In this document: positions 1-50,353 of the stretch, piece after piece | Layout of the letters: the number at the start of each line of letters is the position of its first letter | Position numbering within the stretch: position 1 is the stretch's first letter | Source of the DNA: a virus | Strand: one strand, 5' to 3' | DNA length: 50,353 bases | IMG/VR virus record: IMGVR_UViG_3300045051_001499 | Coordinates: 1 to 50,353 of that record | Notes under the pieces: model-generated | Seen by the model: the letters and a program-made list of their open reading frames with translations, nothing else | What the model was told of the DNA's origin: nothing | The model's database searches: none | Translations under genes and position numbers: made by a program

Positions 1-201
1 ATGACTGAACCTGACACCCGAGTCCTCCCGTTCTTCGAGGTCATGACCACCTACCATCGCCGCAGGCGAGCGAAGGACGAGTTCAATCTGTTCCTGTTCC
101 TGGTCAAGAACACGGACCCGATCATCACCAACCACGTCGCCAAGCGGCGGCGTGAGTTGGCCACTGCCTTGGAGGACGCCCACAATGCCGGAAGTTGTTA
201 G
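1..201 (+). CDS. Hypothetical protein, possibly 5'-truncated
   Basis: A 66-residue reading frame begins with ATG at the first base of the window, so I cannot tell whether this is the true start or an internal Met. The protein is basic and polar, with a run of four arginines near residue 20 and a Lys/Arg-rich stretch near residue 48. No domain is recognised. Its 3' end overlaps the next gene by 17 bases, the same tight overlap seen between the following two genes, which suggests one plus-strand operon feeding the helicase. Confidence 0.55.
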   Translation: MTEPDTRVLPFFEVMTTYHRRRRAKDEFNLFLFLVKNTDPIITNHVAKRRRELATALEDAHNAGSC

Positions 202-790
202 CCATTACGGGCTGCACGACGCCGGAGGCATCTGGTTCCTGGAGCAGGAGGGGGGCGGCAAGACCGCCCTCCCGATCTCCGTCGCCAGCCCATTCCGGGT
301 CCGCAGCAAACTGCCGTGCCCGCACGGCATCCGGGTGCCGAGGCAGACATCCGACGAGGTGCTGCCAGATCACCCGCTGATCACCGTCATGAGCCCAGTA
401 CCGACGCCGCACCGGGTCTACTTCCTGCGGCAGCAACACGCGCCGGCCGTCGCCGAACTGACCCGGCTGTGCTCGCCGACCGCCTCGATCTGCCACCCGG
501 TTTGGAGCCAACAACTACGAACGTTGGCCAACCTGTTGCAGGTGACCAACGTCGCCCCGCTGGTGCTCACCGGCTTGGGCCTAACCCATCTCGGGATGAC
601 GCGCAAGCTGGTGCAGGCCGCCCTGATCAGCCCTCGCCGGCTGGTCCTGGTCGGCGACGACACCGCCATCGCCCCGGCCGGCGCCAAGGTCATTGACGCT
701 CCGGTGCTGACCGGCATCAGCGACCTGCCATTGGAGGAGCTGGGCGCTCAACTGCTGACGGAGTGGATGACCAATGTGGAAGCTGCGTGA
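185..790 (+). CDS. Hypothetical protein, 201 aa
   Basis: The start is placed at ATG 185 (MPEVVSHY...). An in-frame start at 152 exists but would give a longer overlap with the previous gene. The product shows no motif I recognise. The N-terminal third is Gly/Pro-rich; the C-terminal two thirds look globular with Leu/Val-rich helices, and Cys residues occur near residues 45 and 82. It overlaps the helicase start (774) by 17 bases, so translation is probably coupled. It could be a helicase partner, but nothing in the sequence proves that. Confidence 0.6.
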   Translation: MPEVVSHYGLHDAGGIWFLEQEGGGKTALPISVASPFRVRSKLPCPHGIRVPRQTSDEVLPDHPLITVMSPVPTPHRVYFLRQQHAPAVAELTRLCSPTASICHPVWSQQLRTLANLLQVTNVAPLVLTGLGLTHLGMTRKLVQAALISPRRLVLVGDDTAIAPAGAKVIDAPVLTGISDLPLEELGAQLLTEWMTNVEAA

Positions 791-2444
791 CTACCAGATC
801 GAGGACATCGCCAAGCTGATGCGCAACGAGCGGTTCATGCTGCTTGGTGACCCTGGGACTGGTAAGACGCCTCCAGCTTGTGTCTACACCTATTGGGTAT
901 GGTCCCAGCTTGGCAAGAAGTCGGTGTGGGTACAACCAAAGTCGATCATCGCAAAGAACCGGGAGGAGCTACTGCGTTGGACCAACTTCTCCCCGGAGGA
1001 GGTCGTCGTCATCGACGATGACGAAGACGGCGGCGTGTACCGACGGCTCGTATCAGCCAAGTATGAGCTTCTGAATAGACTATTCAAGGCAGAGTTTGCT
1101 GACGAGAAGCAAGTACCAGCTAATTTCAGGAAGACACTGAAACAGCTACGAGATACGGGTGATATCCATCTTAATAGTCTGACTCTAACAGAGCAGGGTG
1201 TCTCTAGCCTGCCGGCCCCGGAGCATCACGATCTACGCCAAATCGCTACGGGTAGCTGGAAGAAGGTTCCCAGTAGACGAAGACAAGCATGGTCAAAGCT
1301 CGGCTTGCTCGACAGTTCTGGAACGTCAGTAACTGAGAAAGGGGTTAAGGCCCTGTCTGAGTATAAGGTGATTAATCCAGCACTCTACAAGGCGAAAGTG
1401 GTGATGCTGGGGCCAGACTCTTTCTCAAGGGATTGGGAGGCTATTTGTGAAGCGATGGGCACCGCTGGAATGGTGGTAGTAGACGAGTTTCATTTGTGCT
1501 ATTCGACCCATGATAGCAAAAGGACCCAGTCCTGGTATCGGGCGCTCAAGAAGATCCCGCGACTCGTGGTGATGACTGGGACGCTGATCAACGGCCGGTA
1601 CTCCAGCGCCTACCCAGCGATCCACGCCATCGAACCCCGCTACTACGGCAACTACCGTTCCTTCATTGCTCAACATGCAATCGAGGATGCTAACGATAAC
1701 GTGATCGGTTGGAAGAACCCCGAGCGACTCGGTCACATCATCATCAACCATTCGGTTCGCCACACCTTCCAGGAGGTTTACGGCGCCGAGGCCAAGGTCA
1801 TCATCCGCGAGGAGGTCCTACTCGGACCCAAGGTCCGCGCCAAGTACAAGGAGCTGGAGGAGAAGGCGCTGATCGAGCTGAGCGACAGCTTCGTCGACGC
1901 CGGCACCCCTGGCGTCCATGCCATCCGCGCCCGGCAGCTGCTCGCCGTCCCCGAGCTGTTTGAGATCGACGAGCGTCCGACCAAGGACGAGCTGCTGGAG
2001 GTCCATCTTGCCGAACCCGGCGCCGGTATCGTCTTCGGCTGCTTCCGCGGTGAGCTGGAACGGCTGGCCAAGGCGGCTGCCGGCGCCGGCCGCAACGCCG
2101 CCATCATGGACGGACAGACCTCGGCCGCCGACCGCATCAAGATCGACGAGGCGTTCCGCGCCGGCCGGGTGGACCTGCTGGTGTGCTCGTGGAAGGTGGC
2201 CGGGATCGGCTTCAACTGGCACCACGTCGACTGGATCTACGCCAACAGCCTCAGCTACCAGGATGGCGACTTCCTCCAGGGTTACCGCCGAGCTATCCGA
2301 GGGGTGAGGGAGCATCCGCTGCGGATCTATATCCCCCAGTACAAGGACACCATCGACAAGCGCGTGATGGAAATCGTTGAGCGCAAGAGCCGAGAGGCGA
2401 GCAAGATCGACAGCAGCCGTGAGGTCTTCTCGCTGTCAGCATAG
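774..2444 (+). CDS. Superfamily 2 DEAD/DEAH-type DNA helicase
   Basis: A 556-residue ATP-dependent helicase or translocase of the SNF2/ERCC-like phage type. Visible motifs in order: Q/motif-0-like RDYQ near residue 5, Walker A GDPGTGKT (25-32), Walker B DEFH (about 237-240), motif III-like VVMTGTLI (about 264), and the motif VI region QGYRRAIRG near residue 505. About 200 residues separate motifs I and II, more than is usual. The insert (about residues 95-215) contains two winged-helix-like segments (LTLTEQGV and SVTEKGVKAL), and the DNA there is visibly AT-richer than its flanks. The gene sits first in the replication block, and its stop codon touches a palindromic operator-like site. Confidence 0.88.
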   Translation: MWKLRDYQIEDIAKLMRNERFMLLGDPGTGKTPPACVYTYWVWSQLGKKSVWVQPKSIIAKNREELLRWTNFSPEEVVVIDDDEDGGVYRRLVSAKYELLNRLFKAEFADEKQVPANFRKTLKQLRDTGDIHLNSLTLTEQGVSSLPAPEHHDLRQIATGSWKKVPSRRRQAWSKLGLLDSSGTSVTEKGVKALSEYKVINPALYKAKVVMLGPDSFSRDWEAICEAMGTAGMVVVDEFHLCYSTHDSKRTQSWYRALKKIPRLVVMTGTLINGRYSSAYPAIHAIEPRYYGNYRSFIAQHAIEDANDNVIGWKNPERLGHIIINHSVRHTFQEVYGAEAKVIIREEVLLGPKVRAKYKELEEKALIELSDSFVDAGTPGVHAIRARQLLAVPELFEIDERPTKDELLEVHLAEPGAGIVFGCFRGELERLAKAAAGAGRNAAIMDGQTSAADRIKIDEAFRAGRVDLLVCSWKVAGIGFNWHHVDWIYANSLSYQDGDFLQGYRRAIRGVREHPLRIYIPQYKDTIDKRVMEIVERKSREASKIDSSREVFSLSA

Positions 2445-2459
2445 CTTGTAATACAAGCT
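2443..2459. promoter_or_regulatory. 17-bp palindromic operator-like site, copy 1 of 9
   Basis: AGCTTGTAATACAAGCT: 8-bp arms, perfectly complementary, with a 1-base centre. This is the only copy that matches the consensus in all 16 arm positions. It overlaps the helicase stop codon and precedes the unit starting at 2536. A terminator-like hairpin lies between this site and that gene. Its role as operator or promoter is inferred from the shared placement of all nine copies. Confidence 0.75.
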
Positions 2460-2475
2460 TCCATTCGGAACTGGA

Positions 2476-2501
2476 GCCGCCCACTGGGCGGCTTTATTTT
2501 T
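2476..2501 (+). terminator. Intrinsic terminator after the helicase, or leader attenuator
   Basis: Seven-bp GC stem (GCCGCCC/GGGCGGC) with a 3-base loop, followed by TTTATTTTT. It lies downstream of palindrome copy 1 and 35 bases before the start at 2536. It either ends the helicase transcript or acts as an attenuator in the leader of the next gene. Confidence 0.8.
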
Positions 2502-2535
2502 GCCCTCACACCAATCAAGAACGAGGACCTGACAA

Positions 2536-3201
2536 ATGAACCAGATCGTTGATCCCGTCGCCGCCGCCTTGGCTCAGGCTACCCAGGTTGCCCAGCAGAC
2601 CACTGTCGCCACCCCGGTCGCTAATCTGCCCACCGCGGTGGGTGCGACCCCCCTGCCGGCGATGCCCGCCGGCCGCAAGCCGACCATGGATGACCTCGAC
2701 ACCGCCGGCTTCGCCGTCGACAACTTCCTCAAGGTCGACAAGTCCGGCATCCAGGTCGGCAAGGACGCCGACGCCGGCATCCACCAGAAGCTGGTGGTCG
2801 GCATCGACATGAACGCGGTCGTCGCCGTCGAGTGTGTGTCGATGGGCTCGCCGGTGAAGTATTTCACCACCAAGAACGGCGCCACTGACGAGCGCGGCAA
2901 GCCCTGGCAGCAGATCCTGTCGATGGCTGCCGCCGAGGGCAAGTCGCCCTATATCACTGCCCAGATCCCGATGGAGATCCTGGAGGAGGCGACCGCTACC
3001 AACGGCAAGAAGACCCCGGCCGGCGCCAGCGTCGGCTACACCCCGCCGCAAACGGGTGTCCGTGAGTTCCAGGGCTTGCGCCGGGCGATGAACGAGGCCG
3101 GCGTGGCGCGGGGCAAGATCGAGATCGGCTACAAGATCAAGTCCGGCAACGGCTTCACCTGGGCGGTGATGACGTTCACCTACCTCGGACCCTGGGACTG
3201 A
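2536..3201 (+). CDS. Hypothetical protein, possible ssDNA-binding-like protein
   Basis: A 221-residue protein with an Ala/Thr/Pro-rich, low-complexity N-terminal 45 residues, then a beta-rich globular region with many alternating hydrophobic residues, ending in an aromatic tail (FTYLGPWD). A GAGG ribosome-binding site sits 9 bases before ATG 2536. The gene is a monocistron bracketed by strong hairpin terminators at 2476 and 3213, as expected for a protein needed in large amounts. Its place between helicase and 5' nuclease/polymerase, plus the beta-rich character, suggests a single-stranded-DNA-binding role. This is inference; I do not recognise the family. Confidence 0.7.
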   Translation: MNQIVDPVAAALAQATQVAQQTTVATPVANLPTAVGATPLPAMPAGRKPTMDDLDTAGFAVDNFLKVDKSGIQVGKDADAGIHQKLVVGIDMNAVVAVECVSMGSPVKYFTTKNGATDERGKPWQQILSMAAAEGKSPYITAQIPMEILEEATATNGKKTPAGASVGYTPPQTGVREFQGLRRAMNEAGVARGKIEIGYKIKSGNGFTWAVMTFTYLGPWD

Positions 3202-3212
3202 TCACGTAGACG

Positions 3213-3246
3213 AGGGCGGGTTGAGCAATCAACCCGCCCTTTTTTA
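3213..3246 (+). terminator. Strong intrinsic terminator
   Basis: Eleven-bp stem (AGGGCGGGTTG/CAACCCGCCCT) with a 6-base loop, followed directly by a T run. It closes the 2536-3201 monocistron just before the 5' nuclease gene. Confidence 0.92.
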
Positions 3247-3272
3247 TGTCCAGATGCTGGGGACTATAAGTC

Positions 3273-4022
3273 ATGATCATCAGGATCATCGACGGGATAC
3301 TCTATGTCCGACAAAGACTGGAGACCGACCCGACGGGCTACGCTTTGCGTAATCTCTTCAAAGAGATCCAGTGGAGCCCGAACATCACCGTGTTCTGTAT
3401 GGACCTACCGGGCAACAATGCCGCCCGGCGGGAGCTGTATCCGGAATACAAGGCTAAGCGCAAACCCCCGACCGACGATATCTCAGCCCTGCTGGAACTG
3501 AGCCGGAAGGTGATCGGCTTCAGCAAGGCGATCCTCTGCCAGATCCCAGGTTTCGAGGCCGACGACGCCATCGCCCATCTCGCCGCCCGCTACAGCCGGG
3601 CGGGGCACCCGGTTCAGGTGGTCAGCACCGACGCCGACCTGCGTCAACTCGAGCAACTGCCCGGCGTCCAGGTCACTGCCAACAACCTGAAGGCCATCCC
3701 GCCCGGACTGATCCGGCTCTACAAAGCCGCGGTCGGCGACCCCTCCGACAACATCCCCGGCATTGCCGGGCTCGGCAAGAAAGCCTTTGAAGAGTGCGAT
3801 CACGACTCCCTGGCCGCCTGGTTCGAAGACCGGGGCGGCATTCCGACCGACCTGCCGGCGCGCGTCCAGAACGCGATGGCTGCCAACGCCGATCTGTACC
3901 GGACCTTCTACAAGATCGTCGCCTTCCTCCCGCTCGAAGACGACTTCGTCACCAAGCATATGGTGCTTGGCAAGAATGATGAAGCGGCAGCGATGAAGTT
4001 GTTGGCGGAGTATTTGCAATGA
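3273..4022 (+). CDS. 5'-3' exonuclease / flap endonuclease
   Basis: A 249-residue FEN-type nuclease of the PolA N-terminal/T5 class, which removes RNA primers and flaps. Visible signatures: the arch-region motif RRELYPEYKAKRK (about residues 51-63), the acidic metal site FEADDAIAHLA (about 92-102), VSTDADLRQL (about 115-124) and the helix-hairpin-helix element VGDPSDNIPGIAGLGKK (about 153-169). Its stop overlaps the polymerase start (ATGA, 4019-4022). The phage therefore encodes nuclease and polymerase as two coupled genes rather than one PolA. Confidence 0.93.
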   Translation: MIIRIIDGILYVRQRLETDPTGYALRNLFKEIQWSPNITVFCMDLPGNNAARRELYPEYKAKRKPPTDDISALLELSRKVIGFSKAILCQIPGFEADDAIAHLAARYSRAGHPVQVVSTDADLRQLEQLPGVQVTANNLKAIPPGLIRLYKAAVGDPSDNIPGIAGLGKKAFEECDHDSLAAWFEDRGGIPTDLPARVQNAMAANADLYRTFYKIVAFLPLEDDFVTKHMVLGKNDEAAAMKLLAEYLQ

Positions 4023-6775
4023 GCCACATTCAACAACAAGTCACGGCGGTCCTCGTTGACCGCCGAAACTACATTCAGCTGGCGCCCGTCATCAAGGATA
4101 TGCTGTCCAAGACTGCATTGGTCGGCTTCGACATTGAGACCCACGACGCCGATCGGCACGAGGGTCTGAACCGGGCCATGAAGGTCGACGCGGATGGACA
4201 CAAGGCCGGCAACAAACGGCTGCTGTTCGACCACCGTCGCACCACGCTCTGTGGGCTGTCGCTCTACTGTGACGGCAGTCCCTACTCGTTCTATCTCAAC
4301 GTCGGCCATTCCGATGCTGAGAACCGGCTGGACTGGTCCGAGGTCAAGGACATTCTGGACGCCCGGTCCCCCCAGACCTACTGGGTGATCCACAACAGCG
4401 CCTTTGAGATCGTCATGCTGCGCTCCTCGGTCGGATACACGGTCGAGCGCTACATCGACACCATGATGATGGCCGTGTCCGCCTACGGGCCGGACGAATA
4501 CGACGCCCAGGCTTTCATCAACGCCGACTTCGCCAAGGTCTGGCCGATCCTCGACGACGCCCGGCTAGTCTTCGCCGGCTGGCAGCCGGGCGAGGAGATG
4601 ACCAGCGAGCAGTCCGACCTGTTCAGCAAGGTGGCCGGCAAGGCATCCGATGCCGCCCATTCCTACAACGGGCTGGTGGCCTCGATCGCCTACGGCTACG
4701 GCCTAAAGCAGGCGGTGAAGCGCTGGTTCGGCTACGAGATGACCAGCTTCGAGCAGTGCCTGGGCGGCGCCGCTCACATGGGCCAGATCCCTGGCGAGCA
4801 GGTGGTCGGCTACGGTGCCGACGACGCCTTGTGGGCGGTGCGGCTGTACCATCGGCTGCTGCAGTATATGCAGTCGACCAACCCGGCGGTGATCAGCACC
4901 TACTTCCGGCAGGAACTGCCGGTCATCGACGTGTTCGCCGACATGAACTGGCACGGCTGGCGGATCGACCCAGGCGCTGTGGAGGCCAAGCGGGGCGATA
5001 TCCGGGCTGACCAGGCCGCTTGCCTGCGCAAGCTGCGCGCCACCATCCGCTCGCTGCTGCCCTTCCCGGCCGAACCCAACGCCGGCCTGATGGAGCACGA
5101 CAGCTGGTTCAGCAAGAACGAAGCCTGGCGCCGCAAGCGGGCGGCGATCATCGCCTGGGCCGAGCTGCCGGACACCCCTGACGACTTCGAGGAGGTGTGC
5201 CGGATCTCCGGCTCGATCGCCGAAGGGTGGCGCGGCGGCAAGGTCAAGAACCAACTGAACCTGCCCTACTGGCAGACGATCCGATCACTGATCTACGACC
5301 TGTGCAACGCCCGCCCCATGCGAGCCAAGGGCAAGGTCCAGTCGGACAAGGATGCCCGCGGGCGGTTGGTTGAGCGCTTCAAGAAGGAGGGCAACCGGGA
5401 GCGCGAGCTGACCCTGATCGAGTGCCTCAACCACATGGCGACGATCGAGCAGGTCAGCAAACTGTACGTCGAACCCTACCTGAACCTCGTCGATCCCGAC
5501 ACCGGCCGCGTCTACCCTGTGGTCTCAGCCCTGCTCGCCAGCCGGCGCATGAGCATGTCAAGCCCCAACGGGCAGCAGCTCGCCAAGCGTGGCGAGACCA
5601 CCTACGTCCGTGGCTTCTTCCTCCCCGACGACCCGGACGAAGAACTGCTGATGTCGATGGACTGGTCGGCGGTCGAGCTGGTGCTGATCGCTCAGGAGTC
5701 CCACGACCCGGTCATGTGCGCCGCCTTCAGCACGATCCCCTATCAGGATCTGCATACAGGGGCGGCGGCTGACACTCTGAGGGTCACAATACCCGAGGTT
5801 ACTGAGGAGCTTCTGAAGAAGCTCAACAGGCTGTCGGTGAAGGAGGTGGAAGACATCAACCCCAAGCTCCTCCTCAATCGTGCGGGAGAACACATGACCC
5901 CCGGTGACGCCAAGAAGTATTGGCGAACAAAAGCCGGTAAGGACTCGAACTTCAACTACTGGTACAGCGGCGCGTTGTCGACAGTAGGTGATAACCTGGG
6001 TTGGAACCCCGACCAGATGTGGAAAGCTACTGAGCAGTACCGTTCACGGTTCGCCGTCGGTGAAGCCTGGCGGCAGGGGGTGATCGCCGAAGGCCAGAAC
6101 CGAGGCTTCATCACCCTGCCCGACGGGCACCGCCGGGTGCGGTGGGAAGCTACCGATGACTGGAAGTTCTGGTTCCTGCAGAAGTTCCAGCAGTGGCTCA
6201 AGCCCGAAGGCAGCCGAGCCTTCCTGAACGAGCTGGTCCGAGTCATTCAACGCCGCGCCGGCAATCAGCTGGTCAACTCCAAGATCCAAGGCACCTGCGC
6301 CACTATGATGAAGCGCACGCTGGTCAAGCTCAGACAAGCTAGTCTAGCAAGCTCAAAATTCCGTGTCGTCGCTGCGATCCATGACGAAGTAGTGTTGTCA
6401 GTGAAGCGTCGACACCTACTCGAAGTTCGCCAGTTGGCCAAACAGATCATGCTGGATCATCGGGATATTGTTCCTGACCTCCCGCTGCACTGCACGACCT
6501 CACTTGGCCGGACGTTCGAGCCTTACGGAAAGAAGGCCCCCTTCGGCCAGATCGAACTGGACGAAGCGCCGGAACTTCCTTTCCTGCCCAAGGAGTGTTG
6601 GGGCGAAGCATTGTCCGACGATCAGATTGAACTGGTCGCGGACTATCTGATGAAGAAGGGAACCTGGTATGCCACAGTGTCGTCACCTCAGCGACGAGGA
6701 GATCGTCGGGGTGGTGAAAGCCAAGATGCTGGAGGTCGCCCCCTCCAGTACGACCGTTACTGTCCGGATCTTTGA
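4019..6775 (+). CDS. Family A DNA polymerase with 3'-5' exonuclease domain
   Basis: A 918-residue replicative polymerase. The proofreading domain shows Exo I FDIETHD (about residue 37), Exo II HNSAFE (about 124) and Exo III YGADD (about 264). The Exo II acidic position is Glu where most relatives have Asp. Polymerase motif A is MDWSAVEL (about 546). Motif B has K, NF and Y in the usual spacing (KDSNFNYWYSG), but its Arg is displaced by one residue. Motif C is IHDEVVL (about 786). Between motifs A and B there is an extra, charged segment of roughly 30 residues. The last 33 residues are translated out of frame over the small gene at 6669 and look non-conserved. Confidence 0.93.
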   Translation: MSHIQQQVTAVLVDRRNYIQLAPVIKDMLSKTALVGFDIETHDADRHEGLNRAMKVDADGHKAGNKRLLFDHRRTTLCGLSLYCDGSPYSFYLNVGHSDAENRLDWSEVKDILDARSPQTYWVIHNSAFEIVMLRSSVGYTVERYIDTMMMAVSAYGPDEYDAQAFINADFAKVWPILDDARLVFAGWQPGEEMTSEQSDLFSKVAGKASDAAHSYNGLVASIAYGYGLKQAVKRWFGYEMTSFEQCLGGAAHMGQIPGEQVVGYGADDALWAVRLYHRLLQYMQSTNPAVISTYFRQELPVIDVFADMNWHGWRIDPGAVEAKRGDIRADQAACLRKLRATIRSLLPFPAEPNAGLMEHDSWFSKNEAWRRKRAAIIAWAELPDTPDDFEEVCRISGSIAEGWRGGKVKNQLNLPYWQTIRSLIYDLCNARPMRAKGKVQSDKDARGRLVERFKKEGNRERELTLIECLNHMATIEQVSKLYVEPYLNLVDPDTGRVYPVVSALLASRRMSMSSPNGQQLAKRGETTYVRGFFLPDDPDEELLMSMDWSAVELVLIAQESHDPVMCAAFSTIPYQDLHTGAAADTLRVTIPEVTEELLKKLNRLSVKEVEDINPKLLLNRAGEHMTPGDAKKYWRTKAGKDSNFNYWYSGALSTVGDNLGWNPDQMWKATEQYRSRFAVGEAWRQGVIAEGQNRGFITLPDGHRRVRWEATDDWKFWFLQKFQQWLKPEGSRAFLNELVRVIQRRAGNQLVNSKIQGTCATMMKRTLVKLRQASLASSKFRVVAAIHDEVVLSVKRRHLLEVRQLAKQIMLDHRDIVPDLPLHCTTSLGRTFEPYGKKAPFGQIELDEAPELPFLPKECWGEALSDDQIELVADYLMKKGTWYATVSSPQRRGDRRGGESQDAGGRPLQYDRYCPDL

Positions 6776-6791
6776 GGAGACCGGGGCATGA
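6669..6791 (+). CDS. Small hypothetical protein, 40 aa, overlapping the polymerase 3' end
   Basis: ATG 6669 opens a 40-residue frame (MPQCRHLSDEEIVGVVKAKM...) whose stop overlaps the next start as ATGA (6788-6791), a typical sign of coupled translation. A purine-rich GAAGGG lies just upstream. It overlaps the polymerase tail for about 107 bases in another frame. Its sequence looks like natural protein (acidic helix, then alternating Val/Thr strand), whereas the polymerase tail in the same DNA is Arg/Gly-rich. Function unknown. Confidence 0.6.
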   Translation: MPQCRHLSDEEIVGVVKAKMLEVAPSSTTVTVRIFEETGA

Positions 6792-7153
6792 GCACCGAAC
6801 CTAAAGCTTCCGACTACATAGTCGGCACCACCCAGATCATGATAAGTGGAAGCGGTAGCCCCCGGACTACCGCGACCGTCACGACCCCGTCAGTCGGAAA
6901 GGCTGATCAGCCCACCGTCGCTTTCCTCAAGTTTGAGGAAAGAAACCAGCGCTCTGCCGTCCTTAAACCCGCCTCGGTTGGAAAGACCGATCAACCGGCC
7001 TTGAACTTCGTCAAGTCTGACTCCGCCCGGCGGGCCTTCGCCGTCGAAGGCATTCGGCGCGCTGTCGGCAAGCTCACTATCAAGCGCAGCTGGAAACAGG
7101 TGCTGCTGACCCACGCCTCTCCGCTCGCCATCGCTCGGGGGATGCAGAAATGA
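6788..7153 (+). CDS. Hypothetical protein with an internal repeat, 121 aa
   Basis: A 121-residue protein with a Thr/Ser-rich N-terminus and a basic C-terminal third. Residues about 34-58 and 64-88 look like two copies of one unit, each starting SVGK(A/T)DQP and continuing with a hydrophobic strand and a charged turn. No known domain recognised. The start overlaps the preceding small gene as ATGA, and the stop overlaps thyX as ATGA (7150-7153), so it belongs to the tightly packed polymerase-thyX operon. Confidence 0.65.
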   Translation: MSTEPKASDYIVGTTQIMISGSGSPRTTATVTTPSVGKADQPTVAFLKFEERNQRSAVLKPASVGKTDQPALNFVKSDSARRAFAVEGIRRAVGKLTIKRSWKQVLLTHASPLAIARGMQK

Positions 7154-7887
7154 TCCGCGTTCTCGACCACGGCTTCGTCACCCTGCGCAACATCTCCGGT
7201 CCCACCCGTCGGCCGGCGGAGGATTACGACGCTGACGACGTCGACCCCTCCAACACGGCGCGGATGTCTTTCGACCAGATGGACTCCGGGCTAGCCCGCG
7301 GGCGTGAGCAGGATCTTCGGCTTGCCGAATACTTGATGAAGAACCGGCACACCACCCCTTTCGAGATGATCGAAGTGTGGTTGGAAATGAAGCTGCCGAT
7401 CTTCGTCGCCCGTCAGTTCGTCCGGCACCGGACGGTCTCGATCAACGAGGTGTCCGGACGCTACGTCCAACTCCCGGCGGAATGGTATATCCCCAAGCCC
7501 GAACACGTCGGTATCAAGCCGCCGAGTGTCAAGCAAGGCCGGGTGCTGGCTTGGGACGAGCTGGATCACAGTCAGCAGCTTACCATCAAAAGCTTTCTGT
7601 CCAAGATGGACGACGACTGCCGTCATAGCTATTCCAAGTATAGCCAGGCGATTGATGTGGGCATTCCCAATGAACTGGCCCGGCTCTACCTGCATCTCAA
7701 CCACTACACCCACTGGGTATGGAAGCAGGATCTGCACAACATCATGCACTTCCTGTCCCTGCGTGATCACAGCCACGCCCAGTACGAGGCGCAGCAGTAC
7801 GCCAAGGCGATCCTCAGTCTACTCGACCAAGTCCTGCCAGAGAGCATGAAGCTGTATCGGCAGTACCGAGCACTGGAGAAAGTGTGA
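7150..7887 (+). CDS. thyX: Flavin-dependent thymidylate synthase ThyX
   Basis: A 245-residue protein making dTMP from dUMP with FAD, NADPH and methylene-tetrahydrofolate. The diagnostic ThyX motif RHR-x4-NE-x-SGRY is present near residues 92-105 (RHRTVSINEVSGRY). Further family features are the early RxxHxTPFE-like NRHTTPFEM (about residue 66) and the C-terminal helices with RLYLHLNHYTHW and SLRDHSHAQYEAQQYA. It works with the dCMP deaminase (10522), dNMP kinase (14569) and MazG-like enzyme (15144) in nucleotide supply. Start and stop overlap its neighbours by 4 and 1 bases. Confidence 0.96.
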   Translation: MIRVLDHGFVTLRNISGPTRRPAEDYDADDVDPSNTARMSFDQMDSGLARGREQDLRLAEYLMKNRHTTPFEMIEVWLEMKLPIFVARQFVRHRTVSINEVSGRYVQLPAEWYIPKPEHVGIKPPSVKQGRVLAWDELDHSQQLTIKSFLSKMDDDCRHSYSKYSQAIDVGIPNELARLYLHLNHYTHWVWKQDLHNIMHFLSLRDHSHAQYEAQQYAKAILSLLDQVLPESMKLYRQYRALEKV

Positions 7888-8045
7888 TGGTGATGGTGTA
7901 TCGGCACTTCTCCCCGGAGTTGGCCAGTGCTGCCGCACTGGCCGACATCAGCCTCGAACGCCTCAAGATGTGGGCGATCGAGTTGGATCATGACGAGGCC
8001 AAGATCCTTGAGCGGATCAAGGAATATAAGGAACGTCATGCGTAG
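7887..8045 (+). CDS. Small hypothetical protein, 52 aa
   Basis: ATG 7887 shares its A with the thyX stop (TGATG), and the frame ends at TAG 8043-8045, overlapping the HTH gene start at 8038. The product is mostly helical: ASAAALADISLERLK followed by a charged helix LDHDEAKILERIKEYK. It could be a small partner or inhibitor, but no family is recognised. Its support is the tight packing on both sides and protein-like composition. Confidence 0.65.
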   Translation: MVMVYRHFSPELASAAALADISLERLKMWAIELDHDEAKILERIKEYKERHA

Positions 8046-8259
8046 GCACCGGAGTGTTCCGTCTGATGTTCACCCACTGGTGAAAATCCTGTTCGAGATA
8101 CTCATCGAGCAGAAAGTAACTCCGGTTGAATTGGCAGCGGACATCGGCGTCGGATCAACCACGATCTGGGGGTGGCGTAAAGGCCACCACCCGAGCGCGG
8201 TTCTATTGGATAGGGCCTTCAACGCCCTGGGTTACGAATTAGAAGTCGTCAAGAAATGA
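8038..8259 (+). CDS. Small Cro/C1-type helix-turn-helix DNA-binding protein
   Basis: A 73-residue protein starting at ATG 8038. Residues about 24-60 form a Cro/C1-like HTH: VTPVELAADIGVGSTTIWGW, then RKGHHPSAVLLDRAFNALGY. The TTIWGWRKG segment is the recognition helix and exit. It has no other domain, so it is a DNA-binding regulator of minimal size and an alternative candidate for binding the nine dispersed palindromes. It overlaps both neighbours and is probably co-expressed with thyX and the nuclease at 8256. Confidence 0.8.
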   Translation: MRRHRSVPSDVHPLVKILFEILIEQKVTPVELAADIGVGSTTIWGWRKGHHPSAVLLDRAFNALGYELEVVKK

Positions 8260-8741
8260 GCCTCAAGAACGACGGCCGCCTTGCCCAGCGGGAGTTCGAA
8301 GCCTACTGGGAGCAGCAAGGCAAGGCGGCCTACTTGTTCCGTCTCACTGATGCAGCAGAGGTGGCCGGCATGAATGCCGGCCGCTTCTCCACCGTCAAGA
8401 AGCAGCCGGCAGATTACCTGCTGCTCGATCGAGGGCGCCTCGGCTTTGCCGAGGTCAAGTCGACCGAGAACCCCAAGGGGTTCCGGCTGTCGATGCTCAC
8501 CGAATACCAGCTCGGCACCATGCAGCGGGTCACCGCAGCCGGCGGCGGATATGACGTGTTCGTCCGTCGGCTCGGCCCCGCCGCGGCCTGGTACCGCGTA
8601 CCGGCGGTGGCGGTGCTGGCGGCCGAGACCCGGTCGCTGTCCTGGGAGCAACTCGAAGCGATGCGCGTCGACATGACGCCGGTCGCCACCCCAACCAAGA
8701 AGGCCAAACGGCCGTCCTTCTTTCCTGCACAGGGAACCTGA
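8256..8741 (+). CDS. PD-(D/E)xK nuclease, RecU-like Holliday junction resolvase
   Basis: A 161-residue protein with the RecU/Hjc-type nuclease core: an Asp in PADYLLL (about residue 53) and the E-x-K pair in FAEVKST (about 64-70), followed by a helix with QLGTMQRV and a GGGYDVFVRR strand. RecU-type enzymes cut Holliday junctions and branched DNA, which fits the surrounding recombination genes. The C-terminal 25 residues are basic and proline-rich (TPTKKAKRPSFF) and may bind DNA. The start overlaps the HTH gene stop. Confidence 0.78.
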   Translation: MSLKNDGRLAQREFEAYWEQQGKAAYLFRLTDAAEVAGMNAGRFSTVKKQPADYLLLDRGRLGFAEVKSTENPKGFRLSMLTEYQLGTMQRVTAAGGGYDVFVRRLGPAAAWYRVPAVAVLAAETRSLSWEQLEAMRVDMTPVATPTKKAKRPSFFPAQGT

Positions 8742-8744
8742 CAC

Positions 8745-9216
8745 ATGCACTTCCGTCACTTCATGGTCGACGTCGAGACCACCGGCCTTCGCCCCGACCG
8801 CAACGCCATGATCCAGCTCGCGGTCCCGCTCCTGGGACGAGGATACCCGGCGCTGGTGGGGGCAGCAGCGGCGCGAGGTCTATGAGAGTGTCACTGCCAC
8901 CGCAGCACCGCCGCTGCAGGTGCTGCAGGCGTTCGCCGCCTGGGCCGCCGAAGACATGCTCGACCCGCCTGATCGGTTCTTCTGGGCGAACAACGCCTCG
9001 TTCGACTGGGGCTTTCTGTCGAGCTACCTGTACGACTACGAGATCCCCAACCCATTCAACTTCCGCAAGGTGCGGGACATTCGCTGCTTCCTGGAAGGTA
9101 ATCGCTTCCCCGAGCCGGTTCCCGCCGTCGAGGTCGTGAGCACCGACGGCATGGATCACAACGCACTACATGACTGCATCAAGCAAATCGACTGGTTGTT
9201 CAAGGCGATGCCGTGA
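8745..9216 (+). pseudogene. DnaQ-type 3'-5' exonuclease gene broken by a frameshift
   Basis: ATG 8745 encodes a classic Exo I start (HFMVDVETTGLRPDRNAMIQLA) but hits a stop at 8885. From about 8830 the next frame encodes the rest of the same fold: SWDEDTRRWWGQQRREVYESV, then the Exo II block WANNASFDWGFLSSYL and the Exo III-like DHNALHDC. The two halves match the DEDDh/Rv2179c-like family and all catalytic residues exist, but in different frames. The join lies between about 8817 and 8830 and appears to lack the roughly 25 residues that normally separate the blocks. This is either a real deletion or a sequencing error. Confidence 0.75.
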
Positions 9217-9419
9217 TGGACGAGAAACGCAAACGTCTGGCGGAGGAGATCCGCCAGACTGCGGAGGAGTTGGTGACTAATCTGTCATCAGGTTCCCCTT
9301 GGACCGACGTATTTGTTTCACTCGAGAGTATGAGCTGTCTCAGAGCCGCGGTGTATTACTTAGCCCGAGCCGATGGGGCGGTCGTATTCCTCGATCAGCG
9401 AGGCACCAACAATGTCTGA
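9213..9419 (+). CDS. Hypothetical protein, 68 aa
   Basis: Start is GTG 9213 (overlapping the previous stop as GTGA) or ATG 9216. The product begins with a strongly charged helix (DEKRKRLAEEIRQTAEEL) and continues with a hydrophobic segment around residues 42-62 that ends in VVFLDQRG. No recognised domain. It overlaps the next short gene by 8 bases. Confidence 0.55.
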   Translation: MMDEKRKRLAEEIRQTAEELVTNLSSGSPWTDVFVSLESMSCLRAAVYYLARADGAVVFLDQRGTNNV

Positions 9420-9522
9420 CAGATCAATAATCAGTCTGGCAATCTGCGGCTGCGTAGCCGCGGCTTGTGTTGTAACGAATTCGGCTTGGCCACTGCTCGT
9501 CTTGGTGCTCATCCTGGGGTGA
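9412..9522 (+). CDS. Short membrane peptide, 36 aa
   Basis: ATG 9412 overlaps the previous stop by 8 bases and the frame ends 5 bases before the SbcD start. After MSDRS the peptide is almost entirely hydrophobic: a first stretch IISLAICGCVAAACVV, a short polar NS, then PLLVLVLILG. It could be one or two membrane spans. There is no homologue I recognise; it may also act as a leader coupling translation into SbcD. Confidence 0.45.
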   Translation: MSDRSIISLAICGCVAAACVVTNSAWPLLVLVLILG

Positions 9523-9527
9523 TCAAC

Positions 9528-10529
9528 ATGTTTCAGATCATCAACGACATTCCGGTCGAGATCCTGGGTGATGTCCACCTCGGCCGCAAGTTCCGCAACG
9601 GCGTTCCCCTGCACCGCCGAGGTGAACGAGAAGAGGCGGTGTGGGCCGGGCTGGAGGCCAGCCTGGAAGCCTCCCCCTCGGATGGCTTGCACGTTCAGAT
9701 GGGCGACCTGTTCGACAAAATGGTTGTTCCCTACAGCGTGGTCATGCGTGCCGCCTCACTGTACCGCCAAGCCGCTCGGTGCAATGAGGCTTGCACGTTC
9801 GTGGTGCTCCGCGGCAACCACGACGCCAGCCGGGACACCAGTCAATGGTCGGCCCTCGACGTGTTCAAAGCCCTGGTCAGGGATCAGAAGAACATCCTCG
9901 TGGTGGATGAGGAGCCGGCCTACTTGTGGGAGATGGGTTTCTACCCGTGGTGCGCGTTCAAGACCGCGGCTGAGATGGCGGCCGACACCCCCAAGGATAT
10001 CGTCGCCGCCTTCGGTCACTGGGACGTCAAGTCCTTCGGCGGCAGCGACGATAATCTGCTGCCCATCGAACAACTGGCCGAGGTTGAGCACATCTTCACT
10101 GGTCACGACCACAAGCCTCGGGTCGAGATGGTGCCGGTATCGGATGGCAGACGGCTCACCAAGTTTCGTCAGGTCACCGTCGTCGGGTCCATGCAACCCT
10201 ACGCCCATGGGGAAGACGCCGATGACAGCCCCGACCCGATGTACGTCACCTATGACCTGGATCAGCTACCCGACCCTCCCGCCCTGGTCAACAAGTGCGT
10301 CCGGGTCCGGCTGAAGCCTGGGCAGGAGCTGCCGGACATCGACTGCCTGCAGCTGACGCCGCAGCGGATCGACGCCGAAGGCCGGGTGGTCGACACCGAG
10401 GTCGAGTTCGCTGCCTTCGACATGGCCCGGCTGATGACCGAGACCTTCACCGAGGCCAACCTGCCGGCCGGGGTGATCTCCGCGCTGACTGAGCGGTTCT
10501 CGCAGCTGCGGGAACTGTCCGATGCTTAG
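9528..10529 (+). CDS. sbcD: SbcD/Mre11-type nuclease subunit (gp47-like)
   Basis: A 333-residue calcineurin-like metallophosphoesterase. The start at ATG 9528 is chosen because the conserved fold begins at once. Motifs: GDVHLG (residues 15-20), GDLFD (about 57), RGNHD (about 94), GHWD (about 161) and GHDHK (about 190), all in SbcD/Mre11 order and spacing. It pairs with the SbcC ATPase at 12279 as a DNA end-processing nuclease like T4 gp47/gp46. The two subunits are separated here by the deaminase and a regulatory cassette rather than being adjacent. Its stop overlaps the deaminase start. Confidence 0.93.
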   Translation: MFQIINDIPVEILGDVHLGRKFRNGVPLHRRGEREEAVWAGLEASLEASPSDGLHVQMGDLFDKMVVPYSVVMRAASLYRQAARCNEACTFVVLRGNHDASRDTSQWSALDVFKALVRDQKNILVVDEEPAYLWEMGFYPWCAFKTAAEMAADTPKDIVAAFGHWDVKSFGGSDDNLLPIEQLAEVEHIFTGHDHKPRVEMVPVSDGRRLTKFRQVTVVGSMQPYAHGEDADDSPDPMYVTYDLDQLPDPPALVNKCVRVRLKPGQELPDIDCLQLTPQRIDAEGRVVDTEVEFAAFDMARLMTETFTEANLPAGVISALTERFSQLRELSDA

Positions 10530-10956
10530 CTGGGACGAGTTCTTCCTCGGCCTGGCCAAGTACGTAACCTGTAAGTCCAAGGACCCTACCACTAAGGTAG
10601 GAGCTGTCGTCGTCGGAGCCACAAACAACGAGGTGGCCTTCGGCTTTAATGGTCTGCCTCCGGGCATCGCCGATGATGATCGTCTCTTGGACCGCGACTG
10701 GAAGAATTTTAACACCGTTCATGCCGAAATGAACGCATTAGCCTATTGCAAGTTCAAACCAGTCACGCTATACAGTACCCACTTCCCGTGCCACCGATGC
10801 GCAGTTCATATACTGTCGCATCGGACCATAACAAGGGTAGTGTCACCGACCCCTTCGGGCGAGTACCTCCAGCGATGGGGCGAAAGCATGAAGCTGACGG
10901 AGGCGCTATTTAAGGAGGCAGGGGTGGAGATCGTTTTCTTCAATCAGAGGACCTGA
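10522..10956 (+). CDS. dCMP deaminase
   Basis: A 144-residue zinc-dependent deaminase converting dCMP to dUMP, the ThyX substrate. The zinc site is visible as HAEMNAL (H-A-E, about residue 70) and PCHRC (P-C-x2-C, about 89). Near the N-terminus CKSKDPTTKVGAVVV is the usual ComEB/T4 Cd-type opening. It overlaps the SbcD stop by 8 bases and is followed by a CCTGACA-type start context for the next gene. Confidence 0.93.
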   Translation: MLSWDEFFLGLAKYVTCKSKDPTTKVGAVVVGATNNEVAFGFNGLPPGIADDDRLLDRDWKNFNTVHAEMNALAYCKFKPVTLYSTHFPCHRCAVHILSHRTITRVVSPTPSGEYLQRWGESMKLTEALFKEAGVEIVFFNQRT

Positions 10957-10960
10957 CATC

Positions 10961-11209
10961 ATGGCTCAGCAGCAGTTTGCCCGCACCGTCCTGGACATCA
11001 AGGTTCCGGTGTCGACCGACAACTTCGGCAAGATGGGCGCCGTCTCCGAGATCCTTGGCCGCGCCAAGGCCGAGATCGAAGCCCTGGAAATCGAGGGCCT
11101 GTCCGTGGCCGACACCGCGTCGATCTACGCGCCGAACCCCGAGAAGGGCAAGGGCCGCAAGAAGGCCGTCGCCAACACCGACACCGTGGAGAGCGTCGAG
11201 GCCGCCTAA
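10961..11209 (+). CDS. Hypothetical protein, 82 aa
   Basis: A small acidic/basic protein: a strand VLDIKVPVSTDN, an amphipathic helix AVSEILGRAKAEIEALEIEG, then a low-complexity Lys/Gly stretch (PEKGKGRKK) and an acidic end. No domain recognised. GAGG precedes the start. It is the last gene before a strong terminator, so it may be abundant. Confidence 0.65.
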   Translation: MAQQQFARTVLDIKVPVSTDNFGKMGAVSEILGRAKAEIEALEIEGLSVADTASIYAPNPEKGKGRKKAVANTDTVESVEAA

Positions 11210-11235
11210 GGCTTCACCGTCTCAGATGAGTGCGT

Positions 11236-11267
11236 AAAGGGGCACCTTTCGGTGCCCCTTTTATTTT
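11236..11267 (+). terminator. Strong intrinsic terminator
   Basis: Eight-bp stem GGGGCACC/GGTGCCCC with a TTTC loop, preceded by AAA and followed by TTTTATTTT. It ends the long 3273-11209 transcript, and palindrome copy 2 follows 13 bases later. Confidence 0.93.
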
Positions 11268-11280
11268 GCCTGTTCGGTTG

Positions 11281-11297
11281 AGCTTGTATAGCAAGCC
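11281..11297. promoter_or_regulatory. 17-bp palindromic operator-like site, copy 2 of 9
   Basis: AGCTTGTATAGCAAGCC: the left arm is perfect; the right arm differs from consensus at three positions. It lies between the 11236 terminator and the RHH-antirepressor-SbcC unit, 69 bases before the RHH start. Autoregulation by the RHH protein would be the natural reading. Confidence 0.65.
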
Positions 11298-11365
11298 CTA
11301 CTTTTTAACTGAAGATTTCTTTTTAGACCTGATACGTTCAATAGACAGAAGTATTGGAGGATCTC

Positions 11366-11530
11366 ATGAAGGATATTAAGACTGTTTCGATTGCGGTCAA
11401 AATGACCGAGGAACAACTGCGCTGGCTGGACCGCTGGCGTGCGTTCCAGCTGGATGTCCCCAGCCGGCCGGAGGCTGTTCGGCGCTTGATCGAGAGCGCG
11501 ACCCTGCCGGCGGAGAACCCCCATGTCTGA
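11366..11530 (+). CDS. Ribbon-helix-helix (Arc/CopG-like) regulator, 54 aa
   Basis: ATG 11366, behind a good GGAGG site, encodes a 54-residue protein with RHH layout: a beta strand KTVSIAVKM (residues 5-13), helix 1 TEEQLRWLDRWRAFQL (14-29) and helix 2 SRPEAVRRLIES (33-44). This is the size of P22 Arc. Its stop overlaps the downstream antirepressor gene by 8 bases, so both come from one message, as arc-ant do in P22. RHH dimers bind short palindromic half-sites in tandem, making this the leading candidate to bind the AGCTTGTA palindromes. Confidence 0.82.
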   Translation: MKDIKTVSIAVKMTEEQLRWLDRWRAFQLDVPSRPEAVRRLIESATLPAENPHV

Positions 11531-12275
11531 GGTGGTCCCCTTCGTTTTCGACGGCCGCCCCATCGGCGTCGTCTCGGTCGACGGCGAACCCTGGTTCGTC
11601 GGCAAGGATGTCGCGGCAGCGTTGGGGTACGCTGACCCCAAGAAGGCCATTCGGCAGCACTGTAAGGCATTGAAAAAGTTCAATATGGGTGTATTAGCAC
11701 AATTAAATATACTAAACCCACCGCCGAGCGGGCTGCTGATGATCCCTGAACGGGACCTGTATCGCCTGATCATGCGGTCGAACCTGCCGTCCGCCGAGCG
11801 GTTCGAAGAGTGGGTGGTAGGGACGGTGTTGCCGGCCGTTCGCAAGACCGGAAGCTACAACGCTCCCGACGCCATGAAGATGCTGAACGATCCGGCGACG
11901 CTACGTCAGCTGCTCCTTAACTATGACGAAAAGATTGCTGAATTGCAGCAGAACGTCGAGGAGATGACGCCGAAGGCCGAGTTCTACGACCGATACGGTG
12001 ACGAGACTGAGACCTACAACCTCCGTCATGCCGCCCGGATATTGTCTGACCACCCCAACAAAGTCCTCAACGTACTCAGAGTACGAAAGTTCTTATTCTA
12101 CGAGGGTGGCAGACAAGTCCCCTATGCGCAGTGGCTCAAGCGAGAACTATTTATCATGAAGATCATCGAAGATACCAACGGTAATCTTCGATCAGAAACC
12201 CACATGACCCCAAAAGGTCTGGCGTTCTTTCATCGCTATCTATCGCCCGAGTTCGACCCCCTGCTGAGGGCCTGA
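11523..12275 (+). CDS. Phage antirepressor with BRO-N and KilAC domains
   Basis: A 250-residue two-domain regulator. The N-terminal BRO-N domain (about 1-110) shows FDGRPIGVVSVDGEPWFVGKDVAAALGY and the FEEWVVGTVLPAVRKTGSY end. A short linker with a coiled segment (EKIAELQQNVEEM) leads to a KilAC-like domain (about 155-240) with LRHAARIL, QWLKRELF and the closing THMTPKGLAFFHRYL. Such proteins inactivate phage repressors or act on DNA in lytic switching. It is co-transcribed with the RHH gene and lies 3 bases upstream of SbcC. A short 15-bp palindrome (12072-12086) lies inside its KilAC region. Confidence 0.9.
   Translation: MSEVVPFVFDGRPIGVVSVDGEPWFVGKDVAAALGYADPKKAIRQHCKALKKFNMGVLAQLNILNPPPSGLLMIPERDLYRLIMRSNLPSAERFEEWVVGTVLPAVRKTGSYNAPDAMKMLNDPATLRQLLLNYDEKIAELQQNVEEMTPKAEFYDRYGDETETYNLRHAARILSDHPNKVLNVLRVRKFLFYEGGRQVPYAQWLKRELFIMKIIEDTNGNLRSETHMTPKGLAFFHRYLSPEFDPLLRA
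12072..12086. repeat. Short 15-bp intragenic palindrome in the antirepressor gene
   Basis: CGTACTC-A-GAGTACG lies in the KilAC part of the 11523 gene. Seven-bp arms can arise by chance in a window this size, so significance is low. It is recorded because the two other regulator genes carry much longer intragenic palindromes. Confidence 0.45.
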
Positions 12276-12278
12276 CAC

Positions 12279-14474
12279 ATGCTCCACTCTCTGAAATACT
12301 CTGTGACCTTCCCGACCACTGGGCGGGAGTTCAGCTCCGACGTCAACTTCGACACCGGACTCACCGCCATCACCGGCAGCAACGAAGCCGGCAAGTCCCT
12401 TCACCTGGAGTTCATCGCCTTTGCCCTCTATGGCAGCAAGGCTCTGCGGGGTGAGGCCGACGACTACAAGACCCTCAAGGTCGAGATGGAGTTCTCCGTC
12501 CGGGACGCTCGCTACCGGATCTTCCGCAACGGCAGCAAGGTCACCCTGCATCAGGGCGACACCCCGCTGACCTCGGGCACCAAGGCCGTCAATGCCGCCG
12601 TGGTTCGTTTGCTCGGCTACGACTGGACCGTGTTCAAGATGGCCAACCTGACCTGCCAGGGTGAGGTGGTGGCCCTGGGGAACATGACCCCCTCCGCCCG
12701 CCGCGCCGCCGTCGACCAGACCATCGGCCTCGACGTGCTCGACGATCTCGCTGGATGGGCTGGTGATCAGGTGCGGACCAGTGAGACCGAGGCGGTGGCG
12801 ATCGAGCGGGTGATGGGCGCCGAGCCGATCGAGCCGGCGAGGCCGGAAGGCTACCGCCCGGTGGACGAGATCAGGCTCGAGCTGGAGCAGTTGCGCGTCC
12901 TGGATCAGGAGCGCATGGAGATAGAGGCGTGGCTGAAGACCCGACCGACCTTGGGCGAGAAGCCGGTGCCGCCATGCCCTGAGACGGCCAAGGAACTGGA
13001 AGCCCAGGTCGACGCCCGCCGGGCAGCGGCGCTGGAGCTGGCGGCGCTGCGCAACCAGATCGCTGCGATCCCCGACGCCACCTTGAGCGAGGAGGAGATT
13101 ACCCAGCAGGAAGCCGCCTGGGAGACCTACCACGCTTCGCAGGAGAAGCAGAAAGCCCTCGCCGGTCTGGTCAAACCCGGCATCCGCCGTGAGGTGGCCA
13201 TCAGCCTGATCGAGCAGTGGCAGCGGAGGCGGCGCTGGGAGGACTTCCAGGCGCTGTTGAAGCGGGTGCCGAAGCCGGAGCGGCCGTTGGACGAGGTGCT
13301 GCAGGACATGCACACCTGGAACCTGATCGACCGCTTCAACGCCCGTGACAAGCTGCTCTCTCAGGGTGAACACATCTGCCCGGCTTGTGGCCATCATTGG
13401 CCGGTGGCGGCCGATGCCTTGAAGATGTACGCCGATCTACCGACCAACCGGCCGGCTTCTCCGGAATTGCCCTGGACTGAGCTGGAGCGCATCGGGCGTG
13501 CCTGGAGCAGCTGGGACGCCGCCGCCGAGCAACGGGCGACGCTGGAGTGCGAGGAGGTCGACATCCCCGGAGCCAGCGAGGCTGACGCCCGTGAGGTGCT
13601 GCGGAGATGGGAGGCTTGGGACGCCTCCGCCTCGGTGCGCGCCCAATACCAGTCAGTGCCGGACAACGCGCCGAAGCCCTTGATCGCCGAGGCCGCCCTG
13701 CGGCGGGCGCGGATCGCCCTGTCGCAGATGGTGCAGAAGGCCGAGCTGGACAAGCGGGCGGCGGCGATCGCCCTGCCGGCCGACCGTGAGCCGGATCTGC
13801 TGGCGCGGCGGCGCTATGAGACCGAGTTGTCTCATTGGGAGGAGGCTCATCGCCAGCTTGAGGCGTGGCAGGTTGAGGAGGCCAAGAAGACCTTCCGGCT
13901 GCGGCTGTTGACTAATATCCCTGGGCGGATCGCTTCCGCCCAGGCCCGAGTGGAGGCAGCCCAGCGCTACGAGATCGAGCTGGAAGCCTATCAAGCGCGG
14001 GCACGGCAGTGGCAGCAGCACTCGACCCGGTCGGCCGAACTGAGGGCCTCCGCTGGCCACTGGCAGGCGGCGCGCAAGGCGATCGGGGTGTTGCGCTCGA
14101 AGGTCAAGGGCTATCTGGTGCCGTCGCTGAACAAGGTGGCGTCGTCGCTGCTGTACCAGATGACGGGCGGCACCCGCTCCTCGATCGTGGTGACCGAGGA
14201 CTTCGAGATCACCGTCGATGGGCAGGCTCTGCGGACCCTGTCCGGCTCGGCCAAAGCGGTGGCCAATCTGGCGCTGCGGGTGGCGCTGGGGCTCGTCCTC
14301 ACTAACCGGGTCTTTAGCGTCTTTATGGGGGATGAGGTGGACGAAGCGATGGACGCTGACCGTGCCGGCTTCACTGCCGAGGCGTTCTCGGCGCTGAGCA
14401 GCACGATCAAACAGATCCTGCTGGTGTCTCATAAGGACATCGACGCGGACAATGAGATCAGGGTGGGAGCTTAA
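12279..14474 (+). CDS. sbcC: SbcC/Rad50-type ATPase (gp46-like)
   Basis: A 731-residue SMC-type ATPase partner of SbcD. Walker A is GSNEAGKS (33-40). Two long Glu/Arg/Ala-rich coiled-coil arms flank a zinc-hook CxxC at about residues 367-370 (CPACGHHW). The C-terminal lobe has an ABC signature-like LSGSAKAVANLALR (about 650) and a Walker B/D-loop region FMGDEVDEAMDADR (about 683). The signature reads LSGSA rather than LSGGE. It belongs to the RHH-antirepressor transcript, so end processing and the regulatory switch are co-expressed. Confidence 0.93.
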   Translation: MLHSLKYSVTFPTTGREFSSDVNFDTGLTAITGSNEAGKSLHLEFIAFALYGSKALRGEADDYKTLKVEMEFSVRDARYRIFRNGSKVTLHQGDTPLTSGTKAVNAAVVRLLGYDWTVFKMANLTCQGEVVALGNMTPSARRAAVDQTIGLDVLDDLAGWAGDQVRTSETEAVAIERVMGAEPIEPARPEGYRPVDEIRLELEQLRVLDQERMEIEAWLKTRPTLGEKPVPPCPETAKELEAQVDARRAAALELAALRNQIAAIPDATLSEEEITQQEAAWETYHASQEKQKALAGLVKPGIRREVAISLIEQWQRRRRWEDFQALLKRVPKPERPLDEVLQDMHTWNLIDRFNARDKLLSQGEHICPACGHHWPVAADALKMYADLPTNRPASPELPWTELERIGRAWSSWDAAAEQRATLECEEVDIPGASEADAREVLRRWEAWDASASVRAQYQSVPDNAPKPLIAEAALRRARIALSQMVQKAELDKRAAAIALPADREPDLLARRRYETELSHWEEAHRQLEAWQVEEAKKTFRLRLLTNIPGRIASAQARVEAAQRYEIELEAYQARARQWQQHSTRSAELRASAGHWQAARKAIGVLRSKVKGYLVPSLNKVASSLLYQMTGGTRSSIVVTEDFEITVDGQALRTLSGSAKAVANLALRVALGLVLTNRVFSVFMGDEVDEAMDADRAGFTAEAFSALSSTIKQILLVSHKDIDADNEIRVGA

Positions 14475-14477
14475 GAA

Positions 14478-14494
14478 AGCTTGTAAGACAAGCT
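14478..14494. promoter_or_regulatory. 17-bp palindromic operator-like site, copy 3 of 9
   Basis: AGCTTGTAAGACAAGCT: one mismatch to consensus. It starts 4 bases after the SbcC stop and heads the dNMP kinase-MazG unit. No terminator separates it from SbcC, so the kinase may have both read-through and its own expression. Confidence 0.72.
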
Positions 14495-14508
14495 AAGTTC
14501 TAGCTGTT

Positions 14509-14561
14509 GGTTCCCGTCTCACCGACGATTAGTCTACTGTGTCTTCAAAGAGACGGGAACC
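14509..14561 (+). promoter_or_regulatory. Leader hairpin burying the dNMP kinase ribosome-binding region
   Basis: A perfect 12-bp inverted repeat, GGTTCCCGTCTC (14509-14520) and GAGACGGGAACC (14550-14561), with a 29-base loop. The 3' arm contains the purine-rich GGGAA that would serve as ribosome-binding site, 7 bases before ATG 14569. No T run follows, so it is not a terminator. Translational control is inferred. Confidence 0.6.
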
Positions 14562-14568
14562 TGACAAC

Positions 14569-15147
14569 ATGAAGAAGCTTATTGCCATCGCGGCTAAGAA
14601 GGGCCGTGGTAAGGACACGGCTGCCAACTACTTGGCAGCCAACTACGGCTTCATGGTCGACCACTTCGCCAAGCCGCTGAAGATCGTGACCATGGAAGTG
14701 TTCGGACTTACCCTCGACGAGGTCACCGACCCGGTCCTCAAGGAGACCGTGCTCACCCGTTGGCCGTACGAGGCACCAGGCCGTCTGCTCCAACTTGTCG
14801 GCACCGATCTGTTCCGCGAACGCTGGCCGGATGTCTGGGTCCGTGCTGCCATGCGCCGCGCCGCCCAATACGACCGCACCGTCCTGACCGACTGCCGCTT
14901 CCCCAACGAGGCCGCCGCGGTGCAGACAGCAGGCGGGGTGGTGATCCGCCTCACCGGCCCGTGCTGGGGGGTCGCGGGTGGTCGAGACCCCAACCACGCG
15001 TCTGAGCGCATGGTCGAGGACATCATCGCCGACTTCGAGATCGACAACACCGCAACCAAAGACCAGCTCTACACACAGCTGGACGAGATCATGCTGACGC
15101 TCAGCATCCCCAAGATTGAGTGCTGGACGCCGGGGTGTATGCGATGA
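14569..15147 (+). CDS. Deoxynucleoside monophosphate kinase
   Basis: A 192-residue P-loop kinase of the T4 gene 1/phage dNMP kinase type, raising dNMPs to dNDPs. The modified P-loop AAKKGRGKDTAANYLA is at residues 6-21, followed by HFAKPLKIVTMEVFGL, the RLLQLVGTDLFRE block (about 71) and TDCRFPNEAAAV (about 106), all typical of this family. ATG 14569 is chosen because the conserved P-loop follows immediately. The stop overlaps the MazG-like start as ATGA. Confidence 0.88.
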   Translation: MKKLIAIAAKKGRGKDTAANYLAANYGFMVDHFAKPLKIVTMEVFGLTLDEVTDPVLKETVLTRWPYEAPGRLLQLVGTDLFRERWPDVWVRAAMRRAAQYDRTVLTDCRFPNEAAAVQTAGGVVIRLTGPCWGVAGGRDPNHASERMVEDIIADFEIDNTATKDQLYTQLDEIMLTLSIPKIECWTPGCMR

Positions 15148-15629
15148 ACCTCACTGACTATCAGCGGTCGGCCGCTCGCTTCGAGTGCTCAGAGCGCAGC
15201 GCCAACGTGATCCCTGAACGCCTGCTCCACGCCATCGTCGGCCTCGCCTCCGAGGTGGGAGAGGTGGCCGAAGTCCTGAACGGGGCGAAGGTCGAGCTTG
15301 TCGACGAGTTGGGCGACTGCCTCTGGTACATCGCCCTCGGCTTCGACGCCGTTGGCGAGTTCATGGGCGACCATGTGATGATCAACCGGGACCGGGTCAC
15401 CGCCTGGGACAGTTATGCCACCCTGGCCTTGGCCTCCAGCCGGCTGTGCGACCAGATCAAGAAGGCCACCTACCGGAGGGATCGCCCGCTGGAACGGGAT
15501 CGGGTGGTGCGGTATCTGAGCGAGGCGCTGTCCTGCGTCAGCCATTTGGCCACCCTGGCATCCACCGATATCTGGTCGGTCGGCCAGCGCAATTTGGCGA
15601 AGCTGGAAGCGCGCTACGCTGCGGCTTGA
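15144..15629 (+). CDS. MazG-like nucleotide pyrophosphohydrolase
   Basis: A 161-residue all-alpha NTP pyrophosphatase. The metal-binding signature is visible as SEVGEVAEVLNG (E-x2-E, about residues 35-46) and ELVDELGDCLWYI (E-x2-E-x2-D, about 50-62). It starts with NLTDYQRSAARF, common in phage MazG proteins. Likely roles are removing non-canonical dNTPs or lowering stress alarmones. It is the last gene of the early plus-strand region and is followed by a bidirectional terminator. Confidence 0.85.
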   Translation: MNLTDYQRSAARFECSERSANVIPERLLHAIVGLASEVGEVAEVLNGAKVELVDELGDCLWYIALGFDAVGEFMGDHVMINRDRVTAWDSYATLALASSRLCDQIKKATYRRDRPLERDRVVRYLSEALSCVSHLATLASTDIWSVGQRNLAKLEARYAAA

Positions 15630-15713
15630 CCCCAGGCCGCCTGAGGGGTATATCTGGGGCCTTGGCTCGGGTTACTTGTCAGGTTCTCGGCCATCAGCAC
15701 AATATCAAAACTC

Positions 15714-15755
15714 AAACCCCGGCCGGTTGATCACCGCGCCGGGGTTTCTTTTTGC
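15714..15755. terminator. Bidirectional terminator between convergent units
   Basis: Ten-bp stem AAACCCCGGC/GCCGGGGTTT with a 14-base loop, followed on the plus strand by CTTTTT and on the minus strand by TTTGAGTTTT. It lies where the early plus-strand unit meets the minus-strand lysis unit and overlaps the last codons of Rz1. Confidence 0.88.
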
Positions 15756-16006
15756 ACCGCCTGCTTCACCGCCGCCAGCTTACCCCGGCAATCCTCGCCG
15801 GCTTCAGCCAGGGCGGCGATCAGCTCCGCGGTATCCCGGTCACTGACGACCGGGCGCGGCGGTGGCGCCGGCAGGCACTCCAGCAACGCGGCCGGGATCA
15901 CTTGCCGTTCCCACCGGATCTCGGGGATCAGCCGATCCACGCTCCCACAGGCGGTCAGTGGCAGCACGGACAGCAGGACCAGCAGGGCACTGAGACACCG
16001 GAGCAT
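15731..16006 (-). CDS. Rz1: Rz1-like outer-membrane lipoprotein spanin
   Basis: A 91-residue lipoprotein starting at 16006: signal segment MLRCLSALLVLLSVLPLTAC with lipobox LTAC, so the mature protein begins at Cys20. A proline-rich stretch (PAPPPRPVV) follows, as in Rz1 proteins, then a helical C-terminus. It overlaps the Rz gene for 167 bases in another frame and extends beyond it, the classic overlapped spanin arrangement. With Rz it would fuse inner and outer membranes in the last step of lysis. An outer-membrane spanin implies a Gram-negative host. Confidence 0.9.
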   Translation of the reverse strand: MLRCLSALLVLLSVLPLTACGSVDRLIPEIRWERQVIPAALLECLPAPPPRPVVSDRDTAELIAALAEAGEDCRGKLAAVKQAVQKETPAR

Positions 16007-16277
16007 GGGCGATTGCCTCTCGCATGGAGGTGTATTTCCGGGTGGCGGCCGACGAGCGGGTGATCTCGTCCGACAGAGCCTGGGCGGTGAGCTGATGAGC
16101 CTCCCGCTCCTTGGCCAGGGTGTCGGCCGTGGTGAAGACTGCCGTCTCCGCGACGGCAGCGTTGGCCTCAGCAGCCTTGACCCGCTCCTGCAGATTATCG
16201 ATCCACAGGTACCCGCCAACCGCGGCCGACAGCAGGGCCAGGCCGAGGGCGAGGCGGAGGTAGAGGCTATCCAGCAT
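15840..16277 (-). CDS. Rz: Rz-like inner-membrane spanin
   Basis: A 145-residue type II membrane protein starting at 16277 (MLDSLYLRLALGLALLSAAVGGYLW). Residues 7-24 form the single N-terminal membrane helix. The periplasmic part is a coiled coil (IDNLQERVKAAEANAAVAE... EREAHQLTAQALSDEI), then a Pro/Ala/Gly-rich tail where the frame overlaps Rz1. The start overlaps the holin candidate stop by 11 bases. Confidence 0.87.
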   Translation of the reverse strand: MLDSLYLRLALGLALLSAAVGGYLWIDNLQERVKAAEANAAVAETAVFTTADTLAKEREAHQLTAQALSDEITRSSAATRKYTSMREAIAHAPVSQCPAGPAVRAATDRLWERGSADPRDPVGTASDPGRVAGVPAGATAAPGRQ

Positions 16278-16497
16278 CGGGACCACCTTCAGCCTTGCGC
16301 TGCCACCCTTGGCCGGCGGCGAACAGGCCACCGCCGGCCAGCAGCAGGCCGACCCCCTGGCCGTAAGCGGCCAGGTCGAAGGGGCGGCCGACGTGGACCA
16401 CGTCCCAGATCACCAGACCGATGCCGGCGAGGACGGCCGCAGTCGACAGCAGCAGGTGCAGTTCCTTGCTGCGGTCGCGGGAGTCGAACCAGGACAT
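16267..16497 (-). CDS. Holin candidate with two membrane segments
   Basis: A 76-residue protein (ATG 16497, or GTG 16500) with a charged N-terminus (WFDSRDRSKELH), a membrane segment LLLSTAAVLAGIGLVIWDVV (about 16-35) and a second one YGQGVGLLLAGGGLFAAG (about 46-63), ending in a polar tail. Size, topology and position directly before Rz fit a class II holin or a holin-like pore protein. The GGGGG of the preceding 14-codon peptide gene would serve as its ribosome-binding site. Confidence 0.7.
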   Translation of the reverse strand: MSWFDSRDRSKELHLLLSTAAVLAGIGLVIWDVVHVGRPFDLAAYGQGVGLLLAGGGLFAAGQGWQRKAEGGPDAG

Positions 16498-16541
16498 CAC
16501 TTGCCCCCTTTACCTTTGCCTTTCGGCTTACACCTGGCCAT
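16497..16541 (-). CDS. 14-residue Lys/Gly-rich peptide in the lysis cassette
   Basis: On the minus strand, 5 bases after the endolysin stop, ATG 16541 opens MARCKPKGKGKGGK and stops at TGA 16499-16497, which overlaps the holin candidate start. A GGAG sequence lies at proper distance before the ATG. It may be a coupling leader for holin translation rather than a functional peptide. Support is the packing only. Confidence 0.4.
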   Translation of the reverse strand: MARCKPKGKGKGGK

Positions 16542-16546
16542 GACGA

Positions 16547-17293
16547 TTACTCCAATCCGAGAGCCTGCCGGGTTGCCAGATCGGCAACACCAGTCGTTTT
16601 CAAACCCCTGCTGGCCTGGAACGCCTGCAAAGCAGCGGTGGTCTTCGGGCCGGGCCAACCGTCGATGGTCAGCCGGGAGCCCCGGAGATTGAGGGCCGTC
16701 TGCAGCTCGATCATGGAGTGGCGGTGCAGCTCGGCGTGGTTGCGGTGGGTGTTGGCATAGGCCGCCGCCAGCTTGGCCGCATAGACCGGGGTCTGGCCGG
16801 TGCCGTTGTAGCCGGCGGCGAGATCCGACCAGCGCTTGTCGTGCAGCTCGTCGGCCAACCCTTTGGCCTTGATGAACCGGGCGAAAGCGCGCAGCTGAGC
16901 GACCTCGTCCCGCTGCATGGCGGAGACGAAGTCATCGACGTTCGTGAACCCGGCGGCGTTGCAGTTGAAGCCCATGATCTGGAAGGCGCCCCAACTGGTG
17001 GCCTGCAGCGCCGCTTCGCGATCAAGGCTCTGGGCCTCGGCCAACCGGGCGTACTCGGCGGCGCCCCCCAGGTAGAGGGTCTTGTTCCAGCTCCGCGAGC
17101 TGAGGTGGGGGCGGCTGGCATCGTAGCGGCGGTCGGTGAGCCGGCTGAAGATATGCGCCTCGAACAGGATCTTGCAGCGCCCGTCGGGGAGGAAGCCACT
17201 GCCGGCGCTCTCGACGGCGACGACGGCCTTGATCACGTCGACCTCACACCCAAGGTCGGCAGCGACGATCTCGAAGTCCGTGTCGGAGATCAT
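16547..17293 (-). CDS. Endolysin: N-acetylmuramidase with C-terminal peptidoglycan-binding domain
   Basis: A 248-residue lysis enzyme of the N-acetylmuramidase (DUF3380-type) family. The catalytic domain (about 1-175) shows AVVAVESAGSGFLPDGRCKILFEAHIF (Glu and early fold), then ALQATSWGAFQIMGFN and DLAAGYNG. A C-terminal PG_binding_1 domain (about 185-245) shows IELQTALNLRG, IDGWPGPKTTAALQAFQ and ATRQALGL. No signal peptide, so export depends on a holin. The start overlaps the upstream gene by 4 bases. Confidence 0.93.
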   Translation of the reverse strand: MISDTDFEIVAADLGCEVDVIKAVVAVESAGSGFLPDGRCKILFEAHIFSRLTDRRYDASRPHLSSRSWNKTLYLGGAAEYARLAEAQSLDREAALQATSWGAFQIMGFNCNAAGFTNVDDFVSAMQRDEVAQLRAFARFIKAKGLADELHDKRWSDLAAGYNGTGQTPVYAAKLAAAYANTHRNHAELHRHSMIELQTALNLRGSRLTIDGWPGPKTTAALQAFQASRGLKTTGVADLATRQALGLE

Positions 17294-17592
17294 TTATGCC
17301 CCCCGACGGCCGAGGTTCCCAGGCGATCGAAGACGCTCTTGATATCCTCGCGCCACTGTTGGCGGAACTCCTTGATATCGGCACGCAGCTGGTCGAAGGA
17401 CTCACTGACCCGGATCTCCAACTTGCTCACCGTGTCGCGATCATTCTGGATCTGCGCCTGGAGGGAGGCGACCTCAGCCTTGAGGTCGTGGACGCGGCCG
17501 TCCAGCTTATTGATCCAGACGATAAGGCCAGCGATGGCGGGGGCGATCACCACCTGGAGCAAGGTTTTAGCCATATCCACGTCCAATTCCAT
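17290..17592 (-). CDS. Small membrane-anchored coiled-coil protein, possible holin or lysis accessory
   Basis: A 100-residue protein with one N-terminal membrane helix (LLQVVIAPAIAGLIVWI, about residues 11-27) and a long coiled coil (LKAEVASLQAQIQNDRDTVSKLEIRV...). The layout resembles XhlA/hemolysin-type holin partners. GGAGG lies 6 bases upstream of ATG 17592. It is the first gene of the lysis unit, behind palindrome copy 4, and overlaps the endolysin start by 4 bases. Confidence 0.65.
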   Translation of the reverse strand: MELDVDMAKTLLQVVIAPAIAGLIVWINKLDGRVHDLKAEVASLQAQIQNDRDTVSKLEIRVSESFDQLRADIKEFRQQWREDIKSVFDRLGTSAVGGHK

Positions 17593-17667
17593 TACAGCCT
17601 CCGGCGGCGCAAAATCTCCTAATCAGGGTGTAGGGTTGCTAGTCCCTCAAGGCAAACGCTATATTGG

Positions 17668-17684
17668 GGCTTGTATTACAAGGG
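17668..17684. promoter_or_regulatory. 17-bp palindromic operator-like site, copy 4 of 9
   Basis: GGCTTGTATTACAAGGG: three arm mismatches, core CTTGTA-TACAAG intact. It lies between the 913-residue fibre gene and the lysis cassette, 76 bases before the first lysis gene on the minus strand. Reading leftwards, the palindrome is followed after four bases by TATAGCG, a possible -10 element shared with copy 6. Confidence 0.68.
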
Positions 17685-17696
17685 CTAAATTACGTG

Positions 17697-20438
17697 CTAC
17701 TCAACCTTAACTACTCGAAGTGTTTCGTCCGTTCGGCTTCTATAAGCTGCAAGTCCCCATGTTCCGTTGGGAGTGATCAGATCAGCCCAGTTGATGTTTG
17801 TCTCTGGGCTGCTTATTCCTTCCAACCACTCGATATCGACCACACCATTTAGGTTAAAGTCGATCTCAATAATGGCATAGGCATAGGTTCCATCTCCCTT
17901 CGACAGGTCTACAAGGAACTTATGTCGGTCATTAACCGTGATGCCTTGAAAGATGCTGCCAGCATAGAAGCTGGTCACAGCGTCTACGTGATAGCTCAAA
18001 GCGCGGGTCGTATTGTTGATCTGCACTCGATAGATCGACAACATATTGGCTGAGTTGAGACCAATGCAGCCGTAGGTGTTGTCACCAACCCACACCGCAG
18101 CGGCCCCGTTGACCCCTTCGGGGATCTGGATTGTGCCTCCGATTGACGGATCACTCGCCCTGACCAGAGTGGTGCTATCCCAGACCGAGGAATGCCAACC
18201 ACCACGGCCGAGATAGAGCGGAGACTGTTCCCCGACGGTGGCATATCCTACCGTCTCGGCTTGCACCAAGATCTGCCGGGTGGTTTTTCCAGTCAGGTCC
18301 TCACCGTTGTAGGCTGACCTCCAGGTATTACCAGCTACCAGTCGATAGGTCTGACCAGTGGTTGGCTCCCCCGCCTCGGCGATCCTCCAGTACAGCCGAT
18401 CCATGTCGAAGTTGACGACGTTGGTATCGTAGGAGGTTGGTGCCCTCCAGTAATCGTAGTGGCTTGCAGTCGTAGGGTTATTGTATACTGTGTAGTATAC
18501 CTTATACTGTTTGTACGTTGCCCCGGTCGTGACCAGGATGTCACCGTTGAAAACAATGTGAGTCAGACAACCACTGTCTACGTTGGTCTTGGCAGAAAAC
18601 CAACTTTTCCACTCCGCCAGACTGCGACAAGGGTAGTTCGAATAGTTCTGGTCATTGTAAATATACACAGTCGTATAGGTGGCGGTGACACTGGTGTAAG
18701 TAGGGGTGTCCCCGTACCGAGGCTCCCATACCAACTGTCGGTACTCCGGTACATATACCTCGTAGATCGGCTCGTCCCAAACCTCAGTTCTGTAGACGGC
18801 GGGAATTGTCGACTTAGTAACACCACCTTGTTTGAACGCCCAGGTATTGAAGGCCGGGGCATCCGGGGAGATCTCGCGATACGCGCCATTGAAACGGCGG
18901 GTCGTGTCCTCGACCGAGTAGAGCCTGGAGATGTCCTTGGCCACGGTGGTCTGAGACAACCACCGGCCGGTGATCGTCGACACATAGACGGTCTGCTCCG
19001 GGTAGACCAAGGTCTTGCGCCAGTCGGTGCCTTCCACCCCTGGGGGCTGTCGATCCCATTCCGGCCAGCTTTTCCAGTACCCGGAGGCGTCGACCTTCCA
19101 AGTCTGCCCCGGCTTGGGCTCACCAGAGAACGCCGATCGCCACCCTCCTTCGTATTTCAGGGTGGTCCGACGAGGCCAGGAGGTTGGGTCGCCGCTCTGC
19201 TCCTGGCGCCAGTAGGCTTCCTTGACGACCCGGTAGGTCTGCCCGCTGGTTGGCTCTCCGGCCAGGGTGTCCCGCCAATAGCCGGCGGTCACCACCACCC
19301 AGCGGGTGGTCGACGTCGTAGCAGGAGGGGTGTCGGTATAGAGCTGTTGCCCAGTGTCCTTCCACACTCCGACGGCCATCTTCACCCAACGCAGAGTGGT
19401 GGTGTCAGCCGGAGGGGTGTCCGTGTAGAGCTGCTGCCCAGTGGGCTCCCAGTGAGCGTAGGCTGGAGCGGTGATCCAGGGGTCGCAGTTGGTCAGGGAC
19501 TGGTAGCGGATAGTCACATACCCCTGCTGCCAGGTCACGCCACCTTCGACCCAAGTCTTGATGATCGTATAGCCCCACCACTCAGTCGTCGACCCCGTGG
19601 TTTGAACCGGGTAGCCATACATCGACGACGTGCTGGTTAGTCGGCGTCGATACCCGCCAGACACTATCAACTGAGAGATAATATCGGCCGTCGATTGGCT
19701 AGTCATGAAGACGTTATCAACAAGACTACTGTCGACGTTATCGTTACGAATATAGAAGTACAGGTTTTGATAGGACCAAGCGCTCTTGGTGCATGAGGCA
19801 GTGCTACCGACGACACCAATGTTTGCGAGAACCCACCTCTCCTCCCTGTAAAGGGCAGGAGTGTAGCTCTGCTCTTTATAGAGCGGAGGAACCCAGATGT
19901 CATAGTCGGTGGGGACATAGACCTCGGTAATGTAGACTGGCGGATCGTAGACGATGTGCGTTGGTTTAACCCACACCTCGTAGGAGTATCTGGCGGGCTG
20001 AAGGGTTTCGGTAGTGCTGCCTAGGTTGTCGATAATACCTGGGGCTATTGACAACTCACCATCCTTCAACGACTGGCTCAATGTCTGCTGAATAATTGGT
20101 GTGTTGACCAGCCCGGTGCCACCGATCGACCATGTGTCGTATTGGATGACGGTGCTGGAGGTGGTAGCCACCTTGGCTAGCGAGGCACCATCAACCGTAG
20201 ACATCAGGTCAGCGGTGTCGAACAAGTCGGCGTAAACCGTCCAGTTGACCTTGTGACGATTAGCCTCGACTGATCCGTCTTGCTTGAGGGTATAGTAGTT
20301 CAGAAACAGGTTATCGACCGTGGTTGATAGAGGGGTGCCGACAGCTAAAAGAACATAGTTGGCATCGAGACGAGCGAACCGAACACGGCTAACAGTCTCG
20401 TCTTCTCCGACCCACCAAGCATTAAAGTTGAGAGTCAT
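17697..20438 (-). CDS. Large Trp/Tyr-rich tail fibre or tail-tip protein
   Basis: A 913-residue protein immediately downstream of gpJ (TAATG overlap), so probably part of the tail tip or central fibre. It is unusually rich in Trp, Tyr and Thr. Two near-identical units containing GQQLYTDTPP lie at about residues 330-385. Later units share G(E)P-x2-GQT(Y/W) followed by YW(R/K), at about 395-450 and again near 690. Prolines alternate with aromatics (YVPTDYDIWVPPLY; YVPEYRQLVWEP). The C-terminal 150 residues look globular. No known domain recognised; receptor binding is inferred from position. Confidence 0.7.
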   Translation of the reverse strand: MTLNFNAWWVGEDETVSRVRFARLDANYVLLAVGTPLSTTVDNLFLNYYTLKQDGSVEANRHKVNWTVYADLFDTADLMSTVDGASLAKVATTSSTVIQYDTWSIGGTGLVNTPIIQQTLSQSLKDGELSIAPGIIDNLGSTTETLQPARYSYEVWVKPTHIVYDPPVYITEVYVPTDYDIWVPPLYKEQSYTPALYREERWVLANIGVVGSTASCTKSAWSYQNLYFYIRNDNVDSSLVDNVFMTSQSTADIISQLIVSGGYRRRLTSTSSMYGYPVQTTGSTTEWWGYTIIKTWVEGGVTWQQGYVTIRYQSLTNCDPWITAPAYAHWEPTGQQLYTDTPPADTTTLRWVKMAVGVWKDTGQQLYTDTPPATTSTTRWVVVTAGYWRDTLAGEPTSGQTYRVVKEAYWRQEQSGDPTSWPRRTTLKYEGGWRSAFSGEPKPGQTWKVDASGYWKSWPEWDRQPPGVEGTDWRKTLVYPEQTVYVSTITGRWLSQTTVAKDISRLYSVEDTTRRFNGAYREISPDAPAFNTWAFKQGGVTKSTIPAVYRTEVWDEPIYEVYVPEYRQLVWEPRYGDTPTYTSVTATYTTVYIYNDQNYSNYPCRSLAEWKSWFSAKTNVDSGCLTHIVFNGDILVTTGATYKQYKVYYTVYNNPTTASHYDYWRAPTSYDTNVVNFDMDRLYWRIAEAGEPTTGQTYRLVAGNTWRSAYNGEDLTGKTTRQILVQAETVGYATVGEQSPLYLGRGGWHSSVWDSTTLVRASDPSIGGTIQIPEGVNGAAAVWVGDNTYGCIGLNSANMLSIYRVQINNTTRALSYHVDAVTSFYAGSIFQGITVNDRHKFLVDLSKGDGTYAYAIIEIDFNLNGVVDIEWLEGISSPETNINWADLITPNGTWGLAAYRSRTDETLRVVKVE

Positions 20439-23400
20439 TAGCCGAAGTCCTTGCCTGCGGATGCTCCTAGAATGCCGACAGTTCCGCCGTAATCGAAGAA
20501 CACATACATGTCGATAGCGTTGGGAGTCATCGTCTGGCTAGGAGCCGTCCGCGTCTTCCACTTCACACCCGCAAAGGAAATGCTGGTCGGGGTGGTTGAC
20601 GGTTGCTGGACAACCACCTTGATGGGCTTGCCACCACTGCAGCCCCCTGTGAACTGGATGGTGGTAACCGCCCCAGCGGTCAGCTTGACCACGAAGTTGT
20701 TGGCCTTGCTGAGGTCGAGCATCAGCGAAGCCCCGGTCAGCGTTAGAACCGTCTCGGAGAACGCCTCCAGCCGAGGGTTCTTGATGACCTCGCAATTGGC
20801 GCTTAGCGTATCCGTCAGCGAGATCGGTTCCGCCAGCGTTTGTTGGATCTGCTGAACGGTATCCCCTAGGTTGATGATGGTAGCGCCCAGACCCGAGACC
20901 GCCTGTTGGGTATCAGCAATCGCCTGGTCCTGGGCATCATCCCTGGCGTTGTTGTCAGTGATAGCTTGGTCCTGGGCATCATCCCTGGCGTTGTTGTCAG
21001 TGATGGCCTGGTCCTGGGCATCATCCCTGGCATTGTTATCATCAACATACTTGTGAATGACTTCGATAGTTTGGGCGACACAGGATTTATAATTCTGGTC
21101 GATCACGTACCAAGGGGTATACTGCCCACAGATATCCATCAGACGGATCTGGAAGGTGAACGCCGTCGGGGTTGGACTCTGGTTAAGGTCCTTGAGCTGA
21201 TCAAAGTACAGGTACAGGTACTGAGGCTCTGAGAGGATCTCGGTCCTGAGCAACTCTCCTGTGTCCTTGTTGATGATCTGAAGCTCATATTGCTTGAACA
21301 GCTTACCCTGGTAGTCGATGTCCGACGCCCAGTATAGTTGGATGTTGTAGCCAGTGCAGCTTCCATTATCGAGCAGGACCGCTTGCCCGCTATGAACCAC
21401 ACCGATGCCGCCCTCTTTGTTGGACGAACAGAACTGAACAGTGAATGGGCAGGACGGAATATCCTCCCAGGCTGGGCGGCTGCCGTAGATGCTGTAAGGG
21501 ACGATCTTGAAGTTGTATGCCCCGGCGGGGTGGTTCCAGATGACGTTATTGACCACCTCGCGTTGGTCCCACTCCTCCTCACTGGTAGAAGCCGCCGGCC
21601 TTGAGTATACCTTGTAAGTATAGTTCCACTCGGAGTACCCGCTGCTCGCCCAGTCGATGGTGATGGTGAGCTTGTGCTCATCATCCCTCGTCACTTCCTG
21701 AGTGAACGTCGGGCAAGAGAGGGCCGGCGGGGTGGTGTTGACCGTAGAGGTGGTCGGGTCTCCGCCAGTGCTGCCCGTCGTGTCCGCCGGCAGATTGACG
21801 CCTGCCAAGCTGTCGACGTTTTCCCACTTGCTGGAGTCCGTCAGGTAGCCTGAAATCTCCACCTGATCAGCACCGTCGGCTTCTTCCATCCGGGTGACCC
21901 GGAAAACCCTGGGGGTGCCGACAGAAACCACTGCCTCGGCCGGCATGTTCTCTGGCAGCGGAGGGGAGAAGGTGGCTTCAATGATCCCACCGTAGCTGTT
22001 GGTGACCGTGCTGGTGGGCTTGGCGAGGTAGACCCCGCCGGGGATCTTGAACACCCAGTCCTCGGACCCCGCCGACAGATAGAGCGCATCCCGGAAAGTG
22101 ATCGTGGTGCGATCCTCGGACAGGGTCTTGATGCGCCGGTCGACGGACCAGGCCATGCTCTCGTCGCCGACGAGGATCAGATCGAAGGGACGAACATAAA
22201 GGCCCTGTCGATTGGTTTTGAACGTGACTGCCATTGTCTCTTTGGTGGCAGTGTAGAGTTTATACTGAGCGCGACGGATCGCTTCCGTCAGAGTGATGGC
22301 TCCGACAGCAGTGAAGTCCAGAGGGATACGACCATACTTTAAAATTTCCGTGTCGTCAGTAATATTAAACCAATCCTGCACCCAATCATACTTTGCGTTC
22401 TTGAACGTGACTGTGATATCGTTATACCTCGTCGACAGGTCCGTCCAACTGTAGGTGAACTTTCCACCGACTACATTCTGTCGGGTGAACAGTGCGACAG
22501 CTTCCCCAGGCTTGTCGACGGTAAGCCGAATTTCCCCGGTGAGATCGTCCCAAATGGCCGCGTTGAATGAGCCGGCAATGTACCGAGCGACCTCCATTCC
22601 CAGGCTCTGATCAGTCAGCAGCCCGTTATAGGTGTACCTGGGTTCGGTCCCGCCGTAGCCGTCGTCGACCAGTTCATCACACCAGACGGCGGCCTCGTAA
22701 AAGTCCCACTTGTTGCACGACAGCGAGGGGTCGTAGCGTCGCAGACCGTAACGGTCGTTCATCACCAGATCGTAGAGGACCCAGGCCGGGTTGTTGGTCC
22801 AGGCGAACTTGAACGTCCCGTCCCACACCCCAACATACTCACGGGTGTCTGGGTCGTAGTTGGCTGGCACGCGAACAACCAGGCCCTTGTAGACCCCACG
22901 GATCTCTGGGATGTTGGGGACTTCCTCGGCAGAGAAAACCATGTGTAGCAGGGCGACGTCAGGATACGACCGAGAAGCCACTCCGACTTCCTGGAAGCTT
23001 TCCCAATAAGCCGTGATGACTATGTCACCATCGGTGTCGCTAAGCAGGGTGACCCTGATTTCCCACGGGTCGGTGACTGTTGAGTCGACCTGGAGGACAT
23101 AGTCTTTGACGTAGCTGTTGCTGGTAGTCTTTCCGCTGATCGTGGTGGTACGCGAGAACCAAGTGGTGCCACTCAGCGCCTTCCACTCGATCTGGAACTC
23201 GGCATCGACCGAGTCATCCCCTAGGTCCTCGCTGTTGTATAGCGCCTGGATCATCAGACGGATCTCGATCGCAGCCAACTCGCCCGTCTGGGTCCGGCGA
23301 ACTATCGAGTCACCTTGCCGCAGCTGCACTCCGACTGAACTCGACCGGGTCTCTCCCCCCAAGGCAAAGGTGATCGTATCGTCGAACTCGCCAGTTGTGT

Positions 23401-23608
23401 ACTGCAGAGCCGTACACTGGAAGTTATACTCGCCACTCGCATTCAAAATACGAGTGTCATCGAAATAGACTGACTTCCAACCCTCGGCAGGGCCAACGAT
23501 CGGCCCTTCACACAAGGCCATCACGATCTCTGCTGAGTCAACAGCGATCAAGTTGTCCGCAGCTACACTGCTGCTGCTCTTACCACCGCCGCTGAATACC
23601 TTGGTCAT
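20438..23608 (-). CDS. J: Tail tip attachment protein J (host specificity protein)
   Basis: A 1056-residue gpJ-like protein. The N-terminal third has the conserved tip-attachment features: EIVMALCEGPIVGP, EVPNIPEIRGVYKGLVVRVP, AWVLYDLVMNDRYGLRRYD, then GSFNAAIWDDLTGEIRLTVDKPGE. Fibronectin-like segments follow (about 660-830). Residues about 853-894 are three tandem 14-residue units (DNNARDDAQDQAIT), two heptads each, probably a trimeric coiled coil. A short beta-rich receptor-binding end follows. It closes the I-J order of a lambda-type tail. Confidence 0.93.
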   Translation of the reverse strand: MTKVFSGGGKSSSSVAADNLIAVDSAEIVMALCEGPIVGPAEGWKSVYFDDTRILNASGEYNFQCTALQYTTGEFDDTITFALGGETRSSSVGVQLRQGDSIVRRTQTGELAAIEIRLMIQALYNSEDLGDDSVDAEFQIEWKALSGTTWFSRTTTISGKTTSNSYVKDYVLQVDSTVTDPWEIRVTLLSDTDGDIVITAYWESFQEVGVASRSYPDVALLHMVFSAEEVPNIPEIRGVYKGLVVRVPANYDPDTREYVGVWDGTFKFAWTNNPAWVLYDLVMNDRYGLRRYDPSLSCNKWDFYEAAVWCDELVDDGYGGTEPRYTYNGLLTDQSLGMEVARYIAGSFNAAIWDDLTGEIRLTVDKPGEAVALFTRQNVVGGKFTYSWTDLSTRYNDITVTFKNAKYDWVQDWFNITDDTEILKYGRIPLDFTAVGAITLTEAIRRAQYKLYTATKETMAVTFKTNRQGLYVRPFDLILVGDESMAWSVDRRIKTLSEDRTTITFRDALYLSAGSEDWVFKIPGGVYLAKPTSTVTNSYGGIIEATFSPPLPENMPAEAVVSVGTPRVFRVTRMEEADGADQVEISGYLTDSSKWENVDSLAGVNLPADTTGSTGGDPTTSTVNTTPPALSCPTFTQEVTRDDEHKLTITIDWASSGYSEWNYTYKVYSRPAASTSEEEWDQREVVNNVIWNHPAGAYNFKIVPYSIYGSRPAWEDIPSCPFTVQFCSSNKEGGIGVVHSGQAVLLDNGSCTGYNIQLYWASDIDYQGKLFKQYELQIINKDTGELLRTEILSEPQYLYLYFDQLKDLNQSPTPTAFTFQIRLMDICGQYTPWYVIDQNYKSCVAQTIEVIHKYVDDNNARDDAQDQAITDNNARDDAQDQAITDNNARDDAQDQAIADTQQAVSGLGATIINLGDTVQQIQQTLAEPISLTDTLSANCEVIKNPRLEAFSETVLTLTGASLMLDLSKANNFVVKLTAGAVTTIQFTGGCSGGKPIKVVVQQPSTTPTSISFAGVKWKTRTAPSQTMTPNAIDMYVFFDYGGTVGILGASAGKDFG

Positions 23609-23622
23609 TTCAGTAGACCCTC

Positions 23623-24225
23623 TTAAATGTCCGTGCTATCGCCCGTTCCGCCAGAGCCGCCGCCCCCTCCAGTGTCGGTGCTGGTAGCGGTCAGGATCTC
23701 CTTCTGGTCGCTGTCGATGTTGAAGGAGAGGAAGTGGCCATAGGCTTCGTATAGTCCGTAGAGAAGCGGGATGCGCGTCCCCAAAGCGGTAGTATTTCCA
23801 GGGGCTCCGAGATACTTGCTTCCCTCTTTAGAGTCCGGACTATCAGACAGTAGACTGATGATGCCTCCCATCATCAGGGCGACACCAAAGCTGAAGGTGA
23901 ACTTGGCCAGCATTGGCCAACTGGCGGGCATCAGGAAGGACGCCCCGATCAGCACCGCGCCGACCAGGATCTGTATCCAGCTATCGCCGTCACCACGGAA
24001 GGCTGGAACCAGATGCACCTCCTCGACGGAGGTCGGGGCGTGCAGGCTCTCGACTGTGTCGAAGCCGACCACACAGATCCGGTGGCGTTCGCCGCCCAGG
24101 GCAGGGTTGAACGCCTTGGTCTGCCGGCACATCGCCTCAATGGCCTCGGCGACGGTCATGACCTGGAACTCCAACGCCGGCCCCGACCACAGCTTGCGCA
24201 GGCTGCCATGCAGGATGATCTTCAT
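23623..24225 (-). CDS. I: Tail assembly protein I
   Basis: A 200-residue lambda gpI-like protein. Typical features: an N-terminal ubiquitin-like segment (MKIILHGSLRKLWSGPALEFQV, TVAEAIEAMCRQ), the VEEVHLVPAFRG strand, a hydrophobic Gly/Ala/Met segment (about residues 80-125), then GTRIPLLYG, and a glycine-rich tail. It acts in forming the tail tip together with L, K and J. The start overlaps the JAB gene stop by 4 bases. Confidence 0.88.
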   Translation of the reverse strand: MKIILHGSLRKLWSGPALEFQVMTVAEAIEAMCRQTKAFNPALGGERHRICVVGFDTVESLHAPTSVEEVHLVPAFRGDGDSWIQILVGAVLIGASFLMPASWPMLAKFTFSFGVALMMGGIISLLSDSPDSKEGSKYLGAPGNTTALGTRIPLLYGLYEAYGHFLSFNIDSDQKEILTATSTDTGGGGGSGGTGDSTDI

Positions 24226-24539
24226 TCGCGAACGACCTCTCCGTCTTCGACCCGAAACGTCCAGACGCCGTCGTTGCCGACGATGTAATGGGTCAGGTCC
24301 GGCCAGCTCTTGAAGGACAGCATGTCCTCGTAGGTCAGGTTGCCGGTGGTGCCGGGGTGGGTGTGCCAGGTGGCCACCGCGGTGTCCTCATAGCGCACGA
24401 GATCCTCGGCAGAGACGGCGAACTGGTGCTTCGCCAGCTTCTTGGGCGCCACATTCTCCACCTCGACGACCGATCCGTCGGTCAGGATGAAGCCGACGCG
24501 CTCCGGCAGCTGGTCGGAATAGAAGCTGTCAATGCTCAT
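24222..24539 (-). CDS. JAB/MPN-domain metallopeptidase-like tail protein (gpK N-terminal half)
   Basis: A 105-residue stand-alone JAB1/MPN domain. The JAMM metal site is visible as WHTHPG near residue 59 with a following acidic YED near 71, and the catalytic Glu may be Glu24 or Glu27 in the VVEVENV strand. In lambda this domain is the N-terminal half of gpK. Here it is a separate gene and follows, rather than precedes, the NlpC/P60 gene, overlapping its end by 11 bases. Confidence 0.82.
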   Translation of the reverse strand: MSIDSFYSDQLPERVGFILTDGSVVEVENVAPKKLAKHQFAVSAEDLVRYEDTAVATWHTHPGTTGNLTYEDMLSFKSWPDLTHYIVGNDGVWTFRVEDGEVVRE

Positions 24540-25020
24540 TGAGGGCCTCCAAGCGGCGCCGGGTTCGCTCCGGCAGCAGGTCCATCAGGTCGACCGTCTG
24601 TTGGCTCCCTGGGTCCACCCGGACGGCCGGGTGGCGATACAGCGCGGTCAGACGATTAAGCGCCGCCCCACGTAGAGGCTCGACAGCTGACGGCCGGGTG
24701 GGTGCGTGGTGCAGAACCCGGCCTTTGCCCACATAGACGCCGAGGTGGCTGACCTGCTCCGTCATCAGGTTGATGCCCAGCAGGTCCCCGACGAGACAGT
24801 CACGAAGATTGAACTCCGGGACCAACCGGAACCCGGCCTTGAGGATCGTCTCGTGCATGAAGTTGCACCCAGGGATCTTCCACCAGTCAGTAGGACCAGC
24901 ATAGTTGGGGAACTTGATGTCGAAGTTGTCCTGGTAGAACTCGCGTACCAGAGCCCAACAATCAGACCGACCATACTTAAACGGCCTACCAAGCAAGTGA
25001 TCGTAACGAAGCTCTGTCAT
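24529..25020 (-). CDS. NlpC/P60 cell-wall peptidase-like tail protein (gpK C-terminal half)
   Basis: A 163-residue NlpC/P60 protein. The catalytic Cys is in GRSDCWALVREFY (about residue 21) and the His in SHLGVYVGKGRVLHHAP (about 91), with the second polar residue probably one of the following HH. It probably cuts peptidoglycan during DNA entry or matures the tail tip. It overlaps L by 4 bases upstream and the JAB gene by 11 downstream. Confidence 0.87.
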   Translation of the reverse strand: MTELRYDHLLGRPFKYGRSDCWALVREFYQDNFDIKFPNYAGPTDWWKIPGCNFMHETILKAGFRLVPEFNLRDCLVGDLLGINLMTEQVSHLGVYVGKGRVLHHAPTRPSAVEPLRGAALNRLTALYRHPAVRVDPGSQQTVDLMDLLPERTRRRLEALNEH

Positions 25021-25508
25021 TTCAACGTCACCATTGGGAAGTCCGGCGGAATGAACATCCGCGCTGGTAGATAAGAATTGAAGCGATCGGTGATGGCTCT
25101 CAGAGAGAAGCTGATGACCTCATCATCGCACTGAGCGACTTGGTAGATGTACCAGCTGTTCACCTGCTTTACGTCCAGGTTGGCCAGTAGGTGTTTGCGC
25201 AAGACTCTGGTCCGATCAACCCGCGCAAACTCAAAGTTTCCACTGACGGCCAGCGTGTTGTATATGCCGAGAGGGTTGGTCACCGTCAGCGTCGGCCGGC
25301 TTTGTTCTCCGTCCGACCGCTTCGACACCCCAGAGATCTGGATCGCCGTCCCCTCGTAGGTCTTCCCCATATAGCTGACGGTATCGTTCTGCTTGAGCGC
25401 TAAAGACAGCCCGTTTGGGCAGACGATTTCAAACAGCTCGACGATGCCGTCGGCTTCCAGCTGCTCACCGTCCTCCAGCATCAAGGAAGGGTCATACACT
25501 CTAACCAT
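25017..25508 (-). CDS. L: Minor tail protein L, short form
   Basis: A 163-residue gpL-like protein recognised by position and by the segments ELFEIVCPNGLSLALK, VSYMGKTYEGTAIQISG and RPTLTVTNPLG. Lambda L is over 200 residues and ends in a cysteine-containing iron-sulphur domain. This one stops soon after PARMFIPPD, where that domain would begin. Its stop overlaps the NlpC gene start by 4 bases. Confidence 0.8.
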   Translation of the reverse strand: MVRVYDPSLMLEDGEQLEADGIVELFEIVCPNGLSLALKQNDTVSYMGKTYEGTAIQISGVSKRSDGEQSRPTLTVTNPLGIYNTLAVSGNFEFARVDRTRVLRKHLLANLDVKQVNSWYIYQVAQCDDEVISFSLRAITDRFNSYLPARMFIPPDFPMVTLK

Positions 25509-25509
25509 G

Positions 25510-25914
25510 TTAGGGGCACTCGATCAGAGTAAGCGTGAGGGGTTCCGTCCACCCTTGCCCTCCGGGCAAGCCATAAGGCCATTTGGGGGCCTTGCTGAAC
25601 CGCACCACGGTATCACCGAACACAGGATGTGGCAAAATAAATCTGCGCCAAAGACCGTGCGCTCTGTAGAACTCACGCAGTCTACTCAAGTTATGATCCT
25701 TGTCAGTGGTCACATCATAACTTCCTGGGACGTATTGTCCGTCATCGCCCTTGTTGAGATACCACTGCATAGTGCCGAACTTGAGTTCAAACTCCCCGCG
25801 GAACGGGGAGCTTGGAGCAGCAGCAAACTCATACCCATCACCAAACTTGACGCGGGTCGAGTTATCCTGTTCCTGAGTCTGGTACAGGAAGTGAGGAAAG
25901 TCGAAGATCTCCAT
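25510..25914 (-). CDS. M: Minor tail protein M
   Basis: A 134-residue gpM-like tail tip protein: STRVKFGDGYEF, the central ELKFGTMQWY, LREFYRAHGLWRRFILPHP and a C-terminal EPLTLTLIECP. Position between tape measure and L, and the size, agree with the family. It is separated from L by a single base and from the tape measure by one base, indicating strong translational coupling. Confidence 0.82.
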   Translation of the reverse strand: MEIFDFPHFLYQTQEQDNSTRVKFGDGYEFAAAPSSPFRGEFELKFGTMQWYLNKGDDGQYVPGSYDVTTDKDHNLSRLREFYRAHGLWRRFILPHPVFGDTVVRFSKAPKWPYGLPGGQGWTEPLTLTLIECP

Positions 25915-25915
25915 C

Positions 25916-28900
25916 TTATAGCTTCCCCATAGCGATGTTCTTGATCAGCGCTTTGGTCGATCCCCCACGGAGCATGTCGCTGGTTACGGCCGCAACGATA
26001 TCGCTCTCGCTAGTTTGCGGAACCTGATCAGGGGTGGTGACCCAGACGTTGACCTGATTATCGTTGACCTGTGGTGGCTTGATATTGGCAGTAGACGTTG
26101 ATGCCTTCCGGCCGGCGTTGAAGTTGATCTGGTTCAGATAGTCGGCCCCGATCGCAGCGGTGGCGCTTCGGTTCAGAACGAACTCTCCAGGGCGGAGCCA
26201 AGCCAGGGTGCTGTCACGACCAATGTCTGTGCCAGCGACGGTGCCGCCCGTGTCGTAGTGGGGGACCAATCCGCCAGCGCTGGCGCCGAAGAGGGACGCG
26301 AGCAGCCCTCCTGATGAGCCGGATGAACTTCCACCAAACAGGTTGCCGAACACCCCGGCGAACATGGAGTTGGCCATGTTCTTGGTGGCCACATCAAGGA
26401 CCGAGTTGGAAAAGCTCTTGACCATATCCTTGAGCGCGTCTTTCACGCTCTTGCTGCCGGAGATAGTGTCCTTGAAGAAGGTGGACATAGCGCTACTAGA
26501 CGCTTTTGCTGCTGCTTGAACAGTTTCCACGATCTCAGTATTGAAGGTCTTGGTGGTTCCTAGCTCCATCTTCAAGGCAGCGGTGATGCGATCGGTGAGC
26601 GGAGCCTCCTCATTCTTAGTCATCGCCGTAAGCTTGGTTTGTTCAAGAGCAATCTGAGATGTCAGGCTCTTAATCTGTGCCTTCGACTCAACCATCTGCT
26701 TCTGAACAGCGGCATTGCTGGTCGACGTCTCAAGTAGCTTGGCCTGGAGTTTTGTCTCTTCATCAACCAGCGAGTTGATTTCTTTTTGATCGGAGCCAGC
26801 GTTGGAGAGAAGGTCACCTTTGGCCTTCTCGATCTCAGCGATCCTCTGCTTGATTGCAGCCGTATTGCTGCTGGCCTTTGAGACGTCAGCTTCGAACGTC
26901 TTCTGGACAGCGACAAGATCGTTCAGCTCTTTTTGTTTGGTGACGATACTTTCCTTGAGTTGCTGAATGGTCAGATCTTCCCGCTTACGGTCTTCAAGAT
27001 AACGGTCAGCCTCAGTGAAATTCTCTCGGCCACGCAGGGTGGCTTGGCGACCTTGAGACTGAGCGTCGAGTGTACTCAGTGCCTTGGTAGACGGAAGGTT
27101 TTGCAGTTCCTGCTCAGCACGCTTCGTGATAACCGTGCTTATGGTCTCAAACAGTGACAGCTGTTTAGCGATCACCTTATCAACCAGATCGTTTCTCTTG
27201 CTAGCCGTCAGTGCCTCGATCAGATCCGGCCGATCCGCAAGCGCTCGATCCTTCTTGAGCTGGTCGACATACTCGTCGAGAGCCAGATCGATATACCGGC
27301 TGCTGGCTTCAGACAGGCTGTCGAGCTTGGTCTTGAAATCGTCCGTCGTGGTCAGGTTGGCCGACCGCAGGATCTCCTCGATCTGGTTCTCGGCCACCGT
27401 GATCTGGGCTTCGGCTACCCGCTTCTGCAGCCGGTAGGCTTCCTCTGCTTCCCGTTTCGCCTTGTTGGCCGCCTGTTCCTGGAGTTGGCGAATGGCGTTA
27501 TCGGCGTCGTCACGGGTGCGGGTGCCGACGGCAGCGGCGGCCTGTAGGTTCAGTTGCTGAGCCTCGGGGCTCTTATCCAGCCCGACCTGTTTGAGGTCCT
27601 TCTCGCCCTTGGTCTGGCTCAGCTCCTGCTTCTTCTCGGACAGGGTCTTGGCGATGCCGAGGTAGTCGGCCACCAGGGCAGGGGTCAGGCTCTCCTTGAG
27701 CTTGTCGTGAAGGCTCCGCAGCTCGTTCTCCAGCTGGGTGACCTGCAGCTTGAGCAGCTCCTCACGCCACTTGCGGGCCTGGTCAGCGGTCTTCTCGGCC
27801 TCGGCCTTGGCCTGTCCGGCGGCGCCCTCCAGGATGCCGACCAGCACCTTGGCGGCAGTCGAGGACAGCTCGCCCCGCATCACCCGCTCGTTGACCTGGA
27901 TCACCTCGAGCTGCATGTCAGAGGCGACCTTGGCAGCCTGCTCGCCTAGCTTGTCGGCCTCCTCCGGGGACTTGGCGTCCTTCAGCCGGTTGCCGATGGT
28001 GGTGAGCTGGGCCTGGATGTTGGCCACCAGGGAGCGGATCGCCTGGGTGTACTCGGCGCCCTCGTTGGCTGCCAGGTCTTGGGCGACCGCGGTGGTGTCC
28101 TGCTTGGCGATGTTGGCTGCCAGGTTGGTAGCCACGTCGCTGACCTGGCGGGCCTGGGTCATCATCCGGTCATAGATGTTCTGACCGATCTTGGCGTCGG
28201 CATCCTGCTGCGCCTTGGTCAACGCCGTCATGCCGGCCTGGAGCTTGCGCGAGAACTCCATCAGAGCGCCGACGCTGGTGGTGTCCACCCCACCGGAGGC
28301 TGCTTGGGCGATAAGTGCCTGGATGTCCGACTGTGCCGGTGAGGGGGAGGACAGGTCCTTGGTGTTTCCCAGAGCGTGCTCAGCCCAAACCCCAAACCTC
28401 TCGGCCGCGGTGCCTGGATTTTGCGCGGCCAGCTGCAGCGACTGGCGCAGCAGATCTGCCTGTTTGGTGAGGGTCTGGAGCTGCTCGCCGAACTTCTTGG
28501 CCCCGTCGTCGCGGCTGAGCTGCGCCCGGAACTCGGTAAGCCCGCGGATGACAGTGTCCACGCCCCCGGTCGCGGCCTTGAACCCGTCGCGGCCGAACGC
28601 CTGGTTCAGGGACAGCCGCTGGGTTTCCAGCTCCCCGGCGTTCTCCGGTTTGGCCAACCGCTCGCGCCGGCTATAGAGGGTCTGCAGGCGCTGATCGATG
28701 GCAGCAATCTTCTGCTGCACCGCGTCGGCCTCGCCCTCCAGCTTCTGCAGGTCGGTGCTGACCTGACCCAGGGCTTCCTTGTTGGCATCAGCAGCGCTCG
28801 TTCCTGCCAGCCAGTTGTAGCCCCTTTCACCGATTTGGCGGCCAATGTTGGAAACGGCCACCGTCGGCGGCAGCATCAGCAGCGACGGCGAAAGGCTGAA

Positions 28901-30466
28901 CGAGCCGATACCCGTCTTGGTGCGGATGAACTCGTTGATGGCATTGGAGGTGGTAATGATCCCCTTGGTCAGCTCGTTGAACCCGTCGAGGATGGACTTC
29001 AGGTCCTTCACCAGCGGGGCTGCCACGCTATCCGTGATGGTCAGCAGGATGGTCTTGGCCCGCTCCCATTTGGCCGACAGGGCGTCCATCTGGACCGAGT
29101 TGGCTTCGGTCGCCGCCGTTGAGAGCAGGAAGGCGCGCTCAAACTTACTGATGTCCTCGGCCCCGCGGGCCAGCGCTGAGAAGGCTGCTGCGGTGCGCGT
29201 CTCCATCACGGCGAAAGCGTCGGCCGCGGTGAAGCCGTGCCGGCGCAGGTTTTCGAGGACGCCGGTCAGGCCGTTGGCCTTGATGTCGACCTCCTGCGAG
29301 GAGATCCCCAGCGCACGGAAGCGCTCCGACAGCTTCTTGGTGGGCTCGCCCAGCTCGATCAGCAGCTGGCGCAGCCCAGTGCCCATCGTCGAGCCAGACC
29401 GGATGCCGGTGTTCGACAGCGCCGCCAGGGCGGCCGAGAGTTCGTTGAAGCTGACGCCATTATCGGCGGCGATGTTGCCGGCGTACTGGAGGCCCTGGGC
29501 GAGCTTGTCCATGGTCAGCTTGGACAGGTTCAGCGCGGCGGTGACCGTGTTGGCCACCTGACCCATCTCCGACGCCTGCATGTTGAACACGCCGATCGCC
29601 GAGGTAGCGATGTCCACCGCCTCCTTCAGGCTCGACCCGGTGGCGGTAGCGATCAACACCACGCCTTGCAGGGAGTCCTTGATCTGCGCCCCGGAGAAGC
29701 CAGCCTGGGCCAGGACGGTGGCAGCGTCGGCGACCTCGGCAGCGGAGAACCGGGAGTTCTTGGCGACCTGGAGGATCTCCTGCTTCAGGCCGCCCATGCT
29801 CTCGGTGGTCATGCCGGCGATGGCCTGCAGCTGATGCATTGCCGTGTCGAGATCCACCACGCCTTTCGCCGCGCCGGCCAGGCTTCCGACGATGCCGCCG
29901 ATCGCAGCATAGTTCATCATCAACCGAGCCTGTACACCGAGCATGGCGGGGTTGTTGATGCGCTCCAGGGTGTTGCTCAGGCCATGGTCGCTCAGGGAAT
30001 TGAGCCGGGTTCGGACCTGCTCCAAGGCAGCGCTGTACTGGATGGTGCTGGCTGTAGCGGCGCCGGGGGCGGCAGAGGCTTCCTTCCACAGCTGCTGCAA
30101 TTGCGACTTGACGGTCTTCAGCTGCTGGACGTCAGTCACGGTTCCAACAGAAAAGGTACCAGATGAGACTTTGGTACGAAGATCGTTAAGCTGTCTAAGC
30201 TCGCCTTGGTTTACCGCCAACTTAATGTCGATATTGCCGAGCTGATTGAGGGTCTTCATCATCGTGCTGAGCTGACCAAGCTCACGCCGAGCGGTGTCTA
30301 GGTTACCGAGTGGATTTCCGTTTGGGAGATGGATCTGATTGAGAGAAGACTGCACGTCCTCGGTAATCAGTTTCAGTCTCTGCATCTGCCGGGTAATGTC
30401 GACCATGGCGGCGTCGACATTACCCTTATCCATTCCAAGGGAGATGTAGTCCTGAACAGTAGCCAT
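25916..30466 (-). CDS. Tail tape measure protein
   Basis: A 1516-residue tape measure protein, the largest gene in the window. The TP901-type core spans about residues 200-470, with KGVVDLDTAMHQLQAIAGMTTESM, AEVADAATVLAQAGFSG, NIAADNGVSFNELSAALAAL and GTGLRQLLIELGEP. Long Gln/Ala/Lys-rich coiled coils follow (about 480-1330). The C-terminus has a Gly/Ser segment (GSSSGSSGGLLASLFGASAGG) and a globular end. With the usual rule of about 0.15 nm per residue the tail would be roughly 230 nm (inference). Confidence 0.94.
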   Translation of the reverse strand: MATVQDYISLGMDKGNVDAAMVDITRQMQRLKLITEDVQSSLNQIHLPNGNPLGNLDTARRELGQLSTMMKTLNQLGNIDIKLAVNQGELRQLNDLRTKVSSGTFSVGTVTDVQQLKTVKSQLQQLWKEASAAPGAATASTIQYSAALEQVRTRLNSLSDHGLSNTLERINNPAMLGVQARLMMNYAAIGGIVGSLAGAAKGVVDLDTAMHQLQAIAGMTTESMGGLKQEILQVAKNSRFSAAEVADAATVLAQAGFSGAQIKDSLQGVVLIATATGSSLKEAVDIATSAIGVFNMQASEMGQVANTVTAALNLSKLTMDKLAQGLQYAGNIAADNGVSFNELSAALAALSNTGIRSGSTMGTGLRQLLIELGEPTKKLSERFRALGISSQEVDIKANGLTGVLENLRRHGFTAADAFAVMETRTAAAFSALARGAEDISKFERAFLLSTAATEANSVQMDALSAKWERAKTILLTITDSVAAPLVKDLKSILDGFNELTKGIITTSNAINEFIRTKTGIGSFSLSPSLLMLPPTVAVSNIGRQIGERGYNWLAGTSAADANKEALGQVSTDLQKLEGEADAVQQKIAAIDQRLQTLYSRRERLAKPENAGELETQRLSLNQAFGRDGFKAATGGVDTVIRGLTEFRAQLSRDDGAKKFGEQLQTLTKQADLLRQSLQLAAQNPGTAAERFGVWAEHALGNTKDLSSPSPAQSDIQALIAQAASGGVDTTSVGALMEFSRKLQAGMTALTKAQQDADAKIGQNIYDRMMTQARQVSDVATNLAANIAKQDTTAVAQDLAANEGAEYTQAIRSLVANIQAQLTTIGNRLKDAKSPEEADKLGEQAAKVASDMQLEVIQVNERVMRGELSSTAAKVLVGILEGAAGQAKAEAEKTADQARKWREELLKLQVTQLENELRSLHDKLKESLTPALVADYLGIAKTLSEKKQELSQTKGEKDLKQVGLDKSPEAQQLNLQAAAAVGTRTRDDADNAIRQLQEQAANKAKREAEEAYRLQKRVAEAQITVAENQIEEILRSANLTTTDDFKTKLDSLSEASSRYIDLALDEYVDQLKKDRALADRPDLIEALTASKRNDLVDKVIAKQLSLFETISTVITKRAEQELQNLPSTKALSTLDAQSQGRQATLRGRENFTEADRYLEDRKREDLTIQQLKESIVTKQKELNDLVAVQKTFEADVSKASSNTAAIKQRIAEIEKAKGDLLSNAGSDQKEINSLVDEETKLQAKLLETSTSNAAVQKQMVESKAQIKSLTSQIALEQTKLTAMTKNEEAPLTDRITAALKMELGTTKTFNTEIVETVQAAAKASSSAMSTFFKDTISGSKSVKDALKDMVKSFSNSVLDVATKNMANSMFAGVFGNLFGGSSSGSSGGLLASLFGASAGGLVPHYDTGGTVAGTDIGRDSTLAWLRPGEFVLNRSATAAIGADYLNQINFNAGRKASTSTANIKPPQVNDNQVNVWVTTPDQVPQTSESDIVAAVTSDMLRGGSTKALIKNIAMGKL

Positions 30467-30468
30467 GA

Positions 30469-30864
30469 TTAACCTCCCTTAGATGCCCTCATCACGGAAT
30501 TAAATTGGGCCATCGCCTCTGATGTATTGCGGGCCGGAGCCGCCACTGTCGATGATCCGCCTCCGAAGGCTTTCGACAGGATAACTGCGATCGTGTTGAA
30601 CTCTGCTAGTTCCCGGCTTTGCTCAAGACCAAGCCTTAGTCGAAGCTTTGTCCTGATATCTAGGAATGTGTTAGACCAGTGTACTTCTAGTAGTCTGCTG
30701 GGCACTGTATTGAATGCCCAGCAGACCGCCTCATCGAAGGTCAGGTTTTCGAACCACTCAACGATGACACCAGGGCCTTCACCTCTTCGGCCCGGCTGGT
30801 CGCTGTTCGGACGGCGGCTTTTGCCGCACTCAACAAAAAATCCGTCACCCGGAGCGTTGCCCAC
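30469..30864 (-). CDS. Tail assembly chaperone T part, read by -1 frameshift (GT)
   Basis: This frame continues the G gene after a -1 slip at the heptamer TTTTTTG (30840-30834). The fusion would join the first 99 residues of G to 121 residues beginning VECGKSRRPNSDQ. An ATG at 30864 exists in this frame, but it lies inside G and the first residues look non-native, so independent translation is doubtful. The T part has FDEAVCWAFNTVPSRLLEV, then a charged helix, and ends 2 bases before the tape measure start. GT chaperones load the tape measure protein onto tail tube subunits. Confidence 0.82.
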   Translation of the reverse strand: MGNAPGDGFFVECGKSRRPNSDQPGRRGEGPGVIVEWFENLTFDEAVCWAFNTVPSRLLEVHWSNTFLDIRTKLRLRLGLEQSRELAEFNTIAVILSKAFGGGSSTVAAPARNTSEAMAQFNSVMRASKGG

Positions 30865-31130
30865 TCCAGCAGCAGCAGCACGTCGCTGGTTTCGATCCGC
30901 ACGTCGTAGATATCGACGTCCTTGAGCCGCTTCCCAGTTTCGCTGCGCTCGGCCAGCAAGCTCGACAGATACAGGCGGCGCATGTCGTGGTCGACCAGAA
31001 CCACACTCATCAGTTCGATGTTATTTCCGACGTGGTTGGCCAGTTCTTCGACCAGGCCGAAAGACATGATGAAGTCGCGGTCCTGGCCGTCGACTTTGAT
31101 CGTCATGATGTCAGGGTTGGGGGACGTCAT
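30741..31130 (-). CDS. Tail assembly chaperone G
   Basis: A 129-residue gpG-like chaperone located between the tail tube and tape measure genes. Features: TIKVDGQDRDFIMSFGLVEELANHVG, YLSSLLAERSETGKRLKDVDIYD, and LLLEWATLRVTDFLLSAAKAAV. Slippage near codon 99 yields the longer GT protein from the same start. A terminator lies directly upstream (31154-31192), so part of the transcription probably stops after the tail tube gene, which lowers chaperone dose. Confidence 0.85.
   Translation of the reverse strand: MTSPNPDIMTIKVDGQDRDFIMSFGLVEELANHVGNNIELMSVVLVDHDMRRLYLSSLLAERSETGKRLKDVDIYDVRIETSDVLLLLEWATLRVTDFLLSAAKAAVRTATSRAEEVKALVSSLSGSKT
30814..30840 (-). promoter_or_regulatory. -1 programmed frameshift signal (slippery heptamer plus hairpin)
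   Basis: Minus-strand T-TTT-TTG at 30840-30834 is in the correct phase for simultaneous slippage (zero frame GAT TTT TTG to TTT TTT). Six bases downstream is a compact hairpin, GCGGC-AAAA-GCCGC (30827-30814), at the usual distance for a stimulatory element. The downstream frame is open for 121 codons. Confidence 0.88.
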
Positions 31131-31153
31131 ATCAGCACCTGCTTGTTGTTGGT

Positions 31154-31192
31154 TAAGAAAAACCCCGCCCGAGCGGGCCTGCGGGCGGGGTT
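31154..31192 (-). terminator. Intrinsic terminator after the tail tube gene
   Basis: On the minus strand a GC-rich stem AACCCCGCCC/GGGCGGGGTT with a 12-base middle part is followed by TTTTTCTT. It separates the major tail protein (stop at 31217) from the G/GT chaperone genes, allowing high tail tube output with partial read-through. Confidence 0.87.
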
Positions 31193-31216
31193 GGTATCAG
31201 GCAACTAAGAGGTTGC

Positions 31217-32038
31217 TTAGTTGCTGGTCAGCATGGCCGCCACGCCCCAGTTGTTCGCCTGGAACAGAGCGTAGTGGGGGTCGGTCGACACCAACTCGAA
31301 GGGAGTGATCTCGACCGGCATGTTGCCGTAGTTGTCGGTCTTGAAGGCCAGATTGAAGCCCTTGAGCACCTTGACCTTCGGCAGCACCAGCGTGATCGGC
31401 TTGCTGTCTTCAGGCAGGACGCCGACGATCTTGCAGCCCAGCGTGGCCTGGGTGGTGGCGCCGCCGATGCCCAGGTCATGCACCGGCATGATCGCCGAGC
31501 CAGCCGGGTAAGTGACGCCGGTCGGGATCGGCGTGGTCGTGAAGGTGATGGTCAGCTCGTCGGTCCCGGCGTCGTAGGTCGAGGCGCTGATCAGGGCGAT
31601 ATGAACCTTGTCCTTGCCGCCGGTCAGGTCCTGGATCAGGACGTAATCGCCGGCCGTGAACTTGGCGCTGATGTCGGTGGCCGAGCTGATGATCGCGGTA
31701 GTCGCCGCGGCGGCGATGCTGGCCTTGGCGAGGAAGCGGTCGGTCTTCAGGGTATACTGGCTGCCGTCCAGCGACATCGCGTAGGCGAGGTTCGCTCCAG
31801 TGTACTCGTACCATTCGGCCGTGATCTTCACCGGGAACGCGGTGTTGACCGAGTAGACGATCGAGTTGCGCACACCCTGGGTCAGGTCCAGGTTGGTGGG
31901 CTCGGCAGTCATGGAGAAGTTCTTGACCAGACCGACGCTGTGCTCGTCGGGGGTCAGGTTGAACACGTCCGCCTGCGGGCCGAGCATGACCGTGGCGGTC
32001 CCCAGCATAAATGCGGAAGTTTTGGCTTCACCGGCCAT
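31217..32038 (-). CDS. Major tail (tube) protein
   Basis: A 273-residue protein starting at ATG 32038 (MAGEAKTSAFMLG), preceded by AGGAG; an in-frame ATG at 32107 lacks such a site. Tube-protein features: HSVGLVKNFSMTAEPTNLDLTQG, FPVKITAEWYEYTG, and a central 90-residue insert rich in Thr/Ala (about 115-215). The position between tail terminator and chaperones is that of lambda V. It has its own palindrome (copy 5), a start-site hairpin and a downstream terminator, as expected for an abundant, separately controlled product. Confidence 0.88.
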   Translation of the reverse strand: MAGEAKTSAFMLGTATVMLGPQADVFNLTPDEHSVGLVKNFSMTAEPTNLDLTQGVRNSIVYSVNTAFPVKITAEWYEYTGANLAYAMSLDGSQYTLKTDRFLAKASIAAAATTAIISSATDISAKFTAGDYVLIQDLTGGKDKVHIALISASTYDAGTDELTITFTTTPIPTGVTYPAGSAIMPVHDLGIGGATTQATLGCKIVGVLPEDSKPITLVLPKVKVLKGFNLAFKTDNYGNMPVEITPFELVSTDPHYALFQANNWGVAAMLTSN

Positions 32039-32047
32039 GTCGGAAAA

Positions 32048-32071
32048 CTCCTGGAGATGTAAGTCCAGGAG
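32048..32071 (-). promoter_or_regulatory. Hairpin masking the major tail protein ribosome-binding site
   Basis: On the minus strand CTCCTGG (32071-32065) pairs with CCAGGAG (32054-32048) across a 10-base loop. The 3' arm is the AGGAG ribosome-binding site, 9 bases before ATG 32038. Folding would hide it. Translational control is inferred; no T run of terminator quality follows. Confidence 0.6.
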
Positions 32072-32114
32072 AAGGTATTGCGCGCCGCGACAGACAGTAC
32101 CATTCAATAATTCA

Positions 32115-32131
32115 AGCTTGTTATACTAGCT
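32115..32131. promoter_or_regulatory. 17-bp palindromic operator-like site, copy 5 of 9
   Basis: AGCTTGTTATACTAGCT: two mismatches that keep the site itself nearly symmetric. It overlaps the stop codon of the tail terminator gene and heads the major tail protein transcript, 77 bases before its start. Confidence 0.68.
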
Positions 32132-32584
32132 TTGATTTGGCAATTGGTAGGTGACGCTGGTCAGGAACGACACCATCACATACTGAAGCGGCCGGCTTTC
32201 TGTCCGCTCGGCTGGACGTACTTCAGTGCCGTCGGTTACCACCATCCAACCTACTTTAGCCCCGGTATCAGCATTGAGAATGCTGTGCGTCCGGGTCGGC
32301 AGCAGCTTGTCGACCAGTAGGTCTAGGATCTTGTGGTGTCGGAAAAGGTTCGTGTCGTTGACAGTGCTGACAGCAACCATGGCGCTGACCAGGATGTCAT
32401 GAGTTCCGATCTGGAAGCTGAAGCCAGCGAGGCCAACGACGTCCCGATCCGGCCACTCATGAACGCTGGAGTGGGAATCGTAATTGATGAAGGCGGGATC
32501 AGCGATCCCTGCCGTCTTGATTTCGTCTACCAGATCAGAAACGATCCTTACCGTTGAGACGAAGATATTGTTGTAGTGGCCCAC
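32126..32584 (-). CDS. Tail terminator / tail completion protein (U-like)
   Basis: A 152-residue protein upstream of the tail tube gene, in the slot of lambda U. It has a helical start (VRIVSDLVDEIKTAGI), a beta core (FSFQIGTHDILVSAMVAVST), HKILDLLVDKLLPTRTHSIL and a final strand pair ending YVMVSFLTSVTYQL, consistent with tail terminator folds. Assignment rests mostly on gene order. Confidence 0.68.
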   Translation of the reverse strand: MGHYNNIFVSTVRIVSDLVDEIKTAGIADPAFINYDSHSSVHEWPDRDVVGLAGFSFQIGTHDILVSAMVAVSTVNDTNLFRHHKILDLLVDKLLPTRTHSILNADTGAKVGWMVVTDGTEVRPAERTESRPLQYVMVSFLTSVTYQLPNQS

Positions 32585-32593
32585 GTCACACCC

Positions 32594-33178
32594 CTATCTG
32601 GAAGAACTGAACCCGTTGCTGGAGACGACGTCTTTAAAGTGTTCCTGCATCTTCTTCTTCCAGACATACTGGATAAAGGACTGCAACCCTGGACCAAGAA
32701 GTGGTCGGTAGACGGTTCTGCCCATCAGCTTCATTGACACCCGGCTGGCCCCACCGAAGTCGAGAGCACTTTCAAGTCCCCCTCTCCCGCGCGACCCGCT
32801 GGTCAATCTCCGGTCAAATGGGTATACGGCGAACTCATCAGTTCCTCGGACCTTCATCGTAGTCACATGACCCAAGAAGACAGTAGGGTCCGCTGTATCG
32901 AAGAACCCTTTGAGTGGACTGTTAAGGTAGAAGAAGCGTTCGTGCCCCTTCTTCTTAATATAAGCGGGTGTCAGTTGACGCCAAGGTTGATCCAGGAACT
33001 CGGAGAACTGCTTGGTTGGTGTGGTCCGATTGATCGCCTGACGAGATAGCCACAGGAAGAACTTACGTGACTCGTCAGTTCCACGCTTAACCATCTCACG
33101 CCGAATGCTTTCCCACGACCGATCAATTCGATCATTAATGACAGCCTTCAGCTTGTTAATGGTTCCCTCTGGGTTCAT
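32594..33178 (-). CDS. Head-tail joining or tail completion protein (gp10/Z-like)
   Basis: A 194-residue basic protein lying between the connector genes and the tail terminator, in the position of HK97 gp10 / lambda Z. It starts with a long charged helix (KLKAVINDRIDRSWESIRREMVK) and has a beta region (VTTMKVRGTDEFAVYPFDR) and a Gly/Arg loop. Its start overlaps the upstream gene by one base (TAATG). No firm family match. Confidence 0.6.
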   Translation of the reverse strand: MNPEGTINKLKAVINDRIDRSWESIRREMVKRGTDESRKFFLWLSRQAINRTTPTKQFSEFLDQPWRQLTPAYIKKKGHERFFYLNSPLKGFFDTADPTVFLGHVTTMKVRGTDEFAVYPFDRRLTSGSRGRGGLESALDFGGASRVSMKLMGRTVYRPLLGPGLQSFIQYVWKKKMQEHFKDVVSSNGFSSSR

Positions 33179-33729
33179 TACTGGACATCCGCTACCGTTA
33201 CGCCAGCGACCTTCTCGACCCGGACGATCTCCATCCGGCCGTCGATCTGGTCATTGAGCCGCAGGTCTGCGTCCGTGTAGAGCTTCCACCGCTCGTAGGT
33301 CGTGGACATCCGATACGACCGCTCCAGCCGCTCGGTGGCCGGCTCCAGCAGGCAGCGGATCGTCCCCGGCGAGACCGGCTGCCAGCTCTGATCCTCGGCC
33401 ACCCCGGCGACCGGGTGGGCCACCGTCTGCAGCCGCTCCCAGGTCATGACCCGATCGAGCCGGATCATGCGAAAGGTGCGCTTCACCTCCTGGCCCTGCC
33501 ACTGGCCGGAGACCCCTTCGGCCAGGACGTAGATCAGCCCGGCAATGTCGGTGACCAGGGTGCCGGGGGTGAGGAAAGTCTGGGGGTGGACCCGAAGCAG
33601 ACGCTTGGCCGGTGCGGCGGAGGTCGGGGCGTTCTCCGGCAGCTCGACCACCCGGCCGCGGAAGTGGCGGCCGTCCAGGGTCGTCAGGTCTGCTTCGAAG
33701 CGACCGGCGAGGCGAGCAAGGTCCGGCAT
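33178..33729 (-). CDS. Head closure / connector protein
   Basis: A 183-residue protein. The start at ATG 33729 is used because it follows GGGGG and adjoins the previous stop; upstream residues in the same frame look non-coding. It is beta-rich (HFRGRVVELPENAP, PGTLVTDIAGLIYVLAEG, VKRTFRMIRLDRVMTWERLQTV). Location between the connector gene and the gp10-like gene suggests a head-closure or stopper role. Inference from synteny. Confidence 0.6.
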   Translation of the reverse strand: MPDLARLAGRFEADLTTLDGRHFRGRVVELPENAPTSAAPAKRLLRVHPQTFLTPGTLVTDIAGLIYVLAEGVSGQWQGQEVKRTFRMIRLDRVMTWERLQTVAHPVAGVAEDQSWQPVSPGTIRCLLEPATERLERSYRMSTTYERWKLYTDADLRLNDQIDGRMEIVRVEKVAGVTVADVQ

Positions 33730-33731
33730 TA

Positions 33732-34433
33732 TTAGGCCCCCGTGAATGGATCGTAGGTCCGGCCGGCGGTGGTGAATAGCGTGGCAGGCACGGCCGTCGG
33801 TGTGATGACGGACGTCTCGGCTGCCAGGGCGCCCTTCAGCGCTCGCTGAAGGGCCTCCCAATCAACGTCGAAGCGGGTGAACCCGTCCTGGCCGGAGGTC
33901 ACCGTCTTGGCCGCCTTGAGCTGCAGCGCCGGGATCTGCCGCAGCGCTTCGAACAAGGCGATGGCCCGGTTGGCGCGCAACAGATCGGTGTCGAGGGCAG
34001 CGTCCATTACCGTGATGCCGCCGAGCTGGGTGGCCAGGGCTTGGTAGGCGCCATAGATGTCGATGTCGGTATCCGGCAGCTCCGAGACGTTGACACCGAG
34101 CAGGCGCCGTACGTCGTCGGGGGTCACGTCGATGGACACCCAGTCGATCAGGTAATAGGCCAGCTCGCGACTGTGGCCATCGAAGGTGTATTCGATGACC
34201 CGGCGCTCGATCGTGCGTGTCTTGTTGTTGTCCGCCGCCAGGACAGTGATCGTCGCCTGCGTGCTTGTCGGCGCCAGATCAATGTCGACGTAGCCGGGGA
34301 TAGCGACACCGCTGTGGTCGCGCACGGTGGCCGTTGCTGTGGTCGGGACCACGTAGTCGTAGCCATTGGGGGAGTCGACCAGGAAAGGCAGGCTCAGGGT
34401 GACGTCCCGGTCAGCGATGTAGGTCTTCGGCAT
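33732..34433 (-). CDS. Head-tail connector (adaptor) protein
   Basis: A 233-residue protein. The N-terminal half is beta-rich (VTLSLPFLVDSPNGYDYVV, ITVLAADNNKTRTIERRVIEY) and is followed by a helical adaptor-like part (TPDDVRRLLGVNVSELPDTDIDIYGAYQALATQL, LLRANRAIALFEALRQIP). Helical segments starting DDVRRLLG are common in head-tail adaptors of the gp6 type. It follows the major capsid gene group. A GGCCCC hairpin without a T run lies just upstream. Confidence 0.65.
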   Translation of the reverse strand: MPKTYIADRDVTLSLPFLVDSPNGYDYVVPTTATATVRDHSGVAIPGYVDIDLAPTSTQATITVLAADNNKTRTIERRVIEYTFDGHSRELAYYLIDWVSIDVTPDDVRRLLGVNVSELPDTDIDIYGAYQALATQLGGITVMDAALDTDLLRANRAIALFEALRQIPALQLKAAKTVTSGQDGFTRFDVDWEALQRALKGALAAETSVITPTAVPATLFTTAGRTYDPFTGA

Positions 34434-34474
34434 GAGCCCCCCTTATGCGAACGGCCCCTGGTGGGGCCGCCCGA

Positions 34475-34786
34475 TTACTTCTTGGTCTCGACCGGCGGTG
34501 GTTTGGTCTCGGTCGGCGGGGTCGGACTGACGAACGCCAGATAATCCTCGACCGCCTTGGCGAGACCACCTTCGCCGGCATATGCCTCGTTGCGAAGGAA
34601 GTGTGCCCACCCCTGATCGTCGGCATTGTCCGGCAGCTCCTTCACCAAGGCCACTTGGCCGATGAGGGTGCGCTGCTGGAAGAAGCCAGTCTGGGAGATC
34701 ACCGCCGGACGGTGGGCCGGGATCGTCTGGCCGCTCTCGGGGCAGACCAGCTGGAACGGGCCGGTCGTTTTGACGAGCGCTTTCAT
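34475..34786 (-). CDS. Hypothetical protein downstream of the capsid gene, 103 aa
   Basis: A 103-residue protein with a compact N-terminal part (MKALVKTTGPFQLVCPESGQTIPAHRPAVI) and a Pro/Thr-rich charged tail (PTPPTETKPPPVETKK). Position between major capsid and connector genes suggests a minor head protein. GGAG precedes its start. A perfect 28-bp palindrome sits between it and the capsid stop. Confidence 0.65.
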   Translation of the reverse strand: MKALVKTTGPFQLVCPESGQTIPAHRPAVISQTGFFQQRTLIGQVALVKELPDNADDQGWAHFLRNEAYAGEGGLAKAVEDYLAFVSPTPPTETKPPPVETKK

Positions 34787-34803
34787 CTTGGTCTCCTGAG
34801 CTG

Positions 34804-34831
34804 CGAGGGCGCCCAGCGCTGGGCGCCCTCG
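34804..34831 (-). terminator. Perfect 28-bp palindrome after the major capsid gene
   Basis: Arms CGAGGGCGCCCAGC and GCTGGGCGCCCTCG are fully complementary with no spacer. It begins 7 bases after the capsid stop on the minus strand. No T run follows, so it is either a weak terminator, an mRNA-stabilising 3' hairpin or a protein-binding site. Confidence 0.6.
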
Positions 34832-34837
34832 TCAACC

Positions 34838-36055
34838 CTAGTTGGTGTAGTCGTACACCTGACGGGTGTCGCCGAAGACCAGCTTGTAGCCGGCGTTTTG
34901 GGTCCGCACGTAGGTGATGGACTGGTTCACGATCGCCTGCTCGCTCTCGGCGATCGAGCTGTTGGCCTCGATCAGCTCCTCGACGGTCTCGGCCTTGGTA
35001 ATGCCGAGCAGTTGGCCGGGGGTCATGGCCGAGGCGAGAGCGAAGTTGACCGACCCCTGCAACAGCGGCACACCGCCGAGCTGGAAGCCGGACATCGCCA
35101 GACGCTGGGCGGCGGTGGTCGGGTCCAGTTCATTGCCGACGCCCAGGGCCGCCACCTGGGGCGCGGCGAACAGCAGCAACCACTCGACGTAGGCGTCCCA
35201 GTTGCCGATCACCGTATCCACCGGGGTGCCGGACTTGGCGCGATCCACCAGCCACTTGAGCAGCGGCTTGTACTGGATCGATCCGGTCTGGGTGCCGCCG
35301 TAATCGGACTGCTTCTTGACGGTGGACGCCGCGTTGACGCCGTCGCCGTTCAGCATGGTCAGGACCGCGGCGGACACCTTGCTGATTTCCAGCTCGCGTG
35401 CCACACGAGCGGCATACGGGGTCAGCAGGTCGAGCGAAGCCCGGCGGGTGAACTCGTAGGAGGTCTCGTAGCCCGAGCCGAACTTCCAGATCCGCACCGT
35501 CGACTGCGAGGTGCGGATCGTCCGGGTGGGGATGCGCCCCAGCTCGGATACCGTCGAGGTGCGGAAATTGTCGGTGGTGCCGTCGCCCTCGTTGTTGACG
35601 ACCGTCGAGATCAGTTCGGTGCCCGAGATGGTCCGGCTGTTGGCCACCAGCGGGGTAGTGGTCTCGTAGCTGGTCATCCGATAGTTCATGCGAACCATAT
35701 CGTCGACCACTTCCGGGAACAGCAGCCGGGTGCCGTCGTAGGTCTGGAAGGTCTGGCTGGCCAGCTGCAGGGTGACGCCTTCGGCAAAGTCATTGCGCAG
35801 CGGCAAGCTCAGGTAGGCCAGGGTCGCTTCGTAGCCGTGCAGGCCCTCGTAGCGGCGCCGGTCTTCGGCCTGGGACAGACGCGGGTCGATCGCCAGGGTT
35901 AGGTAGTCACGGACGGAGACGCCGAACGAGGCGGCCTCCCGCGCGAGACGCAGGCCGGCGGACTTCGAGTTGCCCGGCGTGGTGTCGAGCAGCGAGGCGA
36001 GCACCGCTTCGGGGGCCTGCCGCTTGATCTCGGTCAACGGACGAATGTGGCTCAT
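34838..36055 (-). CDS. Major capsid protein
   Basis: A 405-residue protein between the decoration and connector genes. Features: TEIKRQAPEAVLASLLDTTPG (N-terminal arm), VRDYLTLAIDPRLSQAEDRRRYEGLHGYEATLAYL, then a region of alternating strands with GTELISTVVNNEGD and ARELEISKVSAAVLTMLNGDG. The following FQLGGVPLLQGSVNFALASAMTPGQLLG is a P-domain-like segment of HK97-fold capsids. Assignment rests on synteny, length and fold-like patterning; the exact family is uncertain. Confidence 0.82.
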   Translation of the reverse strand: MSHIRPLTEIKRQAPEAVLASLLDTTPGNSKSAGLRLAREAASFGVSVRDYLTLAIDPRLSQAEDRRRYEGLHGYEATLAYLSLPLRNDFAEGVTLQLASQTFQTYDGTRLLFPEVVDDMVRMNYRMTSYETTTPLVANSRTISGTELISTVVNNEGDGTTDNFRTSTVSELGRIPTRTIRTSQSTVRIWKFGSGYETSYEFTRRASLDLLTPYAARVARELEISKVSAAVLTMLNGDGVNAASTVKKQSDYGGTQTGSIQYKPLLKWLVDRAKSGTPVDTVIGNWDAYVEWLLLFAAPQVAALGVGNELDPTTAAQRLAMSGFQLGGVPLLQGSVNFALASAMTPGQLLGITKAETVEELIEANSSIAESEQAIVNQSITYVRTQNAGYKLVFGDTRQVYDYTN

Positions 36056-36069
36056 CGTCTGGTGTTCCC

Positions 36070-36465
36070 TTAGTTGAAGTGGACGATGGCCTTGCTGCCG
36101 GAGACAGCAACCACCCAGTTGTCACGGCTCTTGGTCGCCGCGGCTTTGACTTCGCCCGAACCGGCGCCGATGACGGTGTCGCCGATCGCGACCGTTTCGC
36201 CGGTCTTGATCGTCAGCTCGACGGAGTCCTTGGTCCGGATGGTGCCGACCTTGATGCCTTCGAGGGTGCGGTCCTCGTAGACCACCAGCACGCCGATGAT
36301 CCGGTCGCCATCGGCGGCGAGCTTGGCGGTGTTGGCGGCGGTCGTATCGAGCGACATCGCCTTGCCGATGTCGCCGACGACGGTCGCCGAGGCCAGCTTG
36401 TAGGTGTACCCGAACGTGGGTTGGGGGATGCCCTTCAGGGTGACCCCGTGGCCGAAACCCGACAT
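36070..36465 (-). CDS. Head decoration protein (D-like)
   Basis: A 131-residue Gly/Ala/Val-rich beta protein directly before the major capsid gene, the slot of lambda D. Visible strands: ATVVGDIGKAMSLDTT, RIIGVLVVYEDRTLEG, IKVGTIRTKDSVELTIKTGETVAIGDTVIGAGSG. Such small trimeric proteins stabilise the expanded capsid. It lies 14 bases upstream of the capsid start. Confidence 0.75.
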   Translation of the reverse strand: MSGFGHGVTLKGIPQPTFGYTYKLASATVVGDIGKAMSLDTTAANTAKLAADGDRIIGVLVVYEDRTLEGIKVGTIRTKDSVELTIKTGETVAIGDTVIGAGSGEVKAAATKSRDNWVVAVSGSKAIVHFN

Positions 36466-36477
36466 GGTTCGATCTCC

Positions 36478-37626
36478 TTATCGCTTGGTCTTGAAGACGC
36501 TCGGCGAGAAGGTCGCCGCCGCCGGGGTGTCGCCCGAACCGCCACCGGCTTCGCCCGTCTTGGCGCCAGGGGTGATGAGGCTGGCGAGCTTGGTCTGCAT
36601 CTCGCCGATCGCGGTGACCAGCTCGGCAACCCCATCGGGGGCGGCGGCGGTCTGGTTCAGGGCGACCGACAGCTTGCTGTGCTGGTCCTTCAGCGCCGTC
36701 AGGGCGGCGTCGTAATCCACCTTCGGCGCCGAGGCGGCCAGGCGGGTTTCCAGATCGGTGATCTTGGCAGCGGCGGCATCGCGTTCGGCGGTGACCGAGG
36801 TGAGTTGCGCCTGAGCAGTGGCGAGGTTGACGGTCACATCGGCGAGCTTCTGGGCAGTGCCCGTGAACTCGGCGAGGTTGACGGTCACCTGCTGGGTGGG
36901 GTTCTCGCCGGCCATCGGGGTCTCCTTGTTGGCGATCAGTTGCAGGCAGAGTGCGCGGGCCGGTCGACCATCCGCCGCGAGGGGCAGCGTTCCGTCCGCG
37001 TTCTTCGGCGTGAGGATCTTGGCGCCGGAAGCGGCGCCCTTCCCTACGAGCGAAGTCTCATTCCAGGCTTTCAGCCCAGAGACGTTGACGTGGACCCCGT
37101 CCTTGCCGATGACGTGCCCGTTCTCACAGGTCTGCATCCACAGCATGTAAGGGTCCGCAGTCGGGCTCATGAAGTCGAACCCACACTTCGAGCAAGTGAG
37201 GTGCAGGGGGACAAAGCCGACCGACACCTCTCCGACGGTCCCATCCTCGACCTTGGCGATGACCTGGGGTTCGGAGGCCGAGATCCAGAACTGGATCACT
37301 AGCGACGGTTGGCCGTAGCTGTTCCGCACCACCTCACCCCAGAAAGCCTTCCCCGCCGGGAGGTCTTCGGTGTCGTGCATCAACTGGATCGGAACTCCCT
37401 CGCCCCGCTGAAGCACTGCGGCCATCTCGGTCAGCGTCGCCTCGGACACGATGGCGCTATCATAGATCGAGCCGGCTTGGCGGATCGGGAGGGTGTTGAG
37501 CGCAACGGCCTCGAAGCATACGAAGGCCGACGTATCAACCTGGCCACCGTAAGTCGCCTGAATACGCTTCTGGATCTGATCGGTGATGGTGATGCGCTTG
37601 CTCATGTGCTCGACAAGTACGGGCAC
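36478..37626 (-). CDS. Prohead protease with fused scaffold domain
   Basis: A 382-residue protein. The N-terminal half resembles HK97-type (S78) prohead proteases: IQLMHDTEDLPAGKAFWGEVV (catalytic His) and GEVSVGFVP (Ser). A zinc-ribbon-like insert follows, CSKCG and CENGH. The C-terminal half (about 235-382) is a coiled-coil scaffold-like segment rich in Ala, Thr, Glu and Gln. Start is GTG 37626 with AAAGG upstream; ATG 37605 is the alternative. ATG 37628 in another frame opens an eight-residue ORF across the same start. Confidence 0.8.
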   Translation of the reverse strand: MPVLVEHMSKRITITDQIQKRIQATYGGQVDTSAFVCFEAVALNTLPIRQAGSIYDSAIVSEATLTEMAAVLQRGEGVPIQLMHDTEDLPAGKAFWGEVVRNSYGQPSLVIQFWISASEPQVIAKVEDGTVGEVSVGFVPLHLTCSKCGFDFMSPTADPYMLWMQTCENGHVIGKDGVHVNVSGLKAWNETSLVGKGAASGAKILTPKNADGTLPLAADGRPARALCLQLIANKETPMAGENPTQQVTVNLAEFTGTAQKLADVTVNLATAQAQLTSVTAERDAAAAKITDLETRLAASAPKVDYDAALTALKDQHSKLSVALNQTAAAPDGVAELVTAIGEMQTKLASLITPGAKTGEAGGGSGDTPAAATFSPSVFKTKR

Positions 37627-37654
37627 ATGAGCCTTTGAGCAAACCCTATATCAA

Positions 37655-37671
37655 AGCTTGTAAAGCAAGCT
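37655..37671. promoter_or_regulatory. 17-bp palindromic operator-like site, copy 6 of 9
   Basis: AGCTTGTAAAGCAAGCT: two mismatches in the right arm, itself still symmetric except at the centre. It lies in the 50-base gap between portal and protease genes and heads the protease-capsid-connector unit. Leftwards it is followed after four bases by TATAGGG, matching copy 4. Confidence 0.7.
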
Positions 37672-37676
37672 CGCTT

Positions 37677-39140
37677 TTATTTGACGGAATTGCTCTGAGC
37701 GGCTTGTGAACCATCCGGCGTCAACTGTCGACCAAGCGGGTCACTTTGGGTTGACATGGAACCCAGCTTGTCGAAGGCGGTATCCGGGCCATCGTAAAAG
37801 CCGGTCCCCGATAGGATAGGTGCCCACTCGGGGCGGTGGCGGCCGTACATCTGCAGGTGAAATTCATCGTCGCTGATCACACCGATCGACAAGGCGCGCG
37901 ACAGCCGGTCCTGCTTCAGGGTCCACTGTGGCTCCAGCTCCATGTCCGGCCGCATCTCGGCGTTACGGAACTCCACCTCGACCGTGACGGGGAGGCCCTG
38001 CATCCGCAGGGCGAAGGTCATGGCATTGCTGAGAAGTTCAGCGACCGGGACGTTGAGTTCGTCAGCGCTCATAGAGAAGATACGGGCCTCGACCGAGGCG
38101 GTGTTCACACCACTATCACCGCGGCCGATGATGGTCGACATCACCTTCAGCGCCGACTGGTTCTGATCGTTCAGGATGTCGATCACCTTGGAGATGTCGA
38201 CGGCCGAGCCGGGGTTCTTGTCGTTGATGATCCGTGCCGTGACACTGTCGGAGTGGACCAGTGCTTGGTCAGGGCGCAGGTCAGCTACGGCAGTACGGAT
38301 GGCCCCGAGCTGGGTGTCAATCCACGCCTGCATTTTGACTGGATCAGTCTGCGCATCGGCCGGTGCGGCGTTGCGCATCACCTGCTCCAGCACCGTGATG
38401 TCCATCCGGGGGTACCCGGTGATATACATCAGACGATACATATCGTTGATGATCTGCTGACGAGCAGCGATCGTGTTGATTGCAGAGACGAAGCAGCTGT
38501 TGGTATAGATGTTGGTGGGATCTCGGCGAAAGAAAGAGACGAAGAAATTTGGAATATCAAGGTCGATACCGTTAAGCTGTCCGTCAGTAACTTGACGCGG
38601 TTTATACTGTCCGGCCTTTGGTTCATACCATCGGATTGTATTCATGTCCACTAGCCGGAGTTCATCTGGGGCATAGGTCCGATCATAAACAAGCTCCGCC
38701 CCAATGGCCCCACGCAACAGCAGCAGGTAACGCATGTTGGCGCAGATCTGCTTCATCCCCTCACGCAGACGAAAGCCTTGGGTATAGTCTCCCAGGCCGA
38801 AGACACGGCGGATGATCAGTTGCAGCATGTTGAAGCCGTCCCGACTCAACTGACCGAGTTCATCCCGAACGGTGAAGATCGGATCAGTGTTGCTGACCGT
38901 GAGGTAGGCGAAGACCGCCGCGCTGACGTCCGGGTCGTTATGGAACAGCTCGCGGAGCGTGGCCCTGGAGTCCTGCCGAAGCCGGGAGGTGGTCAGGTCG
39001 GCGAGGTGCTCATAGTAGTTCGGCAGCGCCAGTACCTGGGTAGCCTCCCTGGCCGGGTTGTAGGTCGGGGTAGCTACCGTGCCGCCTCGGTTGGCCCGAC
39101 GCTTCAGGCCGCCGATCTTGAAGACGTCGAGAATACCCAT
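37677..39140 (-). CDS. Portal protein
   Basis: A 487-residue portal protein following TerL (start one base before the TerL stop, with GGGAGG upstream). Portal-like features: N-terminal LRELFHNDPDVSAAVFAYLTVSNTDP, GAIGAELVYDRTYAPDEL, a wing with QRRDPTNIYTN-like FFRRDPTNIYTNSCFVSAI, and the crown-proximal helices INDKNPGSAVDISKVIDILNDQNQSALKVMSTIIG. It forms the dodecameric DNA gate. Confidence 0.87.
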   Translation of the reverse strand: MGILDVFKIGGLKRRANRGGTVATPTYNPAREATQVLALPNYYEHLADLTTSRLRQDSRATLRELFHNDPDVSAAVFAYLTVSNTDPIFTVRDELGQLSRDGFNMLQLIIRRVFGLGDYTQGFRLREGMKQICANMRYLLLLRGAIGAELVYDRTYAPDELRLVDMNTIRWYEPKAGQYKPRQVTDGQLNGIDLDIPNFFVSFFRRDPTNIYTNSCFVSAINTIAARQQIINDMYRLMYITGYPRMDITVLEQVMRNAAPADAQTDPVKMQAWIDTQLGAIRTAVADLRPDQALVHSDSVTARIINDKNPGSAVDISKVIDILNDQNQSALKVMSTIIGRGDSGVNTASVEARIFSMSADELNVPVAELLSNAMTFALRMQGLPVTVEVEFRNAEMRPDMELEPQWTLKQDRLSRALSIGVISDDEFHLQMYGRHRPEWAPILSGTGFYDGPDTAFDKLGSMSTQSDPLGRQLTPDGSQAAQSNSVK

Positions 39141-40877
39141 TTACAACAACCTCCCAAAAGACGTGGGTGCGATCGGAGTCAGCAACCCATTCGTGGTCGT
39201 AGAGTAGTTGACGGTAAGAAAGCCTAAGCTCGTGCGAACCTCTTCCTTACCTTTGACTTTCTCCCCAAGAATGTTTCCTAGACGCATAGAGAACAAGAAG
39301 TACCCTAGCGCGTGAAAGAAGTGGTCCTGACCGTTCAACTTACGCCATACAGCGGGAACATCCGGCTGCTCATCACGTACCATATCTCTTAGATGGGTGA
39401 TGACTGTTTCCTTCAGATGACGATAGCCAGATAGACTAATGTCCCCGTTTCGAACTACCTTCGCGATGGCGTCAATTAGCGCGGTTCGTCCAGCCTGGAT
39501 GTAGTAAGGATCTTTCTCTTCATTGAAGACCAAGTTGACATCCAGCCGGCCTTCGTAGGCGGTGGGCCACACCTTCTTCCCGGTCAGCTCCCAGATCTCG
39601 TGGGCCGTCGGGGTGTGCGGGTTGCGGTCGACGGTACCGGCCACGATGTTGTATTCGGTGCAGATCTCAGCCACCCGGTCCTTGACCCTGGCCATGGGTA
39701 TCTGCTCGAAGCGACGCACGACCGGGTTGCTCCGGGTGCCGGTGCCGAGCACCAGATGGTAGGTGGCGCCAGCGTCGATGCCGAGAAAGTGCGGGGCATC
39801 CTTGGGAAGGTCCGGTTCGTCCGGGCCACCAAAGCAACGCTCGATCGCCGGCCGTTCCAGGCGGATGTTGCCATCGGTGTAAGGCTCACCCATCACGGTG
39901 TTGAAGAAGCCGCGTAGGTTGTCGTTGCGCCGGTACTCGACGAGCTGGTCGATGATGTGGGGGATACCGATCCGGCTGGTGCTGAAGGGACGGACCCGGT
40001 ACCCTCGGGCGTGCCGGATATCCGGCTTGAGGGCAACCCATCTCCGGCCCGGATCATCTAGGTCCAGCTTGGTGCCGCAGTGCTGGCACATGACGTGCGC
40101 CGCCTCTAGGTCCAGACGCGGCAGCATCTCCTCGGTGATGTCGGTCAGATGCTCGATCTCATCTGGCACCCCCGGGAGGTGGACGAACTCCCGGCTGAAC
40201 GTCGGGATCTGGTCGCGCCGGCACATCGGACAGGTGAGGATGTACTCGCGCTGATCCGTTGGCTCGTAGGCAGCGTCGATCCCATAGCCAAAGAAGGTCG
40301 GGGTGCTGAACTGGTGGCGCCACTTCCACTCACTGTTCTGCAGGCGGGATAGAAACAGCACCATCGTGGCCCGGTCGGTGAGATCGACCTCATCGTGCAT
40401 CAGGTAATCTGCAGGCGTCGAGGTGGCGGCGCCCTCGGTGGCGTTGGCCATCAGGACGAAGCTGGTACCGAACTGAAAGGTGCTCTGGTTGCGCACCACT
40501 CGTTGACCCTCGTCCGGTTGGAATACATCGTTCTCAGCGATGCAGGGTTTGACACGAAGGTCAGAGACCTTCTTGAACAGCTTCTCATCAGGAAGCGTAT
40601 AAATCGCATTTACGCCTTTGTTTCGCTTGGCGAAGGCGAGAACTTTTCGGATCTGCACTTCGGTAAGGCCAACCTGACTACACTTGATTACTGCAAGATT
40701 ATGGTGTTGATCATCAGCAATCTCTCGCTGGAACCTATACTTGTCCATCGAGAAGGGCTTGCCCCTCAGCACGGTATTGGAAGTGATCCAGTCTCCATAG
40801 GACATCTCCCGGTTCGCAGTTCGGAACCGGCGGTCGGCCGTCGACAGGAAGTTCTGGAGCAGGGTATTGCGGGCCAT
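39141..40877 (-). CDS. Terminase large subunit (GpA-like)
   Basis: A 578-residue packaging motor ATPase/nuclease of the phage GpA family. N-terminal ATPase block: VIKCSQVGLTEVQIRKVLAFAKRN (atypical Walker A), AIYTLPDEKLFKK, then TPADYLMHDEVDLTDR (Walker B, DEVD). A zinc-ribbon-like CPMCRR and CQHCG pair lies at about residues 215-265. The nuclease domain begins FLGIDAGATYHLV (about 365) with acidic residues as in RNase-H-like terminases. First gene of the morphogenesis block, next to palindrome copy 7. Confidence 0.93.
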   Translation of the reverse strand: MARNTLLQNFLSTADRRFRTANREMSYGDWITSNTVLRGKPFSMDKYRFQREIADDQHHNLAVIKCSQVGLTEVQIRKVLAFAKRNKGVNAIYTLPDEKLFKKVSDLRVKPCIAENDVFQPDEGQRVVRNQSTFQFGTSFVLMANATEGAATSTPADYLMHDEVDLTDRATMVLFLSRLQNSEWKWRHQFSTPTFFGYGIDAAYEPTDQREYILTCPMCRRDQIPTFSREFVHLPGVPDEIEHLTDITEEMLPRLDLEAAHVMCQHCGTKLDLDDPGRRWVALKPDIRHARGYRVRPFSTSRIGIPHIIDQLVEYRRNDNLRGFFNTVMGEPYTDGNIRLERPAIERCFGGPDEPDLPKDAPHFLGIDAGATYHLVLGTGTRSNPVVRRFEQIPMARVKDRVAEICTEYNIVAGTVDRNPHTPTAHEIWELTGKKVWPTAYEGRLDVNLVFNEEKDPYYIQAGRTALIDAIAKVVRNGDISLSGYRHLKETVITHLRDMVRDEQPDVPAVWRKLNGQDHFFHALGYFLFSMRLGNILGEKVKGKEEVRTSLGFLTVNYSTTTNGLLTPIAPTSFGRLL

Positions 40878-40925
40878 AGATCGAAAGCTACTCGATCGCG
40901 CGTCAAGGCGCCGTGGTCAAATGCT

Positions 40926-40942
40926 GACTTGTAATACAAGCT
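40926..40942. promoter_or_regulatory. 17-bp palindromic operator-like site, copy 7 of 9
   Basis: GACTTGTAATACAAGCT: two mismatches in the outer left arm. It lies in the 133-base divergent gap, 49 bases from the TerL start and 69 bases from the start at 41011, so one site could control both the head unit and the primase unit. Confidence 0.72.
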
Positions 40943-41010
40943 GACTCGTAGAGTTTGACGGTTCGGGGGTTTATTGCCCAGCCTGTGCGTTCGCGTCACT
41001 AGGGGGTGTT

Positions 41011-41481
41011 ATGAGCCGGAACTACTACCCGGACCTCAGCATGAAGCTGCTTACTCCGCTTGAACTCGTGCGGAAGCAGTTGCTTGTCGACCCCAGTTTT
41101 CTTAATGACCCCACTTGTCCATATCCAGAGGATGTGAAGGCCATCCTCTCCCACTTCCGCTCCAGCAGTGAGGATAAGGACGGTCCCGCCGATGTGGGGG
41201 TTCCAAACGTTGAGTACCTTGAGACCGAGACCTTTGACCTCTACAAAGAGTTCAAGCGTATGGGGGATGCCATCCCTTCTAATGATGTGAGCGAACGACT
41301 CCAGTATATGAAGACGAGAGCAAGTCTTCTGGAGAAGCTCATCTCTATGAAGGAGCGCGCCGGGGCCATGCGTGACGCCGAGGAATTTCAGAATGTCATT
41401 CTCGGCGCGCTAGAGGATCTTGTTCCACAGGACTTGCGTGAGGAAATCCTTCAACGCCTTCGCAAATTCCTGGAACAATAG
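41011..41481 (+). CDS. Hypothetical protein, possible small terminase subunit
   Basis: A 156-residue acidic, mostly helical protein with a strong AGGGGG ribosome-binding site. The C-terminal half (SERLQYMKTRASLLEKLISMKERAGAMRDAEEFQNVILGALEDLVPQDLREEILQRLRKFL, split by a loop) resembles the helical, oligomerising part of small terminase subunits. Position next to TerL supports that, although it is divergent from it. It could equally be a primase partner, since it lies one base from the primase-helicase. Function not proven. Confidence 0.55.
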   Translation: MSRNYYPDLSMKLLTPLELVRKQLLVDPSFLNDPTCPYPEDVKAILSHFRSSSEDKDGPADVGVPNVEYLETETFDLYKEFKRMGDAIPSNDVSERLQYMKTRASLLEKLISMKERAGAMRDAEEFQNVILGALEDLVPQDLREEILQRLRKFLEQ

Positions 41482-41482
41482 G

Positions 41483-43942
41483 ATGCCCGAGCCTAACATC
41501 TTTGGGAACAACGCCAAGGAATACTGGGCGGCTGGTCTTCCCGTCATTCCTTTGCAGCCTCGACACAAGCGTCCGGCCATCACTGCTTGGACGACCTATT
41601 GCCGTGAGATGCCCTCTGCTGAGCTGCAGGAGGCGTGGTTGGGAAACTATGCCGAGGGCAACTTGGGTCTGCCGCTGGGGGCGGCGTCCGGCCTGTGCAT
41701 GATCGACATCGACACCGATGACGGTCGGGTGCAGGCGGCGATCGAGAGCGTGCTGCCTCCGTCACCGTGGAGGCGGAAGGGCGCCAAGGGGTATGCCGCG
41801 GTCTATCGGTTCTCGGGCATCTGTACCTTCCAGATCAAAAGCTCGACCAACAAGATGCTGGTCGAGCTGCTGTCGGACGGCCGGCAAGTGGTGCTGCCGC
41901 CGTCGATCCACCCGGACACCCAGGCGCCTTACGAGGCCAACAAGCCGCTGCTCGAAGCGCTGCCGGACGTCGTCGCCTTGCCGCGTGAGATCGAGGCCCT
42001 GCTGCGGGCGGCGCTGACCAAGGCCGGCGTCGACCTCAGCTTCCAGGGTAGTACCCGATTTGTCGAATACGTGGCCGCCGGGTCGCGCGATTGCTCGATG
42101 ATCAATCAGGCGTCCTACCTCTCCCATGCGGTGCTGCACCGCAAACACCCCATCTCACTCGCCCGCGCCATTCAGGGCTTGCGGGGATGGGCAGACAGCC
42201 AGGTGGAGAAGGTGGCTGGTGACGCCCTCGATATCGAGAAGGGCGTCGAGCGTCTGATCCAGTTCATTCATAAGGACATCGTTGAGAAAAAGTGGATCTT
42301 GCCGACCGGGTGGGATGACGGTCTCAGCGACGAGGATAAGGTACGGTATGGGTTTACCGAAGCCCACGAGGAATGGGACTACGACTTACTAGCCAAGCAT
42401 ATTGAGGTGACCTTCAACGAGACCAACTACGTCTCTGAGAAGCAGAAGCTAGACGATATTGAGGCTATCATCTCCCGGATTGCGGCCTCACCATCCCTTG
42501 ACCAGATGCACCAGGAGCTGTTGCTCAACCGCATCATGAACGTGGCGGCGATTGACCTCAAGATCTCTACGCTGCGCCGGCTGCTCAAGACCAAGGCTGG
42601 GTCCGAGTTTAAAGGGGACAACCACGCCGAGATCACCAAGGCTGTGTTGGAACTGATGAACCGGGCGGGGGAAATCCGGTACGATAATACCTCCTTCTAC
42701 CAGTGGGAGGGGGCGTATTGGAGGGAGATTTCTGACTCCGAGATCATGAACCTGATCGGCGACCACTTCGGCAACCTTCCAGCCGCCAAGAAGGTGGGTG
42801 ATTACTCGGCGATCCTCAAGCATCTCACTCACCGTTGTGCCAAACCCCTGGTGACCACTGTCGAGCGTGGGGTCAACTTCGCCAATGGGGTGTTGACCGA
42901 GAACGGAGAGTTGGTGGAACACGACAAGAAGTACGGCTTCACCTACGTAATGCCCTACCGCTACATCCCAGAACTCGCTGACCAGTGCCCGCGGTGGTTG
43001 GGATTTCTCCATGAGCGGTGGGGTCATACTGAAGATTACGCTGAGCGAGTGATGGCGCTCCAGGAAGCCGTCGCTGCCACCATGACCGGGTTGGCAGCAA
43101 AGCTGCAGCGGGCAATCCTGCTAGAAGGTGTGGCCGCGTCCGGCAAATCCCAGATCCTCAAGGTCGTGCGCGGCCTGATGCCTCAGAACGGGGTGTCGGC
43201 CACCCCGCCTTACGCTTGGCGGGAGCGCTTCGCCCTGGCCGACATGGTCAATAAGCTGATCAACGTGGCCGGAGAGCTAGACAACACCAAGCAGATCCCC
43301 GGGGACATCTTCAAGCAGGTGGTCGAAGGTGAGGAGATGCCAACCGAGTACAAGGGCAAGCAGCGGTTCCACTTCAAACCGTCCTGTGCCCAGTGGTTCG
43401 GTTCAAACTTCATGCCTCGGAGCCGAGACATCTCTGAAGGGTTCAATCGCCGATGGCTGATCCTGACCTTCGACAAGCCAGTTGCCGAGACCCAGCGTCG
43501 GTTCGACTTCGGCGACACCCTGATCGAGGAGGAGCGGGAGGCCATTGCGGCTTGGGCGATGATGGCATTCCCCCGACTGATTGATCGCAACCGCTACACC
43601 CTACCACCATCACACTACAAGGCTGTGAACGAGATGGCGGAGGGCAACGACAGTGTGCGTTTTTTTATCAACCGCTCCCCGGACGTGAAGATCGTTCCGG
43701 GGGGCGCTGGGAAGAACTCGGACCCCACATCTTCGACCGATCTGTATTCCAGGTTCTTTCGCTTCTCGACGAAATCGGGGGATGCCAAGCCTGCTTCCTT
43801 GAAGCTTTTCCGGCAACGTATGACAGAACTGGCTCAGCCACTCGGCTTTGTCGAGAGCTATCGCATAAATCAAGACGGCCAGCAAATTCCATACTACGAA
43901 AACATCATAATTGTGACGAGCGCGCAGGCGACGTCTTTGTGA
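41483..43942 (+). CDS. Primase-helicase: Prim-Pol domain plus D5/SF3 helicase
   Basis: An 819-residue bifunctional replication protein starting at ATG 41483. The N-terminal bifunctional primase/polymerase domain (about 1-190) shows YWAAGLPVIPLQP, LPLGAASGLCMIDIDTDDG (D-x-D metal site) and GRQVVLPPSIHP. The C-terminal D5-like SF3 helicase has Walker A LLEGVAASGKSQIL (about 547), the Walker B region VAGELDN, the sensor segment WFGSNFMPRSRDISEGFNRRW and an arginine-finger-like RR. Palindrome copy 7 and a downstream terminator make it part of a two-gene unit. Confidence 0.92.
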   Translation: MPEPNIFGNNAKEYWAAGLPVIPLQPRHKRPAITAWTTYCREMPSAELQEAWLGNYAEGNLGLPLGAASGLCMIDIDTDDGRVQAAIESVLPPSPWRRKGAKGYAAVYRFSGICTFQIKSSTNKMLVELLSDGRQVVLPPSIHPDTQAPYEANKPLLEALPDVVALPREIEALLRAALTKAGVDLSFQGSTRFVEYVAAGSRDCSMINQASYLSHAVLHRKHPISLARAIQGLRGWADSQVEKVAGDALDIEKGVERLIQFIHKDIVEKKWILPTGWDDGLSDEDKVRYGFTEAHEEWDYDLLAKHIEVTFNETNYVSEKQKLDDIEAIISRIAASPSLDQMHQELLLNRIMNVAAIDLKISTLRRLLKTKAGSEFKGDNHAEITKAVLELMNRAGEIRYDNTSFYQWEGAYWREISDSEIMNLIGDHFGNLPAAKKVGDYSAILKHLTHRCAKPLVTTVERGVNFANGVLTENGELVEHDKKYGFTYVMPYRYIPELADQCPRWLGFLHERWGHTEDYAERVMALQEAVAATMTGLAAKLQRAILLEGVAASGKSQILKVVRGLMPQNGVSATPPYAWRERFALADMVNKLINVAGELDNTKQIPGDIFKQVVEGEEMPTEYKGKQRFHFKPSCAQWFGSNFMPRSRDISEGFNRRWLILTFDKPVAETQRRFDFGDTLIEEEREAIAAWAMMAFPRLIDRNRYTLPPSHYKAVNEMAEGNDSVRFFINRSPDVKIVPGGAGKNSDPTSSTDLYSRFFRFSTKSGDAKPASLKLFRQRMTELAQPLGFVESYRINQDGQQIPYYENIIIVTSAQATSL

Positions 43943-43996
43943 CGTCCGAGCCCGTTCTTCTTGAATTGGAGTATTGGAGACATGTAAGGCAGGAAG

Positions 43997-44030
43997 AGAA
44001 ACGGCGCCGTTAGGCGCCGTTTCTTTATTT
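43997..44030. terminator. Bidirectional terminator between primase and tail-accessory units
   Basis: Twelve-bp stem AGAAACGGCGCC/GGCGCCGTTTCT with a GTTA loop, followed on the plus strand by TTATTT and on the minus strand by a T/C-rich tract. It separates convergent genes ending at 43942 and 44029. Confidence 0.9.
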
Positions 44031-44622
44031 ACTGTGGTGTCGGCCAGTTCAGCCCGTCGATTGCTCCCTGGATCTCAGAGAAGGTCGTCGCTGAAGCGAT
44101 TGCCTTAAGAACCTCCTTCTCGATCCGCTCAATGGCGGCCCCCGCTTGAGCGCACAGCTGCCGGCGTTGTCTCCATAGCGCCACCAGCTCACCAGCAGTG
44201 TTGGCGGTAACCCCGATCTCCGCTTCAATATATGGGTACGCCGCCAAGTCTTCGGGCGAACCAGCCGTTTCCCACTCGTCGGCCTGATGCAGCTTCTCCA
44301 GATAGACCCCATCCTTGCCTGGTGTGCTCCACTGACCCCTGGCTTTTTGGGCCTGCTGCTTGATACTAGCGGACGCCGCCTGTTGGGCGCTGACCAACTC
44401 GGTCGCCAGCTCGTTGGCCGACTTGGAACGAATGACCCACCCATCGATCGATCGCTCCAACACCTCAGAAGAGGCGTCGAACGCTGGGGCTGGAGTGGCT
44501 CCCACACTGTCCGGCCCGGCTTTTTCCAGCCAGTCCGGAGGATAGTTGATGTCCCCCAACATGAACGGTTGACCCACCTCGACATACGGTGAGGGCAACG
44601 CCCCCATGATGAAGTAAACCAT
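44029..44622 (-). CDS. Tail-fibre-associated hypothetical protein, 197 aa
   Basis: A 197-residue protein that ends the accessory tail unit. N-terminal residues (GALPSPYVEVGQPFMLGDINYPPDWLEKAG) resemble small tail fibre assembly proteins. The rest is helical, with QWSTPGKDGVYLEKLHQADEW and a C-terminal coiled coil. Last genes of fibre operons often encode assembly chaperones; here that is inference from place and general pattern only. GAGG precedes the start. Confidence 0.55.
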   Translation of the reverse strand: MVYFIMGALPSPYVEVGQPFMLGDINYPPDWLEKAGPDSVGATPAPAFDASSEVLERSIDGWVIRSKSANELATELVSAQQAASASIKQQAQKARGQWSTPGKDGVYLEKLHQADEWETAGSPEDLAAYPYIEAEIGVTANTAGELVALWRQRRQLCAQAGAAIERIEKEVLKAIASATTFSEIQGAIDGLNWPTPQ

Positions 44623-44629
44623 GACATCC

Positions 44630-45886
44630 TCACATATTGGTAAAGGTAGTGGACATAGAGCTGCTAGAGATCGTTAGGCTTCCGGCAGAGTCTGTCAGCC
44701 CCAAACTGGACACAGTCAGTCCAGCCGCAGCTTCACTTAGCGTTGTCCCATTACTCGTTGGGCTGGCAGAAGTGTATGTCCATGCCCCATAGGTTCCTGT
44801 GCCAGTCCCATCAACGGGGACTTTAGCAAGGGCCAAATTCCACTGGCTACCGTCATATGTCTGAGCGGCGTATACTAGCTTTGCCGACCGTCCTAATTGC
44901 AGAGACTCACCGACGATGTGTACGGTCGGAGATGCCTTGGAAAGTTTACGGTGCCACTGAAAGGTTCCGGTAGTGTCCACCTTAGAGATCATGGCTCCGT
45001 CCCAAGCCGTCCCGTTGTATGTGCTGGACGCAATATAGATGCTCGACCCGGACAACACTGCACTACGGACATTAATCCTCCCGGTCCCGTACTGTAAGTA
45101 CGACTGCCACTGTATCACACCAGAGCTGTCGTATTTGACCAGCATTAGTTTATAGACAGGGTTGCCGTAGTAGCCCACCACGTACACATTACCGTCGGCG
45201 TCTACCAAGGCCGCGAATGCTTCCTTTAACTCGCCGCCGTATAGTTTACGTTGCCATGTAACATTTCCGGCCCCGTCCATCTTGCAAACGAACAAGTCAT
45301 TGCTATTAAGATATCCGACAACATATAGATTACCAGACTCATCACTGTTTACTGTGTTGCACCACTCGGTCCCAAACCCGGCGAAATAGTTCTGCCACTG
45401 GATTGTTCCAGAGCTGTTATATTTTGCGACGAACCCGTTGCTGTTTGTGATGCTAGTATAGTATCCTGACACAAAAATGTTTCCGCCGGCATCCGCGTAC
45501 ACATCTTTTCCTACGACCCCAGGCCCCGTCAACGACCTTTGCCACCGAATAGCACCGTCTGCGTCAAGCGAAATGATATTCGCGGTTTCAGTTGACGGTG
45601 TACTTACCAGGATGACGACGTTACCTCCGGGCAGTAGTGCTACACCTTTATGATAGTCCGACGCGGCAGATCCAGTAATGACCCTCTTCCACAGCACCGT
45701 GCCGAGAGGGTTAATCCTGGCAACAAAGGTGTCTCCACCCGCAACTCCGCCAACGACAAAGATGTTGTCACTACTATCAACGGCTACACATCGGTAGCTC
45801 TCGAAGTAGTTATTGATACCAAACTCCAAAACCCAGTTGCCTTGGACATTTGGTTCCGATGTCATTAGAAGAGGGACAGTGAACAT
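44630..45886 (-). CDS. Beta-propeller tail or fibre protein
   Basis: A 418-residue protein starting at ATG 45886, overlapping the previous stop as TAATG. At least five tandem blades of about 50 residues are visible, each with (V)VGGY/VSGY, FVAK(Y/I)N, GTIQW and a final R/N strand: GTVLWKRVITG, GAIRWQRSLTG, GTIQWQNYFAG, GNVTWQRKLYG, GVIQWQSYLQYG and GTFQWHRKLS. This is the SBBP/PQQ-like propeller pattern. The C-terminal 90 residues are Ser/Thr-rich. A receptor- or glycan-binding role is inferred from the fibre context. Confidence 0.75.
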   Translation of the reverse strand: MFTVPLLMTSEPNVQGNWVLEFGINNYFESYRCVAVDSSDNIFVVGGVAGGDTFVARINPLGTVLWKRVITGSAASDYHKGVALLPGGNVVILVSTPSTETANIISLDADGAIRWQRSLTGPGVVGKDVYADAGGNIFVSGYYTSITNSNGFVAKYNSSGTIQWQNYFAGFGTEWCNTVNSDESGNLYVVGYLNSNDLFVCKMDGAGNVTWQRKLYGGELKEAFAALVDADGNVYVVGYYGNPVYKLMLVKYDSSGVIQWQSYLQYGTGRINVRSAVLSGSSIYIASSTYNGTAWDGAMISKVDTTGTFQWHRKLSKASPTVHIVGESLQLGRSAKLVYAAQTYDGSQWNLALAKVPVDGTGTGTYGAWTYTSASPTSNGTTLSEAAAGLTVSSLGLTDSAGSLTISSSSMSTTFTNM

Positions 45887-46488
45887 TATGCTCGCCCCTT
45901 CACACCAAGCCATGCAGTGATGGTTGACCCATCGTCCTCCACTAGGAACCCGATGTGATCTACACCTCCGGCGGTTGTAGTCAGGACAGGAGCTGACCCA
46001 CCTGCCCACTTGAATGCTGCGTTCCATGACAGTGTTCGGCCACCGCTGGCGTCTTGGATGACCTTGATGGTCCCCCACTGTCCGGCCACCATGTTGGTCG
46101 GGGCTCCGACCTGGCGACTGCCGGCGAGGGTGACCTTGAAGTTGTTTCCGAGCGCCATGTCGATGGTGATCGTCGCCTGATCACTCAGGGTGACGTAGGC
46201 CCCTCGCTTGGCGGCGGTCGCAGTCTGGGCGGTGTCCGTCGTCATCATGTTGGACGGGGGGGCTCCGGCCGCGTTCAGCTGAGCGGCGGTCGCAGTAACC
46301 GCCACTCCCCCCAGCTGGAAGCCCGAGGCGATATTGACCTTGTCGGTGGCCAGCTGGAGTGGACAGGTGGTGCCCGTCCCGTCCTCGACGGCGGCGAGGG
46401 TGGTGGTGAACCCGGCACTGCTCGCGCCGGCCAGCTGTAGCATCCGCTTGTAAAAGTCCTTGAAGGCAACGCCCAACATGTTGGCCAT
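45886..46488 (-). CDS. Tail fibre-like protein, 200 aa
   Basis: A 200-residue Ala/Thr/Gly-rich beta protein. Typical fibre-tip segments: GFQLGGVAVTATAAQLNAAG, QATITIDMALGNNFKVTLAGSRQVGAP and WGTIKVIQDASGGRTLSWNAAFKWAGG. The AQLNAAG element occurs widely in phage fibre proteins. GGAGAG precedes its start, and its stop is shared with the propeller start. Confidence 0.68.
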   Translation of the reverse strand: MANMLGVAFKDFYKRMLQLAGASSAGFTTTLAAVEDGTGTTCPLQLATDKVNIASGFQLGGVAVTATAAQLNAAGAPPSNMMTTDTAQTATAAKRGAYVTLSDQATITIDMALGNNFKVTLAGSRQVGAPTNMVAGQWGTIKVIQDASGGRTLSWNAAFKWAGGSAPVLTTTAGGVDHIGFLVEDDGSTITAWLGVKGRA

Positions 46489-46502
46489 GGGTTGGTTCTC
46501 TC

Positions 46503-47585
46503 CTAGAGCAGCGTCGGCGAGCCGGTGGTCAGGACTTGGCAGGCGGCGCCGGGGGCGATGATGTTGATGCTGTCACAGGCGTCCGGCGACAGGTCGTAAA
46601 CGTCTGGTGAAACGGTCAGCTCATCGACGGTCAGACAGCGCGTTCCAACCACCGTGTTGGCCACCGCGGTTGGTTGGACGAGGACCGCGTTGGCGGCCGT
46701 CTCGACCTTGCAGATCGCGTCGACCCAGACCTCTCCAGCCGGCTGGGCGAAGCAGTCGACGGCACAGCTGGCCAAAGCGCTGCTGACCACGAGCGGGGTG
46801 ATGACCTCGGCGGTGGCGCTGGTGGTGATGGCGCAGCTGGCCAGGGCGCTGCTGACGGCGGCCAGGGCCATTGTGGGTGCTGCGCTGGCATCGACCGTGC
46901 AGGTGGACGACCCCGCGTCGAGCAGCACCTCGAGGGGAGTGTCGGCAGCCGTTATTGCCGTGGCATCAACGGCGCAGACGGCAGCGGCGCTGGTGACCAC
47001 CGCCAACGGGAGCGTGGGCGCCGCCAGCGCTGAGACAACGCACATCGCGGTGCCGGCGGTGGTGAGCGGCGTGACGAACACGGCACCACCACGCGCGCTC
47101 ACCCGACAGTCGGCTGCGCCAGCCGTCATGGCAGGGGCAAGGATGGGGGCGGCGATGGTAGCGGCCTGGCAGACGGCAGCAGCCGGGATGATGCCGACGG
47201 CGCTGCCATCAGCCTGGGCGTCGACGGCAGCGTCCGTGGCTCCCGTCGAGATCAGGTAGAGCTTGGTCGACGCGACGACGCTGACCTGACAGATCACGTT
47301 GTCCGAGTGGGGGTATATCAGCTGGACGTTGGACGCACCGGCCTCGGCCATGCATGTGGCTCGGTATTTTGGCTGGCCAGTGTAGGGGTCGACGTAGAAG
47401 GCAATGGCCTCGGCGGAGCACATGATGCTGCCGTTGGCGGTCAGGATCGTCAGCGTCGGAATGAAGACGGGGATTGCTCGGGCGAGGACTCGGCAGATCG
47501 AATGACCGCGGGGGGGCTTGGCTGTAATAGACCCGACCGCCTGCTGCGGCGGCACCAGCATCCTGTTACCCTTTGCCAGTGCCAT
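46503..47585 (-). CDS. Cysteine-punctuated Ala/Val-rich repeat protein
   Basis: A 360-residue protein composed largely of units of about 23-25 residues, each with the pattern S-A-x-A-x-C-x-V-x-A-x-A-x-P-x-L. Examples: AAAVCQAATIAAPILAP, GAADCRVSARGGAVFVT, GTAMCVVSALAAPTLPL, SSTCTVDASAAPTMAL and SALASCAITTSATAEVI. One cysteine recurs per unit, so disulphide or metal cross-links are possible. No known family recognised. GGGAGAG precedes the start. Position among fibre genes suggests a structural or adhesive part. Confidence 0.65.
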   Translation of the reverse strand: MALAKGNRMLVPPQQAVGSITAKPPRGHSICRVLARAIPVFIPTLTILTANGSIMCSAEAIAFYVDPYTGQPKYRATCMAEAGASNVQLIYPHSDNVICQVSVVASTKLYLISTGATDAAVDAQADGSAVGIIPAAAVCQAATIAAPILAPAMTAGAADCRVSARGGAVFVTPLTTAGTAMCVVSALAAPTLPLAVVTSAAAVCAVDATAITAADTPLEVLLDAGSSTCTVDASAAPTMALAAVSSALASCAITTSATAEVITPLVVSSALASCAVDCFAQPAGEVWVDAICKVETAANAVLVQPTAVANTVVGTRCLTVDELTVSPDVYDLSPDACDSINIIAPGAACQVLTTGSPTLL

Positions 47586-47610
47586 CGTCGGACTCTCCCT
47601 TCAAGAAGAT

Positions 47611-47655
47611 GAGCCCGAGAGACCAGTGTGGGTGCGGGGGTGGTCTCTCGGGCTC
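47611..47655 (-). terminator. Hairpin between fibre genes, terminator-like
   Basis: A perfect 15-bp inverted repeat (GAGCCCGAGAGACCA, 47611-47625; TGGTCTCTCGGGCTC, 47641-47655) with a 15-base loop, between the 47686 stop and the 47585 start. On the minus strand it is followed only by ATCTTCTTG, so termination would be weak. It may set the expression ratio. Confidence 0.6.
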
Positions 47656-47685
47656 GGCTCCCGCTCCAGCGGAAGAGGGTTGTCT

Positions 47686-48078
47686 CTACAGATAAGTCAC
47701 TTGCACAGAACCAGCCGGGAACTGCAGCTGGCTGCCGGCGGTGACATTGTGGGCCGGGGTCAGGGCACCCCAGATCAGCGGGTTGCCGGCGGTGGCCGCA
47801 TCCCAAATCGTGAAGTAGGAGACGGTTCCCCAGCTGGTCACGGCGGTCGGAAAGCTGATGGTTCCGCTGTTCGAACCGACGCCGTCGGTCGGAGCGGTGA
47901 AGGTGATCGACTGCCGAGCATACCCAGTGCCGCTGGTGCTGATCTCGTTGGCCGTGCCGGCGTCGGTCGGATCACCAGTGTGGAGGGCCAGATAGATATT
48001 GGCCGGGGCGGTGAACGTGATGCCACGCAGCGTACCGTTGAACAGTGCGGTTTCGAGACCGTCACACATTTTGCTCAT
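47686..48078 (-). CDS. Tail fibre-like beta protein, 130 aa
   Basis: A 130-residue protein with the pattern of a common small phage fibre protein: ALFNGTLRGITFTAPANIYLALHTGDPTDAGTANEI, YARQSITFTAPTDGVGSNSGTISFPTAV, TIWDAATAGNPLIWGAL. The LALHTGDPTDAG element is recurrent in phage tail and baseplate proteins. AGGGGA precedes the start at 48078. Confidence 0.72.
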   Translation of the reverse strand: MSKMCDGLETALFNGTLRGITFTAPANIYLALHTGDPTDAGTANEISTSGTGYARQSITFTAPTDGVGSNSGTISFPTAVTSWGTVSYFTIWDAATAGNPLIWGALTPAHNVTAGSQLQFPAGSVQVTYL

Positions 48079-48093
48079 TGCGGGAGTCCCCTG

Positions 48094-48411
48094 TTAAGAG
48101 AGTTCGGTGATGATGAGATCGCCGTCCGGTGCGCCGTTCGCGGCCATGGCGCCGAGCTTCCTGAACTCCCGCACCGAGTACACGTAGTAGTTATCCGCAC
48201 GGAGGTAGACGTCCGCGGTCCCCGGCGAGTTGTCGGCGTGGGCACCGAACCGGATGCAGACATCGGTCGTCGGCTGCAGCTCGATCACGATCGTGCCGGG
48301 AGAGAACTCAGCCGATAGGGTCGAGGAGAGGGCATCCACCGCCAGTACTTGGCTGCGCAGCGGGTGCAGAGCCTGGACCGGGTTGTCGTTCACGTCCGTG
48401 GCGAGGGGCAT
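48094..48411 (-). CDS. Hypothetical protein, 105 aa, first gene of the fibre unit
   Basis: Start ATG 48411 has AGGA 7 bases upstream; the longer in-frame extension to 48687 crosses a palindrome and a terminator and is not credible. The product is beta-rich (QVLAVDALSSTLSAEFSPGTIVIELQPTTDVCIRFG, ADVYLRADNYYVYSVREFRK), compatible with a small virion protein. It is led by palindrome copy 8. Confidence 0.68.
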   Translation of the reverse strand: MPLATDVNDNPVQALHPLRSQVLAVDALSSTLSAEFSPGTIVIELQPTTDVCIRFGAHADNSPGTADVYLRADNYYVYSVREFRKLGAMAANGAPDGDLIITELS

Positions 48412-48482
48412 AGGACAGTCCTGCGAAAAGATAACGCCGGACTTTACAGGGGGGCGATCGAATGGCGCGAGTGTGGATACGT

Positions 48483-48499
48483 CGCTTGTATTACAAGTT
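48483..48499. promoter_or_regulatory. 17-bp palindromic operator-like site, copy 8 of 9
   Basis: CGCTTGTATTACAAGTT: two mismatches at outer positions, core intact. It lies 72 bases before the 48411 start of the leftward fibre unit. The 265-base gap 48412-48676 otherwise contains only the plus-oriented hairpin at 48571 and no credible gene. Confidence 0.68.
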
Positions 48500-48570
48500 T
48501 GGATTTTTGGCTTGAATGGGATTGGGGTTGGATGAAATCGTACTCGTGATCCTCCCTGGTTTTGCGTGGG

Positions 48571-48607
48571 AAAGGGCGCCGTCTCGTCGGATGGCGCCCT
48601 TTCTTTT
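48571..48607 (+). terminator. Intrinsic terminator, plus orientation
   Basis: Ten-bp stem AAAGGGCGCC/GGCGCCCTTT with a 12-base loop, then CTTTTT on the plus strand. On the minus strand only TTTCCC follows. It lies between two leftward genes, so the strong direction opposes them. It may end a rightward RNA starting near copy 8, or weakly end the 48677 transcript. Confidence 0.75.
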
Positions 48608-48676
48608 TGTCTAGTTACGGTGTAGCTAGGTCTAGTGGCGGAGGCAGTGGTCACCGGCCTCCGCCCAAGAGGTGAT

Positions 48677-49594
48677 CTAACCTTCAATAACCAAAGGAGA
48701 GACCAGAGTCAGCACTTGCTTGATCTCCGGTATCACTCGACGGAACTCGGTCATCAGCATACAGCGACGCAAGCTGTCAGGACTGATCAGCTTGCGCTTG
48801 TCGTGCTCGTAGATATGACTGCCCATGTGCAGAGCCAGCAAGGTGTACTGGTTGGACAGCCACTTCCTGTTAAGAGCCGAGTGAAGTTGATCGATGTCGA
48901 AGTAGTCCTCTCCACTGATCCTCAGCAGCTCGACCTGTTTGCCGTTCAGCTCGACCCAGCCCTTGCTGACAAGGCGAAGCTTGAGGTCGCCACGTCGGTA
49001 GGCGACGAAGGTCTTGATCAGGACGGCCCTGGCCTCTCGACCCTTGGGGGTCCTTGACAGAACCGTCAGAAGGAGAGCCTGCTCCTCATTGAGCCAATAA
49101 ATGGTAGAGTCTTGGCTGGTGCCGTTACCGCTAGTTGACGGTTCACGCAGTGCGTGAACCGTCCCAAGACCTTGAATTTCCTCGATATTGGCCTTGATCG
49201 TCTGTCTGATATTGAGCGGCTGAGCCATCTCCAACAGGTTCCGTGCCAGATCAACGTCCCGGACCCGAAGCTCACCATCGATTTCACGCACGTCGAGGCC
49301 GGAGAGGAGACCGTCCTGCTCCAACTCGGCCGGCGTTGGTGGCGCCGTCAGGGTGGTCGGGGCCTCATGGTACAGCTGCTCGGGGAAATGCTTGCCAAAG
49401 TGGGCGGCTGCCTTCCGGCCGGTCGGCTCGTCGAGCTGGTACATGGTGATGTAGCGACCGAGCGGGAGCCGGCCTGGGCGAGAGGGCAGGACCTGGCGCT
49501 TGCACCAGTAGGTGAACTTGGTGATCGGGACGCCAATGCTATTGGCGAAAAGATGGTGGTCGACAGTGATGGAGGAGTTTGGTAGATTGGACAT
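48677..49594 (-). CDS. Rha-like phage regulatory protein (antirepressor-like)
   Basis: A 305-residue regulator. The N-terminal 70 residues resemble a DNA-binding helical domain (LFANSIGVPITKFTYWCKRQ). The middle (about 103-205) has IDGELRVRDVDLARNL, NIRQTIKANIEEIQ and IYWLNEEQALLLTVLSRTPK, then VLIKTFVAYRRGDLKL, as in Rha/Ant-type proteins. The C-terminal domain is helical. It is a paralogue of the divergent gene at 49745. A perfect 27-bp palindrome lies inside the codons for VHALRE (49137-49163). AAAGG precedes the start. Confidence 0.75.
   Translation of the reverse strand: MSNLPNSSITVDHHLFANSIGVPITKFTYWCKRQVLPSRPGRLPLGRYITMYQLDEPTGRKAAAHFGKHFPEQLYHEAPTTLTAPPTPAELEQDGLLSGLDVREIDGELRVRDVDLARNLLEMAQPLNIRQTIKANIEEIQGLGTVHALREPSTSGNGTSQDSTIYWLNEEQALLLTVLSRTPKGREARAVLIKTFVAYRRGDLKLRLVSKGWVELNGKQVELLRISGEDYFDIDQLHSALNRKWLSNQYTLLALHMGSHIYEHDKRKLISPDSLRRCMLMTEFRRVIPEIKQVLTLVSPLVIEG
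49137..49163. repeat. Perfect 27-bp intragenic palindrome in the 48677 regulator
   Basis: Arms GACGGTTCACGCA (49137-49149) and TGCGTGAACCGTC (49151-49163) are complementary around a single G. It encodes the GTVHAL region just after the IRQTIKANIEEIQ helix. The paralogue carries a different palindrome at the same place. Confidence 0.85.
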
Positions 49595-49619
49595 GAGAGT
49601 GGCCTTTGGTAGTAGTGTG

Positions 49620-49661
49620 GAAACGGCGGTAGTTCGACAGAACTGCCGCCGTTTCTATTTT
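49620..49661 (+). terminator. Intrinsic terminator between divergent regulators, plus orientation
   Basis: Sixteen-position stem GAAACGGCGGTAGTTC/GAACTGCCGCCGTTTC (one G-T pair) with a GACA loop, then TATTTT on the plus strand. It lies between the leftward gene start (49594) and palindrome copy 9, so it would stop rightward RNA entering the 49745 gene, or act as leader hairpin for the leftward gene. Confidence 0.78.
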
Positions 49662-49698
49662 GGCGGATGTGATAGGGGCGGCCGAAGCTCTTAATTCA

Positions 49699-49715
49699 AG
49701 CTTGTATGACAAGCC
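49699..49715. promoter_or_regulatory. 17-bp palindromic operator-like site, copy 9 of 9
   Basis: AGCTTGTATGACAAGCC: perfect left arm, two mismatches in the right. It lies 30 bases before ATG 49745 and 105 bases from the divergent start at 49594. TATATT follows on the plus strand two bases after the palindrome. Confidence 0.7.
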
Positions 49716-49744
49716 TTTATATTGTTGGGGCCGGCAAGGTCGAG

Positions 49745-50353
49745 ATGGAGATGATCAACGGGGAGCTCTGCGTGCGGGACCGAAGCCTCGGAGAGTATCT
49801 TGGGATGGCCCGACCGACCAATGTGCGCCAGACCGTAAAAGACAATTTGCGGCAATTTCAACGGCTTGGATTGGTGCATTCCTGGAATGCACCAATCCTC
49901 AGCGGCAAGGGTCGTGTCACCGAAACTGAGGAATTTTGGCTCAACGAACACCAGACCATGCTGGCGATCGAGAAGTCCGGGATGCCCGCCGCCGACGATC
50001 TGCTGATCGACATGATCAACGTGTTCGTCGCCTACCGCCGGGGTGACCTCAAGCTTCGGCTGGTGAAGCGCGGCACGATCGAGATCAATGGGCTGCCCGT
50101 CGAGCGCTTCCGCATGGGAGGTGTGAACTGGTCGGATGCCACCCAGCTGGATCGGGCAATCGGAAAGGGCGCGGTTATCCGAGCCAACCGCAACTCCGCC
50201 CTGCGGTTCAGCGGCCGGCTGCGGGAGCACGATGGCCGGCTCGTCGTCTCGGACGAGGGTCTCGTCGAGCTGGTTGGGATGTCGGAAAACCGAGGTGTTC
50301 GCAAGGAGCTGATGGACGCCTTGCGTGGACTGGGCGCGGTGGCGGCACTGGGG
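49745..50353 (+). CDS. Rha-like regulatory protein, paralogue of 48677 (3' end outside window)
   Basis: ATG 49745 opens a frame of 203 codons with no stop before the window ends. It aligns with the middle of the 48677 protein: INGELCVRDRSLGEYL, NVRQTVKDNLRQFQRLGLVH, FWLNEHQTMLAIEKSG and INVFVAYRRGDLKLRLV. It lacks that protein's N-terminal 100 residues, so it begins directly with the shared domain. Its later part (VNWSDATQLDRAIGKG, ENRGVRKELMDALRGLG) differs. A perfect 31-bp palindrome lies inside its codons for LGLVHSWNAPI (49868-49898). Confidence 0.75.
   Translation, partial: MEMINGELCVRDRSLGEYLGMARPTNVRQTVKDNLRQFQRLGLVHSWNAPILSGKGRVTETEEFWLNEHQTMLAIEKSGMPAADDLLIDMINVFVAYRRGDLKLRLVKRGTIEINGLPVERFRMGGVNWSDATQLDRAIGKGAVIRANRNSALRFSGRLREHDGRLVVSDEGLVELVGMSENRGVRKELMDALRGLGAVAALG
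49868..49898. repeat. Perfect 31-bp intragenic palindrome in the 49745 regulator
   Basis: Arms GGATTGGTGCATTCC (49868-49882) and GGAATGCACCAATCC (49884-49898) are fully complementary around one T. The position in the protein matches that of the 27-bp palindrome in the divergent paralogue, although the base sequences are unrelated. Confidence 0.88.

Follow-up and report, generated by a model that had tools for sequence, protein, structure and literature searches.

The stretch of DNA analysed here, called the window throughout, is the IMG/VR virus record IMGVR_UViG_3300045051_001499 at its full length of 50,353 bases. Genes for terminase, portal, tape-measure protein, primase, DNA polymerase, helicase and thymidylate synthase identify it as that of a tailed phage. 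Two divergent paralogues, gene 1 and gene 2, are aligned with 39% identity over 194 amino acids (E = 2e-38), and each carries a perfect palindrome within its coding sequence (Table 1). Gene 1 has an extra N-terminal segment of ~100 residues, followed by the conserved DNA-binding domain at about residues 104–205, and its palindrome reads GACGGTTCACGCA-G-TGCGTGAACCGTC on the plus strand. The palindrome of gene 2, GGATTGGTGCATTCC-T-GGAATGCACCAATCC, encodes the first strand of the predicted wing.

Table 1. Features of the two regulator genes and their palindromes (positions are those of the window)
Feature	Position	Strand	Description	Basis
Gene 1	48677..49594	-	Winged-HTH regulator, 305 aa	Open frame; paralogue of gene 2
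Gene 2	49706..50353	+	Winged-HTH regulator paralogous to gene 1; 216 aa or more, cut off at the contig end	Open frame; 39% identity
Gene 1 intragenic palindrome	49137..49163	-	13-bp arms, one-base centre; codons GTVHALREPS (Gly144 onward)	
Gene 2 intragenic palindrome	49868..49898	+	15-bp arms, one-base centre; codons GLVHSWNAPI (Gly55 onward)	
Gene 1 recognition-helix codons	49190..49216	-	Residues 127-135	Co-variation; helix position transferred from the gene 2 model
Gene 2 recognition-helix codons	49817..49843	+	Residues 38-46	Predicted helix 39-46; co-variation
Gene 2 first HTH helix	49778..49801	+	Residues 25-32	AlphaFold2 model
Gene 2 beta-hairpin wing	49877..49942	+	Strands 58-65 (encoded by the palindrome) and 71-79	AlphaFold2 model

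The coordinates, arm lengths and single-base centres of both perfect palindromes (13-1-13 and 15-1-15) are exactly those given in a preliminary description of this DNA, which also considered random palindromes of this length very unlikely. A simple composition estimate gives expected numbers of ~0.001 for the gene 1 site and ~0.0001 for the gene 2 site. The two are the sole odd-centred sites with 12 of 12 inner pairs in the window, and none of 4000 synonymous recodings of either peptide (TVHALREPS, LVHSWNAPI) attains 12 pairs. No second copy of either palindrome was found in the window, the next best match reaching 16–17 of 25. Both centres fall on the first base of an aligned codon (Leu or Trp), 15 nt after the start of the invariant Gly codon that closes the helix region, so the sites do occupy the same coding position, as had been noted. 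The accompanying statement that they share no sequence proved wrong. When the palindromes are aligned on their dyads, 6 of 13 arm positions agree. Position 5 is A and position 6 is C in both, which the Asn and Gln common to the two recognition helices would predict; the two are related half-sites, not unrelated sequences.

Other inverted repeats occur in the window. Between the divergent genes, upstream of gene 2 (49620–49655), a 16-bp hairpin with a 4-nt loop is followed by TATTTT; its sequence is unrelated to either palindrome. It looks like a rightward terminator; it may act as an attenuator, or mark where an antisense transcript of gene 1 stops. A perfect 28-bp even-centred palindrome (CGAGGGCGCCCAGC/GCTGGGCGCCCTCG) is located at 34804–34831, within an open frame (34445–35902) for which no PHROG or Pfam match was found, and another even-centred palindrome, with 11 of 12 pairs, is present at 33843.

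An AlphaFold2 model of the first 120 residues of gene 2 (pLDDT 89) comprises helices at residues 25–32, 39–46 and 48–53 and β-strands at 58–65 and 71–79, which is the predicted helix-turn-helix plus β-hairpin wing of the Bro-N/KilA-N/Rha-like superfamily. The best structural matches of this model in BFVD include Bro-N, Repressor domain and Regulatory proteins, and a PDB fold search for resemblance to a solved structure returned no match at E ≤ 0.001. Gene 1 scores 24.3 bits against Phage_pRha (cut-off 29.9), for which gene 2 is not listed, and 13.1 bits against Bro-N (cut-off 25.6). Among 50 homologues, 43 match Phage_pRha at E ≤ 0.01 and 15 match Bro-N, with a best E-value of 1.6e-8. The PHROG assignment of gene 1 is anti-repressor; no match of either gene to a replication-initiator family was seen in Pfam or PHROG. 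The two genes are best called members of a Rha/Bro-N-like winged-HTH subfamily that lies below the Pfam cut-offs for Rha and Bro-N. They are alike in predicted fold, phage context and PHROG 'anti-repressor' matches to Bro-N, KilA-N, ORF6N and Phage_pRha proteins (PF02498, PF04383, PF10543 and PF09669), to phage anti-repressors and to DinD, but this alphaproteobacterial subfamily falls mostly below the curated cut-offs.

Single-protein pattern scans of viral contigs with gene 1 and gene 2 returned no relatives, and a first diverse alignment was too variable to serve as a query. An alignment from which the loop had been deleted was used as the search query, so that retrieval did not favour palindromes, and with it genome contigs gave 39 loci and viral contigs 80, with 84 non-redundant members. 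Odd-centred palindromes with at least 8, 9 and 10 of 12 pairs occur in 77, 69 and 57 of these, respectively, with most centres 14–20 nt past the first base of the Gly codon. Elsewhere in the domain pairing is at the chance level (mean 3.2 of 12), and even-centred palindromes are not enriched in this set. After synonymous recoding only 19 members (maximum 28) attain at least 9 of 12, and the per-gene recoding tests combine to a Fisher p of 6e-79. Phage and plasmid homologues carry, at the same place, sites such as GGTTTGCGCCAC-C-GTGGCGCAAACC, GGTTATTTCCA-TGG-TGGAAATAACC and GTTGCGCGCCAC-C-GTGGCGCGCAAC. The intragenic palindrome persists here while its sequence changes from homologue to homologue (at least 9 of 12 in 69/84), and a conserved place with a variable sequence is what an operator embedded in the gene would present. 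Later members, found by HMM in 385 alphaproteobacterial genomes that had not been selected for palindromes, fit the same rule; the sole low scorer among them carries two even-centred palindromes instead. Symmetry declines beyond about 12–14 bp on each side of the centre, which is the size of an HTH-dimer operator.

Seven of the 84 homologues have no clear site. The loops of four members (L043, L107, L117 and L125) hold two or three tandem palindromes in which outer and central bases are common and the core half-site differs. Such differences at the core (L125, L043, L117) are unexpected under one strict specificity and count against an embedded operator. In a further member (L110) the domain is duplicated, with a palindrome in each copy.

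Conserved peptide motifs coincide with palindromes in related families, namely LRSQxVTSS in ORF6N, EF in KilA-N and DHFxxVxKMV in DinD-like proteins, as they would if a conserved wing sequence simply happened to have palindromic codons. Such an artefact at the protein level is barely credible, since the symmetry is lost in synonymous recodings, which already contradict it, and equally good palindromes arise from different peptides and reading frames. The centres fall in all three codon phases (42/28/6), a single GCGCCAC core encodes CATVAQ, APRWRK or RHRGA depending on which of three frames is used, and the site is able to sit in other codons, the Acetobacter palindrome lying 26 bp upstream, within the helix codons. 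Together, the three frames, the different peptides from one core and the moved Acetobacter site show that it is the DNA, not the protein, that is under selection here.

The half-sites track the recognition helix of the protein that encodes them. The more alike two helices are, the more alike are their half-sites (r = 0.32, partial 0.30, permutation p = 0.0005, in a sample thinned of close relatives and not fully corrected for phylogeny); C-terminal identity shows no such correlation (r = 0.007). The residues that best track the half-site lie at positions −17, −16, −13 and −9 from the Gly, which correspond to Leu127, Asn128, Gln131 and Ala135 in gene 1 (counted from Gly144) and to Thr38, Asn39, Gln42 and Asp46, on the predicted recognition helix, in gene 2. 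Arg at −17 goes with G at half-site position 7 in 31 of 32 cases, His with C in 7 of 8 and Leu with T in 3 of 3; Arg at −9 goes with C at position 3 in 32 of 35; residues −16 and −13 are associated with position 5. These associations run in colinear order with the helix residues. The residue-base association test also picks out positions −21 and −12, off the exposed face, which suggests that the sample retains some shared ancestry. The best safeguard available is given by pairs with dissimilar backbones: those no more than 55% identical outside the helix match at 3.1, 4.5, 4.8, 6.0 and 7.1 of 8 half-site positions when they share 0, 1, 2, 3 and 4 key residues, respectively. The site thus follows the recognition residues, as an embedded operator would.

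Compensatory changes are seen in both arms, as they also would be in a folded RNA, and a near-perfect inverted repeat of 27–31 nt is able to fold, so that the palindrome might have been selected for a transcript hairpin controlling translation, RNA decay or attenuation. This option, which the preliminary description had listed, found no support and is quite improbable. A structured RNA would tolerate G-U above A-C in its stem, and this was not found over four families: 58 mismatches of the first kind stand against 76 of the second, divided as 29 vs 42 in the present family, 21 vs 20 in Bro-N, 1 vs 8 in ORF6N and 7 vs 6 in KilA-N. The parity of the centre, odd or even, is fixed by class; pairing extends as far as the dyad, and in KilA-N sites (CGAATTCG) it runs straight across, which is impossible in an RNA loop; and the half-site bases follow the recognition helix of the protein.

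Matching sites are rare outside the genes. Three phages, one whole and two nearly whole, have one site each, in the gene. A scan of 18 bacterial genomes with the GCGCCAC-class pattern, allowing up to two mismatches, returned only 10 near-matches, nine distinct places when the two strands of a site are counted as one. Seven of them (in G003, G004, G005, G018, G020, G022 and G041) are inside independently located family domain matches, and two with two mismatches (L270 in G012 and L272 in G022) are in unrelated sequence. Second copies in promoters, sought in the window, the homologue loci and the phages, mostly did not turn up. A viral-contig member without an internal site (L012, gene at 8486–9253) has two strong matching palindromes about 530–600 bp upstream, at 7952 and 8025 in the reverse complement; this is as expected of a putative regulatory site that can move. 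At another locus (L074) a second palindrome of a different class, GGTTTTTTCCACGGCGGAAAAAACC, is found at position 2873, about 250 bp upstream of the gene's own site.

A single site per phage would also suit a replication origin or a packaging site bound by the encoded protein, the latter like pac in small terminase genes, and the tandem palindromes in some loops are iteron-like. The protein O of phage lambda is the established case with the same topology: gene O itself contains the protein's cognate inverted-repeat sites, the ori iterons, and from one related phage to another these change along with the specificity domain. The likeness is that of a phage DNA-binding protein with cognate sites inside its own gene and a domain that co-varies with them. 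Lambda O, however, initiates replication, and several iterons separate its domains, whereas here there is usually one palindrome, inside the DNA-binding domain of a protein with a KilA-N/Bro-N-like fold, and nothing points to replication. Genomes often hold several copies of the gene with different sites, two of them side by side in the window; the C-terminal parts are variable; PHROGs and Pfam group the domain with anti-repressors, Rha and Bro-N; and separate replication and terminase genes are annotated in MW202613. We therefore regard an origin or packaging role as unlikely.

The phages phiKX1 and phiKX2, which are sisters, are identical in the C-terminal part of the gene and strongly different from the upstream region through the helix codons to the palindrome. 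The two sites are of different classes, each going with its own different helix; helix and palindrome have been exchanged together as one cassette. The swap ends just past the palindrome, which could suggest that the palindrome is the footprint or target of a mobile or recombination system, such as an integrase, a homing enzyme or a small palindromic element. This is very improbable, as the sequences vary from gene to gene, matched to their own helix, and have almost no copies elsewhere in the genomes. Of the earlier proposal that the palindrome is a site of exchange, the exchange itself is thus seen in these two phages, but nothing marks the palindrome as a recombination site.

KilA-N and Rha had first been intended as negative controls; KilA-N, and the ORF6N genes retrieved by the Rha model, turned out to be positive, and HTH_3 and integrase genes were used in their place. 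Palindromes with at least 10 of 12 pairs are present in 26 of 26 KilA-N genes (type TAAnnnnnnCGAATTCGnnnnnnTTA), in 20 of 21 ORF6N genes (type CTTGAGGTCACAATTTGTGACCTCAAG) and in 71% of Bro-N genes; the corresponding values are 3% for HTH_3 and 4% for integrase. Of 51 non-redundant Bro-N genes from Alphaproteobacteria and Bacteroidia, 47 reach at least 9 of 12. Bro-N and its relatives thus resemble the window genes in having intragenic palindromes in the DNA-binding domain. The palindromes of DinD-like Bro-N members are even-centred. The only two curated Rha genes seen (L181, L182) have no intragenic palindrome. Bro-N is present in 60 of 198 sampled Bacteroidia genomes. Nearly all Bacteroidia KilA-N palindromes (L300–L329) have GAATTC, an EcoRI site, at the dyad, where it forms the conserved Glu-Phe codons.

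The dinD gene of E. coli strain A16 (L330, 629–1452) has an eroded form, ACCATTTCGTTGAAACCACCAAAATGGC, with 8 of 12 pairs, of the even-centred palindrome that is intact in DinD-like relatives. The A16 copy is annotated as frameshifted, and dinD is an SOS gene. The window itself holds a third regulator (11523–12275, plus strand) with Bro-N and KilAC domains (Pfam scores of 81 and 61 bits), which sits between an SbcD-like gene (9465–10529) and an SbcC-like gene (12279–14474). All that its loop has, at about 11687–11720, is an interrupted repeat, GGGTGTATTA...TATACTAAACCC, which is AT-rich although the sequence around it is GC-rich. As some homologues, this third gene and E. coli dinD lack a clear intact site, the palindrome is not essential to the protein.

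The co-variation of helix and half-site, the single site per genome and the control families without palindromes strongly favour one of the possibilities raised in the preliminary description, and each regulator very probably binds the palindrome inside its own gene. Binding would be as a symmetric dimer of the winged-HTH protein, on an operator in double-stranded DNA rather than an RNA hairpin, lying some 20–50 bp downstream of its recognition-helix codons. The half-site would be read in a colinear fashion: counted from the dyad, position 7 by residue −17, positions 5 and 4 by −16 and −13, and positions 3 and 2 by −9. Site and reader lie within about 100 bp and so would be inherited and exchanged as one cassette, which would allow specificity to diversify without loss of the cognate pair. 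The arrangement most likely serves negative autoregulation, through a roadblock within the gene, and cognate immunity to related phages that enter the cell would be a by-product; both are hypotheses, and we favour autorepression as the main use by a small measure. Other work would probably be carried out by the variable C-terminal domains. To the whole of this reading, an own-gene dimer operator inherited as a cassette and likely to serve autoregulation, we assign a probability of roughly 0.72 on sequence comparisons.

An intragenic site is not by itself proof of repression, because replication, packaging and cis-acting protein anchoring also need a cognate site. In the last of these, binding of the nascent protein to its own gene would make its C-terminal effector work mainly in cis or on prophage DNA nearby. 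Highly variable C-terminal parts are indeed found in the homologues behind one DNA-binding module, and the site is nearly unique to the gene itself. A cis preference is, however, without evidence, and repression is simpler and needs no extra assumption; we consider such anchoring doubtful. For repression from within a coding region there is a precedent in E. coli PurR, an autoregulator with an operator inside its own gene that provides negative feedback. The PurR site is part of a regulon-wide set, whereas the near-consensus site described here is almost unique to its gene and varies with the helix between homologues. Perfect inverted repeats within protein-coding sequence have been reported for nematomorph mitochondrial genes (PMC6649704); they concern unrelated organisms and many genes, with no link drawn there to DNA-binding specificity. 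A description of own-gene sites of the present kind was not found among open-licence papers, and in the same literature the targets of KilA-N, Bro-N and ORF6N regulators are mostly not described, though the genes are widespread in phages and bacteria.

It is probably a general rule in KilA-N, Bro-N, ORF6N and related phage regulators, as judged from the families compared, that the DNA-binding domain contains its own operator. Conserved motifs of these Pfam families, such as those of ORF6N, KilA-N and DinD-like proteins given above, would then be in part imprints of a DNA palindrome and not of what the protein does, specificity would change by helix-plus-site cassettes and the recognition code could be read from databases. 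Motif conservation in these families may accordingly reflect DNA rather than protein constraint, and should be interpreted with caution. If the rule is true, it would offer ready-made orthogonal repressor/operator pairs, and the specificity of each regulator would be readable from its own gene, for very many proteins and without experiments. The families would form a natural data set for a recognition code, and would hint at how specificity diversifies, with site and reader moving as a cassette.
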